Positions 1 to 64,000 of a DNA stretch of 64,000 nt are shown here, in pieces. This DNA is from Dissulfurimicrobium hydrothermale (GTDB taxonomy: Bacteria > Desulfobacterota > Dissulfuribacteria > Dissulfuribacterales > Sh68), in NCBI RefSeq assembly GCF_022026155.1, contig NZ_CP085041.1:1706306-1770305 (forward strand), in the 5' to 3' direction. Position 1 is the first letter of the stretch. The number at the start of each line of letters is the position of its first letter. Both the position numbers and the translations under genes were made by a program. Under the pieces are notes generated by a model. That model was given only the letters and a program-made list of their open reading frames with translations, did no database searches and had not been told where the DNA came from.

Positions 1-611
1 CCTGCGTTATTCTTGGTCCGAACCATACAGGTCTTGGAGAGCCAGCAGCAGTAATGACAAGCGGCTCATGGGCCATGCCGATGGGGACTATACCTATAGA
101 AGAATCGCTGGCGGCGGAGTTGATCAAAGAATCCGGATACCTTGCAGACGATGCAAACGCCCACGTCTATGAACACTCCATTGAGGTGCAGTTGCCTTTC
201 TTACAATATCGCCAGCCCGATTTAAAGATCGTCCCGATCTGCCTGAGCGTGCTCAGCTACCAAATCTGCAAAGAGATAGGTCTTGCGATTGCAAGGGCGA
301 TCGTGAGATTCTCGAAACCAGTCCTGTTGGTTGCAAGTACGGATATGAGCCATTATGAACCGAGGGATTCCGCCGAGTCGAAGGATAAAGAGGCATTAAA
401 ATACATCCTGAACCTCGATCCGGAAGGCCTCTATAACACGGTCCGTGCAAGAGGGATATCTATGTGCGGCGTAATACCTACTGCAGCGGCCCTCACGGCC
501 GCCATCTCTCTCGGCGCTTCAAAGGCCTCTCTGGTCAAATATACGACAAGCGGGGACATAACTGGCGACTACCGTAACGTTGTGGGCTATGCGGGATGTG
601 TCATCGAATGA
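1..611 (+). CDS. amrB: AmmeMemoRadiSam system protein B (MEMO1 family), 5' partial
   Basis: The reading frame is open from base 3 and runs to the TGA at 609-611, so the N-terminus lies outside the window; an internal ATG at 54 is not a convincing start because family residues precede it. Seen: GPNHTGLG near the left edge, then EHSIEVQLPFLQ, STDMSHYEP and MCGVIPTAAAL, all typical of the MEMO family, which has a fold related to class III extradiol dioxygenases with conserved histidines at the putative metal site. In bacteria the gene often sits with an AMMECR1-domain gene and a radical SAM gene. Those partners would be upstream of the window if present. The biochemical role is not established. 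Confidence 0.9.
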   Translation, partial: CVILGPNHTGLGEPAAVMTSGSWAMPMGTIPIEESLAAELIKESGYLADDANAHVYEHSIEVQLPFLQYRQPDLKIVPICLSVLSYQICKEIGLAIARAIVRFSKPVLLVASTDMSHYEPRDSAESKDKEALKYILNLDPEGLYNTVRARGISMCGVIPTAAALTAAISLGASKASLVKYTTSGDITGDYRNVVGYAGCVIE

Positions 612-629
612 CATCCTTTGGCGGCATAC

Positions 630-658
630 TTGACTTTTTGCCTGTCTAACTTTATAAA
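630..658 (+). promoter_or_regulatory. sigma-70-type promoter of tRNA-Gln
   Basis: A TTGACT hexamer at 630-635 and a TATAAA hexamer at 653-658 are separated by exactly 17 bases, and the tRNA begins 18 bases after the -10. Spacing and position fit a housekeeping promoter for the tRNA. No experimental support is available. Confidence 0.7.
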
Positions 659-675
659 AGATGCCAGTGTTCTCA

Positions 676-749
676 TGGGGGATCGTCTAACGGCAGGACC
701 GCAGACTCTGGATCTGCTTATCGGGGTTCGAATCCCTGTCCCCCAGCCA
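676..749 (+). tRNA. tRNA-Gln (anticodon CTG)
   Basis: The acceptor stem pairs TGGGGGA (676-682) with TCCCCCA (739-745). The discriminator is G746 and the CCA end is encoded at 747-749. The anticodon stem GCAGA/TCTGC (701-705/713-717) closes a 7-base loop with anticodon CTG at 708-710, which reads CAG (Gln). The T loop contains GTTCGAATC. The molecule is 74 nt including CCA. A promoter with canonical spacing lies just upstream. No integrase or phage sequence is next to this tRNA, so it is not obviously used as an attachment site. Confidence 0.97.
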
Positions 750-782
750 AACAATCCAACTCTATTCTACCTGGAACATTAA

Positions 783-1373
783 ATGATCCGTCTGCCCAAA
801 CCGATCGCCCCTTCAGAGATTGCATTTGATATAGACGGCGTCATTGCTGACACGATGGAGTCATTTTTAAATATCGCCAGGAAGGAATTCGGCATAACAC
901 ACCTTAAAAAAGATCACATCACCTCTTATTGGCTTGAAGATTGCATTTCTATACCCATCCATATTACCCACGCTATAATAGACCGCCTTGTTAAAGACCC
1001 TTTCGGCACGGCGCTGACCCCGATCGAAGGGGCAAGGGAGGCCCTTTCGACCCTCATCCCTCACTCTTCCTTGACCTTTGTCACGGCAAGACCTGACAGT
1101 GGCCCTATAACCGAATGGCTCCATTCCATCCTGCCTGAAGCAACGCGGCACAGACTGAACGTCATCGCAACTGGTGAACATGCCAAAAAAGTGGATGTGT
1201 TGAAGGCCATCGGCGTCTCCTATTTTGTAGAAGACAATCTTGATACATGTGACAGCCTATATAGAGAGGGCATCAATGCTATTGTATTTGATCAACCGTG
1301 GAACAGGGGTCATACGCCATTTTTAAGAGTGACCTCATGGAAAGAAATCATGGAGATGATAAAATTTGATTAG
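783..1373 (+). CDS. HAD-superfamily phosphatase, 5'-nucleotidase-like
   Basis: A 196-residue cytosolic protein with the HAD signatures: motif I DIDGVIADT near residues 16-24 (nucleophile and general acid aspartates), motif II VTARP near residue 98, a lysine in the GEHAKKVDVL segment, and the acidic motif VEDN near residue 150. Length and the DIDGV start resemble the 5'(3')-deoxyribonucleotidase (NT5C-like) group of small HADs, so a nucleotidase or other small-phosphoester hydrolase role is inferred; the substrate cannot be read from the sequence. Its stop overlaps the TTG start of the P-type ATPase gene by 8 bases, suggesting translational coupling. Confidence 0.8.
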   Translation: MIRLPKPIAPSEIAFDIDGVIADTMESFLNIARKEFGITHLKKDHITSYWLEDCISIPIHITHAIIDRLVKDPFGTALTPIEGAREALSTLIPHSSLTFVTARPDSGPITEWLHSILPEATRHRLNVIATGEHAKKVDVLKAIGVSYFVEDNLDTCDSLYREGINAIVFDQPWNRGHTPFLRVTSWKEIMEMIKFD

Positions 1374-3993
1374 GGATGACGCCCACTGCCTCGATACAAT
1401 CGTCGTGGCAAAAAAACTCAAGACCGATCTAAATCAAGGGCTTACAGTCGATGAGGCCAAACGCAGGCTGGAAGATATAGGTCCAAATGCACTCCCCGAG
1501 GAAAAAAGACGCGGACTTGCAGAGCTTTTTCTCGACCAGTTCAAAGACTTCTTGATCATCCTACTCATCGCCGCAGCAGCAGTCTCCGGCGCCCTGGGCG
1601 AATATGTAGACGCAGCGGCCATTGTAGTCATCATAACCATAAACGCTGTCATAGGGCTTGTGCAGGAATACAAGGCAGAGAAGGCCATCGAGGCCTTGAA
1701 ATCCTTGGCAGCCGCCCATGCCCTGGTGAAAAGGGACGGTGCGGTAATTGAAATACCCACCTCCGAGCTGGTGCCTGGCGATCTAGTGCTCCTTGATGCA
1801 GGCAGGATAGTCCCAGCCGATCTGAGACTAATAGAAGGCACCATGCTCAAGGTACAGGAGGCCGCACTTACGGGCGAATCCATACCTGTTGACAAACGAC
1901 CCGATAAGGTCTTCGCATCCAATGCCCCGATAGGAGACAGGCAGAACATGGTCTTCAAAGGGACACAGGTGGTGCTGGGCCGTGGACTAGGCATAGTGGT
2001 GGCTACAGGGGCCGCCACCGAACTCGGCAGGATCGCGGGCCTCATAGCCGAACAGAAGGACACAAAGACACCCCTTCAGAAACGTTTGTCTGCCTTCGGA
2101 CGCCAACTCGGCCTCATCGCCCTTGCCATATGTGCAATAGTCTTTGTCATAGGGCTGCTCAGGGGCGAGGACCTGCTGCTCATGTTTCTCACTTCGGTAA
2201 GTCTGGCCGTGGCCGCCGTACCAGAGGCGTTACCCGCCCTGGCTGCAATAGCCCTGGCCTTGGGTGCCAAACGCATGGTACAAATCAATGCATTAGTCCG
2301 CCGCCTTCCTGCAGTTGAGACACTTGGATCAGTAACGGCCATCTGTACCGACAAGACCGGGACGCTGACTGAAAACAGCATGCGCTGCGAACGATTCTGG
2401 ACGGTACAGACATCGGATGCATTGGAAGCACTGCCCATCTCAGCAGTAGAAGAAGATATTGCATGGCGCTGGCTGGCTGTAGCCATGGCCCTGTGTAACG
2501 ATGCATCCCTGGTCCGCAACAGCATCATGGGCGACCCAACTGAAACGGCCCTGTTGGCTGCCCTTGACGAGACTGGTCTGGACCATGAAGCGATAAGAAA
2601 AACATATGAAAGGATGGCTGAGATACCATTCGATTCAAGCAGACGACTCATGACTACTGTCCATACTATGCCGCATGGAGGCCTTGTATCTTTCACAAAA
2701 GGTGCGGTGGAGTCTGTTTTGGCCTGCTCTTCCGCGGCGCTGGTCAAGAACGGCAAAACCGCCTTGGACAGCAAATTGATCTTGACAAAAGCCGAACAGA
2801 TCTCGGAATCAGGTCTGAGGGTGCTGGCATTTGCCATGAAACACCACGATGCAGTACCTGCAAACTTGTCGATAGTTGAAAATGAACTAGTCTTCTTGGG
2901 CCTTGTAGGCCTAATGGACCCACCCAGACCTGAGGCCTTTGATGCAATAAGGCAGTGCAAAAAGGCTGGCATAACACCGATAATGATCACAGGCGACCAT
3001 CCGGCTACAGCCCTTGCCATAGCCAGGAGACTCGGCATAGCCCAAGACCGACGGGAGGTTATGACAGGTGATGAGCTCTCCGAGCTCACGCTTGATAGGT
3101 ATGAGACCATGGCGAAAGAGATCAAAGTCTATGCCAGGGTTTCACCCGAACAAAAGCTTAAGATTGTAATGGCCTTGCAGGACAGGGGTGAATTTGTAGC
3201 CATGACCGGAGATGGCGTAAACGACGCCCCTGCCCTCAAAAAAGCCGATATAGGTGTAGCAATGGGCGTCACAGGGACCGACGTAGCCAAGGAGGCCGCA
3301 GATATGATCCTCCTTGACGACAACTTTGCCACCATCGTAAAGGCGGTACACGAAGGCCGTCGCATCTACGATAACATCCGAAAGTTCATAAAATACATCC
3401 TTGCCAGTAATTCAGGGGAGATATGGACCATCTTCCTGGCGCCTTTTCTAGGCCTCCCCATTCCACTTTTACCGATTCACATCCTTTGGATAAACCTCGT
3501 GACGGACGGGCTCCCAGGTCTGGCCTTGGCGGTCGAGCCAGGCGAAAAAGATGTGATGGAGCGTCCGCCCAGGCCGCCAAAAGAAGGTATTTTAGCGCAG
3601 GGACTCGGCATCCATGCCGTCTGGGTAGGGCTCCTAATGGCCTTTGTCTGTCTATGTCTGCAGGCCGCCTCTATATACCTCAGCGACATGCACTGGCAGA
3701 CTATGGTGTTCACTGTACTCTGCCTGAGTCAAATGGGCCATGTCTTGGCTATCCGCTCAGAGTGGCAATCTCTCTTCAGCCAAGGACTGTGCTCCAACCT
3801 ATCCCTTGCCGGGGCGGTGACACTTACCATTGTCCTGCAGCTCGCTACTGTTTATGTCCCTTTATTGCAGTCCGTCTTTAAAACACAGGCCCTTGGACCA
3901 TGGGAGCTCATCATCTGTCTTGCAGCTTCATCGCTGGTATTCTGGGCGGTGGAGGCAGAAAAGATGCTGAAAAGACGAAAAAGATGCATCTAG
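1366..3993 (+). CDS. P-type Ca2+-transporting ATPase (P2A type)
   Basis: An 875-residue inner-membrane ATP-driven cation pump. Seen in order: an N-terminal cation-ATPase domain, actuator motif TGES near residue 169, TM4 motif PEALPALAAIALALG, phosphorylation site DKTGTLT with the aspartate near residue 329, nucleotide-binding domain, hinge MITGDHPATA and GDGVNDAPALKKADIGVAMG, then C-terminal membrane helices. The Ca2+ ligands of SERCA have counterparts: Glu in PEALP (TM4), Asn and Glu in ASNSGEIW (TM5), and Asn, Thr and Asp in NLVTDGLP (TM6). This supports Ca2+ over Na+/K+ or H+. The start is TTG inside the end of the upstream HAD gene. The physiological role, probably Ca2+ export, is inferred. 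Confidence 0.92.
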   Translation: MIRDDAHCLDTIVVAKKLKTDLNQGLTVDEAKRRLEDIGPNALPEEKRRGLAELFLDQFKDFLIILLIAAAAVSGALGEYVDAAAIVVIITINAVIGLVQEYKAEKAIEALKSLAAAHALVKRDGAVIEIPTSELVPGDLVLLDAGRIVPADLRLIEGTMLKVQEAALTGESIPVDKRPDKVFASNAPIGDRQNMVFKGTQVVLGRGLGIVVATGAATELGRIAGLIAEQKDTKTPLQKRLSAFGRQLGLIALAICAIVFVIGLLRGEDLLLMFLTSVSLAVAAVPEALPALAAIALALGAKRMVQINALVRRLPAVETLGSVTAICTDKTGTLTENSMRCERFWTVQTSDALEALPISAVEEDIAWRWLAVAMALCNDASLVRNSIMGDPTETALLAALDETGLDHEAIRKTYERMAEIPFDSSRRLMTTVHTMPHGGLVSFTKGAVESVLACSSAALVKNGKTALDSKLILTKAEQISESGLRVLAFAMKHHDAVPANLSIVENELVFLGLVGLMDPPRPEAFDAIRQCKKAGITPIMITGDHPATALAIARRLGIAQDRREVMTGDELSELTLDRYETMAKEIKVYARVSPEQKLKIVMALQDRGEFVAMTGDGVNDAPALKKADIGVAMGVTGTDVAKEAADMILLDDNFATIVKAVHEGRRIYDNIRKFIKYILASNSGEIWTIFLAPFLGLPIPLLPIHILWINLVTDGLPGLALAVEPGEKDVMERPPRPPKEGILAQGLGIHAVWVGLLMAFVCLCLQAASIYLSDMHWQTMVFTVLCLSQMGHVLAIRSEWQSLFSQGLCSNLSLAGAVTLTIVLQLATVYVPLLQSVFKTQALGPWELIICLAASSLVFWAVEAEKMLKRRKRCI

Positions 3994-4023
3994 ACAAACA
4001 GTCTCGAAACAAAAGCGGTGCCG

Positions 4024-4983
4024 CTACTCCATGGTGTCTACCTCCAACCTGAAATCAGGATACTCCAACGGCCATCTATCATCGAATTCCTGTATCCAGC
4101 CATTTTTGAATCCAAGCTCCAGGGCATATCCGACCACCTCTTCATATTCCCTTTTCCTAAGACGGCGCGACAGAATAGGATGATTTCCGGCCTTATAGGC
4201 AGGAAAATACTGGGACATAAGGCTCAGGTGCACATCAGTCCCATAACGATCAGCCAGCCATTTCAACACGGCCTTTGAATTTTCAATATAGCCTGGCAGG
4301 ATCAGGTGCCTTACAATAATCCCCCTGACAGCCACACCGTCTCTGATCTCAAGGCTCGTTCCAACCTGCCTCACCATCTCATCCAACGCAAGCTCGTTCC
4401 AGTGTGGGTATGCCGATACGCCAGAGAGGTCAAGCCCGACGTCGGCCAAGGCGTACTTGGCATCAGGAAGATATATATCAACAATGCCGTCCAGCATGGC
4501 TATGGTTTCAGGGGCCTCAAAGCCACCTGAATTCAGCACAACTGGGAGGTCAAGGCCTCGATCGACCGCTATCGCCAGGGCCTCGAGCACAAAAGGCAAG
4601 ACATGTGTGGCCGAGACTAGCTCAATGTTATGACAACCCCTCTCTTTCAATCCAAGCATGACTGTGGCAAGCCCATCTACTGTAAAATCGCTGCCAAGGC
4701 CTTCATGACTTATCTGAAAATTCTGACAATAGACACATCCAAGATGACAGCCGGAGAAAAAGATCGTCCCGGCGCCGTGTGTGCCGGATATGACTGGCTC
4801 TTCGCCTATATGAGGCACCGCCCTTGCAATTTTTATCGTGGTCCCGATGTGGCAAAAACCCATTTTTCCGCGCAGACGGTCGGCCTTGCACCTCCTTGGA
4901 CAGAGCATGCACGAGCTCAAGACCTTCCTTAAGGCCTCAGCCCTCCCAGCTATCATCTGCGCACGCAGCCCTTCAATCTGCAT
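4024..4983 (-). CDS. PflX-like radical SAM protein (COG1313 type)
   Basis: A 319-residue radical SAM protein. The [4Fe-4S]-SAM motif is CHLGCVYC (CxxxCxxC) near residue 79. An N-terminal cysteine segment CMLCPRRC followed by GFCHIG precedes it, and SGTHGAGTIFFSGC is the family signature. These features match the uncharacterised PflX-type family, related to pyruvate formate-lyase activating enzymes, rather than the AmmeMemoRadiSam radical SAM enzyme. It is last in the minus-strand run dnaA-glcD-ispD-ispF-pflX, 15 bases after ispF. The substrate is unknown; glycyl-radical activation is only a family-level guess. Confidence 0.85.
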   Translation of the reverse strand: MQIEGLRAQMIAGRAEALRKVLSSCMLCPRRCKADRLRGKMGFCHIGTTIKIARAVPHIGEEPVISGTHGAGTIFFSGCHLGCVYCQNFQISHEGLGSDFTVDGLATVMLGLKERGCHNIELVSATHVLPFVLEALAIAVDRGLDLPVVLNSGGFEAPETIAMLDGIVDIYLPDAKYALADVGLDLSGVSAYPHWNELALDEMVRQVGTSLEIRDGVAVRGIIVRHLILPGYIENSKAVLKWLADRYGTDVHLSLMSQYFPAYKAGNHPILSRRLRKREYEEVVGYALELGFKNGWIQEFDDRWPLEYPDFRLEVDTME

Positions 4984-4998
4984 CTCGCTCGCTGCAGC

Positions 4999-5475
4999 TC
5001 ATGACGCGATAAGACATGCGACAGCATACGCCGCGATGCCGTCCCCTGTCCCTGTAAATCCAAGTCCTTCAGTAGTAGTGGCCTTTATATTGACCAGCGA
5101 GGTCCTGATCTTCAGCGTTGAGGCGAGATTGTCAAGCATCCTTGGGACAAAAGGGGTAATCTTTGGGGCCTGGGCTACGACCGTGACGTCTGCGTTCCCA
5201 AGCAGAAGACCTCTGTCTTCAATCATCTCAGCTATGCGCTCAAGAAATATCAGGCTCGATATATCTTTGTAGCGCATATCGGCGTCTGGGAAATGTCGCC
5301 CAATATCGCCTAAGCCGGCTGCACCCAAAATCGCATCGCACAAGGCATGGGTCAAGACATCGGCGTCGGAGTGGCCCGACAGCCCCAAATGGAACGGGAT
5401 ATCTACCCCGGCCAGTACTAGCCTACGACCCGGGACAAGGCGATGGACGTCGTAGCCGAAACCCACGCGAAACAA
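4999..5475 (-). CDS. ispF: 2-C-methyl-D-erythritol 2,4-cyclodiphosphate synthase
   Basis: IspF converts CDP-methylerythritol 2-phosphate to the cyclic diphosphate in the non-mevalonate isoprenoid pathway. The 158-residue length is normal. Seen: the N-terminal GYDVHRL with metal-binding Asp and His, LSGHSDADVLTHALCDA with the third metal ligand, DIGRHFPD, and a C-terminal KATTTEGLGFTGTGDGIAAY. The start is TTG with GGGGGTGAT upstream; no ATG exists before the family N-terminus. It lies 4 bases after ispD, so the two are co-transcribed, as often seen. Confidence 0.96.
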   Translation of the reverse strand: MFRVGFGYDVHRLVPGRRLVLAGVDIPFHLGLSGHSDADVLTHALCDAILGAAGLGDIGRHFPDADMRYKDISSLIFLERIAEMIEDRGLLLGNADVTVVAQAPKITPFVPRMLDNLASTLKIRTSLVNIKATTTEGLGFTGTGDGIAAYAVACLIAS

Positions 5476-5479
5476 CGTA

Positions 5480-6187
5480 TCACCCCCGCATCCAAGACGT
5501 TCCCCAGGCAGCTATGATCGCCTCGGCGAGACGAAGGTCATCGGGAAACGTTATCTTAATATTCAGAGCGCTCCCTTCTGCCATGCCAACACTTATACCG
5601 ATAAATTCAAGGAGCGACGCCTCGTCGGTCGCCTTTAAATTTAACATCTGGGCCTCTTCAAACGCCCTGGCAAGATCAAGCCTCTTGCAGATCTGCGGGG
5701 TCTGGGCAAGATACAATCTTGAACGATCTATGGTCCTCAAAATAAACCTGTTGTCGTCGGCCTCCTTTATGGTGTCATTTATGGGGAGTACAGGGATTGC
5801 GGCCCCGACCTCCCTTGCTAGTAGATACACCCCTTCAAGCAGTGCTGTTGTTAAAAGCGGCCTTGCCGCATCATGAACAGCTACCCATTTTATCCCGTCA
5901 TCCACAGCCGAAAGGCCGGCCATCACAGACTCTTGCCTGATTGCACCACCCCGAACAACCTTTACTGGTTTGCCATCGGCACAGGAAACAGCGATATTGT
6001 GTGCCTTTTCTTCATGGGCATAGTCCGAGACCACAACTATTTCGTCTATAATAGACGAATGCGCCATGGCCGCAACACTCCATGCTAGAATGGGCCGTCC
6101 GCCGAGCTGCATGAACTGTTTGGGCTCGCTACCCATGCCAAATCGCACCCCGCGACCAGCTGCGACTATTATGGCTGAAACGCTCAA
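5480..6187 (-). CDS. ispD: 2-C-methyl-D-erythritol 4-phosphate cytidylyltransferase
   Basis: IspD joins CTP and methylerythritol 4-phosphate in the MEP isoprenoid pathway. The 235-residue protein opens with the nucleotide-binding loop AIIVAAGRGVRFG, followed by PKQFMQLGGRPILAWS, then VHDAARPLLT and the C-terminal KATDEASLLE. These are all diagnostic of IspD, and the length is typical. It sits between the glcD-like gene (4-base gap) and ispF (4-base gap) on the minus strand. Confidence 0.95.
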   Translation of the reverse strand: MSVSAIIVAAGRGVRFGMGSEPKQFMQLGGRPILAWSVAAMAHSSIIDEIVVVSDYAHEEKAHNIAVSCADGKPVKVVRGGAIRQESVMAGLSAVDDGIKWVAVHDAARPLLTTALLEGVYLLAREVGAAIPVLPINDTIKEADDNRFILRTIDRSRLYLAQTPQICKRLDLARAFEEAQMLNLKATDEASLLEFIGISVGMAEGSALNIKITFPDDLRLAEAIIAAWGTSWMRG

Positions 6188-6191
6188 AACT

Positions 6192-7574
6192 TCAGGCCTC
6201 GGGGAACATCTTTGCAGGGTTCAACAACCCTTCAGGATCAAACACCGTCTTTATCGCCCGCATTATCTCAAGAGACCTCTTGTCAAGCTCTATGCCGACA
6301 TAAGCCTTTTTTGTAAGCCCTATCCCATGTTCGCCGGAGATAGTACCTCCGAACGCAATGGTTGCCTCAAATATCTCCTTTACCGCGACCTCCGCCCTCT
6401 CATTTTGGAACCCCTCTCCCTTATCCAAAAGGATGTTCACGTGGAGGTTGCCGTCACCTGCATGCCCGAATGTAAGGATCGTAAGCCCGGTCTCCATTGA
6501 AATATCCGCAATCCTGCCGATCATCTCAGGCAGGGCATGCCTAGGCACGCAGATGTCCTCATTGATCTTGTGGGGAAACCCCAGCCTTTTTATAGCCGGC
6601 GATAGAGAGCGTCTAATATCCCAAAATGCCTCGACCTCGTCATTGTTACGTGCGGCACGGACTTCAATGGCACCGCTGTCTGTAAACACCCTTGTGACAA
6701 TGGCTAACTGCTCTGCGACTTGGCTCTCGGGGCCGTCCACCTCTACAAGCAGCATCGCCTTGGCACGGTCGGGTGCTGCAAGACCCGGATTGTCTCTAAT
6801 GCAATCTAGAGATAGACTATCAAGAAGTTCGGCGCATCTGGGAAGTATCCCACGACCAAAGAGCCCTGTTACTGCATCGGCCGCATCCCCCGCGCCCTCA
6901 AAAAAGGCTATAAGCGTACCAACGGCCTCAGGGGCTGGGATAAGCCTTAATATCGCCTTTGTGATGACGCCGAGCGTCCCCTCAGAGCCTACCATGAGCC
7001 TTGTAAGATCATAACCTACCACGCCTTTGGCGGTCCTGACCCCGACCCTTGTAAGATCCCCACCTGGGAGCACGATCTCGAGCCCCATCACGTAATCCCT
7101 GGTGACGCCATATTTTACGGCCCTAGGACCGCCAGCACCAGTCGCTATATTACCCCCTATAGTACAAAAACGAAGACTTGCAGGGTCTGGCGGATAGAAG
7201 AGCCCCATTGATGCGACCTTATCCTGAAACTCACCGGTAACCACACCTGGCTCCACCTCGGCCATGAGATCAGGACGATTGATCGAAAGGATGCGATTCA
7301 TACGCGTCATGGAAAGCACTATCCCTCCACCGCTTGGAAGCGACGCCCCTGTAACGCCGGTGCCAGCCCCTCTTGGAAAGATCGGAATGGCCTTTTCATA
7401 TGAAAAGGCCATGACTTTAGTCACATCTTCAGTCGATGTCGGGAGGACAACCACATCAGGCAATGATTCGAGACCGCTTGCATCATAAGAATAACACAGG
7501 AGTTCGGCCCTGTCAGAGAGGACGTTTTCAGACCCGATCAACCTGGACAATTCCCTTACAATGCCTCTATGCAC
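6192..7574 (-). CDS. glcD: FAD-linked oxidase, GlcD-like (glycolate/lactate dehydrogenase family)
   Basis: A 460-residue flavoprotein with an N-terminal PCMH-type FAD-binding domain (PRGAGTGVTGASLPSGGG near residues 68-85, then GGNIATGAGGPRAVKYGVT) and a C-terminal FAD-oxidase domain with FGHAGDGNLHVNI and SGEHGIGLTKK. This matches the GlcD / D-lactate dehydrogenase family, which oxidises 2-hydroxy acids. No iron-sulfur GlcF partner is next to it. Instead it lies 1 base after the dnaA stop and 4 bases before ispD, an unusual neighbourhood. The substrate (glycolate, D-lactate or 2-hydroxyglutarate) cannot be decided. Confidence 0.88.
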   Translation of the reverse strand: MHRGIVRELSRLIGSENVLSDRAELLCYSYDASGLESLPDVVVLPTSTEDVTKVMAFSYEKAIPIFPRGAGTGVTGASLPSGGGIVLSMTRMNRILSINRPDLMAEVEPGVVTGEFQDKVASMGLFYPPDPASLRFCTIGGNIATGAGGPRAVKYGVTRDYVMGLEIVLPGGDLTRVGVRTAKGVVGYDLTRLMVGSEGTLGVITKAILRLIPAPEAVGTLIAFFEGAGDAADAVTGLFGRGILPRCAELLDSLSLDCIRDNPGLAAPDRAKAMLLVEVDGPESQVAEQLAIVTRVFTDSGAIEVRAARNNDEVEAFWDIRRSLSPAIKRLGFPHKINEDICVPRHALPEMIGRIADISMETGLTILTFGHAGDGNLHVNILLDKGEGFQNERAEVAVKEIFEATIAFGGTISGEHGIGLTKKAYVGIELDKRSLEIMRAIKTVFDPEGLLNPAKMFPEA

Positions 7575-7575
7575 A

Positions 7576-8904
7576 TCAACCCTGCCAGCGGTATTTCTCC
7601 ATCTGGCTTATCAGATAATCCACCTCGCCCCTCAACTTAGCCGATTCGTTTATGGATTTTGCTATCTGTTTCACCGAATGGAGGACTGTCGCATGATCAC
7701 GATTGAACTCCCTGCCGATTACCTCAAGGGGGCAATCAGTAAATTGTCTGGAGAGGTACATGGCCACCTGTCTAGGCCATGCGACCGCACGCTTCCTGAC
7801 CCTAGACCTTATATCCTCCTGAGTGACCTTATAGTGTCTACATACGAGGTCTTTGATCATGCCGATGTCTATGGATGCAGGCTCTCCGGCAAGATTTTCT
7901 ACGACCAGCATGGCCGTATCCAAATCGACAGGCGCCCTCGCAAATGACGCCCTGGCCACCAAACCAACCACAGCCCCCTCTATACGTCTTATATCGCCTC
8001 TCAATCTGTCCGCCAGAAAGTCCAAGACCTCGTCACTTAGCGCAAGCCCCTGCCTCTTGGCCTTCCTGTCCAATATCTTTCTACGGGTGGCGCGATCGGG
8101 CGGATTGATAGAGACGATAAGGCCAGCGCTGAGCCTGGAACTCAGGTGTTCGTTCAGCTTAGCGATCTGTCCCGGGGGCTGGTTGCCTGTGAATATCACC
8201 GTCTTTCCAGAATCTGCCATGGTATCGATAGCCAATGCAAGCTCTGCCTGCGTACGCTCCCTGCCTGCAAGCGAATGCACTTCTTCAAAAAGCAATGCAT
8301 CGCACGCATCTCTATATCTGCGCTTAACGACGTCTATATTCCCGTCTTTTACTGCCCTTACAACCTGGCTTGTAAACTCATTAGCGGATATATAACAAAG
8401 CCTTGCCTCAGGCCTCCTTTCAAGAAGAACCCGCCCTGTAGCCTGCGCGAGATGGCTCTTGCCGAGTCCGGCCCTGGAATGGAGATAGACAATCCTAGGA
8501 CCGGTCATCTCTTCGTGCGCAGCCTCCCAGCAGGCATTAAAGGCATACTGATTGGATTCCCCAACAATAAACTCATCGAACGTAAATCTCTCAGAAAAGC
8601 GGGGCTTAGGGAGCTCATCAGGGGCGAATTTGGGAAGATAAAGCTGATTCCTCGACAAATCAACCCCCTTTTTCTCATAAACCAACCTTATCTTGATCCG
8701 CTTGCCCTTAATGACCAGATCATCTTTTAAAAGCGGCAGATAGTGCTCCTGCACCCAAGAGGCGAAGAATCGGTTTGGGCACTCAAGGATCAGGGTATCG
8801 TCCTCCAGACCTTTGCAGGAAAGGGGCTCAATCCATACCCTGTAACTGCTGTTGGACATTTTGGAACGAATTACCTCTTTGAGCGGATTCCATATATCTT
8901 CCAT
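7576..8904 (-). CDS. dnaA: Chromosomal replication initiator DnaA, divergent ATPase motifs
   Basis: A DnaA of about 442 residues: an N-terminal domain I (WNPLKEVI, WIEPL), an AAA+ domain with P-loop RAGLGKSHLAQA, an arginine in HLSSRLSAG, and a C-terminal DNA-binding domain ending in the signature FNRDHATVLHSVKQI. The Walker B segment reads LLFEEVHSLAGRERT, where the usual acidic pair is Asp-Asp. The P-loop also lacks the common GG start. The ATG at 8904 is preferred over a TTG at 8910 because GAGG lies about 7 bases upstream of it. A 417-bp AT-rich gap lies directly upstream, and glcD follows after 1 base. Confidence 0.93.
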   Translation of the reverse strand: MEDIWNPLKEVIRSKMSNSSYRVWIEPLSCKGLEDDTLILECPNRFFASWVQEHYLPLLKDDLVIKGKRIKIRLVYEKKGVDLSRNQLYLPKFAPDELPKPRFSERFTFDEFIVGESNQYAFNACWEAAHEEMTGPRIVYLHSRAGLGKSHLAQATGRVLLERRPEARLCYISANEFTSQVVRAVKDGNIDVVKRRYRDACDALLFEEVHSLAGRERTQAELALAIDTMADSGKTVIFTGNQPPGQIAKLNEHLSSRLSAGLIVSINPPDRATRRKILDRKAKRQGLALSDEVLDFLADRLRGDIRRIEGAVVGLVARASFARAPVDLDTAMLVVENLAGEPASIDIGMIKDLVCRHYKVTQEDIRSRVRKRAVAWPRQVAMYLSRQFTDCPLEVIGREFNRDHATVLHSVKQIAKSINESAKLRGEVDYLISQMEKYRWQG

Positions 8905-9321
8905 AACCAACCTCTACCTCGGATATTTTTAATTTATGGCAATTCATAACCGCGTTGCAATAACCTGTCAAAGCAGATTAAAAGCATCTTGCCAAAGACA
9001 ATAAAAAAGTTATGAACATATTATTATCTATTTGATATTTAAGTATTTTTAAAAAAGAATTTTATAACATCTGAAAAACAAAAGAGGTTTTTTTAAAATA
9101 AAAAATAATCATTTTAAGTAGTTATAAGCCATAAAAGTTTTTAACAATTTTTTAACATCTTTTAATTTTGATATTTCTTTCTTTTTCTTTTTCTTTTGCT
9201 ATTTTTAATTATTTTATTCTCGATTTTTGATTTAAATGAATCGGGACTTCCGTAAAAACAACGATTGAGATAACTTAATAACAAAATAAAATTTTGATAT
9301 TGGGATTTAAGAATAACAAAA
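8905..9321. other. AT-rich intergenic region, candidate oriC
   Basis: This 417-bp non-coding gap separates divergent dnaA and an HD-domain gene. Bases from about 9000 to 9310 are overwhelmingly A and T, unlike the GC-balanced flanks, with long T and A runs and a polypyrimidine stretch at about 9173-9199. One DnaA-box-like sequence, TTATGAACA (two mismatches to TTATCCACA), is at 9010-9018. Position beside dnaA and composition suggest a replication origin with an unwinding element. The near absence of consensus DnaA boxes weakens this. Otherwise it holds the promoters of both flanking genes. Confidence 0.4.
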
Positions 9322-9909
9322 ATGAACGAATTTATCCAGACGCCAGATCATGATACCTGCCTGGATCTTTTAAAGAAGCATGGCGTACCAGATCATGTCA
9401 TTGAACACAGTCTGAGGGTTGCCCAGGCAGGGGTCTTTCTGGCGCTGAACCTTAAATGTGTAGGCCATAAGATAGATGTAAAGGAAGTCGAGGCAGGGGC
9501 CTTGCTGCATGACATCGCAAAGATTGACGCTATTAGGAAAGGAGAAGACCATGCAGAGAGCGGCGCCAGACTCCTCTTTGGCCTCGGATATCCAAGTATT
9601 TCAGGCATAGTCCGCCGCCATGTGCATATCGATCTACCTGTATTCAAGGACGACGTGCCAGTACTTACCCCGGCACACATAGTAAACTATGCAGACAAAA
9701 GGGTGTGCCATACATCTATCGTTTTGCTCTCTGAGAGATTTGAAGACCTGGTCGAACGTTACGGGACAACACCTGGCAAGAAGGAAATGATAGTCAGGCT
9801 TTACAAGCAGACAAAAATACTTGAAGGATATATATTTAAAAAATTGGATTTCGGCCCTCAAAGGCTTTGCGAACTGAACGCTATAGACATACATAAAATC
9901 TCTTCTTAA
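9322..9909 (+). CDS. HD-domain (HDIG-type) phosphohydrolase
   Basis: A 195-residue soluble protein with an HD domain: an upstream histidine in HSLRVAQ, the HD pair in LLHDIAKI near residue 72, a later histidine in HAESGARLL, and RRHVHI as the distal metal ligand region. This is the standard metal-dependent phosphohydrolase arrangement; nucleotide or RNA 3'-end substrates are known in the wider family, but nothing here picks one. It is followed after 13 bases by the UPF0173 hydrolase gene with AGGAGG upstream of the latter, so the two probably form an operon reading away from dnaA. Confidence 0.82.
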   Translation: MNEFIQTPDHDTCLDLLKKHGVPDHVIEHSLRVAQAGVFLALNLKCVGHKIDVKEVEAGALLHDIAKIDAIRKGEDHAESGARLLFGLGYPSISGIVRRHVHIDLPVFKDDVPVLTPAHIVNYADKRVCHTSIVLLSERFEDLVERYGTTPGKKEMIVRLYKQTKILEGYIFKKLDFGPQRLCELNAIDIHKISS

Positions 9910-9922
9910 TTAGGAGGATTGT

Positions 9923-10636
9923 ATGGTACTGCAAATCGATTTTTTTGGACATTCCGCCTTTAAGATCATCAGCCCAAACGGGCTGAACGTCTGGATAGAC
10001 CCGTGGCTCGACAACCCATCGGCCCCAAGGGCTACGGCTGCTAATGCGAAGCAGATACAGGCCGATCTGATACTGATCACCCATGCACATGGCGATCACA
10101 TCGGGAACGTGCCATCTCTGGCCCGATCGCCATCCACCGAGGTGGTAGCTGTACACGAAGTCCAGCAGTATCTGTTGGCATCAGGGCTTCCCAACGTAAC
10201 TGGCATGAATATAGGCGGTACATACACCACCAAAGGCCTTAAGATCACCATGACCCAGGCAGTCCACAGTTCATCCATTCAAAACGGAAATGAGATCATA
10301 TACGGCGGCGTTGCCGCAGGATTTGTAATAAGATTTGAAGATGGAACCACTATCTATCACGCAGGAGACACGGCCCTATTTGGCGATATGGCCTTGATCG
10401 GCGAGCTGTACCACCCAAAGATCGCCATGTTGCCCATAGGCGATCACTACGTTATGGGGCCTAGAGAGGCAGCTCATGCCGCCAAACTTATAAGGGCAGA
10501 GATCGTCATACCCATGCACTACAGCACATTCCCCGTCCTTACAGGGACCGTGGCCGAATTTCAAAAGGAGGCAGATGCCATAGGGGTGGGGTCGAGGATA
10601 GTCCCCCTCGCCCCTGGCGAGGGCTCTGTCTTATAA
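9923..10636 (+). CDS. UPF0173 metal-dependent hydrolase (metallo-beta-lactamase fold)
   Basis: A 237-residue cytosolic protein with the motif ITHAHGDHIGN near residue 55, a distal GDTALFGD and the late metal ligand in IPMHYSTFP. FFGHSAFKI at the N-terminus is characteristic of the UlaG/UPF0173 group. Members bind two metals and hydrolyse phosphoesters or lactone-like substrates, but the substrate of this group is undefined. GGAGG precedes the ATG by about 6 bases. Its 3' end overlaps the convergent pabB-pabC gene by 6 bases. Confidence 0.9.
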   Translation: MVLQIDFFGHSAFKIISPNGLNVWIDPWLDNPSAPRATAANAKQIQADLILITHAHGDHIGNVPSLARSPSTEVVAVHEVQQYLLASGLPNVTGMNIGGTYTTKGLKITMTQAVHSSSIQNGNEIIYGGVAAGFVIRFEDGTTIYHAGDTALFGDMALIGELYHPKIAMLPIGDHYVMGPREAAHAAKLIRAEIVIPMHYSTFPVLTGTVAEFQKEADAIGVGSRIVPLAPGEGSVL

Positions 10637-12562
10637 TGATGCACGAATAAGTCCCCTGACGGAATTTCCGACATACACAGCCTTGGCCGTCATAAGATCA
10701 GGCGGATACAAGACCTTTTCTATCGCCCTGCCCTTGGCCAGGAGCTCTGCCCTTAATACACCATTCAAAAGCCCAGATTCAATTGGAGGGGTGAAAAGCC
10801 CTTCTTCAGTCTCAACAAATATGTTTGTCACAGACCCTTCTGTCAACTCGCCGCGTTCGTTTGTAAAGATACAGTCAAAAAACCCATCACGGACAACCTT
10901 TCCATGTTCTTCTTCATATAGGGGCCGAAAGTTGGTCTTGTGATAGAGGAAATGATCCATGGAATCTACATGCCTTTTCGACAGGACAATCCTTACAGGA
11001 CCTGTGACCGGCTCTATGGGGGAATAATCCAGGGAAAAGCTGCCCGATCTTTCAAGAAGCAGGCGTACCTTATACGGCCCTGTGTCCTTTTTAAGACCCT
11101 CTGCCAGGTCAAGAAGCCCTTTTTTGACAGCCGCGACATCGCATCTAAATGAAAAATAATGGGCCGATGCCGAGAGTCTTTCAAGGTGCCTTTCAAGGAG
11201 GACATAGCCCTCGTCATCAAGCCTAATGGTCTCAATGAGGGAAAAGTCAAGGGGCGCCGCTTGCCGCAACTGCGCATCACTTTCCCCTTTTTGTCTCAGA
11301 CAACTGGTCAAAAATCTGAACTTGAGCAGACATTCGTCATATTCGGCCCCGGGATCTGAATCCGCGGTTATTCCGCTCCCAACTCCGACCTCGCCGGCCT
11401 CACCGTCAAGCACAACTGATCTTATGGCCACGTTCAAGACGGCCTTATCGTTAGGCGAAATAAAGCCTATCGCCCCTGTGTATATCCCTCGCGGCGAGGT
11501 TTCAAGCTCAGAGATGATCTCCATAGTCCTGAGCTTGGGGGCGCCGGTCACAGAACCGCTTGGAAACAAGGCGGCAAAGACCTCAGACCATGGTGTCTTG
11601 TGCGGGACATGGGCCTTTACGGTAGAGGTCATTTGAAGCAAGGTCTCGTAGCGTTCAACCCGAAACAGGTCTTTCACATAAACACCACCGCTCCTCGCGA
11701 TCCTCCCCAAGTCATTGCGTATCAGATCAACTATCATCACGTTTTCAGCCCGATTTTTTACATCAGACTTGAGCCAAACGGCGATCTCTGCATCTTCTTG
11801 TATGCTCCTTCCACGCCTGGCCGTACCTTTCATGGGCCTCATCATGATTTCATCCCCATCTCGCCTTAGAAACAATTCAGGGGAAAACGACAGTACGGTG
11901 GTCTTCCCAGACCTTATAAAGGCCGAATAGGGAGCGGCCTGTCTCGCCCTCAGCGCAAGATACAGCCCTATTGGATCCCCCTTAAATCCAAAACGTACCC
12001 TTACGGTATAATTCACCTGATATGTATGGCCGGCAGCAATCAGATCCTTGATCTTTGATATGGCAGACAGATATACATCCTTTCCCGGATCGATCTCCAA
12101 ATTGTCCACCATAAAATCAGGGATTGAAGTCGGTTTGGGTAGATAAGGACCATCACCTTGGCCGTGATCGAAGACAAACGGGGCGTCGAAGACCCCCAGC
12201 CACACAAGTGGAAAGTCGGGCTTCTTTTTGTCAAGGAGCGGCCTAAGCCTCGGCTCAACGGCATAACCCCATTCATAGCACCACCAACCAGCTAGGTACC
12301 GGCCTTGGGACAGGGCATCTTCAATCTGGACGTTGAGCCTTTCGACGTCTTCAAATGAATTTGCAGTAATGATCTCGGATGGCATCCGGAAGAGATAGCT
12401 TGCCCGCTCATCCCCTCTCATGAGCCCTGTCTCAAGAAGGACCACCGGACCTTCTCCATCCAGCATGGAAAGCGCCTCTGAGATATCCAACGGATATGCA
12501 AGACCTGTAATATAGGGTATATACATAAAAACTTTTTTAGCGCCAACTGCCGGTCCAGACAA
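10631..12562 (-). CDS. pabBC: Fused aminodeoxychorismate synthase I / aminodeoxychorismate lyase
   Basis: A 643-residue two-domain enzyme for p-aminobenzoate, the folate precursor. Residues about 1-420 form the chorismate-binding PabB part (GHTYQVNYT, SFSPELFLRR, MRPMKGTARRG, SGSVTGAPK, YTGAIGFIS, GSGITADSDP). Residues about 440-643 form a class IV aminotransferase-type PabC part with a lysine in FLYHKTNFRP as the likely PLP anchor and ELTEGSVTNIF near its end. PabB aminates chorismate using ammonia from a PabA glutaminase not seen here, and PabC releases pyruvate. The extreme start is uncertain: TTG at 12562 or ATG at 12526. The fused architecture is known in many bacteria. Confidence 0.92.
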   Translation of the reverse strand: MSGPAVGAKKVFMYIPYITGLAYPLDISEALSMLDGEGPVVLLETGLMRGDERASYLFRMPSEIITANSFEDVERLNVQIEDALSQGRYLAGWWCYEWGYAVEPRLRPLLDKKKPDFPLVWLGVFDAPFVFDHGQGDGPYLPKPTSIPDFMVDNLEIDPGKDVYLSAISKIKDLIAAGHTYQVNYTVRVRFGFKGDPIGLYLALRARQAAPYSAFIRSGKTTVLSFSPELFLRRDGDEIMMRPMKGTARRGRSIQEDAEIAVWLKSDVKNRAENVMIVDLIRNDLGRIARSGGVYVKDLFRVERYETLLQMTSTVKAHVPHKTPWSEVFAALFPSGSVTGAPKLRTMEIISELETSPRGIYTGAIGFISPNDKAVLNVAIRSVVLDGEAGEVGVGSGITADSDPGAEYDECLLKFRFLTSCLRQKGESDAQLRQAAPLDFSLIETIRLDDEGYVLLERHLERLSASAHYFSFRCDVAAVKKGLLDLAEGLKKDTGPYKVRLLLERSGSFSLDYSPIEPVTGPVRIVLSKRHVDSMDHFLYHKTNFRPLYEEEHGKVVRDGFFDCIFTNERGELTEGSVTNIFVETEEGLFTPPIESGLLNGVLRAELLAKGRAIEKVLYPPDLMTAKAVYVGNSVRGLIRASL

Positions 12563-12686
12563 GCCCTTGGCGCCGAACCAGATATGGGATTTAATGGCTG
12601 TATCAATTTAAGGTCTGAACTATACTATACACTACTACTTTGTCTGATAAGGTTCATTAAAATTTCTGCGGAGGATGTTATAATCA

Positions 12687-13019
12687 ATGCGCCAATACAT
12701 GGTGGACGAACTAAGGCAGGGGGAGCTTGACAGAATCAGGGAATACCTCAATCTTACCTGTGAACCATCCGAGCTCGGCGGTCTTTATTGGTTTCATATC
12801 CCTGAAAGGTTGCTGGACAATATACAGATCGAGCATAAAGATTGCATGCCATTTTGTTCGGCCATCGAACTCGGCGGATCGTGGATCAAATTCGAGATGC
12901 TCGTAAGGAGCCGCAAGAAGATCCGTTGCAACTGCGTAGCCTTTGCCACAAAAGAACAGCGGTCTTTCATACTTGAATTCGCCGACAAGCTCATAATCGA
13001 AAACAATATCCCGGTTTAA
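12687..13019 (+). CDS. Conserved-looking small protein of unknown function
   Basis: A 110-residue protein I do not recognise. It has no signal peptide or membrane segment. It begins with charged helices, has an aromatic patch (GGLYWFHIPERLL near residues 31-43), a possible beta-hairpin (GGSWIKFEMLV), and three cysteines (DCMPFC, CNCVAF region) that could bind metal. GCGGAGG sits 14-20 bases before the ATG. It is followed after 22 bases by the EhaR-like HAD gene in the same direction, so co-transcription is likely. No function is claimed. Confidence 0.7.
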   Translation: MRQYMVDELRQGELDRIREYLNLTCEPSELGGLYWFHIPERLLDNIQIEHKDCMPFCSAIELGGSWIKFEMLVRSRKKIRCNCVAFATKEQRSFILEFADKLIIENNIPV

Positions 13020-13041
13020 CTAAAAATAGTGAGTTAAAAAC

Positions 13042-14142
13042 ATGATCCAGATCAACATAGACTGCGAAGGACCGATAACCCAAAATGACAACGCCTTTGA
13101 ACTCTGTGAGGAGTTCATTCCAAAAGGCGGGGAGTTTTTTGCAAGGATCAGCAGATATGACGACTACCTTGCAGACGTTGAAAAAAGGCCCGGCTACAAG
13201 GCTGGTGATACACTCAGACTTATACTGCCATTTCTAAAGGCTTACGGCGCTACAAACAGGATGATCGAAGAATTTTCGCAAAAATCATTATCGTTGCTGC
13301 CTGATGCCGGGCCCATGCTCCAGAGACTCACCACCATCGGCCCTACTTTTATAATCAGCACGAGCTACAGGCCCTATCTCAAGGCCTTGGCGAAGACTGT
13401 GGATTTCCCACTCGAACGGATTTACTGCACCGATATAAACATGAATGGATTTAAGCCCGAGACGTATGAGGTAAACCGCATCAAAGATATTGCTGGCGAG
13501 ATAACAGATATGCCGTTGCTCTCATGGCACAAAAAGATGCCCGGCGGGGAGGAGATCATCGATGAAGAGAAGGTTTTGACGCTCAAAAGGCTCGACGCCA
13601 TCTTTTGGCAAGAGATACCAGCCATGAAGATCGGACAGGCCTTCGCCGGCGTAAACCCTGTCGGCGGAAATGAAAAGGCGAAGGCCGTCGAAGACAGTCT
13701 CAAAAAGACCGGCCTCGGATTAAGCGATGTCATCTATATTGGGGACAGTATCACCGACGTCCAGGTACTCAAGATCGTAAAACAAGGTGGAGGTGTCGCC
13801 ATCTCATTCAACGGGAACGGCTATGCAATAAAAGAGGCGAACATAGCCCTTATCGGGGAGAGCCCATTTATAATAGCAGCCATCGTCTGGCTGATAAATT
13901 TAAAAGGCAAAGAGGCTGTTTCGGACATCCTATCAGACAAAGGTTTCCTTGCTGGCGAATCACTGGTTATAGCGCTCAAAAAAAACGGCCTCGAAGGCGA
14001 TTACATTGAACCGCTCCTCGCCCGCTGTAAGACCCTTCAACTCTTCAAACAAGACCGACTCAGCGATATAGCCGATCTCATCCACAGGAGTGAACGCATG
14101 AGAAAGATCGTCCGCGGTCTGAGGGTGGGGGCGCTTGGCTAG
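13042..14142 (+). CDS. EhaR-like HAD-superfamily protein
   Basis: A 366-residue protein. The HAD-like N-terminus DCEGPITQNDNAFEL near residues 7-21, then YDDYLADVEKRPGYKAGDT, resembles the putative phosphatase annotated EhaR in methanogen energy-converting hydrogenase clusters; this is from memory of that family, not a search. A second HAD motif with IYIGDSITDVQVL lies near residue 235, where the motif IV acidic residues belong. The nucleophile region reads DCEG rather than DxDG, so classic phosphatase chemistry is uncertain. No hydrogenase genes are nearby. Its last 65 bases overlap the convergent nrdG gene. Confidence 0.7.
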   Translation: MIQINIDCEGPITQNDNAFELCEEFIPKGGEFFARISRYDDYLADVEKRPGYKAGDTLRLILPFLKAYGATNRMIEEFSQKSLSLLPDAGPMLQRLTTIGPTFIISTSYRPYLKALAKTVDFPLERIYCTDINMNGFKPETYEVNRIKDIAGEITDMPLLSWHKKMPGGEEIIDEEKVLTLKRLDAIFWQEIPAMKIGQAFAGVNPVGGNEKAKAVEDSLKKTGLGLSDVIYIGDSITDVQVLKIVKQGGGVAISFNGNGYAIKEANIALIGESPFIIAAIVWLINLKGKEAVSDILSDKGFLAGESLVIALKKNGLEGDYIEPLLARCKTLQLFKQDRLSDIADLIHRSERMRKIVRGLRVGALG

Positions 14143-14851
14143 ATATAAGGGAGACAAGGTCTGCAAATTCTTCCTCAGTAAAAGGCGTTTCGTTTCGAAA
14201 CGCAGGATCGAGGGTGTCTCCAGGCGAAAATCTTTGCAGTCTCAAAAAACCCTTTCTGACGCTGCCGACACCCAAGTACAGATCAGCCGCCCATTCATGA
14301 ACCAGGTCCGATGAATGGAATCTCGGCAGGACCGTCATCCTGAACTCATGAAAAATGGTCGACTCTTTCAAGATCCCTATCGAGTCTTTTATCCGGCCGA
14401 TATCTACAAAAACGCCTGTGCAGTTGGAATAAGGTCCTGCGCGCAGTATTGTCTTTACATCCATAGCGACATAATCAACAAGGCCTTCCTCGATGATTCT
14501 CCCTAAGATCTCTGGCAGATATCCATTGGTATCGAGCTTGATGCTGAAACCCGATGCCTTGAGCGCCCGTAAAAACCGATCGAGCCCTTTGTTTGTAGTG
14601 GGCTCGCCGCCCGTAACACATATGGCCTCCACCCAAGGTTTAAGCCTCTCGAGCCTTGAAAGGACCGAATCGAATGACATAGACGGCATGTCACGATGAT
14701 TCAGGACAAGCGCGCCGTTGTGACAAAATGGGCACCTAAAATTGCATCCGCCCAAGAACACAACCGCACAGAGCCTGCCTCTGGCCGAGGTTGTCGGCCA
14801 GTCCACGAAAGAGGCGTCGATAACGCCTTTTATCTCAACCTTTGGTTCCAT
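14078..14851 (-). CDS. nrdG: Anaerobic ribonucleotide reductase-activating radical SAM protein
   Basis: A 257-residue radical SAM protein with CNFRCPFC near residue 33 in the context VVFLGGCNFRCPFCHNGALV. This matches activases that generate the glycyl radical of class III ribonucleotide reductase, in the longer NrdG form. Position supports it: it follows nrdD and a glutaredoxin-like gene on the minus strand with 12-14 base gaps. The VTGGEPTT segment near residue 80 is the SAM-binding GGE region. The C-terminus, rich in Ser, Pro and Arg with a final CVHSC, overlaps the convergent HAD gene by 65 bases and could be an extension. Confidence 0.9.
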   Translation of the reverse strand: MEPKVEIKGVIDASFVDWPTTSARGRLCAVVFLGGCNFRCPFCHNGALVLNHRDMPSMSFDSVLSRLERLKPWVEAICVTGGEPTTNKGLDRFLRALKASGFSIKLDTNGYLPEILGRIIEEGLVDYVAMDVKTILRAGPYSNCTGVFVDIGRIKDSIGILKESTIFHEFRMTVLPRFHSSDLVHEWAADLYLGVGSVRKGFLRLQRFSPGDTLDPAFRNETPFTEEEFADLVSLISSQAPPPSDRGRSFSCVHSCG

Positions 14852-14864
14852 TGAATGAAATCTC

Positions 14865-15215
14865 TCAAGGAAAGATGCAAAGACCGTCTTCGCAGAACCC
14901 GCCTCTGGTGTTCCCAGACCCCGCCGCGTCTCCGCCTCCCTGGCCGCTCAACAACCTTGCAGTCAGAACATCCCTGGCGCGACGTGATATATTGTTTATT
15001 ATATCGCCAAGATCCAGGCATACTAAGCCATTGTCGTCGACAAGGATCGGGAGGGAGGCCCTAGCCTTCTCAATAAGGCCGAGCCACGCCAACTCGGCAA
15101 GACCTTCCGCATTGTCATCGGTAAGCACAACGTTTTCTATGCCAATGGCGCCAAGATTGAATACATCTTCTATCTCCCTGCATCTACCGCATCTGCGACT
15201 GGTGAAAAGTATCAT
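14865..15215 (-). CDS. Glutaredoxin-like protein of the class III RNR cluster
   Basis: A 116-residue protein with a thioredoxin-fold N-terminus: ILFTSRRCGRCREIE contains the CxxC redox pair CGRC near residues 9-12. LPILVDDNG supplies the cis-proline region near residue 76. The C-terminal tail is glycine-rich and ends with two more cysteines (FCEDGLCIFP). It is sandwiched between nrdD (11-base gap) and nrdG (13-base gap), so it probably serves as a reductant or redox partner for the reductase system. NrdH-like function is inferred from context and fold only. Confidence 0.78.
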   Translation of the reverse strand: MILFTSRRCGRCREIEDVFNLGAIGIENVVLTDDNAEGLAELAWLGLIEKARASLPILVDDNGLVCLDLGDIINNISRRARDVLTARLLSGQGGGDAAGSGNTRGGFCEDGLCIFP

Positions 15216-15226
15216 ACGTCCTCCTC

Positions 15227-17428
15227 TTACAACCTAACACCCAATGCCGGTGAGCCGTTGTTACCGACGTCAGGCGTACCTATGCAGCTTCTATAGCGAT
15301 CCTTGAGCTCGCCTTTTTTGCCCTTATTCCATGCTGATACCCTTGTGAAATACCCAGTTATCCTAGTAATAAAGTCGACATTTTCAGATTTACAGAAGGT
15401 ACACATCTTTTGAAGACCTCGCTCAACCCTGCCGCATATATTGCAGATCGTAAATTCAGGCGAAAACGCCACCTGATCATTGAGGGTATGATGAAATATC
15501 TTGGTCACAAACTCTGAAAGCGCCCCGGGATCGGGCCGATGGTCCCCAAGCCAGATATGCGTAAGTGAACCTGCCTCTATCAGCGGATGAAAAAGACCTT
15601 CGAGTCTCACCCTATCAAATGGATTCACATCGGCGCCCACATCGAACAGGGTTGAGTTCGTATAATATACCTCTCCAGTATCGATGTTCCCTCTTATCAC
15701 ATTCTTAGCCCGAATGGGAAAGGCGTCCAGATCAAGGCGGGCAAAACGATAAGCAGTGCTCTCTGCAGGGGTCTGCTCGAGCACAAAGCGCATCTCTTCG
15801 CGCCCTGAAAACCGTTTCGCCACAAGATTCATATGTGCTATCACCTTAAGACCGAACCTCATGGCCGCATCCGATTCATGAAGGGCCTCTCCCTTGTGCG
15901 CAAGAACCAGCTCATTCAATCCGGTCATGCCTATGAGATAAGTGGCGCGCCTCAATCTCAGATACGGCTCTCCATCAAGATCCATGTTCAAAAGCCCCAA
16001 TGGACCCTTGTCTCCATAGGAAAGCAGTCTTTCGATGAAGGCCCTTTTCTCCTTGTGCGCCTGGACCGCAAGGCCTATGCGTTCGGTGAGGAGTTTGAAG
16101 AGACGCGCGTCGTCGCTTTCTGCTTCGAGGCCGAGCCGTCCGAGATTTATGGTTACGTTTTGAAGCGCACAGTAGCGCATGCGCCAAGGTTCCTTCGCAT
16201 CTTCAAGGTCGGTCTTTTCAAGTTTAAAAGATAATCGGCAACACTCCGATATCTTGGCGGTCTCGCCCCTATCAAAGACAAAGTAAGTGTTTCCCTTGAG
16301 GCCCGCCACCTCACATATATGAGTCAGAAAATCGGCGAAACCTTCCGTCCTGAAAAACTTTTCTGTAATATGGACAAGCGGTTTTGGAAAGAAAAAGGGC
16401 CTCCCCTGTGCATCGCCTTTTTTATAGACATCGAATAGCGCCCAGGCGAACCGCCTCGCTTCAGGCCCATAATAACCATAGGTCTTTCCTGTATATTCCC
16501 CCCCTGGACCGATGGCCGGCACGGTCTCAAAATGCTTCGGTACCTCCCAATAGATGTTTATGTCGGAAAAGATCGCCTGCCCGCCCCTGGCTACGGCCTG
16601 TTGTGAATATTCAAATACGAGCATCTGGGCGAGCTGCTCTACCTCGCGGTCAGAAAGGCCTTCGATATAAGGGGCAAAGAAGAGATTCACTGCATCCCAG
16701 CCTATGGCGCCTGCAAAGTGACACTGAAGGGCGGCTGAAAACTTCACCATATGCGCAAGAAGAACCTCTGGATGTCTTGCAGGTGCGGCGTTTGCAAGGG
16801 AATTGGGAAGATTCAGACCGAATCTCTGGATATAGGCCAGAGACTGGCCGGAACAATAAGGCCTGTCGATAAAGCCAAGATCGTGGAGATGGATATCGCC
16901 TTTCAAGTGGGCCTCGGCTACAGGATCGCTGAATACGCGCAAAAGGGCGTATTCTTTTTTTATTCCCTCGGCCAAGGTGAGATTGGTAGCCTCTGGGCCA
17001 TGGGGGATGTTCGCGTTTTCCTTGTTAGGAAGAAGAATGAGCCTTTCGACATCATAAAGCGGGAGTCCGAGGCGCATATGCATACGCCTCTGGTCCTCCA
17101 GCCCGTGTTCAAGGAGCCTTGCATTCACAAGCTCCCGGATAAGAGGCGCCGTAACGGTCTTTATCCTAGATGAACGGATGAACCCTTCGACTTCAAGGCT
17201 TATTCTTTCCGCCGTATCTCTGTCTATGAGCGTCTCTCGAATCAGCGCATCGACGATCCTCGACCTCTCCCAGCCCTTAAGTCTCTCATCGGAAGTCCTG
17301 ACAAAGAGGGCCTTGTCTGTAGATTCATCTTCTTTTGCTGTTGCTGCAGGAGGAGCGGTCCGTTCTTTTGTAACCGGCCTGATAAGAGGCCTTTCTGTAC
17401 CCAACGCCACCGATCTGGCAGTCGCCAT
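15227..17428 (-). CDS. nrdD: Anaerobic (class III) ribonucleoside-triphosphate reductase
   Basis: A 733-residue reductase making dNTPs without oxygen. Residues about 30-125 form an ATP-cone (KGWERSRIVDALIRET...). The catalytic barrel contains GDIHLHDLGFIDRPYCSGQ and SECCRLSF, a candidate thiyl cysteine region. The C-terminus holds a zinc-binding set CNICGR...CTFCKS and the glycyl-radical region RITGYFTRVSAWNKGKK. GGGGG lies about 6 bases before the ATG. Just upstream is a promoter with an NrdR-like box. It is first in the nrdD / glutaredoxin-like / nrdG operon. Confidence 0.95.
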   Translation of the reverse strand: MATARSVALGTERPLIRPVTKERTAPPAATAKEDESTDKALFVRTSDERLKGWERSRIVDALIRETLIDRDTAERISLEVEGFIRSSRIKTVTAPLIRELVNARLLEHGLEDQRRMHMRLGLPLYDVERLILLPNKENANIPHGPEATNLTLAEGIKKEYALLRVFSDPVAEAHLKGDIHLHDLGFIDRPYCSGQSLAYIQRFGLNLPNSLANAAPARHPEVLLAHMVKFSAALQCHFAGAIGWDAVNLFFAPYIEGLSDREVEQLAQMLVFEYSQQAVARGGQAIFSDINIYWEVPKHFETVPAIGPGGEYTGKTYGYYGPEARRFAWALFDVYKKGDAQGRPFFFPKPLVHITEKFFRTEGFADFLTHICEVAGLKGNTYFVFDRGETAKISECCRLSFKLEKTDLEDAKEPWRMRYCALQNVTINLGRLGLEAESDDARLFKLLTERIGLAVQAHKEKRAFIERLLSYGDKGPLGLLNMDLDGEPYLRLRRATYLIGMTGLNELVLAHKGEALHESDAAMRFGLKVIAHMNLVAKRFSGREEMRFVLEQTPAESTAYRFARLDLDAFPIRAKNVIRGNIDTGEVYYTNSTLFDVGADVNPFDRVRLEGLFHPLIEAGSLTHIWLGDHRPDPGALSEFVTKIFHHTLNDQVAFSPEFTICNICGRVERGLQKMCTFCKSENVDFITRITGYFTRVSAWNKGKKGELKDRYRSCIGTPDVGNNGSPALGVRL

Positions 17429-17474
17429 GATATTTACCCCCTTTTATTTTCAAAATATTGTATTTAATATTTAT

Positions 17475-17503
17475 TAAAACCACAATATATAGTATCTTGT
17501 CAA
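17475..17503 (-). promoter_or_regulatory. nrdD promoter region with NrdR-like box
   Basis: On the minus strand an exact TTGACA (-35) reads from 17503 to 17498. Immediately downstream, 17480-17495 read on the plus strand as CCACAATATATAGTAT, matching the palindromic NrdR box ACACWATATATWGTGT at 14 of 16 positions. It would lie in the -35/-10 spacer, about 52 bases before the nrdD start, where a repressor would block RNA polymerase. NrdR normally binds two boxes; a good second copy was not found at the expected 31-base phasing, so the call is tentative. Confidence 0.5.
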
Positions 17504-17619
17504 GATAATTTTTTATTCGAAGGTTTAACTACTTTTCACTATTATTTTTTGTTGATAAAATAATTTGAACGTAAAAATAGATAATTTTTAATCTTTTAAA
17601 AAAATAGGAAAGATCACAT

Positions 17620-18813
17620 ATGTGGCGGCCCAACGTCATCTCCTTCATTTTTACATATTGCCTCACCCTCTTTTTAATCTCTTTGCTAATCAAACCTGTT
17701 CAAGCATCGACCAATCCTGATACATCCCCTATCTCAGGACTCCTCCATTTATATATCCCAGCTAAGGTTGAATTCTGCGGAGAGACTGTACCGCTCAACA
17801 AGGAAGATGTATTGGAACGCCTTGATACCGAACTTGTAGTCATACTTGGACAACAGATCGACGCCGTGCTTTGGTTCAAACGAAGCCCGAGGTATTTTCC
17901 GATGATAGAGCGCATGACAAGGCGGATGGGCCTACCTGAAGACCTGAAATACGTAGCCCTAATAGAAAGCAATCTCAGGGCTGATGCAGTAAGCCCCGCA
18001 GGAGCGACCGGGCCGTGGCAGTTCATGGAAGCCACTGGTGAATCGTGCAACCTGAAAAAGACGGACTGCATAGACGAAAGACGTCATTGGGAGCTTGCTA
18101 CACAGGCCGCGCTTACTCACCTTTCAGAACTCAAGGCATCCCTCGGTTCATGGTCCCTTGCATTGGCGGCTTACAACGCCGGCCCAAACAGGATATTAAA
18201 GGCTATGGAGGAGCAAGGCGAAAGGGATTTTTACGGCCTTAAACTGCCGAGAGAAACCGAACGTTATGTATTCCGCGCTATTGCAGCGAAACTTATCATG
18301 GAAAACCCGTCAGCCTATGGTATAGATACAAAGGGCATCCGCCTTTATGAACCGGAGTGCACGGACACAGCCTCCGTAACAATCCAGAAGGGCCCCATAC
18401 CCGTCTCTGTCTTGGCACATGGAGCAGGTGTATCGTATAGATGGTTTTTGAAACTGAACCCATGGATAATCGGCAATGTTATACCAAGGGGTACTTATAA
18501 TTTTACAGTGCCGAACGGTGCGGTCGAAGGCCTCAAGGAGGCCGTTTCAAGGTGGTTGCCGCCTGTAGTAGACAGCAGCCCTAAAGCCAAGGCAAAAAAA
18601 CGAATTGAAAGGGCCAGGATAGAAAACAACAGGCCACGGCATGGACACAGTATCCATGCCGTGGCTACACATAAGGTCAAAAAAGGAGATACATTGAGCA
18701 GTATAGCACGGGAATACAAGATAACCGTCAATGAACTGTGCAGATGGAATGGGATCTCAAACAAAAAACCCCTCCGCCCAGGTCAACGGCTATCCATACA
18801 CCGCGGCGGGTAA
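17620..18813 (+). CDS. MltD-like lytic transglycosylase with LysM domain
   Basis: A 397-residue secreted or lipid-anchored-type peptidoglycan lyase. Residues 1-30 form a signal peptide (hydrophobic stretch ending near VQA). The SLT domain spans about 90-230, with the catalytic glutamate in ALIESNLRADAVS near residue 112 and SPAGATGPWQFM and ALAAYNAGPNRI downstream. A C-terminal LysM repeat (HKVKKGDTLSSIAREY to PGQRLSI, about 348-394) binds peptidoglycan. A basic linker (KAKAKKRIERAR) precedes it. It cleaves glycan strands in the periplasm for turnover. It is a single gene convergent with the WbsX-like gene. Confidence 0.92.
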   Translation: MWRPNVISFIFTYCLTLFLISLLIKPVQASTNPDTSPISGLLHLYIPAKVEFCGETVPLNKEDVLERLDTELVVILGQQIDAVLWFKRSPRYFPMIERMTRRMGLPEDLKYVALIESNLRADAVSPAGATGPWQFMEATGESCNLKKTDCIDERRHWELATQAALTHLSELKASLGSWSLALAAYNAGPNRILKAMEEQGERDFYGLKLPRETERYVFRAIAAKLIMENPSAYGIDTKGIRLYEPECTDTASVTIQKGPIPVSVLAHGAGVSYRWFLKLNPWIIGNVIPRGTYNFTVPNGAVEGLKEAVSRWLPPVVDSSPKAKAKKRIERARIENNRPRHGHSIHAVATHKVKKGDTLSSIAREYKITVNELCRWNGISNKKPLRPGQRLSIHRGG

Positions 18814-18842
18814 GCCCTCCGACGCCAAGATGGCGGCCAGGC

Positions 18843-19982
18843 CTATCCAAGACACCTCTTCACAGCTTTGAGATATCCATATCCATATCTCTCGTCAGGC
18901 TCTAGATAGGCCCCTTCCGCCCATTCGTTCCATGCGTTTATAAAGATAAAACGCTCCTGCACAGGCCTCTTTGCAACCCTTTCGACAAGTCTTTTAAAAT
19001 AAAACTCAAAGCGTTCGGGCGATGCCCCCAGAAATATCCTAGCCCTTTTCCCGTATCTGGGCGTATTGTCCCAATCCACGAATGCACCTGAAATGACAGG
19101 AAGCCCACATTCTATAAAATCCTCTTGCAGGATATGCCTCCAGACCGTTTCATAATCATAAAAAGTAAGCGAACGGAACAAGAAATATCTTATCGATCTC
19201 AATATATCCAAGAGCTTTTCAGGCAGTATGCGGAAACGCTGTACAAGTCCGGTCTGCATGATCTTCTTATCAGGGAAATCGGGCGAATAGACCGCCTCAA
19301 AAGGCTGAAAGTTGACCACGGCATCAAAATGTTTCAACACCTCAGGCACAGGGAACTCATACTGTTTGATGGCAATAAAATATAAGCCCTTCAGGCCCTC
19401 TCTAGCCGCCATCTCCCTCCAGAAGTCAAACATCTCACCGATATTTTCTATGCGATGCGCCCTGTAGATCAGGAACACCGGCTTGCCGTCTATTTTTATC
19501 GCCCTTTCATCGGACCACGCCCTTATGAGGTATCTGAAGTGGGCGAGCCATCTGTCCTTATCCGGTATATGGGTCTGTTGAATGAGGATGTGATGATCCC
19601 TGCCGTCCCATCGGCGGGACCATGTCTCGTTGGCCCAGGCAAGGCAAAAATTGAAATCAAGCTCTTTTGACTCAAGAAAGATATTGGTCGGTGTCTCCAA
19701 AAGCTGCTTTCCATCGAACCAGTAGTGATAGTGGCAGAAACCATAGAGACCGTAAGATCTTGCAAGTTCGATCTGCCATGCGATTACATCTTTTTTGGAC
19801 TGATCATAATAACGGCCGCCTAGCGGCACCCTGGGTTGATAGTGACCCTTAAACTGGGGCCTTGCCTTTTTTACATTGACCCAGTCCGTGAAACCCTTGC
19901 CCCACCATTCGTCATTCTCAGGTATCGCATGGAATTGAGGAAAATAGAATACAACTGGCCTTACCTTATTATCGTCATTCAT
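18843..19982 (-). CDS. WbsX-like glycosyltransferase / glycan-associated protein
   Basis: A 379-residue protein with the signatures of the WbsX family: VVFYFPQFHAIPENDEWWGK at the start, FTDWVNV, YGFCHYHYWFDGKQLLE, AWANETWSRRWDG, FVDWDNTPR and FIFINAWNEWAEGAYLEPD near the end. This family is found in O-antigen and other polysaccharide clusters and is annotated as glycosyltransferase or glycoside-hydrolase-like. The exact linkage is unknown. It stands at the left edge of an accessory region, and other polysaccharide-type genes lie at 23129-26099. Confidence 0.88.
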   Translation of the reverse strand: MNDDNKVRPVVFYFPQFHAIPENDEWWGKGFTDWVNVKKARPQFKGHYQPRVPLGGRYYDQSKKDVIAWQIELARSYGLYGFCHYHYWFDGKQLLETPTNIFLESKELDFNFCLAWANETWSRRWDGRDHHILIQQTHIPDKDRWLAHFRYLIRAWSDERAIKIDGKPVFLIYRAHRIENIGEMFDFWREMAAREGLKGLYFIAIKQYEFPVPEVLKHFDAVVNFQPFEAVYSPDFPDKKIMQTGLVQRFRILPEKLLDILRSIRYFLFRSLTFYDYETVWRHILQEDFIECGLPVISGAFVDWDNTPRYGKRARIFLGASPERFEFYFKRLVERVAKRPVQERFIFINAWNEWAEGAYLEPDERYGYGYLKAVKRCLG

Positions 19983-20320
19983 AAAAAATTATCCTGATCG
20001 AATGATAAAAAACAAAATTAGACCCCTTCGGCCAGAAATAAATCAGCCTCGGCTGAACGACGGACAAGTATGGATAAATTAGACCTCTGACCAGACGCAG
20101 ATCTTAAATTTTGCCCATCATAATTAATGACATTGCAAATCTCAAGCTCTTTGTGATCTAAATAAAAGATATGAAAAAGGACAATGGATCCGGGTCACAA
20201 GCCTTCTTTAAGATATCCGCAAATCTTTCCTTGGTGTCTTTAAAAATCGATTTTTGTTATAATAATATTATGGTTTGATAAGTTGAACAGATAGTTCGAG
20301 AGAGGGGGATCTGACCTGCC
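19983..20320. other. Intergenic region without a gene
   Basis: These 338 bases between the WbsX-like gene and the cas6 fragment hold no convincing ORF. They contain a short hairpin CAGCC-TC-GGCTG near 20047, two copies of AAATTAGACC (about 20014 and 20078), and a candidate promoter for cas6 at the right end. The sequence is AT-rich and looks like worn intergenic DNA. Confidence 0.5.
20255..20263 (+). promoter_or_regulatory. Extended -10 promoter candidate for cas6/CRISPR
   Basis: TGTTATAAT at 20255-20263 is an extended -10 (TGnTATAAT) about 58 bases before the cas6 start. No good -35 lies at 17 bases, which an extended -10 tolerates; TTGGTG at 20231 is 21 bases away. It could drive both the cas6 fragment and the fused array. 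Confidence 0.4.
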
Positions 20321-20833
20321 ATGCACGTCGGCGTATATAAATTCCATTGCTTATTCGAGTCCCAGGCAGTACTTCCTGAGTTTAAAGGCTCGGCTATTCG
20401 CGGGGGCCTTGGCCATACCTTGAAGGCCATTGCATGCGCCCTTCGACTCAAAAGCTGCGCAGAATGTCTGTTGTCTAAAAATTGCGCATACGCCTTTATC
20501 TTTGAAGCCAAGGCCCGCCATGGATCAAGCCCGCCAACCCATCATGCCCCCCACCGCCCACTTCCATATGTACTGAGACCGCCTGATTCAACCCAGCGCT
20601 CCTTTAAACCGGGAGATGATATGTCCTTTTCATTGCTTCTGTTCGGCCGCGGCAACGATTATCTGCCATACATCATCTATGCGGTAAAAGAAATGGGCAA
20701 AAACGGTATAGGAAGGGGCGCCTCCACCCGGAATGCAGGGAGATTCAGTCTCGATATGGTCAAACAAGGCGACTTCATCTTATATAAAGGAGGCGACTTC
20801 AGGCCTGTAAGCCAACCCTTTGACCTGATTTAA
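20321..20833 (+). pseudogene. cas6: Cas6 CRISPR endoribonuclease, truncated N-terminal half
   Basis: A 170-residue ORF that reads like the N-terminal part of a RAMP-fold Cas6 which processes pre-crRNA: FKGSAIRGGLGHTLKAI near residue 22, a cysteine set C-x2-C-x5-C (CAECLLSKNC near 46-55), then LPYVLRPP and FKPGDDMSFSLLLFGRGNDY, GIGRGASTRNAGRFSLD. Family members run to roughly 250-300 residues with a C-terminal RAMP domain that carries a glycine-rich loop. That domain is missing. The final codons SQPFDLI and the TAA stop come from the first CRISPR repeat, so the gene has been cut and joined to the array. Processing activity is probably lost. No other cas gene lies in the window. Confidence 0.82.
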
Positions 20834-21201
20834 GAAGGGATTACGACTTTACGATCATCCCCCGACCTTCTTCGGGGATTTCTTCGTACCAATTGACCTG
20901 ATTTAAGAAGGGATTACGACTTTATTTCCTTGCTTATTATTTCCTTTCTTATTTTGTACCAATTGACCTGATTTAAGAAGGGATTACGACAGATACAGGT
21001 ATTCCGCTTCTCCTGTTTTTGCCAGTACCAATTGACCTGATTTAAGAAGGGATTACGACCCAGTCACGGCCAGCATAATATAGATATTCCGCTGTACCAA
21101 TTGACCTGATTTAAGAAGGGATTACGACCAGGTGCCAGTCGCCGGAGGGGGCCCGGTTCTACAGTTGTACCAATTGACCTGATTTAAGAAGGGATTAAGA
21201 C
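20813..21201 (+). CRISPR. Short CRISPR array, 35-bp repeat, fused to truncated cas6
   Basis: Repeats of 35 bp, starting GTACCAATTGACC and ending GGGATTACGAC, lie at 20886-20920, 20956-20990, 21025-21059, 21094-21128 and 21167-21201. The last has one change (ACGAC to AAGAC). A 5'-damaged first repeat spans 20813-20847, with its last 27 bases intact from 20821. Spacers are 38, 35, 34, 34 and 38 bp. A heavily decayed further repeat sits 40 bp beyond the last one. Decay increases to the right, which suggests the leader end was on the left. The repeat has little internal dyad symmetry, as expected for Cas6-dependent systems of type I or III. No adaptation or effector genes are present. Confidence 0.95.
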
Positions 21202-21241
21202 GTTTGCAATATTGCAAAGGATACAAATCTAAACTTTTAGT

Positions 21242-21266
21242 GCTACACTTGACCTGATTCAGGAAG
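21242..21266 (+). repeat. Decayed CRISPR repeat
   Basis: TTGACCTGATT at 21249-21259 plus flanking matches align to positions 1-25 of the repeat with several changes. The 3' third is lost. It begins 40 bases after the last good repeat, the expected spacing, so it is the decayed terminal repeat. It lies just before the ribosome-binding site of the small ORF at 21293. Confidence 0.7.
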
Positions 21267-21292
21267 AAGAAAAAGAGGGAGGAGGTTACACT

Positions 21293-21634
21293 ATGAAAAG
21301 AATCGTAGTTGTATTGGCGATGTTGTTGCTTGTTGCAGTTAACGCACAGGCCGTGGATTGGAGTGTAGTCAAGAGCGGCGCATACGGTCAACTTTCTTCA
21401 TCTACTTGGCTTGCAACATACTATTATGCCATGGCAGGGGAAAAGCTAATCATTTGATCTGACAAGACTGGATTGTGGTGTGAGGTTATGGGAGCAACTT
21501 ATAGGCAAGCACTATATGGCTTGAAAGAAAATTCTGTATACACTACGCTTTATGACGACCTCTACATATTGGTTTGCATAGCGCCGTACTACAACCAAGG
21601 ATATGGTGGGATAGCGGTCATAGCCTTACCTTAA
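21293..21634 (+). pseudogene. Small secreted protein, reading frame interrupted by TGA
   Basis: ATG at 21293 is preceded by GGAGGAGG at about 9 bases. The first 54 codons encode a clear signal peptide (MKRIVVVLAMLLLVAV..., predicted cleavage after NAQA) and VDWSVVKSGAYG. A TGA at 21455-21457 stops it. The same frame stays open for 58 more codons after the TGA, with protein-like sequence (SDKTGLWCEVMGATY, LYDDLYILVCIAPYYNQGYG), to TAA at 21632-21634. I do not recognise the family. The simplest reading is a nonsense mutation, for example CGA to TGA. UGA recoding as selenocysteine is possible in this type of organism, but no clear SECIS hairpin was seen. The 54-residue product alone may be made. 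Confidence 0.6.
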
Positions 21635-21678
21635 CAGGAAGTGTTCTGTTATTTTCCACAGAAACAGACACCATTTTC

Positions 21679-21704
21679 GTTCCAATTGACCTAATTTAAG
21701 AAAG
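21679..21704 (+). repeat. Isolated CRISPR-repeat-like sequence at prophage junction
   Basis: Bases 21679-21704 match the first 26 bases of the CRISPR repeat with three mismatches (GTTCC for GTACC, CTAATT for CTGATT, AAAG for AAGG). The last nine bases of the repeat are absent, and the sequence runs directly into MuF-like coding sequence. It lies about 480 bp from the array. Confidence 0.65.
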
Positions 21705-22212
21705 TTGCTCGCCAATCGGACGTCGGCTGGAGTTATAATCCAGGCAGGGGGGCGTGGTTTCCGAACCTTGACAAGTACGACTATTCCGTAGCGAACAAAT
21801 GGGTCGAAGGGGGCTCACGAGACCTGATTTCATGGCATTTTTCGGCGGTAAGATCAAGGGCAACTTTCCAGTGGCCGTGCTGGATAAGGAATATATGCAG
21901 GCACTAGGGGCCAAGAGTCAGACGGTCTATATGTCTGACGAAACGCTGGCAAAAACAGGGTTAAACATCCAGACATGGAGATGGGTGTCTATCAGCATCT
22001 CCCTTGATATCATTGCAAGGGTGCAACTGATCGTCCAGGATGTGGAAAATACATTCGTCTTCTTAAAGATAGATAAAAAAACTTTATTATGAGGCAATAA
22101 AAACACGACAGGGACAGGCGAAACAAATCTTCTCACATCACTGCGGCCTGCAAGAAAAAGCGATGTTGAAATGATAAAAAAGAAGGGGAAGGTCTTAAAA
22201 GATGGATTATAA
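21695..22212 (+). pseudogene. MuF C-terminus with PBECR2-like toxin domain, multiple frameshifts
   Basis: Reading across frames reconstructs one protein. From 21719 the frame gives DVGWSYNPGRGAWFPNLDKY, typical of the MuF C-terminus. Near 21830 it shifts to PDFMAFFGGKIKGNFPVAVL and SQTVYMSDETLAK. Near 21968 a lost base and near 22009 an extra T hide the segment HPDMEMGVYQHLP, which restores the PBECR-type helix. Near 22081 a seventh A in an A-run, and near 22109 a lost base, precede TGETNLLTSLRPARKSDVEM and the TAA at 22210-22212. The PBECR (Phage-Barnase-EndoU-ColicinE5/D-RelE-like nuclease) assignment is from remembered family patterns. A 97-codon ORF at 21799-22092 remains open by chance but is not the native protein. 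Confidence 0.72.
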
Positions 22213-22357
22213 AATCATAAAGGCTCTGGGTGGGACTCCCACACCCCCACACGCGAACCGCTCTTGATAGAGCGTCCTATGGCCGGGAGATTCACCGTGT
22301 TTCCAAAGCCTTTATAATTTATATTGAGACATTATCGCAGGAGGTTGTCAATAGGTA
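22213..22357 (+). other. Short gap between the two prophage gene remnants
   Basis: These 145 bases hold a short ORF from ATG 22202 (DYKIIKALGGTPTPPH..., 21 residues, stop TGA) that is not convincing as a gene. GCAGGAGG at about 22339 is probably the original ribosome-binding site of the gpG-like gene that follows. Confidence 0.35.
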
Positions 22358-22549
22358 ATGATTGAAATCAAGATAGACGGAAGCCAACTAAAGCAACTGA
22401 ACCGGACCATTGACAGGGTGGCCTATATGACCCCTGTCATGCGTAAAATCGCGGGCGCGATGCACGAGGCGGTCGAGGAGAACGAGCCTTACAAAATTAA
22501 ACCGCCGCTACATCTTGTACTTAAAATCTTTTGGATCAAGCTCATTTAA
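22358..22549 (+). pseudogene. Phage virion morphogenesis protein (Mu gpG-like), N-terminal fragment
   Basis: A 63-codon ORF. Its first 43 residues (MIEIKIDGSQLKQLNRTID..., MTPVMRKIAGAMHEAVEENE) match the N-terminus of the Mu gpG-like virion morphogenesis family. After EENE the sequence becomes unrelated (PYKIKPPLHLVL) because it enters host DNA antisense to the DUF151 gene. The full-length family is about 150-170 residues. It retains its own Shine-Dalgarno sequence but is surely non-functional. Confidence 0.72.
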
Positions 22550-23002
22550 TATCTCATCCCAGCTCTTTTGGCCGGCAGATCTCTTCAGTGATCCTTGCCC
22601 ATCAAATGACCTGACTTGTCTTATAACCGATTCGTTTACAAATATCTGAGCACCTGCCCTGAGTGCGATAGCCACCGCATCACTCGGTCTCGCATCCACC
22701 TTTGCCTCTTTTTCTCCATACTTAAGGGTGATAAGGGCAAAATATGTGTTGTCTTTTAGATCGGACACCTCGATTTTCAAGACCTCTGCCCCGATTGCAT
22801 TAAGTAGATTTATAATAAGATCATGGGTCATCGGTCTTGAAAATTCTATCTTCTCCATCTCTGTCGCGATAGCCGTAGCCTCCAAAAGACCTATCCATAT
22901 GGGAAGCGTCCTGTCGCCGTCGACTTCTTTCAGTATCACAATGGGCGTATTTGTATCAGGATCTATAGTGATTGCATGCACATACATCTGTATATTTGCC
23001 AT
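22508..23002 (-). CDS. Bifunctional nuclease family protein (DUF151)
   Basis: A 164-residue protein starting with HAITIDPDTNTPIVILKE and containing LPIWIGLLEATAIATEME and DARPSDAVAIALRAGAQIFV, which are hallmarks of the DUF151 / bifunctional nuclease (BFN) domain known from Thermotoga and plants. The C-terminal ~30 residues are variable. Exact substrate and role are unclear for bacteria. The 3' end abuts the prophage remnant at about 22507, so the prophage inserted, or was deleted, just beyond this gene without destroying it. Confidence 0.9.
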   Translation of the reverse strand: MANIQMYVHAITIDPDTNTPIVILKEVDGDRTLPIWIGLLEATAIATEMEKIEFSRPMTHDLIINLLNAIGAEVLKIEVSDLKDNTYFALITLKYGEKEAKVDARPSDAVAIALRAGAQIFVNESVIRQVRSFDGQGSLKRSAGQKSWDEILNELDPKDFKYKM

Positions 23003-23128
23003 AAGCTGATATTTCCTTGTTTTTTTTATTTTTTAATTTATTATAGCGCAAAAATTCATAATCGTCCGCACCGATTTCAAACCTGGATTAAGAGAGATAG
23101 TCATCCTTGAAAGACACCTAAATAAAAA

Positions 23129-25018
23129 TTGCCGGACCTTATGGCCTCCTTCATTAGCATCCTGGGTTATATACTAATTTTTTATACAGTTTTCCAGGAC
23201 AATCCGGAGTTCCTGCCAGCTTTTATTATATCAGGAATCATATCCGTTCTCTACCTCTTTGGACTGAACGGCTGTCTGTATCGAGGTGCAGAGGCCATTT
23301 TCCTGATAGGTATCGCATTTTTCATCGCCTTTTCTGCGTTACTCATCTTTAAAGACAGAATAAAACATCTGGCCTCTTCCCCTGGCATCACCATATTCAT
23401 ACTCGCCTTTTTGTCGGGTTATCTGCTGCTCAAAGGCGCTCATTACAGGAATTGGGACGAATTTTCACACTGGGGCCTTGCAACAAAAGAGATGCTCATT
23501 ACCAACTCCCTTGCAACCACCGCCGGAGCTGTCCAGTTTCTCGACTATCCCCCAGGCATCAATCTCTTTCACTACTTCTTTCTCTTAAACAACGCGATGG
23601 AAAGAGAAGCTGGCACCTATGTGGCCCATCTCATCCTGCTCCTCGCCCCTCTTGTCATTCTTTTATACCGCACCGGATGGCGCGATTGGCAAAAAATACT
23701 CCTTGTCATCCTAATTGTCCCATGCATCATCATAACTCTTGGAAACGGGTTCAGGTCGATCTATTCGGATCAACTCCTGAGTGTGTATTTTGCAGCCCTC
23801 ATAATAGGTTATGCACACCTAGCAGACGGCCCCAAGAGGCGTATCCTGTTCCTTTCACCCATGCTGTTCTTGCTCCCCATGATCAAGAAGACGGGCTATC
23901 TCCTATCATGGTTTGCTATAGCTATATTCTTTGCTGATCAGGCATTGAATGCTTGGCGGCCCGACTGCGAAAAAAAAGGCTGCGTGCTGCGGCGCAGGAT
24001 CGCCAGAGGCGTCAATGGCCTTTCAATTATCGCAATTCTTGCCATGATCCCATGGCTATTTGAATATACGTGGAATACAAGGATCAACTCCCTCCACCTG
24101 CCTGAGACCTTTTCAATTCCGTCTAACATCAAAGACATTGTTTCAGCCTTTACAAATGCGGCACCTCCATTCACCAAAAAAGTGATAGCCAACTTTAAGG
24201 CTAAAACCATCACATCCCTCATTGACCCGACAAATCTCCTCTTCGGGCACATCTTTTTCATCTCGACAATCTTTTGGTCACACAGCAAAGGGCTGACAGG
24301 CCTCACAAAAAGGATGCTCCTTGTCTATCTAATGCTCTTACTGTTTCTCGGCGTCTATACATTTGGACTTTTATGCATGTATCTCTTCAGCTTTACGCCC
24401 GATCTCGCTGCCACGCTTAGCTCCTACGACAGATACATGGATATCTTCTATGCAGCATTCTGTCTGAGCGGGTTCGGATTTTTCCTGATGATCGACTGGG
24501 GTGACCTGGGTCATAAGTGGTTTTGGGGCTGTTTCCTAGGTCTCGCAGCCCTTGCCGGTCTTTGCTATTGGTCATTCATGCAGAGACCCGCCCCGGACTA
24601 CCAACAGGTCGCCCGTGAAAGAAAGGAACTATGTGCTATCGTAAATGCGGCAAAGAGCGTCATTAAGGGCAGAGACAAGGTATATCTCGTGATACAAAAT
24701 GATGAGGGCTTTAAATTCCGCATACTGAAATACGAACTCTCCCCACAGATAACACAGACTTGGTGCTGGAGGCTGGGCGGCCCGAAACACAAATGGGATG
24801 TCTGCAACTGTGACGAGACGGTCGAGCAATGGTCCGACGTCTTAAAAAGATGGGACTATGTGCTTGTAGCGGACTCAGATCAGGAATTATGGAAAAGATA
24901 TGGCAGGCTATTTTGCAAACACGGCGCCTTACTCTACAAAGTGACCAACAAAAACGGGACGCTTGTCAAACTGGTGCCCTTGGTCTTCATGAAAAAGGAA
25001 AAACATGATGGTAATTAG
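23129..25018 (+). CDS. Large polytopic membrane protein, GT-C-like
   Basis: About 625-629 residues, with at least ten hydrophobic segments through residue ~490, then a soluble C-terminal region (about 495-629). The periplasmic-loop motif HYRNWDEFSHWGLATKEML near residue 108 and FLDYPPGINLFHYFF near 135 resemble the first loop of GT-C membrane glycosyltransferases, where acidic residues bind metal and the polyprenyl-sugar donor. The exact family is not recognised. The start is TTG 23129 or ATG 23141. It overlaps the GT2-GtrA gene by 14 bases, so the two form a surface-glycan unit that transfers polyprenyl-linked sugar (inferred). Confidence 0.72.
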   Translation: MPDLMASFISILGYILIFYTVFQDNPEFLPAFIISGIISVLYLFGLNGCLYRGAEAIFLIGIAFFIAFSALLIFKDRIKHLASSPGITIFILAFLSGYLLLKGAHYRNWDEFSHWGLATKEMLITNSLATTAGAVQFLDYPPGINLFHYFFLLNNAMEREAGTYVAHLILLLAPLVILLYRTGWRDWQKILLVILIVPCIIITLGNGFRSIYSDQLLSVYFAALIIGYAHLADGPKRRILFLSPMLFLLPMIKKTGYLLSWFAIAIFFADQALNAWRPDCEKKGCVLRRRIARGVNGLSIIAILAMIPWLFEYTWNTRINSLHLPETFSIPSNIKDIVSAFTNAAPPFTKKVIANFKAKTITSLIDPTNLLFGHIFFISTIFWSHSKGLTGLTKRMLLVYLMLLLFLGVYTFGLLCMYLFSFTPDLAATLSSYDRYMDIFYAAFCLSGFGFFLMIDWGDLGHKWFWGCFLGLAALAGLCYWSFMQRPAPDYQQVARERKELCAIVNAAKSVIKGRDKVYLVIQNDEGFKFRILKYELSPQITQTWCWRLGGPKHKWDVCNCDETVEQWSDVLKRWDYVLVADSDQELWKRYGRLFCKHGALLYKVTNKNGTLVKLVPLVFMKKEKHDGN

Positions 25019-26099
25019 CCGCGCCACAGAAACTGCAGAAAGGGATATCGCCCCCACAAGACTGCCTGTAGTCGTTATCCCGGCATATCAGCCGCCAGGT
25101 AACCTGATCGGGATAGTGGCCGAACTGCTTCATGAACCCTACCCTCTTATAGTGATTGTAAACGACGGCTCATCCATTGACAGGAGTTGGATATTTGACG
25201 CCGTCTCCAGGATGGAACGAGTGGTTGTACTGAGCCATGCAGTTAATCTCGGCAAGGGTCAGGCGCTCAAAACGGCCTTTAATTACGTGCTCCTGAACGC
25301 ACCTTCAACTATAGGGGTAGTAACGGTCGATGCAGACGGCCAACACCTTCCAAAAGACGTACTGCGTGTGGCCGAAGCGCTGGCCGAGACCCCGGAATCC
25401 CTGTGTCTTGGGACAAGAGAATTCGAAGGCGGCGTGCCACTCCGAAGCCGCATAGGAAACGCCGTCACAAGACAGGTATTCCGCTTCTTTGTCGGGCAGC
25501 CGCTTGCCGACACACAGACCGGACTCCGAGGAATACCGGCCAGATTTTTAAAAAAACTGCTTCGCGTCCAGGCGACCGGCTATGAATTCGAGCTCGAAAT
25601 GCTCATTCTGGCATCAAGGATCGGGATGAATATACGCGAGATTAGCATAAGGACCATATATGAGAAGCATAACCCAACTTCCCATTTCAATCCGATCCTC
25701 GACTCCATGAAGATATATTTTGTCTTCATAAGATTTGTTTCGGCCTCGCTCGCCTCGTTTTTCATAGATACCACTGTGTTTTCCATATCCCTGTTCCTGA
25801 CCGGCCAAATATTTCTCAGCATGGTCGTCGGACGGATCGTAAGCGGGACGTTCAATTTTTTGTCAGTGAAGGTGATGGTATTCCAATCGAGAGGGAATAT
25901 CCTGCTTGAGACGGTCAAATACATATCGCTGGTCGTTGCGCTTATGCTCATCTCATACGGGCTGATTAAATCCCTCGTGGTATTCGGCGGTATAAACCCA
26001 TATGCGGCTAAGATACTGGCAGAGACGACCCTATTTTTTGCAAGCTTTTCCATACAACGGAGCTTCATCTTCCAAAGTGATATGAATAGACCGTACTAG
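25005..26099 (+). CDS. GT2 glycosyltransferase fused to GtrA-type membrane domain
   Basis: 364 residues. The N-terminal GT2 domain (about 18-235) has VVVIPAYQPP, IVNDGSSID and TVDADGQHLP (the DxD-type metal motif), plus LADTQTGLRGIPARFLK, typical of polyprenyl-phosphate-sugar synthases of the DPM1 type. The C-terminal part (about 236-360) carries four hydrophobic helices of the GtrA type (RFVSASLASFFIDTTVF, NFLSVKVMVF), associated with flipping or anchoring. It probably makes the polyprenyl-phosphate sugar used by the overlapping GT-C-like protein. Bases 25472-25488 are identical to part of CRISPR spacer 3. Confidence 0.88.
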   Translation: MMVISRATETAERDIAPTRLPVVVIPAYQPPGNLIGIVAELLHEPYPLIVIVNDGSSIDRSWIFDAVSRMERVVVLSHAVNLGKGQALKTAFNYVLLNAPSTIGVVTVDADGQHLPKDVLRVAEALAETPESLCLGTREFEGGVPLRSRIGNAVTRQVFRFFVGQPLADTQTGLRGIPARFLKKLLRVQATGYEFELEMLILASRIGMNIREISIRTIYEKHNPTSHFNPILDSMKIYFVFIRFVSASLASFFIDTTVFSISLFLTGQIFLSMVVGRIVSGTFNFLSVKVMVFQSRGNILLETVKYISLVVALMLISYGLIKSLVVFGGINPYAAKILAETTLFFASFSIQRSFIFQSDMNRPY

Positions 26100-26147
26100 A
26101 GATGCTAGGGCGTTAAGATTCAACAAAAGTTTGCCTACGGCCGCAGG

Positions 26148-27521
26148 TCAGACCAGTTCGCCGCAGAGGCAGTGACAGAGTGCCTTTGTTATCCTAACGT
26201 TGACCAGCTGGCCGATAAGGCTCATCGGGCCAGGGAAATTAACTACATGATTGCCGGTGGTCCTGCCTGCAAGCCAGGCCTGATCGGTCTTGCTCTGCCC
26301 TTCTACAAGCACCTCCACCTCTCTTCCGCATAGCTGTTCATGACGCCCGAGACTGATCTCGTTTTGAAGTTCAAGGATCGCTTTCAGGCGCCCGGCCTTT
26401 ACATCTTCAGGTACCTGATCTTCGAATTCAGCGGCCTTTGTGAAGGGCCTCGGCGAGTATTTGAACGCAAATATCTGCTCATAACCCACTTCCTTTAAGA
26501 GACTCATGGTCTCTTCAAAGTCCTCATCGGTTTCTCCGGGAAATCCTGCAATGATATCAGTGGTAAAGGTGATGGAAGGACACATATCCCTAAGCGTCTT
26601 TATCCTGTCCAAATAGTCTTCGCGCGTATAGCGTCGGTTCATACGCTTCAAGATCCTTGTCGAGCCAGATTGAACGGGCAGATGCAGGTGTTTGCAAAGA
26701 TTAGGTATATCTCTAAAACACTCGGCCACATCATCGCCGAGGTCACGTGGATGGCTAGTGGTGAAGCGAAGCCTCAGGAGACCCGGTATCTTAGCGACCT
26801 GCTTGAGCAACCCGGCAAATCCCAGACCCCCGTTCTTTTTTCCATAGGAATTAACGTTTTGACCGAGGAGTATAATCTCTTTTACGCCTTGTTCCACCAA
26901 GGCCTTTGCCTCGGTAAAGATGTCGCCGACAGGCCTGCTTACCTCCCGCCCCCTCACATACGGAACGATGCAGTAGGTACAGAAGTTGTCACAACCCTGC
27001 ATTATTGTTACAAATGCACGCACCGCACCCTCGCCGAGGACAGGTACCCCTGTAAACGGAATAGCAAAGTCCCCGCTCAATTCTGTAGCGCAGACAGGTC
27101 CAACTCCTGCCTTAACAGCGCCTATCATCTCAGGAAGCCTGTAAAGACCCTGGGGTCCGAACACAAGATCAATATGCGGCAATGACTTTAAGAGCCTCTC
27201 CCCCTCCTGCTGGGCGACACAACCCCCGACACCTATAATAAGCTCTGGGTTCTTTAACTTAAATTCCTTGAATCTCCCAACGAGACTGTAGAGCTTATGC
27301 TCGGCCTTCTCGCGGATGGAGCAGGTATTCACCAATATGAGGTCGGCATTGCGCGGGTCTTTGGTGATGGAATATTCACTTCCGAGCACCTGGATCATCT
27401 TGATGGAGTCATATTCATTCATTTGACAGCCGAATGTGGCTATATAAAGCCTTTTCCGGCGGATATCAGTCTTTGCAATCATGGCTTTCATAGCTGTTTT
27501 GCTGAATGGAACCGACAGCAA
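26148..27521 (-). CDS. miaB: tRNA-2-methylthio-N6-dimethylallyladenosine synthase
   Basis: A 457-residue methylthiotransferase modifying A37 of tRNAs. Seen: the N-terminal UPF0004 domain TFGCQMNEYDS with NTCSIREKAEHK and GVGGCVAQQEG giving three cluster cysteines; the radical SAM motif GCDNFCTYCIVPYVRGRE (CxxxCxxC) near residue 170; and the C-terminal TRAM domain (about 390-450). The MiaB subtype is supported by CSIREKAE and by SRPVGDIFTEAK. The start is TTG 27521 with GGAGG 10 bases upstream; ATGs at 27491 and 27482 lack a ribosome site. Its first 56 bases overlap the DUF4911 gene, implying coupling. Confidence 0.95.
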   Translation of the reverse strand: MLSVPFSKTAMKAMIAKTDIRRKRLYIATFGCQMNEYDSIKMIQVLGSEYSITKDPRNADLILVNTCSIREKAEHKLYSLVGRFKEFKLKNPELIIGVGGCVAQQEGERLLKSLPHIDLVFGPQGLYRLPEMIGAVKAGVGPVCATELSGDFAIPFTGVPVLGEGAVRAFVTIMQGCDNFCTYCIVPYVRGREVSRPVGDIFTEAKALVEQGVKEIILLGQNVNSYGKKNGGLGFAGLLKQVAKIPGLLRLRFTTSHPRDLGDDVAECFRDIPNLCKHLHLPVQSGSTRILKRMNRRYTREDYLDRIKTLRDMCPSITFTTDIIAGFPGETDEDFEETMSLLKEVGYEQIFAFKYSPRPFTKAAEFEDQVPEDVKAGRLKAILELQNEISLGRHEQLCGREVEVLVEGQSKTDQAWLAGRTTGNHVVNFPGPMSLIGQLVNVRITKALCHCLCGELV

Positions 27522-27723
27522 ACGGTCTTAACCTCCAGCTTAAAGACATCAATATCTCAAAAAGATCTTCTTTTGCGCCTTCAATTGCAATTATACGGAC
27601 AACCCCGGCCGCCTTATCGACGGTGCTCACCATGAATGAGTTGTCGTAACCTTCCAATATGAAACGCAAAAGATATACCATCGATGGCTCTATGCGCAAG
27701 ATGAATTCATTTAATCCATCCAT
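27466..27723 (-). CDS. DUF4911-family protein upstream of miaB
   Basis: An 85-residue protein. PSMVYLLRFILEGYDNSFMV followed by STVDKAAGVVRIIAIEG and a short helix (DLFEILMSLSW) matches the DUF4911 pattern: a small alpha/beta domain of unknown function common in Desulfobacterota and usually just before miaB. Overlap with the miaB 5' end (27466-27521) suggests co-translation. The role is unknown; a link to tRNA modification is only by neighbourhood. Confidence 0.75.
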   Translation of the reverse strand: MDGLNEFILRIEPSMVYLLRFILEGYDNSFMVSTVDKAAGVVRIIAIEGAKEDLFEILMSLSWRLRPFAVGSIQQNSYESHDCKD

Positions 27724-27781
27724 ACAACCGCACCGCTGATATCAACATATCCAAGGCCCGACAACGATTTTATCGGATTCA

Positions 27782-30067
27782 TTATTTGGTGTTGAGTGCC
27801 TCTTTGATCTTGGAGAGCAGTTCTGAAGACTTAAAAGGTTTTTGAAGAAACCCCATGACCTTCTTACCGGCAAACCTGCTTATCACGTCCCTTTCGCTAT
27901 ATCCACTGGAGAGGACCACCTTGACATCAGGCGATATACGCCGCATCTCCCTGTAGACCTCATCGCCGGAAAGATGCGGCATGATAAGATCAAGGATCAC
28001 CACGTCGATCCGATCGTGGTATTTTTTAAACTTTTCAACCGCATCCATCCCATCCTTTGCAGTAATGACCTTGAAACCAAACTCCTCGAGCACCATTCTT
28101 GCTATGGTTCTGACACTCTCTTCGTCATCCGCCACCATAACTATGATATTGTTGCCGACGGCCTCAAGCGAATCGGCCGGTTTTATCTCCCTCTTATCAT
28201 AAAAGGCGCCCTGCGCACAGGGGAACAGGGCCTTGAACGTACTTCCTTTGCCCAGTTCGCTGTAAACCTTTATGGCACCCCTGTGGGCTCGAATGATTCC
28301 GAGGCTTGCCGCAAGACCGAGACCTCTGCCCTGAAACTTTGTGGTGAAGAAAGGGTCAAATATCTTCTTTACAGTCTCACTGTCCATGCCACAGCCAGTA
28401 TCAGAGACTTCTATATAAGTATAATAGCCCTCTTTCAAGTCGTCATCCAGATAGGTCTCGGAAAGATAGGCCCTATCCGCGTGCATAACCCCGGTGGAGA
28501 CGCTGATAAGCCCGCCCCTTTCGCCTATGGCCTCGGATGCATTTATGAGCAGGTTCATGAGCACCTGACGCACCTGTGTCGGATCGACATTCACGGGCAG
28601 TATATCGTAATTCAGATCTAATTTCAAGACAACCTTCCTTGAAACCATAGACTGTAAGAGGTGGGCGGTCTCTTCGATGAGCTTGGCGAGATTCACCGTC
28701 TCCAACTGGAAAACGCCCCTTCCGGCGTAGGAGAGCATCTGGCTGCTGAGCTCCGCCGCCTTCTGCGCCGCTTCTATAATGTTCTGGATCGCCGGCCTGG
28801 CTGGCGACTCCTTGGTGAGCTTCAAAAGGGCTATCTCGGCATACCCCAGTACACCCATAAGGAGATTGTTGAAATCATGTGCAACACCGCCGGCCAATAT
28901 CCCTAAACTCTCTATCTTTTGGGCCTGCCTAAGCTTGACGTCAAGCCTCTTTCGCCGCTCCTCCTCTTTCTTTTTAACGGTTATGTCCCTGATGATACCG
29001 AGAAAAAATGGCTTGCCGCCTATCTTGACGGACGAAAAAGAGACCTCTACGAATATCCTCTCACCGTCTTTCTTTTTTGCAGCAAACTCTACGAGTTTGT
29101 TTTCGAACTTGCTTATGCCGGTCTCTTTGAATCTCTTATGCGCCTGGATATATGCCGGGATCTGTTCATCAGGAAGAAGCATGGTATGGAGGTCCCTGCC
29201 GACGGCCTCTGCCGATGAGTACCCAAAGACCTTCTGCGCAGTACTGTTCCAATAAGCCACTTTGCCGTCCATGTCCATAAGGACTATGGCGTCGGATGCC
29301 ATGCAACTTATGGCCCTGAATTTCTCCTCGCTCCTTGCAAGTTCAGTCTCTATCTCCTTTTGAACCGAGATGTCTTCAAGCGCCCATACGATCTCATCTG
29401 GCCCAACGGACTGTCCTGCAAGGCGGCACCAGAAGAGTCGACCCGACTTGTGGCGCATGAATTGTTCAATACTGACATGACCTTCCTGCCTGACCCGCGG
29501 ATATACAGCCTCTCCGAAACGTCTGAAGTCATCACTGGATGGAAAAAAAATCTCTGTCTCCCTACCGGATATCTCACTCAAGTTATAACCAAAAAGGTCT
29601 CCGAAGTACCTGTTTGCGGACACGACCTTCCTATCTTTTACAAGGACAATCCCGACGGCCGCGTTTTCAAGCATTATCTCACGGAGATCGCGACCATCCG
29701 TCTTGGAGTCATCAAAACACCCTCTATAGCAATCAAAATATATATGAAGTCCGCCCTGCGGCAGCCCATCTCCGTTGTGCAACGAGGAGATGATTACATT
29801 GGCCTTTCGAGAAAGGCATCGGTCTGATTTTGCAACTGCAACAGCCCGTCCCCCAAGGATAAATTTCCTATGTGGACATCCACCGTCCGGTTTGCCCTTG
29901 CCGCATATCTCAAAACACGGCCGGCCCAGGACATGCTCCGGTATGATATTGGCAGCCTCCAGCAAGGCCCGGTTGACCCATATAACCTTGTAGTCAAGGC
30001 CGAGAAAAGCGGCAGGATAAGCCACCAAATCAAGGATACGGAACCCTTCGAGATAGCCAGCATCCAT
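27782..30067 (-). CDS. Hybrid histidine kinase with Cys-rich PAS, HisKA and receiver
   Basis: About 761 residues if started at the ATG at 30067, which has GGGGG 6 bases upstream. A TTG-less upstream ATG at 30154 would add a hydrophobic 29-residue segment encoded in AT-rich DNA, which is less likely. Domains: PAS1 (~1-105) with an unusual cysteine-rich segment (PCFEICGKG, GGCPHRK, CYRGC), PAS2 (~120-230), PAS3 (~240-365), HisKA with the phospho-accepting His in GGVAHDFNNLLMGVLGYAE, an HATPase with SDTGCGMD and GRGLGLAASLG, and a C-terminal receiver with the Asp in VVILDLIMPHLSGDE. It probably senses a redox or small-molecule signal in the cytosol. The partner regulator is unknown. Confidence 0.9.
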   Translation of the reverse strand: MDAGYLEGFRILDLVAYPAAFLGLDYKVIWVNRALLEAANIIPEHVLGRPCFEICGKGKPDGGCPHRKFILGGRAVAVAKSDRCLSRKANVIISSLHNGDGLPQGGLHIYFDCYRGCFDDSKTDGRDLREIMLENAAVGIVLVKDRKVVSANRYFGDLFGYNLSEISGRETEIFFPSSDDFRRFGEAVYPRVRQEGHVSIEQFMRHKSGRLFWCRLAGQSVGPDEIVWALEDISVQKEIETELARSEEKFRAISCMASDAIVLMDMDGKVAYWNSTAQKVFGYSSAEAVGRDLHTMLLPDEQIPAYIQAHKRFKETGISKFENKLVEFAAKKKDGERIFVEVSFSSVKIGGKPFFLGIIRDITVKKKEEERRKRLDVKLRQAQKIESLGILAGGVAHDFNNLLMGVLGYAEIALLKLTKESPARPAIQNIIEAAQKAAELSSQMLSYAGRGVFQLETVNLAKLIEETAHLLQSMVSRKVVLKLDLNYDILPVNVDPTQVRQVLMNLLINASEAIGERGGLISVSTGVMHADRAYLSETYLDDDLKEGYYTYIEVSDTGCGMDSETVKKIFDPFFTTKFQGRGLGLAASLGIIRAHRGAIKVYSELGKGSTFKALFPCAQGAFYDKREIKPADSLEAVGNNIIVMVADDEESVRTIARMVLEEFGFKVITAKDGMDAVEKFKKYHDRIDVVILDLIMPHLSGDEVYREMRRISPDVKVVLSSGYSERDVISRFAGKKVMGFLQKPFKSSELLSKIKEALNTK

Positions 30068-30331
30068 ACCCATCCCCCAAATATAGTTCGGCCATAGCCA
30101 AATCAAAATGCTGTAAAAGATGTAAATTATAATTATAAACAAATTTATATACAATTAGATGGATCAAATTACAATATTCAAATATTACAATCAAAATTAT
30201 TCAAAATACCCTACTCGGCCCCTCAAAAAAGAAAAGGCAGCGGGATTTTTGGTCAAAATAGCAGATAGACGAACCCGCTGAATCATGGATGGAAATTGAC
30301 AGCTGTTGATTCTCTTATTAGGTTTCAGGCC

Positions 30332-32071
30332 ATGAAATCCATAATACTTGGCAAATCCTGGCAGTTCGATACAGTTGACCAGACCGTTGTCGATGACATA
30401 GTTCGAAAGATCGGCATCCCGCATATCATCGCCAGGCTCTTGTGCCGGCGCGGCATTGATTCGCCAGATGTCGCCGAACGACATCTGAACCCAGCCCTTG
30501 CCTCACTCAGCGACCCATGGAGGATGGCCGACATGGATAAGGCGGTGGATAGACTCGTAAAGGCGGTTGCGACACACGAGCGGATCGCGGTATTCGGCGA
30601 CTATGATGCAGACGGTGTCACAGCATCGGTATTGATGTCTCAGTTCCTCTCAGGACTTGGGCTGAATGTCACGGTCCATATACCAGACAGGGTGCGCGAG
30701 GGCTATGGTCTAAACATAGAAAGCATAAAAATTTTCAAATCAAAAGGCATAAGTCTTGTCGTCACCGTTGACTGCGGCATAAGCAACCATCAAGAGATAG
30801 CGTTTGCAGCCGATCTCGGGATAGACGTCATCATAACCGATCACCATGAACCACCGTCTCACCTGCCGCCTGCATTGGCGATCCTTAACCCTAAACGCCG
30901 TGACTGTCGATTTCCCTTTAAAGAGATTGCGGGCGTAGGTGTCGCATTCAACCTGGTGCGGGCCTTAAGAAGCAGGCTGCACGGCCTTGGGCGTTGGAGA
31001 AACGGGGATGTCCCGAATCTCAAAAACTGCCTAGATCTGGTAGCGATAGGCACGGTTGCAGACATGGCGCCGCTGCTTGGAGATAACAGGATCATGGTAA
31101 AGGCCGGCCTAGAGGTGATAAATACAAAGGCAAGACCAGGCTTAAAGGCCCTCCTACAGGTCAGCGGTGTATATGACGCGGTCGGTACAAAAGACATATC
31201 TTTCCGTCTGTCGCCGCGCATAAATGCAGCAGGCCGTATGTTTCATGCCGACGAGGCGTTCAAACTCCTTGTAACGGACGACGACCAGTTCGCAATGAAA
31301 CAGGCCGAAAGGCTGAATTCTATAAACCAGCAAAGGCAGGCCGAGGAGGCGGCGATACTCAAGGAGGCGCAAGACATCATAAAAGGGCTCGGCGAACGGC
31401 CTGGATATGTTGTTTATTCAAACAACTGGAATAAGGGTGTAGTCGGCATAGTGGCGTCTAAATTGATGGAACAGCTTTCAAGGCCCGTGATCCTCCTGGC
31501 CGTTGAAGATGGCGCAGCCTATGGGTCAGGACGAAGTCCAGATGGAGTGAATCTATATGAGATACTTTCTGAATGCGCCGAGCACCTTGCCGCCTTCGGT
31601 GGACACAAGGCCGCTGCAGGACTTCATCTTGACATAGACAACCTTGGGCCCTTCACAAAGGCCTTTGAGACCTCAATCGCCGCGAAGATCTCGGATATCG
31701 ACCTTACCCCGAGGCTGAAACTTGACTGCCCTGTCTCCATGCAAGAGCTCATCTCGCCTGAATTCCAATACTTCTTTGAGATGCTGGAGCCATTCGGTCC
31801 AGGCTACCCGGCCCCTGTAATTGCCCTGCGAGATTTCTTGATCCTCTCATCAAAGGTTGTAGGAAACAACCATCTCAAACTGACGCTGAAACCAAAGCCC
31901 TCGCCCGATTCTCAAAACGGCATCAAAATGGAGCTGATCGGATGGGGGCACGGCGACAAGACCGATCTTCAATGGGAAGGGCTTGAGCTTGCCTGTACGC
32001 CTTATATCTCCGTATGGCAGGAAAGGAAACGCCTGGAACTCAGGCTAGAAGACGCAAGAAATGCGGCTTGA
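30332..32071 (+). CDS. recJ: Single-stranded-DNA-specific exonuclease RecJ
   Basis: About 579 residues (ATG 30332; an in-frame TTG at 30296 is possible). The DHH phosphoesterase motifs are present: FGDYDADGVTAS, TVDCGISNH and ITDHHEPPS, then the DHHA1 part with RISPR-like RLSPRINAAGRM and SGRSPDGVNLYE, and GGHKAAAGL. This is a 5'-3' ssDNA exonuclease used in recombination and mismatch repair. Its 3' end overlaps the smc gene by 11 bases, suggesting a recJ-smc operon. Confidence 0.94.
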   Translation: MKSIILGKSWQFDTVDQTVVDDIVRKIGIPHIIARLLCRRGIDSPDVAERHLNPALASLSDPWRMADMDKAVDRLVKAVATHERIAVFGDYDADGVTASVLMSQFLSGLGLNVTVHIPDRVREGYGLNIESIKIFKSKGISLVVTVDCGISNHQEIAFAADLGIDVIITDHHEPPSHLPPALAILNPKRRDCRFPFKEIAGVGVAFNLVRALRSRLHGLGRWRNGDVPNLKNCLDLVAIGTVADMAPLLGDNRIMVKAGLEVINTKARPGLKALLQVSGVYDAVGTKDISFRLSPRINAAGRMFHADEAFKLLVTDDDQFAMKQAERLNSINQQRQAEEAAILKEAQDIIKGLGERPGYVVYSNNWNKGVVGIVASKLMEQLSRPVILLAVEDGAAYGSGRSPDGVNLYEILSECAEHLAAFGGHKAAAGLHLDIDNLGPFTKAFETSIAAKISDIDLTPRLKLDCPVSMQELISPEFQYFFEMLEPFGPGYPAPVIALRDFLILSSKVVGNNHLKLTLKPKPSPDSQNGIKMELIGWGHGDKTDLQWEGLELACTPYISVWQERKRLELRLEDARNAA

Positions 32072-35000
32072 CTCCCTTATTATATACGGCTTCAAGTCCT
32101 TTCCGGAAAGGACAAGGCTCACATTTTCCAAAGGAATAAGTGCGATAGTCGGTCCGAACGGCTGTGGCAAGTCAAATATAGTCGATGCAATAAGGTGGGT
32201 CATGGGGGAACAGAGCCCAAGCATATTAAGGGCCAAGTCCATGGAGAACCTCATCTGCAGCGGTCACGCCGGCAAAATCTCAAATTTCGCTGAAGTTACG
32301 CTTATAATTGGAGATGCAACTGCAATAAGTCTGCCATGGCTTAATGGCGCCCCTGATATCGAGATCTCCAGAAGACTTAGCCGTTCGGGTGAAAGCGAAT
32401 ACCGTATAAACGGTAAGGGCGTAAGGCTCAAGGACATCCAATATCTATTCATGGATACAGGGGCCGGTGCCAGGGCATATGCCATAGTGGATCAGGGCAA
32501 GGTTGGGACCTTTGTTGATATGGACGCCGAAGAAAGGCGCTGTCTCATCGAAGAGGCGGCAGGGGTTGCAAAATACAAGGCAAGGCGGCTCGAAGCCGAG
32601 GCAAAACTTGCTCAGACGAAACAGAATCTCGAAAGGCTTGAAGATCTGATAATAGAGACGGAAAAACAGATAAAATCCCTTGAAAGACAAGCTAAAAAGA
32701 CCGAGAGATACCTGACCCTGAGAAAGTCGCAGGAGATGCTTGAAAAGGCGCTCCTGGCCGATGAATGGCTTGATAAATCAGATGCATTAAATATCGCCTC
32801 TAGATCAAGAGAAGACCTTGTTGGAAGATTAGCCGTCCTCAAGTCCGTTGAATCGGGGCTGGCCGCCCAAAAAGAGACTAAGGAGACCGAACTCCTTGAA
32901 CTTGAAAAGGCCATCAGGGAAATCGAGGAAGACATCTTTGCCGAAGAAGAGAGGCTCAAGGGCATGAAAGAGGTCCTGTCGTCCCAGGAGAAAAATCTCA
33001 TCTCGGAAGAAAATAGGCTCAAAGAAGCCCAAACCGCCATCTCAGGACTTTCATCCAGACGAGAAGGCATTATGCGTCGTATAGGCGAGATCAAAAGGGA
33101 TATAGAAGGACTGGAGGAACAAAACAAAGGGCTTTTGTCAGACCTGAGGATCCAGGAAGACGGTATCAATGAAGCTGTCGAGGCGAGAAACAGGGTTAAG
33201 AGATCGCTGGAGGAGGTCAAGGTCGAGCTTGTCGATGCAGCCTCTGTATGCGCAAAGTTCGACAGCCGGCAAAAGGCCCTTGCATCCCAGGCGGAGAGGC
33301 TAAAAAGGCGTCTTGAGGCCCTTACCGAAGAAAAAGAGTTGCTGAAGGAGGAAAAATCCGGGCAAGAAACACGGGCCAGGGCGCTTGAGGCGGAAATAAA
33401 GGCGCTTGAGGCGGAAATAAAAAAAAAGATCCATGACATCTCAACGGCCGAGGCGGAAAGCTTCGGGCTGGAACAGGCGCTGTCCCACCTACGGAATCAA
33501 AAGACCCAGATCGATTCCAGCCTTGCAGCCGTCACAGCAAGACTGAATGCCTTAAGGGCCATAGAAGATTCAATGCAGGGCCTCGGAGAGGCTGCAAGAT
33601 CCACCCTCAGGCATTTTAAGGGCCTAAAGGCGCTTGCAGACCTCCTGATCGTAAAATCGGGGCTTGAATCGGCAGCCGAATCCGCACTTGAAAAGACCAT
33701 AGAGGCTGTGATCCCCGAAGAGGAAACGATGCTAGATGAGATAATCGATTTCGTCAAACAAAAAGGAATGGGAGATCTGCGGGTTTTGGCACCATGGCTG
33801 ATCGATGGACCTGATTCAGGAGATGAGGACGATGGGGTTGCAGCCGCTCGGCCGCCGGCAAGCAGGGTTATAAGATCCATCTCCTCAGGATGGAGATTGA
33901 TAGACGACCTGGACTCAGCGATCAAGGCATTTAGAGAGGCCAAGGCAGGCGGTGACCTGAACGCCTGGTATACCTATATCACACCAAGCGGGGATATTCT
34001 CTACCCTTGGGGCGAGATCGTAATAAAGGGCGGCAAGAATAAGGGACAAGGGATACTTTCCAGAAAGGCCGAGATCGCCCGACTTGCTGTTGAGGAAAAA
34101 GGGCTCAGGTTAAAATCGGCTGAAATAGCCTCTAAGGAAGAGACTCAAGGCATGAGGCTCTCGGATGCCGTCAATCGGCTGAAATCCCTTGTCAAGGACA
34201 AGGAACGCTTGAACAACGAGGTCTCGAGACAAAAAAGCGAATTGGACCGCTTGAAGACCAGGCTTGAATCCCATGAAGAGAGACAGACAAGGTTAGATCT
34301 GGAGATGGATCAGATCGAGGATGAACTTTCAGAGGTGGAAGCGGATCTCGAACAAACGAATGCCGCACTTGACAGGGCAAAAAGGGCCAAAAACGAGGCT
34401 GAAAACAAGATAAAGGGCAGAGAAGACGCCCTTAGGCAACAAGAGGCAGTACTACAAAGACGCCAAAAGGTCCTCGAAGATATGAGGATCGCCGCCGCCG
34501 GCCTGAACGCAAGGCTTGAGGAAAAAAGGCATGAACTTACTGTCCTTGAAAAGAAGCTCGCGCGGATAAATGAAGACATAAAGGCGGCTGGCGAGATAAA
34601 AACCAAGGTAGGCTCAGTGCTCGACTCCATAAGACAGTCCGTGACCAAAACCTTCAAAGAGGTGACCGAACAGGAAGGATTGATAGAGACGAAAAGGGCC
34701 AAGAGCAAGGCTATCAGATGCGCCTTCGACGAAAAAAGACAGGAACTGGCCAGTCTCGATGTCGCTGTAAAGAAAAAACTCGAAGAGACAACCCTTCTCG
34801 AAAAAGAACTCCATCAAAGGGAGATTGAGATAAATACGCTGGTCCAGGCTATGCAGTTTTTAAAAAAGACTGCACGCGAACGCCATCAGGCCGAGATAGA
34901 AGATGACTGCCATAACTGGCGCCCTGAGCGATTCTCATCAGGCGAGGCAAAACTAGAAATTGCAAAGATATCAAGCGAAATAGATGCAATAGGGCCTGTA

Positions 35001-35582
35001 AACCTTACAGCCCTCGACCAATACAAAGAAGTCGAACAGAGGCGTTCCTATCTTGCAACCCAGAAAGATGATCTAACCAATTCCATAAATGACCTAGAAC
35101 ATGCAATAAGACATATAGATCAGGTCTCAAGGGAGAGGCTCAAGGGCACGATCGAGGCGGTGAACAACAGCCTCGCAGAGATATTCCCGCTACTCTTCGA
35201 TGGCGGAAAGGCCTGGCTTGAACCGGTCGGCGACGGAAACCCTCTTGAAGCCGGACTGGATCTGGCAGTACACATACCTGGCAAGCGTATAGGCCATCTA
35301 AACCTCCTCTCGGGCGGCGAAAAGGCACTTGCAGCCATCTCTTTAATCTTTTCACTCTTTCTCATAAAACCAAGCCCGTTCTGTCTCATGGATGAGGTAG
35401 ACGCCCCGCTTGATGAGGCGAACACACTAAGATTTTGCCGACTTGTAAAAAGAATCGCACAAAAGACCCAGATGATCCTTGTAACCCACAACCAGCGCGT
35501 AATGGAGCAGGCCGAGGCGCTCTATGGGGTGACGATGGAAGAGAATGGTGTCTCGAAACTGGTATCTGTAAAGCTTACCTGA
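32061..35582 (+). CDS. smc: Chromosome segregation ATPase SMC
   Basis: A 1173-residue SMC. The Walker A is [20 protein letters not shown] near residue 31. Two long coiled coils (about 165-500 and 680-1020) flank a hinge (~515-660, including [12 protein letters not shown] and [12 protein letters not shown]). The C-terminal ABC signature [14 protein letters not shown] and Walker B [16 protein letters not shown] close the head. It compacts and resolves chromosomes, normally with ScpA and ScpB (not in the window). The left coil contains a perfect 21-bp tandem repeat at 33381-33422 encoding ALEAEIK twice. The 3' end is 2 bases from the convergent ASKHA gene. Confidence 0.97.
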   Translation: [1173 protein letters not shown]

Positions 35583-35584
35583 TG

Positions 35585-37462
35585 TTACCCGATACGCACG
35601 CTTGGAAACAACCCTGCATCAGTATGAGGGAGGAACAAGGCCGAGACGTAATTTTCCATAAAATGCGGATTGCCGCTCAGATCAAAGTGGGTCATCATCC
35701 TGGCGCTCCTTGAAACCTCCTTCATGGCATCGATCGACATGGCCATAGCCCTTGCCCCAGCGAGGGAGCTGTTACCTACAAAAAAGAACCTGTCTCTCGG
35801 GATATCAGGCAAAAGGCCTATTGTGACGGCCTGTTCAAGGTCAAGGTAGCTCCCGAAATTTCCAGCAAGTACCACCCGCTCAAGGTCTTTGAAGTCCATC
35901 CCGACGGACTCCAAGAGGGTCTGATAGCCTGCAAACATAGCCCCTTTGGCCCTTATGAGATTTTCAATATCCGCCTCGGTAAAGACAATATCCCTGCCCG
36001 TCGCTGTTGCACCTTTCTCTATAACGACATACTCCCAACCGTCTCTGCCCGGCCTTATACGGCCGGTCTTGAGGTTGCGCCTGAATCTGCCCTGCCGATC
36101 TATGGCCTCGACCATAAAAAGTCCCGCCATAAGGCTTATTATCCCTGAGCCACAGATGCCTTTGGCCTTCTTACCGCCTATGGTGAGGATCATCGGCTCA
36201 AAGGTCTCGGGATGGATGTGCACCGCCTCAACCGCCCCGGTTGTCGCCCTCATACCGTGCATGATCCCACCCCCCTCAAAGGCTGGTCCTGCCGAACATG
36301 CCGCACAAGCCATCCAGTCCTGATTCCCTAAGACGATTTCGCCATTCGTGCCGATATCGATAAAGAGCGTAAGCTCATGACTACGATGCACCCCTACACC
36401 CACCACGCCCGCGGTTATATCCCCCCCTACGTAACTAGCCACACATGGAGCAAGAAACAGATACACATGCGGCGGGAGGGCTATCCCGATGTCCTTAGCC
36501 CTTACAGGCGGGAGGTGTGTAGCCACAGGGACATAAGGCTGTGTCCTCAGATAACCGGTCTCAAGTCCCAACAGTAGGTGCGTCATGACAGTATTGCCAG
36601 CTGCAGTCATGAGACTTATCGAGTCTTTCGGACACCTTGAAGATGAACAGATCTCAGCGATTAAGGCATTCAGGCAACCGATTATCTTCTGCTGCAAGGT
36701 CAGGAGCCCATCCTTTTTCCTTGCAAACTCCATCCTTGAGATCACATCCTCTCCGAAACTCACCTGCGGATTGTAATTCGAGACATCGGCCAAAATCTTC
36801 CCTGTCGTCAGCTCTATGAGCTGGCCCGAAACAGTAGTTGTACCTATATCAAAAGCGAGCGCAAGGTGACCACCAGCCGCATCTCCTGGCTCAACCCTTA
36901 TGAGCTTCTTAACATCCGGCCTTGGGCCCTCCATCATACTCACTGTCGTCAACCACTCTTTTTCACGCAGGGCTGCAGGCAGATCAAAAAGGATGGTGGT
37001 GTCGACCTCAACTGTTGTGCCCTTTAATCTACCATTCATCAATTCGCGCTGGAGACGGTCGAGGTCGCTTGCGCTATCCGAGAGATCGGGCCGCGGTACA
37101 TTGATGGCGACCTTTTCCACGACCGGACGCAGGTCAAATGGCATCCCGCCGTGAGCCTCCAGCCAAGAAGCAATCTTTCTGGGCGCAGCCCTCGAAAGGG
37201 CCCGTCTGTCCATCTCCGATTCCACAGGCACCCTGATCTTTACGTCACTTACAGGATAAGAGGCACATGCCTTCCAGGCACCGTCAGGAAACCTTTCACC
37301 CCTTAACTCCCCGTCATCCAGAAAGACCTTGCACTTATCGCATACGCCGGCCCCACCGCAGGATGCGTTGATATGAATGCCAGCCCTCATGGCCATCCTG
37401 AGGATTGCCTCTTCCCCTGATGTCTCGATTGTTGTATTTGATGGTAAGAATGTGACCTGCAT
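35585..37462 (-). CDS. ASKHA-family corrinoid activation protein with [2Fe-2S] domain
   Basis: About 625 residues from ATG 37462 (a further ATG at 37492 is possible). The N-terminal ferredoxin domain has CGGAGVCDKCKVFL and a later ACAS cysteine for a [2Fe-2S] cluster. The remainder is an ASKHA ATPase: AFDIGTTTVSGQLI, SAGPAFEGGGIMHGMRA, ICGSGIISLMA and VVLAGNFGSYLDLE. This matches proteins of the RamA/DUF4445 type that reductively reactivate Co(II) corrinoid proteins using ATP, for example with methyltransferases or the acetyl-CoA pathway. No methyltransferase neighbour is in the window. It diverges from the nitrilase-fusion gene. Confidence 0.88.
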   Translation of the reverse strand: MQVTFLPSNTTIETSGEEAILRMAMRAGIHINASCGGAGVCDKCKVFLDDGELRGERFPDGAWKACASYPVSDVKIRVPVESEMDRRALSRAAPRKIASWLEAHGGMPFDLRPVVEKVAINVPRPDLSDSASDLDRLQRELMNGRLKGTTVEVDTTILFDLPAALREKEWLTTVSMMEGPRPDVKKLIRVEPGDAAGGHLALAFDIGTTTVSGQLIELTTGKILADVSNYNPQVSFGEDVISRMEFARKKDGLLTLQQKIIGCLNALIAEICSSSRCPKDSISLMTAAGNTVMTHLLLGLETGYLRTQPYVPVATHLPPVRAKDIGIALPPHVYLFLAPCVASYVGGDITAGVVGVGVHRSHELTLFIDIGTNGEIVLGNQDWMACAACSAGPAFEGGGIMHGMRATTGAVEAVHIHPETFEPMILTIGGKKAKGICGSGIISLMAGLFMVEAIDRQGRFRRNLKTGRIRPGRDGWEYVVIEKGATATGRDIVFTEADIENLIRAKGAMFAGYQTLLESVGMDFKDLERVVLAGNFGSYLDLEQAVTIGLLPDIPRDRFFFVGNSSLAGARAMAMSIDAMKEVSRSARMMTHFDLSGNPHFMENYVSALFLPHTDAGLFPSVRIG

Positions 37463-37512
37463 AGACGTTCCAAAAAATTTGCAATTTATCAAATCGCCTT
37501 AAATAAACACAA

Positions 37513-38838
37513 ATGGATATCATCAAGCAAGGTATAAAAAACAAAGTTGGACGAGGATCTACTATCAATCTGGGGATATTTCAATTCAATCCGCGCCCTG
37601 ACACCCCATGGTTGAACTGGAAGAGGGTGCGCACGGCCATACAGAGACTCAGGGAAAACGGTGTCGACATCATTCTCCTGCCGGAACTCTGGGCTACCGG
37701 CCCACTGCAACCAGGGATGCCGTTGCCTTTAAACGAGCTTGATGAGATAAGGCAAGAGGCCCAGACCCTCTCCAAATCCCTTGGCGTCCTGATCATCGGA
37801 ACGCTTCCGACACCCTGCACGGACGGTGCAAGACATAACCTCTACAATGAGACCCATGTCTTCGGCCTTGACCGTCCACATCACCCCTATAGGAAGATCA
37901 ACCTGTTTCAGCCGATGGCGGAACACAAGCTCTTCAATGAAGGACATACGCCGGCTGTGCTGTGGACCCGAACAAATGGCCTGGAAATAGGCATCGGCCT
38001 CATGACATGCTATGACCTGAGGTTCCCGGAGCTTGCAAGGCAGCTCATCTTTGAAGGCGCCCACATCCTCGCGGTCTCGGCCCTCTGGCCGACTGAAAGG
38101 TTGAGCCAGTTCAAGACCCTGCTTTCGGCAAGGGCCACAGAAAACCAATGTTTTACAGCCGCAGCAAACGCATGGGGGGATTTCAAAGACACCAGGTTTG
38201 CAGGTGGTTCAGGGGTCTATGGACCATCAGGCAAACTAATTGCCGCCGCCCCAGATTCAGAGGCCTGGATATCCATCGGCCTTGACCTTGGAGAACTTGA
38301 CGAAATCCGCCGACAATTTTTTACCGCTCACCCCCCAAGGCACTGGGCCGCACTTACTCAAGGCAAGATATGTGATCTAAAATCATTAAAAGAAACAGCA
38401 TCGCGGCGGCGCAGGGCAGGCCAAAGGATGGTCTTTACAAACGGCTGTTTTGACATCATTCATGCGGGCCATGTCCAATATCTGGAGACCGCCAGACGTA
38501 TGGGGGATTTTTTGGTCGTCGGCCTCAACAGTGACAGATCTGTTAGTGGGATAAAAGGGAAAGGGCGCCCTATAAACAATGAATGGGCCAGGGCCAGGGT
38601 CCTCGCAGGGCTTCAGGCCGTTGACTATATAACGGTCTTCGACGAACCCGATCCCCTTAAGACAATCGAGTCCCTTATGCCTGATGTGCTTGTAAAGGGT
38701 GCCGACTGGGATGAAGATCATATAATAGGGGCTGGCATTGTAAAGAAGAATGGGGGCAGGGTGGAAAGGGTGCCGTTTGAATATGATATATCAACTACAA
38801 AGATCATAAGGCGGATATTAGATCCGTCAAAAAATTGA
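37513..38838 (+). CDS. Fusion: nitrilase-fold amidohydrolase + heptose-1-P adenylyltransferase
   Basis: A 441-residue single ORF with two complete domains. Residues about 18-275 are a carbon-nitrogen hydrolase with Glu in LLPELWATG, Lys in YRKINLF and Cys in MTCYDLRFPEL, the Glu-Lys-Cys triad; the pattern resembles omega-amidase/YafV-type enzymes. Residues about 300-438 are a cytidylyltransferase-fold domain with TNGCFDIIHAGHVQYLE, GLNSDRSVSGIKG and KGADWDEDHIIG, which matches the HldE C-terminal domain or RfaE2 that adenylylates D-glycero-beta-D-manno-heptose 1-phosphate. No stop or start lies between them. The HldE kinase domain is absent. Heptose synthesis also fits gmhA at 60221. The link between the two activities is unclear. 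Confidence 0.85.
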   Translation: MDIIKQGIKNKVGRGSTINLGIFQFNPRPDTPWLNWKRVRTAIQRLRENGVDIILLPELWATGPLQPGMPLPLNELDEIRQEAQTLSKSLGVLIIGTLPTPCTDGARHNLYNETHVFGLDRPHHPYRKINLFQPMAEHKLFNEGHTPAVLWTRTNGLEIGIGLMTCYDLRFPELARQLIFEGAHILAVSALWPTERLSQFKTLLSARATENQCFTAAANAWGDFKDTRFAGGSGVYGPSGKLIAAAPDSEAWISIGLDLGELDEIRRQFFTAHPPRHWAALTQGKICDLKSLKETASRRRRAGQRMVFTNGCFDIIHAGHVQYLETARRMGDFLVVGLNSDRSVSGIKGKGRPINNEWARARVLAGLQAVDYITVFDEPDPLKTIESLMPDVLVKGADWDEDHIIGAGIVKKNGGRVERVPFEYDISTTKIIRRILDPSKN

Positions 38839-38843
38839 CTAAG

Positions 38844-38950
38844 ATTGGATACAGCAGATCGCTATCTAGCGATATCTTCATGAGATCAATAAAGAAAACA
38901 CTGACAAGACTGTCTTGCGGACCGGTGGCATATATATTGCTGTATCCAAT
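38844..38950. repeat. 13-bp inverted repeat enclosing two hairpins before fliL
   Basis: ATTGGATACAGCA (38844-38856) is perfectly complementary to TGCTGTATCCAAT (38938-38950). The 81 bases between contain two further dyads: ATCGCTA-TC-TAGCGAT near 38858 and CAAGA-CTG-TCTTG near 38905. The arrangement could fold as a cruciform or branched RNA. The right arm overlaps the -12 element of the sigma-54 promoter. Function is unknown. Confidence 0.75.
38926..38941 (+). promoter_or_regulatory. Sigma-54 promoter of the flagellar operon
   Basis: TGGCATATATATTGCT fits the -24/-12 consensus TGGCAYR-N4-TTGCW at every defined position, with the required GG-N10-GC spacing. It lies 57 bases before the fliL ATG, which leaves room for a start site near 38952. 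RpoN-dependent flagellar genes are common in this kind of bacterium. An activator (FlrC/FleQ type) would be needed and is not in the window. Confidence 0.75.
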
Positions 38951-38997
38951 ACAAACGGGCCTCAAGGCAGGATCATAAACGACACGGAGACAATGCC

Positions 38998-39513
38998 ATG
39001 GCTGAACAAGAAGAAAAGGTAAATGCAACAGAGACCGATACCCCCAAAAAGAAAAAAAACATGCTGCTGATAGCAATCATCGGCCTGATTGTCGTCATCG
39101 TATTGGCAGGGCTCGGTTCCTATTTGTTTCTCTTTAAAAAACCCAGCAACGAGGCGCTCGAAAGAGAAATAAACGGCGAGCATGAAACCAAAGGTGCAGA
39201 CAAGGGAAAGGTCGGCATCATGGTGGACTTGGAGCCCTTTGTAGTAAACCTCGACGACCCTAAGGCAAGACACTTCCTCAAGATCGCAATCACCCTTGAA
39301 GTGCCTGATGAAAAGGCCAAAGAGGAGATAACAAAACTTATGCCCAAAATCAAAAACGAGATAATCATGATCCTGAGCAGCAAGTCGCTTGATGACGTCA
39401 TTCCTGTGGAAGGCAAGATAAAATTGAGAGACGAGCTCATGGTCAGATTAACCAACATACTCGGCCAGGGTCGTTTGAACAACGTCTATTTCTCGCAATT
39501 TGTAGTTCAGTAG
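38998..39513 (+). CDS. fliL: Flagellar basal-body protein FliL
   Basis: 171 residues: a short lysine-rich cytosolic N-terminus, one transmembrane helix (MLLIAIIGLIVVIVLAGLGS, about residues 22-41), and a periplasmic FliL domain with VDLEPFVVNLDDPKARHFLK and a C-terminal VYFSQFVVQ. It associates with the MotAB stator and modulates motor torque. It is first in the flagellar cluster, directly behind the sigma-54 promoter, and fliM follows after 6 bases. Confidence 0.93.
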   Translation: MAEQEEKVNATETDTPKKKKNMLLIAIIGLIVVIVLAGLGSYLFLFKKPSNEALEREINGEHETKGADKGKVGIMVDLEPFVVNLDDPKARHFLKIAITLEVPDEKAKEEITKLMPKIKNEIIMILSSKSLDDVIPVEGKIKLRDELMVRLTNILGQGRLNNVYFSQFVVQ

Positions 39514-39519
39514 TGGGTC

Positions 39520-40506
39520 ATGAATGCGCTTTTAAGCCAAGAGGAAATAGATGCACTTTTAAGCGGCATAGGCGAGGTCACCGAGGTCACAAAAGAGGCC
39601 GAAGCAAAACCGACGCCGACGATAGGAGAGGTGGTACCTTTCGACTTCGAAAAGGCGACCCTAATGATCAAGACCAAGTTTCCAGGTCTTGACATCGTAA
39701 ACGATCAGTTTAACAGGGGTCTTAGAACCACCCTATCTTCCATACTGAAACTTGCTGCCGACAGTAGTGTAGCCCCAATCGAGATAATAAATTTCAAAAA
39801 TTTTTTGAACAGGATACCTGTCCCGAGCAATATCCACATCATAAAACTGGAGCCGTTCCGTGGGACCGCTATGGTAGTATTGGATCCAAAACTGGTCTTT
39901 TCCATAGTGGAGATATTCCTAGGGTCCACCAAGCTCGGGCAGAGCAGGATAGAAGGGAGGGAGTTCACCTCCATAGAGCAGCGGTTGATAAAGAGGATCA
40001 TAATCTCTATATTGAACGACCTCGAAAGGGCCTGGCGAAACATACATCCCGTCACGATCCAATACATACGCTCTGAAATAAATCCGCAATTTGCAAAGAT
40101 AGCCCAGAACGACGACGCGGTCATCATATCCAGATTTCAGATAGACCTGGAGGAGATCAGCGGATCAATTACCGTCTGCATACCACTCGGCGTACTCCAG
40201 CCCATAAAGTCAAAATTGCAGAGCACTTTTCAAAGCGAAGAGGCTGAAGATCCACTCTGGCGCAAACAATTAATCAGGAATCTTTTCGAGGTTGAGGTGG
40301 ACATAACAGTACCGCTTGGCGACACCAACATAACAGGGGCCGAGCTTATGGACCTGGGTGTGGGGGACATCATCCAGCTCGATACAAATATAGAAGACCT
40401 CCTCAACGTCATAGTCCAGGATAGGCCCAAATTCGCCGGACATCCCGGCCTGTTCAGGGGCCAACGTGCAGTGCGGATCGAAAAGGCGATCAAGATTGAT
40501 GAATGA
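39520..40506 (+). CDS. fliM: Flagellar motor switch protein FliM
   Basis: 328 residues. The N-terminal LLSQEEIDALLSGIGE is the CheY-P-binding segment. The middle CheC-like domain has PGLDIVNDQFNRGLRTTL and FRGTAMVVLDPKLVFSIVEI, and the C-terminal SpoA domain ends VQDRPKFAGHPGLFRGQRAV. FliM forms the C-ring and links chemotactic CheY-P to rotation. Length and motifs are normal. It lies between fliL and fliN. Confidence 0.97.
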   Translation: MNALLSQEEIDALLSGIGEVTEVTKEAEAKPTPTIGEVVPFDFEKATLMIKTKFPGLDIVNDQFNRGLRTTLSSILKLAADSSVAPIEIINFKNFLNRIPVPSNIHIIKLEPFRGTAMVVLDPKLVFSIVEIFLGSTKLGQSRIEGREFTSIEQRLIKRIIISILNDLERAWRNIHPVTIQYIRSEINPQFAKIAQNDDAVIISRFQIDLEEISGSITVCIPLGVLQPIKSKLQSTFQSEEAEDPLWRKQLIRNLFEVEVDITVPLGDTNITGAELMDLGVGDIIQLDTNIEDLLNVIVQDRPKFAGHPGLFRGQRAVRIEKAIKIDE

Positions 40507-40548
40507 CGATATAAAAATACCAAGAAAACCTCTGTGGAGAGCAAAAAG

Positions 40549-41163
40549 ATGTTGACTCAGGAAGAATTGGACAAATTACTGGCCGAAGGGTCTGATGGCA
40601 TAGAAGGCCAAAAGGCCAGCGGCGGGCAACAAGGCGATCCTGCAAAAACAGGTGAGGTGGCACAAGAGCCACCTAAGGCGCCGGAAGAATCGGGCACCAT
40701 CGACTGGTCCCAAGCCTTCAATGAAGCCGCCGCCGGTGGCGACAAGGCAGCCGCCAAAGCAGTCCGAAAAGGGACGGTCGAGACCAGCCAAGACAAACCT
40801 GCGGATGCAAAACAACAAAATCAAGGTGCAGGGAAGCCGAAATTTGACGAATTTCAAAGACCGGCGGTGCAGGAAGAAGGCGGTGCAGGGAAGCCGGATC
40901 TCAATTTCATACTCGACATCCCGCTAGACATATCAGTTGAGCTCGGCCGAACAAGGCTTCAGATCCGGGAACTCCTCCAATTGGGACAAGGGTCTGTGGT
41001 CAGTCTGGACAAGCTTGCGGGCGAGCCGGCGGATATTTATGTAAACCAAAAACTCATGGCAAAGGGGGATATCGTGGTGGTCAATGAGAAGTTCGGCATA
41101 AAACTGACCGAGATCATAAGCCCTGCCGATCGTGTAAAAAATCTTGGTTCACAGAAATATTGA
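40549..41163 (+). CDS. fliN: Flagellar motor switch protein FliN
   Basis: 204 residues from ATG 40549 (a GTG at 40534 lacks a ribosome site). The last ~80 residues are the SpoA domain ([55 protein letters not shown]). An N-terminal MLTQEELDKLLAEG segment resembles the CheY-binding motif of FliM and FliY. Between them is a long acidic, low-complexity linker with a repeated GAGKP unit encoded by an exact 15-bp duplication near 40829 and 40882. FliN completes the C-ring. It overlaps the fliO ORF by about 20 bases. Confidence 0.93.
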   Translation: MLTQEELDKLLAEGSDGIEGQKASGGQQGDPAKTGEVAQEPPKAPEESGTIDWSQAFNEAAAGGDKAAAKAVRKGTVETSQDKPADAKQQNQGAGKPKFDEFQRPAVQEEGGAGKPDLNFILDIPLDISVELGRTRLQIRELLQLGQGSVVSLDKLAGEPADIYVNQKLMAKGDIVVVNEKFGIKLTEIISPADRVKNLGSQKY

Positions 41164-41500
41164 CCCTGCAGATATCAAGGGCTGGATCGACCAAATGGAA
41201 ACCGCGGGTTTCATTATAAAGACTATAGGCGCCATGGCCATCGTCCTCGGACTTATGACGGCGGCCCTGTACGGCATAAAGTTATGGGACAGGAGGCTTA
41301 GGGGGGGCAAGGCAGACCCGATAGAGGTCATTTCGACAAAGATGATAATCCCAAAGAAATATCTGTGTATCGTAAGGGTAGCGGACAAAATCCTCATCAT
41401 CGGCGCCTCCGAAAACGCTGTGGGCCTTTTAGGGACATTGGAGCCAAATTATTTTGAAGCGACGCTCAAGGACAAATCGGATGCCCTATCAGATCATTAA
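41144..41500 (+). CDS. fliO: Flagellar biosynthetic protein FliO
   Basis: 118 residues from TTG 41144, or shorter from ATG 41195. One transmembrane helix ([21 protein letters not shown]) is followed by a cytosolic FliO domain with [20 protein letters not shown] and [15 protein letters not shown]. FliO is a scaffold for FliP assembly into the export gate. Sequence is poorly conserved in general; position between fliN and fliP supports the call. Confidence 0.85.
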
Positions 41501-41540
41501 AAATTTCATAACGAACACACTTAAAAAGGGGGTCTATCTC

Positions 41541-42296
41541 ATGTCTTATACAAGACCTTTTCTGATCCCTGTCGCTACGGCGTCTTTCCTGCTGACGCTT
41601 ACCTGCACTTCATGGGCCATAACCATACCTACGCTGAAAATAGGCCTTGAAGGGGGTGACAGCCCTGCCAAGGTTGCTACGGCCCTTGAGATCATCGCAC
41701 TTCTTACCGTACTTTCCATCGCGCCGTCCATCCTGCTCATGACCACATCTTTTACAAGGCTCATAATAGTCTTCGGCTTTCTCCGTCAGGCCTTGGGTAC
41801 GCAGCAGATGCCACCCAATCAGGTGCTTGCAGGACTCGCCCTGTTTCTCACCTTTTTCATCATGCAGCCGGTATGGTCTCAAGCCAATTCCACAGCCGTA
41901 AGACCCTATCTAAATGAAGAAATATCCTTTGACGAGGCTGTAAAAAGGATACAGGTGCCATTCAGGGATTTTATGTTCAAACAGACAAGGGAATCCGATC
42001 TGGCCCTGTTTGTAAAACTCGCGAAGATCAAAGACCCGAAGGACAGGGACGCCATACCAACGCTGACACTGATCCCTGCATTTATGATAAGTGAACTCAA
42101 GACGGCCTTCGAGATAGGATTCATATTGTTCCTGCCGTTCCTAATCATCGACATGATGGTGTCAAGCGTACTTTTGTCATTGGGTATGATGATGCTCCCG
42201 CCGATCTTGATCTCACTGCCGTTTAAACTGCTCCTATTTGTATTGGTCGACGGATGGAATCTCCTTGTAGGTTCCCTTGTAAAGAGCTTTTTCTAG
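41541..42296 (+). CDS. fliP: Flagellar export gate protein FliP
   Basis: 251 residues from the ATG at 41541, chosen because AAGGGGG lies 8 bases upstream and a signal-peptide-like N-terminus follows. Motifs: [40 protein letters not shown] and [20 protein letters not shown], all conserved in FliP. It forms the pentameric core of the type III export channel with FliQ and FliR. A TTG-started upstream extension inside fliO is unlikely to be used. Confidence 0.96.
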
Positions 42297-42307
42297 GTGG
42301 TGATGCA

Positions 42308-42577
42308 ATGACACAGGAAATGGTTGTAGGGCTAGCAAGACAGGCCATAGAACTGACCTTAATCCTGAGCATACCTATGCTTGGCGTCGGGCTCATAGTC
42401 GGCCTTGTAGTCAGTATATTCCAGGCCGTAACCCAGATCCAGGAGACGACTCTTACATTCGTACCCAAACTCATAGCCACATTTATCGTCACCCTCTTTT
42501 CGTTTCCTTGGCTGATGAACAAACTCCTGGATTTCACCCGACATCTTATCGAAGGGATACCAGGTTATATACGCTGA
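42308..42577 (+). CDS. fliQ: Flagellar export gate protein FliQ
   Basis: 89 residues from ATG 42308 (preceded by AGGTGG), with two transmembrane helices and the FliQ segments LARQAIELTLILSIPMLG and VVSIFQAVTQIQETTLTFVP. Length is exactly typical. It is 11 bases after fliP and 2 bases before fliR. It is part of the export gate. Confidence 0.96.
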   Translation: MTQEMVVGLARQAIELTLILSIPMLGVGLIVGLVVSIFQAVTQIQETTLTFVPKLIATFIVTLFSFPWLMNKLLDFTRHLIEGIPGYIR

Positions 42578-42579
42578 AC

Positions 42580-43371
42580 ATGGAACAAGACCTATTGTAC
42601 TCAGCTATAACGCACTATAAAGTCTTCGTCCTGGTCTTGATACGCCTGAGCACAATGCTCTTCTTCATGCCTGTCTTCAGCTCCGCGACAATACCGGCTG
42701 GCGTCAAGGCAGCAATTTCGATCGTCACTTCACTGATGCTAACACCCGTCGCACCGTTTTCGCCGCAAAGCCTCCCTAATTCACTGGTCGGTTTTTTATT
42801 GCTTGTAACGACAGAGGCCTTTACAGGACTTACATTGTCCCTCATCCTGCGCCTTATATTCGCTGGACTCCAGACAGCAGCCCAGATGGTGGGGTTTCAG
42901 ATGGGCCTTTCTGTGGCAAGCGTAATGGAACCCCAATCAGGCGCCCAATCGCTGGTTGTTGCTGAATTCGTCTATCTTACCGCCCTTACGCTTTTTCTGG
43001 TTTCAAATGCACACCATCTCGTAATAGAGGCCATATACGAAAGCCTTGCGATCCTGCCGCCTGGCGGGCTTACCCTAAAGGCGCCCCTTTCCACCATCAT
43101 ATTGAAGATGGCCTATGAGATGTTTGTCATCTCCGTCAAAATAATGGCGCCTGTAATGGCCATACTGTTGTTTTCACAAGTCGCGCTCGGCATCCTTGCC
43201 AAAATAGTCCCGCAGATAAATATGCTCATCTTGAGCTTTGGCCTGAATATAGCCCTCGGACTTATATTTCTCGGCCTCACACTCCAGATCTTCTGGCCGG
43301 TCCTTGCCGGATATCTGAGAGAAGGGATAAGGCTTATACCTGCCGCAGCGGCTGTCATGGCTGGCAAATAG
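42580..43371 (+). CDS. fliR: Flagellar export gate protein FliR
   Basis: About 263 residues from ATG 42580, immediately after the fliQ stop. Multiple membrane helices and the family segments IRLSTMLFFMPVFSS, AAQMVGFQMGLSVASVMEPQ and QVALGILAKIVPQINMLI are visible. It completes the FliPQR export gate and contacts FlhB. Confidence 0.95.
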   Translation: MEQDLLYSAITHYKVFVLVLIRLSTMLFFMPVFSSATIPAGVKAAISIVTSLMLTPVAPFSPQSLPNSLVGFLLLVTTEAFTGLTLSLILRLIFAGLQTAAQMVGFQMGLSVASVMEPQSGAQSLVVAEFVYLTALTLFLVSNAHHLVIEAIYESLAILPPGGLTLKAPLSTIILKMAYEMFVISVKIMAPVMAILLFSQVALGILAKIVPQINMLILSFGLNIALGLIFLGLTLQIFWPVLAGYLREGIRLIPAAAAVMAGK

Positions 43372-43390
43372 GATTTGAACGGGGATTGCT

Positions 43391-44473
43391 ATGGCTGAGG
43401 AATCTTTTCAGGAACGAACGGAAAAGGCCACACCCAAGCGCAGGGAAGAGGCCAGAAAAAAAGGACAGACCGCAAGGAGCAGGGAGCTGTCGTCTGTAGC
43501 GGTATTACTCTCCGGAATACTTACATTTTTGTGGGCAGGCGGACTTTTTTATCAACAATCTGCAGTCATGCTGCGATATTACCTTGGAAATGCGGCCAAT
43601 ATCAGGATAACGACTGGCAATATAGAGACGATCGCCGCAAATGGCATATGGCGCTTTATGATGATAACAGGTCCTCTTCTTTTTGTGCTGGCGCTTGTTG
43701 CAATTGCTGCAAATTACCTCCAAGTCGGCCCGCTGATCTCTTTTGAGGCCATAAAACCCAAATTTTCAAAGATCAATCCGATAGAAGGCTTAAAAAGATT
43801 GTTTTCAGCCCAAGCCGTCGCAGAACTGCTGAAATCGCTCCTGAAGCTTGTAATAGTAGGAATTATAGCCTTTAAAACGATAAGGGGCGAAATAGATCGC
43901 ATCCTACCACTTACAGACCAGTCCCCGATCCAGATATTCCTGTATATGAGCAGGGTGAGCTTCGCCATGTTCTGGAAAATATGCATCGCGATAGCTGCCA
44001 TTGCCGTGCTGGACTTCATCTTTCAGAAATGGGAATTTGAAAAGGGCCTCAGGATGACAAGACAGGAGGTGAAAGAAGAATATAGAGAGACAGAGGGAGA
44101 CCCCCAGATAAGGGCAAGGATCAGGAGCATCCAAAGGGAAATGGCCAGACGCAGGATGATGGCGGCGGTACCCGAGGCGGATGTGGTGATCACGAACCCT
44201 ACACACCTTGCAGTTGCATTGAAATATGAAACGGGCAAGATGGAGGCGCCACAGGTGACCGCCAAGGGATCAGGGTTTATAGCGGAAAAGATCAAGGAGA
44301 TAGCCAAGGCGAACGGGGTACCGACGATCGAAAACAAGCCGCTGGCCCAGACGCTTTTCAAGCTGGTTGAGGTTGGCATGACCATACCTGAGAATCTTTA
44401 TCAGGCGGTCGCCGAGGTCTTGGCCTATGTCTATCGAATGAAAAACAAGGGTTCAAGGGGGTTGAGGAGATAA
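43391..44473 (+). CDS. flhB: Flagellar export switch protein FlhB
   Basis: 360 residues. The N-terminus has FQERTEKATPKRREEARKKG, then four membrane helices, and a cytosolic domain with the autocleavage motif NPTH in VVITNPTHLAVALKYE near residue 270. TIENKPLAQTLFKLVEVG follows. Self-cleavage at Asn-Pro switches export from hook-type to filament-type substrates. It is 19 bases after fliR and directly abuts flhA. Confidence 0.97.
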   Translation: MAEESFQERTEKATPKRREEARKKGQTARSRELSSVAVLLSGILTFLWAGGLFYQQSAVMLRYYLGNAANIRITTGNIETIAANGIWRFMMITGPLLFVLALVAIAANYLQVGPLISFEAIKPKFSKINPIEGLKRLFSAQAVAELLKSLLKLVIVGIIAFKTIRGEIDRILPLTDQSPIQIFLYMSRVSFAMFWKICIAIAAIAVLDFIFQKWEFEKGLRMTRQEVKEEYRETEGDPQIRARIRSIQREMARRRMMAAVPEADVVITNPTHLAVALKYETGKMEAPQVTAKGSGFIAEKIKEIAKANGVPTIENKPLAQTLFKLVEVGMTIPENLYQAVAEVLAYVYRMKNKGSRGLRR

Positions 44474-46570
44474 ATGGCGGAAAGCACTGTCAAAAACATC
44501 TGGACCAATATTCAGATAGATAGCAGTAATATAATGGCAGCGGCAGGGGTGCTGGCCATACTGCTCATAATGGTCATGCCCATCCCGGCTACGGCCATGG
44601 ACATGCTCCTTGCCTTCAATATGAGCATTTCCCTCCTGATCCTGCTGCTTTCCCTTTACATCATAAAACCGTTGGACTTTCCGATATTTCCATCGCTGCT
44701 GCTCCTTACAACCCTGTTCCGCCTGTCGCTCAATATAGCTACAACAAGGCTAATCCTGATCCACGGGCATGAAGGTATAGATGCGGCCGGTAGAATCATC
44801 ATGGGATTCGGCCAGTTTGCAGTAGGTGGAAATTTTGTAGTAGGGGCCATAGTCTTTTCAATACTGGTGATAATAAATTTCGTAGTCATCACAAAAGGTG
44901 CCGGCCGCATTGCAGAGGTGGCGGCGAGATTCACTCTGGACGCCATGCCAGGGAAACAGATGGCTATAGATGCAGATCTAAACGCTGGGCTCATTGATGA
45001 AAAAGAGGCAAGGGCCAGGCGCAAGGATATAGCTAAAGAGGCGGAATTTTACGGGGCCATGGACGGCGCCAGCAAGTTTGTTCGCGGCGAGGCCATAGCA
45101 GGCCTCATCATCATGGCCATAAATATAATAGGCGGCTTTGTGATAGGCGTCATTCAACAAGGACTGCCTATAGCCGCAGCCGCAAGGAGTTATACGCTCC
45201 TCACAATTGGAGACGGCCTTATCTCTCAGATCCCAGCCCTCATAATTTCAACCGCGGCAGGCATACTGGTAAGCCGTGCAGCCTCCGATGCAGGAATAGG
45301 CAGGGAATTCATAAGGCAGTTTGCAGCCCAACCCGAGGCCCTGGCAATCACCTCTGCAATGATCTTCTTCTTCGGCATGATTCCAGGGCTTCCAGCTATC
45401 CCATTCAGTGCATTGTCTATTGGTCTCGGCACGCTCTCCTTTCTGGCATACAAAGAAAAACATAGACTTCGGGCGGTCTCCGAGGCAAAAGAGGCACCGG
45501 CTACCAAGGCGCCGAAGGCACCCGAACCAGGCAGCCTCGAGGAGATAGAGCGCCTTCTCAGTATAGACGTCCTTGCACTTGAAATGGGATATGGGCTCAT
45601 CCCGCTGGTCGATGAAGAACAGGGCGGAGATCTCCTCGAACGGATCAAATCCATAAGGCGTCAATTCGCCCAAGAGATGGGCGTAATAGTGCCGCCTCTC
45701 CATGTGAGAGACAATCTCCAACTAAAGCCTAGTGAATACTCCATTCTCATCAAAGGTGTAGAGGCTGCACGAGGAGAACTTATGATGGGACACCTGCTGG
45801 CAATGAACCCAGGGGATGTCAAAAAAGAGATAAAGGGCATCCCGACGACAGAGCCGGCATTCGGCCTCCCCGCCCTCTGGATACCTGAATCGGAAAGAGA
45901 TGAGGCGCAGATAGCCGGCTATACCGTAGTTGATCTATCGGCTGTAGTGGCTACACACATAGCGGAAGTGATCCGTCAAAATGCTGACGAACTTCTCGGC
46001 CGCCAGGAAGTGCAGAGACTCCTTGATACGCTGGCAAAGACCTATCCAAAGGCCGTGGAGGAGGCGACAAACGCCTGCCCATTAGGTGTGGTACAAAAAG
46101 TGCTACAGAGTTTGGTAAAGGAGAAGGTCCCGATAAGAGACCTTCTCACGATAGTAGAGGCACTGGCTGATTATGGACCTTTTACAAAGGACCCTGAGGT
46201 GCTTGCGGAATATGTAAGACAGCGACTCGGTAAGGTCATTATAAAACCATTCCTGAAGGCCAATGGAACCCTCCCAGTCATCACTATGGACATCTCTATA
46301 GAAGAACAGATAAAAAAGGGTATCCAACAGACTGAGCATGGCAGTTTTCTGGCCCTCGACGCCGCATCAGTCCAACATCTGGCGCAGGCGATCAAAAAAG
46401 GGGTGGAGGATGCGACGGCTAAGGGATATCAGGCTGTAATACTTACTAGCCCGAATATAAGGAGGCACCTCAAGAAACTTATCGACAGATTTGCACCGAA
46501 TGTCAGTGTGCTTTCACACACAGAGATACAAGGGAATGTAAAACTCGAATCGATAGCCGCCATCAGGTGA
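44474..46570 (+). CDS. flhA: Flagellar export apparatus protein FlhA
   Basis: 698 residues. About eight membrane helices occupy residues 1-320, with the FHIPEP signature region IIKPLDFPIFPSLLLLTTLF and GRIAEVAARFTLDAMPGKQM. The cytosolic substrate-docking domain (about 350-698) includes EMGYGLIPLVDEEQGGDLLE and KVLQSLVKEKVPIRDLLTI. It is the central export-gate component and proton-driven engine. It starts one base after the flhB stop. Confidence 0.97.
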   Translation: MAESTVKNIWTNIQIDSSNIMAAAGVLAILLIMVMPIPATAMDMLLAFNMSISLLILLLSLYIIKPLDFPIFPSLLLLTTLFRLSLNIATTRLILIHGHEGIDAAGRIIMGFGQFAVGGNFVVGAIVFSILVIINFVVITKGAGRIAEVAARFTLDAMPGKQMAIDADLNAGLIDEKEARARRKDIAKEAEFYGAMDGASKFVRGEAIAGLIIMAINIIGGFVIGVIQQGLPIAAAARSYTLLTIGDGLISQIPALIISTAAGILVSRAASDAGIGREFIRQFAAQPEALAITSAMIFFFGMIPGLPAIPFSALSIGLGTLSFLAYKEKHRLRAVSEAKEAPATKAPKAPEPGSLEEIERLLSIDVLALEMGYGLIPLVDEEQGGDLLERIKSIRRQFAQEMGVIVPPLHVRDNLQLKPSEYSILIKGVEAARGELMMGHLLAMNPGDVKKEIKGIPTTEPAFGLPALWIPESERDEAQIAGYTVVDLSAVVATHIAEVIRQNADELLGRQEVQRLLDTLAKTYPKAVEEATNACPLGVVQKVLQSLVKEKVPIRDLLTIVEALADYGPFTKDPEVLAEYVRQRLGKVIIKPFLKANGTLPVITMDISIEEQIKKGIQQTEHGSFLALDAASVQHLAQAIKKGVEDATAKGYQAVILTSPNIRRHLKKLIDRFAPNVSVLSHTEIQGNVKLESIAAIR

Positions 46571-46580
46571 AGCATAGGCC

Positions 46581-47714
46581 ATGAACATCAGAAGATTTGA
46601 GGCGCCAGATATCGCCGAGGCCCTTGCAATGATAAAGGCCGAACTGGGCGATGAGGCTGTAATCATAGAAACAAATCGCCGCAGAAGACGCGATGAGGCC
46701 ACAGGACTGATAGAAAACATCGTGGAAGTGACGGCAGCCATCGACTTTTCTCCTCATACAGAGGCGCAGGTCAGGATACCGCCTGAGAAAGCGCCAGCGA
46801 AAAAAATATTACATGGGGTGGCGATACATGGCGGATACGGACCTAACCACCCCTCACCACTCCTCGTCATCCATGATGCCTTAGCCGGTCTGGGTCTCGG
46901 ACATAAGTTGCAGCAAGAAATTGCAGCACAATTTTTGCATGAAGTTTCAAGCGACAAAGATATCACACATGAGCTTGTCCACGATTGGCTTAAAAACATG
47001 GCGTCACGCAGGATAAAAATCGCAGATGCTGCCAAAGCCTCGACCTCAAGGCCGCGCATAGCGATGATAGGCCCGACCGGTACAGGAAAGACGACTACTA
47101 TAGCCAAATTGGCCGCGCTGCTCAAATTCCAGAAAAATATGCACGGCGTCCTTGTCTCAGTCGACGCCTACAGGCTCGGTACAGCTGAACAGCTGGAAAG
47201 ATATGCAAGGCTCATGGATATACCCTTCGAGGCGCTAAGAGACCCGAAGGGGCTAAGCGGCGTGCTCGAACGCTACAAACATATGGATTTCATGCTTATC
47301 GACACCACTGGCAGGGGTCCAAGTGATCCTAGACACAGGGAGGAGCTATCGGCCATATTCAATGCAGATCCATCAATCAAGGGATATCCAGTTTTATGCG
47401 CCACATCAAAGGCCGATGACCTCGCCTCGCAGATGGCGCTCTATTCCACATTCCCAATCGCAGGCTGGGTAATAACAAAGATAGACGAAACATCCTCTTA
47501 TGGCCCGCTATGCGCCGTGGTCATACGAGAACAACTGCCGATTTCCTATATCACCAACGGCCAAAAGGTGCCAGAGGACATAATAGAGGCTACAAAAGAG
47601 ATACTCTTAGACCTGTTGTTCGCTAACGAAAGAAAAGATCCGGGCGTCGAGATGGAAACCGGTACAGCGTGGGCCAGGTCTTTAACTAACAAACAATGGG
47701 CTTTGTTTGCCTAA
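46581..47714 (+). CDS. flhF: Flagellar SRP-like GTPase FlhF
   Basis: 377 residues. The C-terminal NG domain has P-loop IGPTGTGKTTTIAKLAALLK, VDAYRLGTAEQLERYARLM, IDTTGRG and ITKIDETSSYG. The N-terminal ~130 residues form the basic variable B domain. FlhF places the flagellum at the pole with FlhG. It lies 10 bases after flhA and overlaps flhG. Confidence 0.95.
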   Translation: MNIRRFEAPDIAEALAMIKAELGDEAVIIETNRRRRRDEATGLIENIVEVTAAIDFSPHTEAQVRIPPEKAPAKKILHGVAIHGGYGPNHPSPLLVIHDALAGLGLGHKLQQEIAAQFLHEVSSDKDITHELVHDWLKNMASRRIKIADAAKASTSRPRIAMIGPTGTGKTTTIAKLAALLKFQKNMHGVLVSVDAYRLGTAEQLERYARLMDIPFEALRDPKGLSGVLERYKHMDFMLIDTTGRGPSDPRHREELSAIFNADPSIKGYPVLCATSKADDLASQMALYSTFPIAGWVITKIDETSSYGPLCAVVIREQLPISYITNGQKVPEDIIEATKEILLDLLFANERKDPGVEMETGTAWARSLTNKQWALFA

Positions 47715-48576
47715 AAAAGACAAGAGAAATATGAAAAGACCACTGGCAGAAAGAGATATAACGACCGCAAAGCACCCTCCCCGCGTCATTTCATTCAGCA
47801 GTGGCAAGGGCGGCGTGGGCAAGACCAATATAGTCGTGAATCTGGCGATCGCCATGGCGGATCTGGGCCAAAGGGTAATGGTCCTTGACGCCGACCTTGG
47901 TCTTGCCAATATAGATGTAATTCTAGGCCTTACGCCAAAATATACTATAGACAATGTCTTTTCCGGATATGTCACGCTCAAGGACGTGCTTATCGAAGGG
48001 CCAAGCGGCATCCTTATATTGCCTGCCGGATCAGGCGTAACCGAACTCTTGAATCTCGGCGAGGGCGAAAAACTATTCCTCCTTGATGAAATCGAAGGGC
48101 TGGGAAACGATATCGATATCATGCTGATCGACAATGCGGCTGGTATTTCTGAAAATGTAATGTATTTTAATCTTGCGGCCCAGCAAAGGGTGGTTGTGGC
48201 TACGCCAGAACCTACATCAATAACAGATGCCTATGCACTTATAAAGGTCATGGTCAATAAATACAAGGTGAATACGTTTTCTCTATTGATAAACATGGCC
48301 AGAGACGAGAGCGACGCACTCAAGGTCTTCCGCCAGCTGACATTGGTGACCGACCGCTTTCTGGGGACGCCGGCCATTGACTATCTGGGCTTCATTCCTA
48401 GAGACGACACCGTGTCAAATGCGATTTGCCTTCAAAAAGCAGCGCTTAACGCATATCCAGACTCCATTGCAAGCAAGGCCTTTATGAAACTGGCCGAAAA
48501 TCTACTGATATCCAGGCGCGAGGGGTGGAGTGACGGGAATATCAAGTTTTTTTGGAGACATCTCTTGCGGGTATAA
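47707..48576 (+). CDS. flhG: MinD-like ATPase FlhG (FleN/YlxH), flagellar number regulator
   Basis: 289 residues from TTG 47707, or 281 from ATG 47731. The deviant Walker A is SSGKGGVGKTNIVVNLAIAM, with VLDADLGLANIDVILGL and LIDNAAGISENVM following. The C-terminus has the amphipathic-helix region usual for membrane contact. It limits flagellar number and stimulates FlhF GTPase. It overlaps flhF by 8 bases (TTG start), and fliA follows after 13 bases. Confidence 0.93.
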   Translation: MPKKDKRNMKRPLAERDITTAKHPPRVISFSSGKGGVGKTNIVVNLAIAMADLGQRVMVLDADLGLANIDVILGLTPKYTIDNVFSGYVTLKDVLIEGPSGILILPAGSGVTELLNLGEGEKLFLLDEIEGLGNDIDIMLIDNAAGISENVMYFNLAAQQRVVVATPEPTSITDAYALIKVMVNKYKVNTFSLLINMARDESDALKVFRQLTLVTDRFLGTPAIDYLGFIPRDDTVSNAICLQKAALNAYPDSIASKAFMKLAENLLISRREGWSDGNIKFFWRHLLRV

Positions 48577-48589
48577 GACGGCCTCGACC

Positions 48590-49384
48590 ATGGAAAACGG
48601 GGTATTGAAGGACTATACAGACATATTTTTCAACGCCGAGGAGACGCTGACAAGGGAAAAACGCCAGGAGCTCATCATCAGATACACACCGCTTATAAGA
48701 TATGTAGTTGAAAAGATGTCAGCGCGCCTGCCTGGGCATGTCTCATGCGACGATCTCATGAGCGCCGGCGTGATCGGCCTTATGGACGCCGTCGAAAAAT
48801 TCGACCCATCCAAAAACATACAATTCAAGACATATGCGGAATTCCGCATTAGAGGGGCCATCCTCGACGAATTGAGAAACCTTGACTGGATACCCAGGTC
48901 CATCAGGAGAAAGAGCTCAGAGCTTGAGCAGACCTACAAACGCCTCGAAAAGGAATTGGGTCGCCCTGCTGAAGACGAAGAGGCGGCGAACGCCCTCGGT
49001 CTTGACATGGAAGAGTTCTACAAGCTCCTGGAGGAAACCAGGTGTGTAACATTCATGGACATCGACGCCATAAGGCGGAGGCTGCCTGACGGCAACGACG
49101 AGGATATCTTCGATCTCATAGCAGGTGACGGCTCGGCCGATCCATTCGAGCAGCTCAAATTGACGGATATCAAACGTCTTGTAGTCGATGCCATAGAGTC
49201 TCTGCCCATAAAAGAAAGACTGGTGCTCTCGCTCTATTATTATGAAGAGCTCACCATGAAGGAGATAGGAGAGATAATGGGCTACACGGAATCCAGGATA
49301 TCGCAGCTACACACAAAGGCTATCTTGCGGATAAAGGCGCATATCAGCGACAACGCCGGCCATGCCCTGTACGACATAGCGTAA
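48590..49384 (+). CDS. fliA: Flagellar sigma factor FliA (sigma-28)
   Basis: About 264 residues from ATG 48590. Sigma region 2 has LIIRYTPLIRYVVEKMSARL, DDLMSAGVIGLMDAVEKFD and FKTYAEFRIRGAILDELR. Region 3 has SIRRKSSELEQTY. Region 4 has LPIKERLVLSLYYYEELTMK and SRISQLHTKAILRIK. This pattern (RGAILDELR, WIPRS) is diagnostic of FliA/WhiG sigma factors, which transcribe late flagellar and chemotaxis genes. It follows flhG closely in the same operon. Confidence 0.96.
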   Translation: MENGVLKDYTDIFFNAEETLTREKRQELIIRYTPLIRYVVEKMSARLPGHVSCDDLMSAGVIGLMDAVEKFDPSKNIQFKTYAEFRIRGAILDELRNLDWIPRSIRRKSSELEQTYKRLEKELGRPAEDEEAANALGLDMEEFYKLLEETRCVTFMDIDAIRRRLPDGNDEDIFDLIAGDGSADPFEQLKLTDIKRLVVDAIESLPIKERLVLSLYYYEELTMKEIGEIMGYTESRISQLHTKAILRIKAHISDNAGHALYDIA

Positions 49385-49470
49385 ACATTGTCATAATGTC
49401 ACAAGTATGGTTTAAAAAAAGAAATTTCAAGTTAGAATAATCAAAAAAATTTAAGATAGAGGTAAGCAAC

Positions 49471-49851
49471 ATGCCGATTGACTATAACATGAGGGTAATG
49501 ATCGTCGATGACTTCGCCACAATGCGCCGGATAGTCAAAAACATACTGATTCAGATCGGTTTCAAAAACTTTATCGAGGCCGACGATGGATCGACAGCCT
49601 GGGACATCCTGCAAAAAGAAAAGGTAGACCTGGTCATATCGGATTGGAACATGCCCAAAATGCCCGGAATAGACCTCCTCAAGAAGATTAGGGCCGACGA
49701 GAGGTTTGCAGACCTGCCCTTTATAATGGTCACTGCAGAGGCCCAAAAAGAAAATATAATAGAGGCCGTAAAGGCTAGGGTAAGCAACTATATAGTAAAA
49801 CCGTTCACACCCGAGACGCTCAGCGAAAAAATAGAAAAAATTTTTCAATAA
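49471..49851 (+). CDS. cheY: Chemotaxis response regulator CheY
   Basis: 126 residues, a stand-alone receiver. MIVDDFATMRRIVKNIL has the acidic pair, LVISDWNMPKMPGIDLLKKI the phospho-accepting Asp near residue 60, MVTAEAQKENI the Thr, and NYIVKPFTPETL the Lys. It closely resembles enteric-type CheY. It binds FliM to change rotation. The gap to fliA is 86 bases, with GAGGTAAG before the ATG. Confidence 0.95.
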   Translation: MPIDYNMRVMIVDDFATMRRIVKNILIQIGFKNFIEADDGSTAWDILQKEKVDLVISDWNMPKMPGIDLLKKIRADERFADLPFIMVTAEAQKENIIEAVKARVSNYIVKPFTPETLSEKIEKIFQ

Positions 49852-49860
49852 GAAGGTATT

Positions 49861-50784
49861 ATGGACGAAGAAAAAAGAGAGACTCACATATCTCAACCGC
49901 CGGACGAAAAAGAAATACCTCCTGACAACCAGCTGGAAGGATCAAATGTTGATGATGAGCTTTGGGATCCCGGAAGCGGAGTTGAAAATATCCCGCTCTT
50001 TGAGGAATTCGCCTCTGAACTAATCGAACAAGACGAGAAAAAGACCGAACAGATCATTGAACCTGAGGCGGACGGCAAAACCTTACTTGAAGAACCGACT
50101 GAGGAGGTCATTGAACCCGGGCTCGAAGCCAAGGGCTTTGTACATAGCATTGAAGGGCCTGCAACAATCGGACCGGACAAAAAAGATGGCGAGACCACAG
50201 ATGATGAAGGAATAAAAAAGATCGATATTGGGACGCAGAATAAGTGGCTATTATGGGGCATGGCTGCATTTTCGTCGGTTCTGATAGCCATCGGCACAGC
50301 GACAATATGGAAAATGACAGGTGGTAACGCCGAGGCTCCGTTTATCGCACACCCGACCTCACAGAGTAAAGGAACGACAACGGCGGCGTTGGGTGGCGAA
50401 AATACAAAAAGGAGCGCAGTGTCACACGAAAATGTTGAAGGCGGCCCAGCCGGACAGGCAGGGAGACCGCTATCCCCAATGAAACCTCTAACCGTAACCC
50501 TTGCCTCGTTCCTGATCCCGGCCCAACAAAACGGACAAATGGTATTTTTCAATCTACAGGCCGAACTATCAGTCAAAGACAAAAAGACAATGGACGAGCT
50601 TATGCAGAAAGAGGTCTGGATAAGGGACATCATATACAGAGAGCTCAAAGGGATAGACATAACCAACGGCTTTCGTGGAGACATCCTGGATCCATACCAA
50701 AAGACGATCGTTGAGCGCATAAATACTGAATTAGCCCCGCTAAAGGTCGAAGACGTAAAGCTATCCGGTTCACCTGTCAGTTAA
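49861..50784 (+). CDS. Second FliL-like membrane protein with acidic N-terminus
   Basis: 307 residues: a long, very acidic cytosolic region (about 1-130), one transmembrane helix (WLLWGMAAFSSVLIAIGTAT, about 131-150), a low-complexity linker and a ~95-residue periplasmic domain (PLTVTLASFLIPAQQNGQ, LQAELSVKDKKTMDELMQKE) resembling a divergent FliL/stator-associated domain. Its place after cheY suggests a motor-associated role. The assignment is tentative. Confidence 0.6.
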   Translation: MDEEKRETHISQPPDEKEIPPDNQLEGSNVDDELWDPGSGVENIPLFEEFASELIEQDEKKTEQIIEPEADGKTLLEEPTEEVIEPGLEAKGFVHSIEGPATIGPDKKDGETTDDEGIKKIDIGTQNKWLLWGMAAFSSVLIAIGTATIWKMTGGNAEAPFIAHPTSQSKGTTTAALGGENTKRSAVSHENVEGGPAGQAGRPLSPMKPLTVTLASFLIPAQQNGQMVFFNLQAELSVKDKKTMDELMQKEVWIRDIIYRELKGIDITNGFRGDILDPYQKTIVERINTELAPLKVEDVKLSGSPVS

Positions 50785-51219
50785 ATGATGATAATTTTAG
50801 ATTACAAAGGCATGCTTGCCATTGGTCAGATACTCCTTGATCTAGCGCTCCTTTGCATAATCTTTTTCATGTACCGCAAGCTTAAAATGCTGGATGTGCA
50901 AAAGGTGGAGCGGATCATCAACATATTGAAAAAAGGTGAAGAATTATCAAGGGGCATCGAAGATGCACTCAAGAAAAACGAAGCGCTATCAAATTCGCTT
51001 GCCTGCGTCCTTAATAGTAAAGAAACCCCTAAAGATTCAAGGAATACGCCTACAAGTGGCAAACCGATCGATAAAAACGGCCTGCATAATCAGGTGATAG
51101 CCCTTTGGAAGATCGGTAAAGGACTACCCGAGATCGCGGATATCACCGGCCTTGCCCCAGGAGAAGTTGAGATCATAATATCCCTTGCCAAGGCCAAAAA
51201 ACTAGCGATAAAAAACTAG
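50785..51219 (+). CDS. DUF2802-like membrane-anchored protein
   Basis: 144 residues: an N-terminal membrane helix (MLAIGQILLDLALLCIIFFM), a coiled-coil-like middle and a C-terminal helix-turn-helix-like region (VIALWKIGKGLPEIADITGL then EVEIIISLAKAKK), as in DUF2802 proteins found beside cheY and flagellar genes. It starts one base after the FliL-like gene. The last codons lie in a tandem 14-bp duplication that sets the TAG stop. Confidence 0.65.
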   Translation: MMIILDYKGMLAIGQILLDLALLCIIFFMYRKLKMLDVQKVERIINILKKGEELSRGIEDALKKNEALSNSLACVLNSKETPKDSRNTPTSGKPIDKNGLHNQVIALWKIGKGLPEIADITGLAPGEVEIIISLAKAKKLAIKN

Positions 51220-51223
51220 CGAT
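51196..51223 (+). repeat. 14-bp tandem duplication at gene end
   Basis: AAAAAACTAGCGAT occurs twice head to tail (51196-51209 and 51210-51223). The second copy, out of frame by one base, supplies the TAG stop of the DUF2802-like gene. Confidence 0.9.
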
Positions 51224-51226
51224 AAA

Positions 51227-51475
51227 TTATACGGCCTCATTAAGCCTTACCACAGGACATGTCATAGTATGCCTTATGGCGTCAAGCGTTTGCAATTTGT
51301 GCATAACTACATATGACAAGGTATCATGATTCTCGGTCTCAAGCTCAGCGATGATGTCATAAGGTCCCATGATTACATCCAGACGTATAACCTCAGGCAT
51401 CTCTGAGAGTCGCTTCGCAACCTCAGCAGTCTTTCCTATCTGCGTATTTATTAAGATATAGGCCTTTAGTGACAT
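51227..51475 (-). CDS. Lrp/AsnC ligand-binding (RAM) domain protein
   Basis: About 82 residues from the ATG at 51475 (GGGGAGGG just upstream; an upstream in-frame start at 51502 is less likely). LKAYILINTQIGKTAEVAKR and VIMGPYDIIAELETENHDTL match the RAM / AsnC effector-binding domain, here without a helix-turn-helix, a known stand-alone form that oligomerises and binds amino acids. Its role and partner are unknown. It converges on the flagellar operon end with a 7-base gap. Confidence 0.85.
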   Translation of the reverse strand: MSLKAYILINTQIGKTAEVAKRLSEMPEVIRLDVIMGPYDIIAELETENHDTLSYVVMHKLQTLDAIRHTMTCPVVRLNEAV

Positions 51476-51676
51476 AACATCCCTCCCCTTTTTTAATTTC
51501 AATTAACGCCTGTTGCGCCAAAATCCAAATATATCAACACATGCCTTGAACACGAGCCCCAACCACAACCAGTGGTACAGCTTGATTTTTTTCTTTTTCC
51601 TTACTAAGTTAGAGGCAAGATCCCTTTTATAATTCATTTAACTATAACATTTTAAAAATCTAAAGATATTCCGCAC

Positions 51677-51697
51677 TTGACGGTTGTCAACCGACAA
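51677..51697. promoter_or_regulatory. Operator-like quasi-palindrome
   Basis: Bases 51677-51697 form a near-perfect 21-bp inverted symmetry (TTGACGGTTG centre CAACCGACAA) in the 292-bp gap between the divergent RAM-domain and DHH genes. A second hairpin CCGGA-7nt-TCCGG follows at about 51714-51730. It could be a transcription-factor site for either gene. The protein is unknown. Confidence 0.35.
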
Positions 51698-51768
51698 TCA
51701 GCGGCTGTAATGGCCGGAGACTCTGTCCGGCATGAATCTGAATTTAAATATTATTAAATAAATTCATA

Positions 51769-52854
51769 ATGCCGTCAAACACAAATAAACAAAACCTATC
51801 CATCCAAAATACAAGCGGAAAGGAAGAGGAGGTCTGTCCCGAATCTCAATCCCCGGGCCAAATGACCCGCTGCATAAAAAGACTCTCAAACAAGGAGCGG
51901 CTCCGCATCCTACTCCAGTCTTTCAAAAAGGATGACAAGGTCTTGTTAATAATCGTAGCAGACCCTGACGCCATGGCAAGTGCATTCGCAATAAAAAGGC
52001 TCCTTGCCAGGAGGGTCGAAGAGGTCTCGATTGCCCATCAGAACGAGATCATGCGGGTGAACAACATCGCGATGAAGGATCTGCTGAAGATACCGATGCA
52101 GCGGCTGCGATCCGTCAAGAAAGAGGCCTTTACAAAATTCGTCCTACTTGACTCGCAGCCGCCACACAACCCTGACCTAGCCGTCATCTCATACCATGCA
52201 GTAATAGATCACCATCCTCTCACTGAGGGATGGACCGCCCAGTTTATCGACATAAGGCCAGAATACGGGGCCACCTCCACCATGATATTCGAATACCTCA
52301 AGACGGCCAAGATAAAACCATCCGTAGCCCTCGCCACCGCACTCTTTTACGGCATCAAATCAGATACCCAGAATTTCACCAAAAAGGCCACACAGTCTGA
52401 CATACTGTGCTTTCAACACCTCTTCAAAGGAATAAACCAGCAGCTGTTAAACAAGATAGAGACCTCCGACATAAGGCGGTCTGAGCTTAAATATCTGAAA
52501 TTGGCCTTTGAAAATATGAAGGTAAGCAAACAGCGTATCTATTCACATATCGAAAAGGTGACTAACCCCGATATGCTTGTGGTTGTGGCAGACTTCCTCA
52601 CCCACGTACATGATATAGGATGGGTCATCGTCTCAGGGGTGTACGGCGACAAATTGATAGTGATATTTAGATGTGACGGCTATAAGAAAGACGCCGGGAA
52701 ACTTGCGGCCAGGGTATTCGGCGCTATAGGCTCGGCAGGCGGACACAAAGAAAAGGCCAGGGCCGAAATCCCACTGAAAAATCTGACGGAAACCATGGCT
52801 ATGAAGTTTACGACCTCTACACTGCAAAGACTGGTGCTAAAGCACTTGAACTAA
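51769..52854 (+). CDS. DHH-family phosphoesterase
   Basis: 361 residues. LLIIVADPDAMASAFAIKRL is the N-terminal DHH motif (histidine replaced by Ala in HxxPD-type proteins), FVLLDSQPP gives the second Asp, AVIDHHPLTEGW the DHH motif, and a C-terminal DHHA1-type region has GGHKEKARAEIP. Related enzymes are nanoRNases and pAp or c-di-AMP phosphodiesterases; which one this is cannot be decided. It is 33 bases before the GlgC-like gene. Confidence 0.83.
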   Translation: MPSNTNKQNLSIQNTSGKEEEVCPESQSPGQMTRCIKRLSNKERLRILLQSFKKDDKVLLIIVADPDAMASAFAIKRLLARRVEEVSIAHQNEIMRVNNIAMKDLLKIPMQRLRSVKKEAFTKFVLLDSQPPHNPDLAVISYHAVIDHHPLTEGWTAQFIDIRPEYGATSTMIFEYLKTAKIKPSVALATALFYGIKSDTQNFTKKATQSDILCFQHLFKGINQQLLNKIETSDIRRSELKYLKLAFENMKVSKQRIYSHIEKVTNPDMLVVVADFLTHVHDIGWVIVSGVYGDKLIVIFRCDGYKKDAGKLAARVFGAIGSAGGHKEKARAEIPLKNLTETMAMKFTTSTLQRLVLKHLN

Positions 52855-52887
52855 TTGAAACCCAATAATCACCTAATGGAGGTATTG

Positions 52888-54081
52888 ATGACGCCGAAAG
52901 TCGTCGCAATGGTACTTGCTGGTGGAAGGGTGGGAGAACTTGATGTCCTCACCTACTTCAGACCGAAATCAACACTGCCTTTTGGAGGACTTTATAGGAT
53001 AATCGACTTTCCATTGAGCAATCTCATGCACTCAGGGATAGAGCGGGTCGGGATACTGAGCCAGTACCGCTCCTCCTCCCTTATCGAACACATTGGTACA
53101 GGCTCAGCCTGGGACATGACCGGCAGGAACCGTGGAATAAATCTACTGCCGCCCTTTCACGGTCTCAATGCCTCCGACTGGTACAAGGGAACCGCCGACG
53201 CAGTATACCAAAATCTTGACTTCATCAGCTCACACAACCCGGATCTTGTCATGGTCCTCTCAGGCGACCACGTCTATAAAATGGACTATCGGGCCATGCT
53301 GGACTTCCATATAGACATGGATGCCGACGTAACCGCTGCATTTGTAAACGTTGAAAAGGTCGAGGCGTCGAGATTCGGTCTGGCCTGTTTCAGACACGAT
53401 GACCCAAGGGGCGGATATATTACCGAATATGCGGAAAAACCGTCCTCTCCTATCTCAAACTGGGCGTCCCTCACTATATACATCTTCAAGATCAAGGTCC
53501 TTGAAAGGATTTTGAATGAAAATGCCGGAATGGAATCACATGAATTTGGAAAGGATATCATACCTTCGATGATAGGCAGGTTCAAGGTATATGCCTATAA
53601 ATTTAGCGGATTCTGGGGCTACAGTCGCACAATAAAAGAATACTGGAATACCAACATGGCCCTTCTAGGGAATACGCCCAAAATAGACCTCGACAATTGG
53701 CAGGTGCGGACGAATCTAGACCACGAAGCCATAAGGGACAGGGGGCCTGCCATCATCGGTCCGAATGGATTGTGCGAAAATTCTAGATTCTATAATGGGG
53801 TAAAGATAAATGGGTGCGTCAGGAATTCGATCCTCTTCCCCGGCGTCAAGATTGAAGAAGGTGCCCAGATTACTGATTCAATACTATTTTTTGACACCCA
53901 TGTCGATCAAGGGGCCGTAATCGACCATGCAATCATCGACATAAATACGACCATAAGCAGGGACTCAAAGATCGGGGGGGCTGAGGCCATTACCGTGATC
54001 GGCGCGAATGCGCAGATACCAAAAGGCATGAATATCAAAGAAGGTACACGAATCAAACCGGGATTTAAAGGCAATATCTGA
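52888..54081 (+). CDS. glgC: Glucose-1-phosphate adenylyltransferase-like protein
   Basis: About 397 residues from ATG 52888, which has GGAGG 6 bases upstream. The nucleotidyltransferase domain has FRPKSTLPFGGLYRIIDFPL, MHSGIERVGILSQY and VLSGDHVYKMDY, and the C-terminal left-handed beta-helix spans about 290-397. The family would make ADP-glucose for glycogen. However, the nucleotide-binding loop reads LAGGRVGELDVLT rather than GGxGxRLxxLT, so a key Arg is Glu here. The enzyme could use a different substrate or have lost activity. Confidence 0.8.
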   Translation: MTPKVVAMVLAGGRVGELDVLTYFRPKSTLPFGGLYRIIDFPLSNLMHSGIERVGILSQYRSSSLIEHIGTGSAWDMTGRNRGINLLPPFHGLNASDWYKGTADAVYQNLDFISSHNPDLVMVLSGDHVYKMDYRAMLDFHIDMDADVTAAFVNVEKVEASRFGLACFRHDDPRGGYITEYAEKPSSPISNWASLTIYIFKIKVLERILNENAGMESHEFGKDIIPSMIGRFKVYAYKFSGFWGYSRTIKEYWNTNMALLGNTPKIDLDNWQVRTNLDHEAIRDRGPAIIGPNGLCENSRFYNGVKINGCVRNSILFPGVKIEEGAQITDSILFFDTHVDQGAVIDHAIIDINTTISRDSKIGGAEAITVIGANAQIPKGMNIKEGTRIKPGFKGNI

Positions 54082-54083
54082 GG

Positions 54084-55163
54084 CTAATGAGGAAAAACCG
54101 GCCAAAACGCCTCGAGTTTTTCAATTGCCTCGTCTATGGCCCTTGGCCCAGGGCCACAGGTATCGAAGGCATATACCTCCTCTGGCAAGAGTATACTGTC
54201 GCATGTACATTCCCTTAGCACCGCATAGACCCCTTCGGCCAGGCCATAGTGATTATAACCCCCCTCAAGACAAAAAAGTATACGTCCTTCAGCAGTCTCT
54301 TCGGCAATGGCAATCAGAAGTCTGGCGAGATAGGCAAAACCCTTAAACGTAACCTCCATGCCGCCGAGCGGGTCGTCTTTATAGATATCAAAACCAGCCG
54401 AAACCAGCACGAGCTCCGGTGCAAAGGCCCTAGCTATCGGTAGAAACAGCCTCCTGAAGACTGCAGCATATTCCATATCACCTGCCCCGGGTCTGAGTGG
54501 ACAATTTACCGTAAAGCCCAATCCATCTCCCATGCCTATCTGATCCACTGCACCGCTTCCAGGATAGCATGGATACTGATGGCTGGAAAAATAAAGTATG
54601 TTGGGGTCGTGATAAAAACTGTCTTGCGTACCGTTTCCGTGATGCAGATCCCAATCGACTATAAGCACCCTCTTCAGCCCCAAGACCTTCCTGGCATAAT
54701 GGGCACCGAGGGCTACATTGTTGAAGAGACAAAAACCCATGGCCTTACCCCTCTCCGCATGATGACCAGGTGGACGCACCAGGGCAAGGCCGCTAGAGAA
54801 CTTGCCGCTGAAAATCGCATCAAGAAGGCTGAAGACCCCGCCGACGGCAAGGCATGCCGCCTGCCATGAACCATTACTTGTTATTGTGTCTGGATCGAGT
54901 TGTGTAAAATTGTGAAACTGTGTCTCTTCGATGCGCTCGATATATCCCTTATTGTGGTTCCAGGCCAGTTCGTCCTTTATGGCCATCCTTGGGGCAATGG
55001 TCTGATAGAGACCTTTTGCGTCACCTTTGTCAAGTCTTTCATAGACGGCCTTCAGGCGCTCAGGTGACTCTATATGACCGAGACCAGGTATATGTTCCAA
55101 AAATCTCTGATCCCGCACAACACCGATGGTTTTTTTGAGGATTGTTGCATCCGTATCGTGCAT
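54084..55163 (-). CDS. Histone deacetylase-fold amidohydrolase
   Basis: 359 residues with RPPGHHAERGKAMGFCLFNN, VDWDLHHGNGTQDSFYHDP and a later DPLGGMEV, the zinc-binding and charge-relay residues of the HDAC/acetoin-utilisation AcuC/acetylpolyamine amidohydrolase superfamily. In bacteria such proteins deacetylate polyamines or small molecules. The substrate is unknown. The 3' end is 2 bases from the end of the GlgC-like gene. Confidence 0.92.
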   Translation of the reverse strand: MHDTDATILKKTIGVVRDQRFLEHIPGLGHIESPERLKAVYERLDKGDAKGLYQTIAPRMAIKDELAWNHNKGYIERIEETQFHNFTQLDPDTITSNGSWQAACLAVGGVFSLLDAIFSGKFSSGLALVRPPGHHAERGKAMGFCLFNNVALGAHYARKVLGLKRVLIVDWDLHHGNGTQDSFYHDPNILYFSSHQYPCYPGSGAVDQIGMGDGLGFTVNCPLRPGAGDMEYAAVFRRLFLPIARAFAPELVLVSAGFDIYKDDPLGGMEVTFKGFAYLARLLIAIAEETAEGRILFCLEGGYNHYGLAEGVYAVLRECTCDSILLPEEVYAFDTCGPGPRAIDEAIEKLEAFWPVFPH

Positions 55164-55191
55164 CTAGTGTGCCCCCTTGTGATCATTTCCT

Positions 55192-55872
55192 TCATGGCAG
55201 ACACCTCCGACATGGGCAATATCCTGCCTTGAAGGCCTCCTCGCGAGAATAAAATATCATTGTATGCAATTTTGACGTCTGTCTTCCATATGGGCAGGAC
55301 GGCCTATGAAACCGCATCGAGGCCCTATTTCCGATATAATAATGCTCGGGCCTTGCCGGCGGCACCGACCACATCCCCCTCTTTGCGCCTATGGCCCTCA
55401 CCTGGAGATTCAAAAGCCCATGGTCCGGACGGACCAAATGATCATAAGCGCATACGGTTGCGAGACCTTCCGAGACCAATACATCCTGCACGCATCTCCC
55501 GTCGGGAAGAAAGATCTGAGCAATAAGCCTTTGGTGCCTGTCTCTCTCTTCGGCCCTATCTATGACAAGCCTAACTGTCTTCCCCTGCACGAGATCCCTG
55601 TTGCGCCTCAATGCCTCATATCCGAACGGCTCGGCCTCCATGTCATCATGCCTAATCTCTGGCGCGTTCACACCTTTATAGCGCACATGTTCGCCATTAT
55701 CTAGGACTATCGTGTCGCCGTCGATGACATACCTTACCCTGGCTGTGACTTCATAAACGCCTTGGGCAAATGAATCCGACGTTTGAAATACGCAACAGAA
55801 CAAGACCAGCGTAAGAATAAACAGACCAAAAACGACCCGGACCGATCTGTCATTCCTTCTGTTCAAGCCCAT
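55192..55872 (-). CDS. Secreted thermonuclease-like (SNase) protein with Cys-rich tail
   Basis: 226 residues: a signal peptide (VVFGLFILTLVLFCCVF then SFAQG) and an SNase domain with YVIDGDTIVLDNGEHVRYKG, APEIRH, RLVIDRAEERDRHQRLIAQI and VSEGLATV. The C-terminal ~40 residues hold FHRPSCPYG and GYCPCRRC, an Ada-like or zinc-binding cluster. It should cleave nucleic acids outside the cytosol. Its ATG lies inside the 3' end of purC (23-base overlap), so it is read as purC's downstream neighbour. Confidence 0.85.
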   Translation of the reverse strand: MGLNRRNDRSVRVVFGLFILTLVLFCCVFQTSDSFAQGVYEVTARVRYVIDGDTIVLDNGEHVRYKGVNAPEIRHDDMEAEPFGYEALRRNRDLVQGKTVRLVIDRAEERDRHQRLIAQIFLPDGRCVQDVLVSEGLATVCAYDHLVRPDHGLLNLQVRAIGAKRGMWSVPPARPEHYYIGNRASMRFHRPSCPYGRQTSKLHTMIFYSREEAFKAGYCPCRRCLP

Positions 55873-56746
55873 GGCCGGTAAGTCTCTTCAGCGCCTCAAG
55901 GTATCTAGCCCTTGTCTTTTCAACTATCTCGGATGGAAGTGCAGGACCGGGCGGCTTTTTGTCCCAGCCAATGGATTCCAGGTAATCCCGCACAAATTGC
56001 TTGTCAAAACTAGGCTGAGGACCGCCAGGTCTATAGGAATCGACCGGCCAAAAACGGGACGAGTCAGGTGTCAGGACCTCATCGATCAAGATCAAGACCC
56101 CGTCAACCAAGCCGAATTCAAACTTGGTGTCAGCTATGATAACCCCTCTTTCCCTTGCATATACAGAGGCTGCAGAATAAATATCCAGAGCTGTATTCCG
56201 GATTGTCTGTGCAAGGTCTTTGCCGACAAGCTCAATCATTTTCTCAAAGGAGATGTTCTCGTCATGGCTACCAACAGCAGCCTTTGTGGAGGGCGTAAAA
56301 ATCGGCTCAGGCAGGGCCTGCGACTCTACAAGCCCTCTAGGTAGTCGTATCCCGCAGACAGCGCCAATCTTCTTGTAGTCACTCCAACCTGACCCTGACA
56401 GATATCCCCTTACGATACACTCGACCGGCAGGGGTGAGGCCTTCTTTACAAACATACTCCGATCCTTGAGCTGGTATTCATAAGGCCTCAAGACATCTGG
56501 ATACCTTGATACATCTGCGGTCAGAAGGTGATTCGGCACCCTTTCCTTTAAAAAATCAAACCAGAAGAGGGACATCCTTGTAAGTACCTTACCCTTATCC
56601 GGGATAGGGGTTGGAAGGACAACGTCAAAGGCCGACAAACGATCTGTAGCCACAATCAGGATATCGCCGCCAACTTCATAAATGTCTCTCACCTTACCAC
56701 GGCTAATGAGCCTTATACCCCTAAGATCCGTCTCAAAAACAGGCAT
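55850..56746 (-). CDS. purC: SAICAR synthetase PurC
   Basis: About 298 residues from ATG 56746 (AAGGAGG upstream at ideal spacing; an upstream in-frame TTG/ATG is dispensable). LISRGKVRDIYEVGGDILIV, PLPVECIVRGYLSGSGW, SHDENISFEKM and IADTKFEFGLVDG are the PurC signatures. It joins CAIR and aspartate in purine synthesis. The gene precedes the SNase gene and follows the SprA-like gene on the minus strand. Confidence 0.96.
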   Translation of the reverse strand: MPVFETDLRGIRLISRGKVRDIYEVGGDILIVATDRLSAFDVVLPTPIPDKGKVLTRMSLFWFDFLKERVPNHLLTADVSRYPDVLRPYEYQLKDRSMFVKKASPLPVECIVRGYLSGSGWSDYKKIGAVCGIRLPRGLVESQALPEPIFTPSTKAAVGSHDENISFEKMIELVGKDLAQTIRNTALDIYSAASVYARERGVIIADTKFEFGLVDGVLILIDEVLTPDSSRFWPVDSYRPGGPQPSFDKQFVRDYLESIGWDKKPPGPALPSEIVEKTRARYLEALKRLTGHGLEQKE

Positions 56747-56765
56747 TAATTCCTCCTTTAAAAAT

Positions 56766-57314
56766 TCAGACATAAAGCGACAAACCGGCCCTTGAATCCC
56801 CTCCATTGGTCCCGGCGTTATTCTTTTTATATTTCATGGCCTTGTTCTCCATCTCGGCCTTTATAATTTCCTGTCTTGCAGCCGCCTCTTTCATCAAGGC
56901 CTCTTGGGCCACCCTGTAATCCTGCGGCGATGGATCAATCGGTGCAAGTGCAGCCATCCTTACCTGTTCCATCTTCCTAACCGTATCTTCCGGCGAAATG
57001 CCGTCTGAGACATCAATAGGCACCTCTCCGCCGACAATATACAGCCTCCCGTCAGGCCCGACTCGATATTCATAACTTACGGCCCCAGCATAGTTACCGC
57101 CGACCACTTTGTGTGCCATCTCATGGGCAATCACCTTCTGTTCAGTCATTTTCAACTGCTGAACCACCCGCTCGACATCCTGTTGCCGCACGCGGTCACC
57201 AACGGCCTTGCGATCGAAACCTATCTCGCCCTTGCCAGAACGATCATTGCCACGAGAATTCGGCTCGTAGTTATATTCGTATATCTGATATTGATTCTGT
57301 TGATCTATCTTCAT
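56766..57314 (-). CDS. SprA-related putative metalloprotease
   Basis: About 182 residues from ATG 57314. VIAHEMAHKVVGGNYAGAVS has a zinc HExxH-type motif (HEMAH), and GRLYIVGGEVPIDVS and an Ala-rich helical C-terminus (DYRVAQEALMKEAAARQEII) follow. This resembles the SprA-related family (putative metallopeptidase, CJM1_0395 type), found in anaerobes. It overlaps the rlmE 3' end by 44 bases. Its substrate is unknown. Confidence 0.8.
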   Translation of the reverse strand: MKIDQQNQYQIYEYNYEPNSRGNDRSGKGEIGFDRKAVGDRVRQQDVERVVQQLKMTEQKVIAHEMAHKVVGGNYAGAVSYEYRVGPDGRLYIVGGEVPIDVSDGISPEDTVRKMEQVRMAALAPIDPSPQDYRVAQEALMKEAAARQEIIKAEMENKAMKYKKNNAGTNGGDSRAGLSLYV

Positions 57315-57900
57315 GATCAGCCCTGAATCCCATACAGAGCACAAAGACCTCTACGCTTTCAGGTCTAGAACTCCTGGGCTTTATCACCTTAGCCGATCTG
57401 AAATGTCGCCTACATCCCTCAAAAAAACCAGGAAAATCCCGTCCTTGAAAGACCTTACAGAAAAAGGCCCCACCTGTATTTAAGACCCCAAGTGCCAAAT
57501 CAAGCGCCCTTTCGGCAAGAGATATTGACCTCAAATGATCCATATCCTTGACCCCGCTAGTCCTTGGGGCCATATCGCTTAATACAACATCAAACGCAGG
57601 TGCAATCTTCCTGAGATCTGATATCTCGACATCAAAGGCGTCTGTCTTCAAAAAAATCGCATTAGCAGGGAGAGTTAAAGGCGAATCGAGATCAATCGCC
57701 ACAATGCGGCCCCTTTCCCCTATTACTTGCGCGGCATATTTGGTCCAGGAACCTGGGCTTGCGCCAAGGTCAACAACCATCTGCCCGGACGTAAGAAAAC
57801 CGTATTTCTCTTGGACTTCCTTAAGTTTATAAACAGAGCGGGCCTGGTAGCCTTCTTTTTTAGCCCTTCTGAAATAGAAGTCCTTGATCTCTTTCATCAA
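57271..57900 (-). CDS. rlmE: 23S rRNA 2'-O-methyltransferase RlmE
   Basis: 209 residues: the FtsJ-type signature RSVYKLKEVQEKYGFL, VVDLGASPGSWTKYAAQVIG (SAM-binding motif I), VVLSDMAPRTSGVKDMDHLR and KVFQGRDF. Catalytic Lys-Asp-Lys-Glu residues are compatible. It methylates U2552 of 23S rRNA in the peptidyltransferase centre. It is transcribed from the promoter at 57926-57955, with the SprA-like gene overlapping its end. Confidence 0.94.
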   Translation of the reverse strand: MMKEIKDFYFRRAKKEGYQARSVYKLKEVQEKYGFLTSGQMVVDLGASPGSWTKYAAQVIGERGRIVAIDLDSPLTLPANAIFLKTDAFDVEISDLRKIAPAFDVVLSDMAPRTSGVKDMDHLRSISLAERALDLALGVLNTGGAFFCKVFQGRDFPGFFEGCRRHFRSAKVIKPRSSRPESVEVFVLCMGFRADHEDRSTESISDIRI

Positions 57901-57925
57901 ACCCTCAGGAATTAATTTTTATTTA

Positions 57926-57955
57926 ATTATAGCATATTATCGGCCTACAGGTAAA
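57926..57955 (-). promoter_or_regulatory. Promoter of rlmE with 16-bp direct-repeat copies nearby
   Basis: On the minus strand TATAAT (57931-57926) is 26 bases from the rlmE start, with a TTTACC -35-like element (57955-57950) 18 bases further. Part of this element is duplicated: TTATAGCATATTATCG occurs at 57927-57942 and 58002-58017. The second copy is in the promoter region of the divergent rumA gene. Confidence 0.45.
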
Positions 57956-58061
57956 CAGCGCTGGAAACAGGAAACCTCTTTTAGCCTTTCCAAGGATCTA
58001 TTTATAGCATATTATCGCCCCTTGAAAAAATAGAATCTCGATAGGAGACCTCTGCAAGACC

Positions 58062-59393
58062 ATGCCAAGAAGGGGAAAACGCAGGCAAGGCCAGGAAATT
58101 TTAGGAGAAGCCGACATCGAATCACTCTCTCATGACGGCCGCGGGATTGCACATATAGACGGAAAGATCGTTTTTGTAGAAGGGGCGCTTCCCTCGGAGC
58201 GGGTAAGGTTCAGATACAAAAAAAGAAAGGCGGGCCTTGACGAGGCGCAGGTGGTTGAGGTCTTAAATCCTTCTCCCGACAGGGTCAAGCCGGGGTGTCC
58301 ACACTTCGGACTTTGTGGCGGGTGCAGTCTCCAGCACATAACGCATGATATGCAAATCCGTATAAAAGAACAGGCCCTCATTGAAAATCTAAGGCACTTC
58401 GGCGGCACCGAACCAGCTGAGATCCTTCCTCCTCTCGTCGGTCCGATATGGGGCTACAGGCGATCCGCCCGTCTGGGTGTAAGATACGTTAAAAAAAAGA
58501 CAAGGGTCCTCGTGGGTTTCAGAGAAAAACAAAGCGGCCTCATCGCCGACATAGATTCCTGCGCAGTGCTCGATCCCAGGATAGGGGACCTCATAGCAGG
58601 GCTCAAGACGCTCATATCAGGCCTCAGGGCGTTCAAGACCATACCACAGATCGAGGTCTCGGCCGGGGACGAGGCGGCCGCCCTGATATTCCGCTGCCTC
58701 GAAGACCTTGAGGATGAAGACATCGAGGCATTGAAGAACTTTGGCAAAACCCACTGTGTCCACATCCATCTACAGCCAGGCGGTCCCGATACCGTTACGC
58801 CCCTCTGGCCTGAGACTGAAAACACCCTTTCTTACCGCCTGCCAGAATTTGACGTAGAGATATCTTTCAAACCCGGCGACTTCATCCAAATAAATGGGGC
58901 GCTGAACAGACTTATGGTCTCGGAGGCCGTCAATGCCCTTGCACCCACACACCTAGAAACCGTACTTGATCTCTTTTGCGGCCTCGGAAACTTCAGCCTC
59001 CCGATCGCCCGAACTGCAGGCCGTGTTATAGGCGTCGAAGGAAACTTGGCCATGGCCTTGGGGGCCGACAGGAACGCAATGCGAAACAATATAAAAAATG
59101 CCGTCTTTTACGCGGCTGATCTCTCAAGTGATCCTTCATGCGCCCATTGGGCAAATGAAATACCTGACAAGGTCCTAATCGATCCTCCGCGATCAGGTGC
59201 GCCGGAAGCGATAAAGCACCTCTCCAAAACAAGACCATGGAGAATCGTATATGTCTCGTGCAACCCGGCAACGCTTGCAAGGGATTCAGCAGTGCTCGTC
59301 CATACAGGCGGCTACCATCTCAAAGGCATAAGGGTCATGGACATGTTTCCGCATACATCGCATGTAGAGGTAATGGCCGTATTCGAAAGGTAA
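58062..59393 (+). CDS. 23S rRNA (uracil-5-)-methyltransferase RlmD/RumA family
   Basis: 443 residues. An N-terminal TRAM domain (ESLSHDGRGIAHIDGKIVF), the [4Fe-4S] cysteines in CPHFGLCGGCSLQHI, the SAM-binding LDLFCGLGNFSLPIA, VIDPPRSGAP-like VLIDPPRSGAPEAI and the nucleophile region VYVSCNPATLARD. It methylates a uracil of 23S rRNA (U1939 or U747; position cannot be read). Divergent from rlmE across 161 bp. Confidence 0.92.
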   Translation: MPRRGKRRQGQEILGEADIESLSHDGRGIAHIDGKIVFVEGALPSERVRFRYKKRKAGLDEAQVVEVLNPSPDRVKPGCPHFGLCGGCSLQHITHDMQIRIKEQALIENLRHFGGTEPAEILPPLVGPIWGYRRSARLGVRYVKKKTRVLVGFREKQSGLIADIDSCAVLDPRIGDLIAGLKTLISGLRAFKTIPQIEVSAGDEAAALIFRCLEDLEDEDIEALKNFGKTHCVHIHLQPGGPDTVTPLWPETENTLSYRLPEFDVEISFKPGDFIQINGALNRLMVSEAVNALAPTHLETVLDLFCGLGNFSLPIARTAGRVIGVEGNLAMALGADRNAMRNNIKNAVFYAADLSSDPSCAHWANEIPDKVLIDPPRSGAPEAIKHLSKTRPWRIVYVSCNPATLARDSAVLVHTGGYHLKGIRVMDMFPHTSHVEVMAVFER

Positions 59394-59549
59394 CAAAAAA
59401 CACCCAAACCCTTGCCGCCCTGCAGACCGGGTTATAGAATCTATCTTCACATACGCCCCCTGGTTTCAGGTAAAGACGGCCGTGCCACTGTCGTCCGCCT
59501 AAGGTCTTTTGGGTACTGATGCCGGAAACACGAAGGAGAAGGACATATT

Positions 59550-60158
59550 ATGAAAAAGATACTCGCTGTCATGGGGTCGCCGAGACGCGACGGAAATACA
59601 AACACCATCCTCGACAGGCTAATCTTCGGGGCCAAGGAGGCCGGTGTGGATTGCGAAAAAGTGGATCTTAACACGCTCAAGATGTCACCTTGCATTGAAT
59701 GCGGGGGCTGTAACGAGACAGGGATATGCATCATCAAGGACGACATGACCCCGATCTATCAAAAGATCGCCACTGCAGACTGGGTGATCTTGGCATCGCC
59801 CATATTTTTCTACAACATAACATCCAGGACCCAGGCCTTGATCGAGAGATCGCAGGCCTGCTGGGCTGGCAAATACCTCTTAAAGCGTGGGCCATACGGC
59901 GGCAGACGTAGAAAGGGTATATTCATATCGCTCGGCGCCACCAAAGGAAAACTTCTCTTCGACGGCGTTACAAGGACCGTTCGCTATTTCTTTGATGCGA
60001 TAGATGCAGACTTTGAAGGTGCACTGCTGTACCGCGGCATAGATACCAAGGGCGCCATAAACAAACATCCAAGTGCCCTCAATGAGGCGCAGGAACTCGG
60101 CGGATGCGTTGCAAGGGGTGATGATGTCTCAAATCTACCATATCTCTACCGCCCATAG
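59550..60158 (+). CDS. Flavodoxin-fold NAD(P)H-dependent FMN reductase family
   Basis: 202 residues. VMGSPRRDGNTNTILDRLI is the FMN phosphate loop, and LNTLKMSPCIECGGCNETG, CIIKDDMTPIYQKI and ILASPIFFYNITSRTQALIE are typical of iron-sulfur-flavoprotein/flavodoxin-like oxidoreductases. The cysteine pattern CxxCGGCxxxGxC could hold a metal or cluster. The substrate is unknown. GAAGGAGAAGG lies upstream of the ATG. It stands alone between rumA and gmhA. Confidence 0.85.
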   Translation: MKKILAVMGSPRRDGNTNTILDRLIFGAKEAGVDCEKVDLNTLKMSPCIECGGCNETGICIIKDDMTPIYQKIATADWVILASPIFFYNITSRTQALIERSQACWAGKYLLKRGPYGGRRRKGIFISLGATKGKLLFDGVTRTVRYFFDAIDADFEGALLYRGIDTKGAINKHPSALNEAQELGGCVARGDDVSNLPYLYRP

Positions 60159-60220
60159 GAAATTTTGTTATAATACTTAGATTTAAGTAGATCTTTAATC
60201 TTTAAATAAATAGGTTTCAA

Positions 60221-60829
60221 ATGACAGGATATGACTCAAGGGACCAACAATTGCTGATTAACAGGGCGCTGGATGACCTTATAAAGGCCATTTCCGAGAC
60301 GGTAATCGTGAATTCGCCAAAACTTATTGAGCTCGGGGGATGGGTCTCGTCCGCATTTGAAAACGGCGGAAAACTTCTGCTCTGCGGAAACGGTGGAAGC
60401 GCAGCGGACTCCCAACACATCGCGGCGGAGTTCATAAACCGCTTCCGTCTTGAAAGAAACCCGCTCCCAGCCATCGCCCTCACCACTGACACGTCGGTGA
60501 TTACATCTATCTCAAACGACTATGGCTTCAATTATGTCTTTTCCAAACAGATAGAGGCCCTGGCATCACCAAAAGATGTGGTGATCGGCATCAGCACGAG
60601 CGGCAACTCCCAAAATATCATCTTCGCTATGGATACAGCCAGGATCAAAGGGGCAAAGACAGTGGCCTTTACAGGAAAAGGCGGTGGGAAGATGCCTGCC
60701 CACGCCGACCTCGTCATCACGGTTTCGTCTTCAGATACCCCGCGGATACAAGAGGTGCACATATTTATAGGCCACCTTTTGTGCGATATCGTCGAACAGG
60801 AAATGTTCGGCGGCAAGCGCCATGGATGA
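60221..60829 (+). CDS. gmhA: Phosphoheptose isomerase GmhA
   Basis: 202 residues, a SIS-domain protein with LLCGNGGSAADSQHIAAEFI, TTDTSVITSISNDYGFNYVF and IGISTSGNSQNIIFAMDTA, diagnostic of GmhA. It converts sedoheptulose 7-phosphate to D-glycero-D-manno-heptose 7-phosphate, the first step to ADP-heptose for the LPS core. The HldE-like C-terminal domain in the fusion at 37513 fits the same pathway. Confidence 0.95.
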   Translation: MTGYDSRDQQLLINRALDDLIKAISETVIVNSPKLIELGGWVSSAFENGGKLLLCGNGGSAADSQHIAAEFINRFRLERNPLPAIALTTDTSVITSISNDYGFNYVFSKQIEALASPKDVVIGISTSGNSQNIIFAMDTARIKGAKTVAFTGKGGGKMPAHADLVITVSSSDTPRIQEVHIFIGHLLCDIVEQEMFGGKRHG

Positions 60830-60977
60830 ACCAAGAGTCAATCGCCTAATACCTAAAGGCATGGGTTTCCGAGGCCTAAGTCTTTCGATGAAAGGAAAAG
60901 AAATGGAATTATTGTGCCCCGTTGGGCGACTGTCTCCGGCGGCCTGGCGGTCCTTGACGAGTCAGAAAAATAACTAA
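60822..60977 (+). CDS. Possible small ORF overlapping gmhA stop
   Basis: ATG 60822 overlaps the gmhA TGA (ATGGATGA) and runs 51 codons to TAA at 60975-60977. The product is basic with no recognisable domain (PKGMGFRGLSLSMKGKEM then CPVGRLSPAAW). The overlap would allow translational re-initiation. There is no separate ribosome site, and it may be a chance ORF. Confidence 0.25.
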   Translation: MDEPRVNRLIPKGMGFRGLSLSMKGKEMELLCPVGRLSPAAWRSLTSQKNN

Positions 60978-61000
60978 CCGATTTGAAAGGAGATTTAGAT

Positions 61001-61228
61001 ATGCCCATCTATGAATTTGTCTGCTCAGCTTGTGGCAATGAGTTCGAGGCCCTTGTCATAGGTTCAAAGGGCAAAACCGCGTGCCCTAAGTGCGGGGATG
61101 ACAAAATCCAAAAAAAGATGTCAGTCTGTGCGATTAAATCTGGATATAAATTCACAGGCACAGGCAAAAAGGCCCAGGGCGGCTGCAGCGGTTGCAGCAG
61201 TTCAAACTGCGGTTCGTGCGGGGGTTGA
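61001..61228 (+). CDS. FmdB-family zinc ribbon protein
   Basis: 75 residues from ATG 61001 (AAGGAGA upstream). MPIYEFVCSACGNEFEAL and CPKCGDDKIQKKMSVC give the paired CxxC of the FmdB regulatory-protein zinc ribbon; a Gly/Cys/Ser-rich tail (GCSGCSSSNCGSCGG) follows. Function is undefined; such small proteins are common in anaerobes. It overlaps or adjoins hemC by 2-3 bases. Confidence 0.88.
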   Translation: MPIYEFVCSACGNEFEALVIGSKGKTACPKCGDDKIQKKMSVCAIKSGYKFTGTGKKAQGGCSGCSSSNCGSCGG

Positions 61229-61230
61229 CC

Positions 61231-62160
61231 TTGAACAGATTGACATTAAGGCTTGGGACAAGGAAGAGCGTGCTTGCGCTTACGCAAAGCACATGGGTTA
61301 AAAACAGGATCGAGGCCTTAAGGCCCGATGTCACAATAGAACTTGTTAAGATAACGACCAAGGGTGACAAGATACTAGATGTGCCCCTTTCACGGGTGGG
61401 AGGCAAGGGGCTGTTTGTCAAGGAGATAGAAGAGGCCCTTTTTGAAAAAAAGATAGATTTCGCTGTGCACAGCCTCAAAGATGTGCCTGCTGAGCTGCCC
61501 AACGGCCTTGAAGTCAGCATCTTTCCGAAGAGGGAAGACATACGTGACGCCTTTATCTCGAAGACCGGTCTGCCCATCGACAGGCTTCCGGAAGGTGCGA
61601 AGGTGGGCACGAGCAGCCTCAGGCGTATGGCCCAGCTGAGGGCGATAAGACCTGATTTGAATATCGTCTCCCTGAGGGGTAACCTGGACACAAGACTCAG
61701 AAAACTGGCTGAAGGGGAGTTCGACGCCATTGTTCTTGCATCTGCCGGCCTTAAAAGACTTGGCCTTGAAAAGAAGATAACCCATTACATGCATCCCGAG
61801 GTCATGTTTCCTGCCGTAGGGCAAGGGGCCCTCGGCCTGGAATTTAGGGGCGACGATGCAAGGATACGCGATATCCTAAACTGCATACATCACGAGGAAA
61901 CGGCCATATGCATAAAGGCTGAACGCTCATTTCTGGCAAGGCTTGAGGGCGGCTGCCAGGTGCCAATAGGTGCATTCGCAGAAATAGGCGGCGCGGGCAT
62001 TATCCTCCACGGCCTGATAGGTGACGAGGCTGGGAAAAGAATCATCAAAATGACAAAAGAGGCCGGCAGAGATGAGGCCGAATGGCTTGGATATACTCTT
62101 GGCGGAGAAATGCTTGCCGCAGGTGGGGCGGAGATATTAAGGGAGACATATGCAAGATGA
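61231..62160 (+). CDS. hemC: Porphobilinogen deaminase HemC
   Basis: About 309 residues from TTG 61231 (TTG 61225 also possible; no ATG near the family N-terminus). LRLGTRKSVLALTQSTWVKN, PLSRVGGKGLFVKEIEEALF, HSLKDVPAELP, GTSSLRRMAQLRAIRPDL and the dipyrromethane cofactor cysteine in LEGGCQVPIGAFA. It polymerises four porphobilinogens to hydroxymethylbilane. It overlaps cobA-hemD by 11 bases. Confidence 0.96.
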   Translation: MNRLTLRLGTRKSVLALTQSTWVKNRIEALRPDVTIELVKITTKGDKILDVPLSRVGGKGLFVKEIEEALFEKKIDFAVHSLKDVPAELPNGLEVSIFPKREDIRDAFISKTGLPIDRLPEGAKVGTSSLRRMAQLRAIRPDLNIVSLRGNLDTRLRKLAEGEFDAIVLASAGLKRLGLEKKITHYMHPEVMFPAVGQGALGLEFRGDDARIRDILNCIHHEETAICIKAERSFLARLEGGCQVPIGAFAEIGGAGIILHGLIGDEAGKRIIKMTKEAGRDEAEWLGYTLGGEMLAAGGAEILRETYAR

Positions 62161-63706
62161 CAGATCGGTGCAACCAGGGAAAATAAAGAGGCCTGGGAAG
62201 GTATATCTTGTGGGCGCAGGGCCAGGAGACCCTGGTCTTTTGACTATAAAGGGCAAAAAGATCATCGAAAACGCCGATGTAATCATCTATGACCGCTTGG
62301 CAAGCCCAAGGCTCATGTCATTTGCACCGCCTGATGCGGAACGCATATATGTAGGGAAGAGGATAGGGCTTCATGCCGTATCGCAGGAAGAAATAAACAG
62401 GCTTATAGTTCATAAGGCGTTTGAAGGAAAGACGGTCTGCCGCCTCAAAGGAGGGGACCCGTTCATCTTCGGGCGGGGGGCCGAAGAGGCTCAGGCACTT
62501 GCCCAGGCTGGCATACCATTTGAGGTGGTGCCAGGCGTGACATCCGCCATAGCCGTCCCTGCATATGCAGGCATCCCGCTTACCCACCGGGCCTACACCG
62601 CATCCGTTGCCTTTATAACAGGCCATAGAAAACTGGATGCAGAGGAAGCAGATGTGGACTGGGAAGGGCTTGCAAAGGGCGTAGGCACCCTTGTCTTCTT
62701 GATGGGCATGACGAATCTTCCTGAAATAGTAAAAGAGCTGATCAAATATGGACGCCCCCCTGACACGCCAGCCGCTGTCATAAATTGGGGCACGACGCCG
62801 CTCCACAGGTCCGTCATCGGCACACTCAAAGATATCGTCGGAAAGGTAAAAGATGCCGGCATCAAACCCCCTTCTATAATCGTAATCGGGGATGTAGTAA
62901 AACTCAAAGACGAGATCAATTGGTTTGAATCAAGACCACTGCTCGGGAAAAAGATACTTATAACACGCGCAAGGGAACAGGCAAGCACACTCTGCGCCAT
63001 GCTTGAGGAAAAAGGGGCCTATACAATAGAACTCCCAACTATTGCAACCATAGAACATGACGACCATGCCGTGCTGGACGAAGCTATCTCCCGCCTTTCA
63101 TCTTTTGACTGGGTGGTATTTTCCAGTGAGAATGCGGTCCAATTCTTTTTCAAACGCCTTTTTTCCCTGGGCCTTGATCTAAGGGCGCTGTCCGACATAA
63201 AGATCGCGGCCGTAGGACCCGGAACAACAGGATACCTAGCATCTATGCACCTAAAGACAGACCTGATGCCGCAACAAGACTTCAAGGCAGAGGGCCTTGT
63301 GGAGGCATTCAAGGGCCTGGATATAAAAGGCAGGCGGGTGCTCATTCCAAGGGCCGAAAAGGCAAGAGACGTGCTGCCAGAAGGCCTTAAGGCCCTCGGC
63401 GCCGATGTCGATGTGGCTGTCTTATACAAAACCATTGCGCCTGAAGCGGACCTAAAGGTCATTGAAGAATTGAAAGATAGCGATATAGATGTCGTCGTCT
63501 TTACAAGCTCTTCAACGGTCAAAAACTTCCTTGATATTGTGCCAACCGAGCTGGGAGACACCCTGCTTAAAAGAGCAGCTGTCGCGTGTATTGGGCCCAT
63601 TACTTCAAAAACTGCGCGCGATCTGGGATTTAGTGTGGAGATAGAGCCGAGCCGCTCAACCCTTGACTGTCTGGTTGCGGCTATAGAGTCCTATTTTGCA
63701 GGTTAA
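62150..63706 (+). CDS. cobA-hemD: Uroporphyrinogen-III methyltransferase / synthase fusion
   Basis: 518 residues. Residues about 15-260 are CobA/SUMT: VYLVGAGPGDPGLLTIKGKK, VCRLKGGDPFIFGRGAEEA, VVPGVTSAIAVPAYAGIPLT and GTTPLHRSVIGTL. Residues about 265-515 are HemD: KKILITRAREQASTLCAML, VFSSENAVQFFF and FTSSSTVKNFLDIV. HemD closes hydroxymethylbilane to uroporphyrinogen III and CobA makes precorrin-2, the branch to siroheme and cobalamin. The fusion is usual in Desulfobacterota. ATG 62150 overlaps hemC. Confidence 0.95.
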   Translation: MQDDRSVQPGKIKRPGKVYLVGAGPGDPGLLTIKGKKIIENADVIIYDRLASPRLMSFAPPDAERIYVGKRIGLHAVSQEEINRLIVHKAFEGKTVCRLKGGDPFIFGRGAEEAQALAQAGIPFEVVPGVTSAIAVPAYAGIPLTHRAYTASVAFITGHRKLDAEEADVDWEGLAKGVGTLVFLMGMTNLPEIVKELIKYGRPPDTPAAVINWGTTPLHRSVIGTLKDIVGKVKDAGIKPPSIIVIGDVVKLKDEINWFESRPLLGKKILITRAREQASTLCAMLEEKGAYTIELPTIATIEHDDHAVLDEAISRLSSFDWVVFSSENAVQFFFKRLFSLGLDLRALSDIKIAAVGPGTTGYLASMHLKTDLMPQQDFKAEGLVEAFKGLDIKGRRVLIPRAEKARDVLPEGLKALGADVDVAVLYKTIAPEADLKVIEELKDSDIDVVVFTSSSTVKNFLDIVPTELGDTLLKRAAVACIGPITSKTARDLGFSVEIEPSRSTLDCLVAAIESYFAG

Positions 63707-63722
63707 TTTCTCAAAGGTCTCC

Positions 63723-64000
63723 ATGGACCCAACCGCCCTAAAGGAAAGGCTTGAGGATCTTTACACCAGATTTAACAGGAGGGAGCTGGTTCACCCCGAT
63801 CCACTCGAATTTCTCTATAACTATCCCGAACCCATGGACAGGGAGATCGCAGGGCTGATCGCATCATCACTTGCCTATGGGAGGGTTGGACAGATATTGA
63901 AGAGCGTCTCAATAGTCCTTAACAAATTAGGCGACCTTCACAAATCCCTTTTAAAACTCAGCCGCTCCGAACTCTTTGACATGTTTGACGGCTTCAGGCA
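63723..64000 (+). CDS. TIGR02757/DUF2400 family protein, 3' partial
   Basis: ATG 63723 begins an ORF open to the window end (93 codons seen). LYTRFNRRELVHPDPLEFLY and IAGLIASSLAYGRVGQILKS match the start of the TIGR02757 (DUF2400) family, whose C-terminus lies outside the window. Function unknown. It is 16 bases after cobA-hemD, in the same direction. Confidence 0.85.
   Translation, partial: MDPTALKERLEDLYTRFNRRELVHPDPLEFLYNYPEPMDREIAGLIASSLAYGRVGQILKSVSIVLNKLGDLHKSLLKLSRSELFDMFDGFR

Follow-up and report, generated by a model that had tools for sequence, protein, structure and literature searches.

At positions 37513-38838 (+ strand) of the window, the whole 64,000-nucleotide stretch of the Dissulfurimicrobium hydrothermale genome that was analysed, lies a single open reading frame (ORF) encoding a 441-residue protein; its start, end and strand are exact and it contains no internal stop codon. 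The N-terminal half (hereinafter designated N-half) is a nitrilase-fold CN_hydrolase domain, and the C-terminal half (hereinafter designated C-half) is a complete domain of the HldC/RfaE domain II (RfaE2) type, the heptose-1-phosphate adenylyltransferase family that activates heptose for the bacterial outer membrane. The parts of the protein and the relevant genes of the window are listed in Table 1.

Table 1 Features of the fused gene and of its surroundings in the window
Feature	Position	Strand	Remarks
RACo-like ferredoxin/ASKHA protein, divergent upstream neighbour	35585..37492	-	same setting in several same-order genomes
CN_hydrolase domain	37573..38310	+	residues 21-266; catalytic E58, K128, C166; Pfam
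Junction between halves	38311..38400	+	residues 267-296; replaces the C-terminal tail of stand-alone nitrilases
HldC / RfaE domain II	38401..38820	+	residues 297-436; TIGR02199; sole such domain in the genome
fliL + fliM, downstream neighbours	38998..40506	+	conserved next to the fusion in several genomes of the order
gmhA-like sedoheptulose-7-phosphate isomerase	60221..60829	+	207.4 bits, just below the TIGR00441 cutoff of 209.45

The protein is a genuine two-domain fusion of two known enzyme families in which both active sites are kept. Pfam assigns CN_hydrolase to the N-half (E 9.5e-31; 107.5 bits against a cutoff of 23.2) and CTP_transf_like to residues 308-434 (E 8e-17), and the C-half scores 188.6 bits against TIGR02199 (rfaE_dom_II), above the curated NCBIfam cutoff of 181.5. 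Across 56 fused homologues the nitrilase triad Glu58-Lys128-Cys166 and the transferase motif TNGCFDxxHxGH are about 98-100% conserved, with H317, G319 and H320 of the HxGH nucleotidyltransferase motif invariant. These family matches and conserved residues confirm the description given in an earlier note on this DNA, namely two halves with their catalytic motifs in one uninterrupted ORF. An AlphaFold2 model built from an alignment of 43 fused sequences has a mean pLDDT of 92 and a pTM of 0.84; pLDDT falls below 50 only over residues 1-13 and at the extreme C-terminus, with a dip around residues 271-280 in the junction. The best PDB sequence match of the C-half is 5x9q/5xf2, and the PDB lists searched contain no solved chain spanning both domains.

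A whole-genome search (G000; one contig, 2.03 Mb) returns exactly one TIGR02199 match above cutoff, which is the fused C-half. Pfam and NCBIfam find no heptose-7-phosphate kinase domain in the fused chain, so the protein does not qualify as an HldE. The earlier note's statement that the HldE kinase is absent is true of the ORF and of the window, but the genome encodes a stand-alone HldA kinase above the TIGR02198 cutoff (C1:511799-512737), 1.2 Mb from the fusion, and a missing kinase is thereby rejected. Around HldA lie hldD, gmhB and two heptosyltransferase genes, the first of which scores under its curated cutoff. The check for a separate kinase proposed in that note gives the same answer beyond this genome: same-order genomes with a TIGR02199 match above cutoff likewise have just one each, together with a stand-alone HldA. 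The product of gmhA carries out the first step of the heptose pathway, and the candidate in the window falls 2 bits under its family cutoff; the rest of the ADP-heptose pathway is encoded and there is no second HldC. Judged by genome content and family membership, the C-half, with its HxGH motif kept and as the sole predicted HldC of the genome, must supply the ADP-heptose (HldC) step. A possible Calvin-type cassette lies on the same contig at ~503-505 kb (L167:3043-5449): a gene for a near-type-III RuBisCO large subunit, whose 482 bits fall short of the cutoff of 497, adjoins a phosphoribulokinase gene, and GAPDH- and PGK-like genes follow.

The N-half passes the Pfam cutoff and carries the Glu-Lys-Cys triad of the nitrilase superfamily; the remaining CN_hydrolase proteins of the genome are NadE and Lnt, leaving the N-half as its only small-nitrilase-type amidase. 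At W192-P193, R196, E210-N211-Q212 and N219 it matches Escherichia coli YafV, annotated as a 2-oxoglutaramate amidase, whereas E. coli YbeM departs at most such columns (W-G, D-T-T and G219 against W-P, E-N-Q and N in the fusions). YafV also shares the catalytic triad, but has no transferase domain. Because the residues of the active-site neighbourhood are closer to those of YafV than to those of YbeM, our best guess, drawn from few columns and a reference set of these two sequences, is that the N-half is a YafV-like omega-amidase that would clear 2-oxoglutaramate or similar 2-oxo acid amides. Why omega-amidases accompany glutamine transaminases is treated in PMC6302742. The 2-oxoglutaramate-type amidase proposed earlier is thus plausible on the shared active-site pattern, but the fusion stays far under the cutoff of the YafV family model NF007757 (PRK10438; 68.3 against 249 bits), and all scores against curated substrate-level nitrilase models are far below cutoff. 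In the nitrilase tree, YafV and YbeM both fall among stand-alone genes, on long branches. Among nitrilase models, the one for deaminated-glutathione amidase, NF033621 (de_GSH_amidase), ranks near the top for the fused and paired proteins, and the N-half might be such an enzyme (Nit1/YbeM type), or another carboxylate-amide hydrolase, instead of an omega-amidase. We regard this assignment as unlikely, since scores of 78-157 bits (78.4 for the N-half) lie far under the cutoff of 355 and the fusions differ from YbeM at the columns given above; it would leave unchanged the rest of the reading of the fusion set out below.

The nitrilase triad is intact in nearly all of 76 fusions. Two fused relatives from draft genomes have open ORFs with altered active sites: the nitrilase Glu, Lys and Cys are lost in L158:2998-4317 (-), a locus that contains unknown bases, and in L006:1492-2775 (+) the catalytic Cys is replaced by Ser and Arg170 by Cys. 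These two chains suggest that amidase activity may be dispensable somewhere among the relatives.

The fusion is old, and a large part of one bacterial phylum retains it. One ORF carries both halves in at least 36 of 45 genomes of the same family or order (some clipped at contig ends); in one further genome (G040) its two ends lie on different contigs, eight have no match, and the halves are seen as separate genes in none of the 45. About 40 fusions occur in 296 sampled genomes of the phylum, by a tally from query spans and open-frame lengths that was verified on fetched loci; they belong to the window's order and to families f25, f28, f31, f39, f71, f72, f81 and f95. Named records of Thermosulfurimonas, Thermodesulfatator, Thermodesulfobacterium, Caldimicrobium and Desulfurivibrio also carry the fusion. 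A search at E <= 1e-45 finds it in none of 297 genomes from the phylum to which G332 belongs (Acidobacteriota by its record title), and 80 loci from a contig scan include no fusion from another phylum, barring records with odd organism labels. In a metagenome-assembled genome of Thermodesulfobacterium geofontis (L059, near 6001-7119) the fused gene is in two pieces, the second without a start, and looks broken in assembly.

The nitrilase and rfaE2 genes stand as separate same-strand tandem genes in 19 sampled genomes (families f38, f46, f48, f59, f76 and f90), the matched domains being 32-77 bases apart, and an additional tandem pair is found in a named record (L071). A possible rfaE2 start codon precedes the nitrilase stop in all 12 pairs whose junction was read, at -5 or -8 relative to that stop in L186, L187, L188, L205, L206 and L071; the rfaE2 starts are predicted, so that the overlap is a possible overlap. 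The earlier note had named many relatives with two separate ORFs as grounds for doubting the fusion. Such relatives are indeed present in the other families, but the two ORFs lie next to each other and overlap wherever they were inspected, which marks them as the ancestral state and not as a sign of an artefact. The probability that an assembly error or frameshift merely joins two genes is negligible despite these two-ORF relatives, the same single ORF being found in independent assemblies both within the order and across the phylum; a frameshift artefact is rejected by the many independent genomes that carry the fusion.

An upstream comF gene is present in 19 of 21 rows of tandem pairs and in at least 23 rows of fusions, many loci being too short to show it. 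Since comF precedes both pairs and fusions, we infer from this shared gene order that the fusion arose in place, within a comF-nitrilase-rfaE2 operon. Within the window's order the neighbours of the fused gene are instead fliL and the RACo-like gene. In many other families of the phylum the nitrilase gene is not next to rfaE2; the linkage is common, not universal. Both the nitrilase tree and the transferase tree, which are unrooted, separate most fusions from the pairs and the stand-alone genes. In the concatenated tree, also unrooted, family f28 nests among the pairs, and the AU test (p 0.036) speaks weakly against uniting all fusions in a single clade, a group that was itself defined from these data, with the root unplaced. 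The fusion thus arose once, with a later split, or perhaps twice.

We consider it probable that the protein is a bifunctional enzyme derived from joined operon genes, with HldC and omega-amidase-like halves that are independent of each other. The stop codon between adjacent, overlapping nitrilase and rfaE2 genes would have been lost, giving a single protein; on the assumption of independence, the halves would mostly work separately, tied by coupled expression and perhaps by assembly, with no intermediate passed between them. Since the joining of operon neighbours explains the data without a metabolic link, the connection between amide metabolism and LPS heptose synthesis put forward in the earlier note is possible and so far unsupported.

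Functional coupling of the halves, in which an amidase product, ammonia or substrate binding would regulate ADP-heptose synthesis, or an amide substrate would occur in envelope sugar metabolism, seems to us improbable. The nitrilase-rfaE2 pair is adjacent or fused over many families, but many families of the phylum have this nitrilase away from rfaE2, and the upstream partner is comF, for which we know of no role in heptose synthesis. The placement of f28 among the pairs, which leaves room for repeated origins of the fusion, and the retention of the N-terminal domain in L158 and L006 without the catalytic Cys would both fit coupling; so would the high confidence of the two-domain AlphaFold2 model, although pTM by itself is no proof of an interface. 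A more specific version, in which the nitrilase domain would sense nitrogen status or act as a regulatory subunit for HldC, tying outer-membrane heptose synthesis to the levels of 2-oxo acid amides, with selection driving repeated fusion, appears quite doubtful. Glutamine-fed ammonia transfer as in NadE was set aside: ammonia plays no part in the HldC reaction, and a separate NadE is encoded in the genome.

Compared with HldE (RfaE), the kinase/adenylyltransferase that shares its C-terminal domain family TIGR02199 and its pathway step, the fusion has a nitrilase-fold amidase as N-terminal partner and a kinase encoded separately elsewhere in the genome. In Burkholderia pseudomallei HldC is likewise separate from its kinase, but unfused (PMC7993394). 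NitFhit of fly and worm (Nit1-Fhit; PMC9913352) also places a Nit-type nitrilase domain and a nucleotide-acting enzyme in one chain, but its partner is unrelated, eukaryotic and outside the heptose pathway. Other chains containing RfaE2 were observed in the loci: in L151-L157 (family f42) it forms the C-terminal part of a fusion with a Rossmann-like/DUF2520 protein (by Pfam on L152, by sequence and length on the rest), and in L162:2593-3621 (-) it precedes a KdsC-like phosphatase in one ORF.

The earlier note knew of no standard description of the nitrilase-RfaE2 architecture, and we too found none in the literature searched, with most subscription journals outside its coverage. The fusion thus gives an LPS-core enzyme a conserved and apparently undescribed architecture within a single bacterial phylum, and corrects the way in which HldC is identified in these genomes. 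It also offers a handle on the function of a YafV-like amidase family that has, to our knowledge, a little-studied role in bacteria, and makes the functional coupling of the two halves a testable question.
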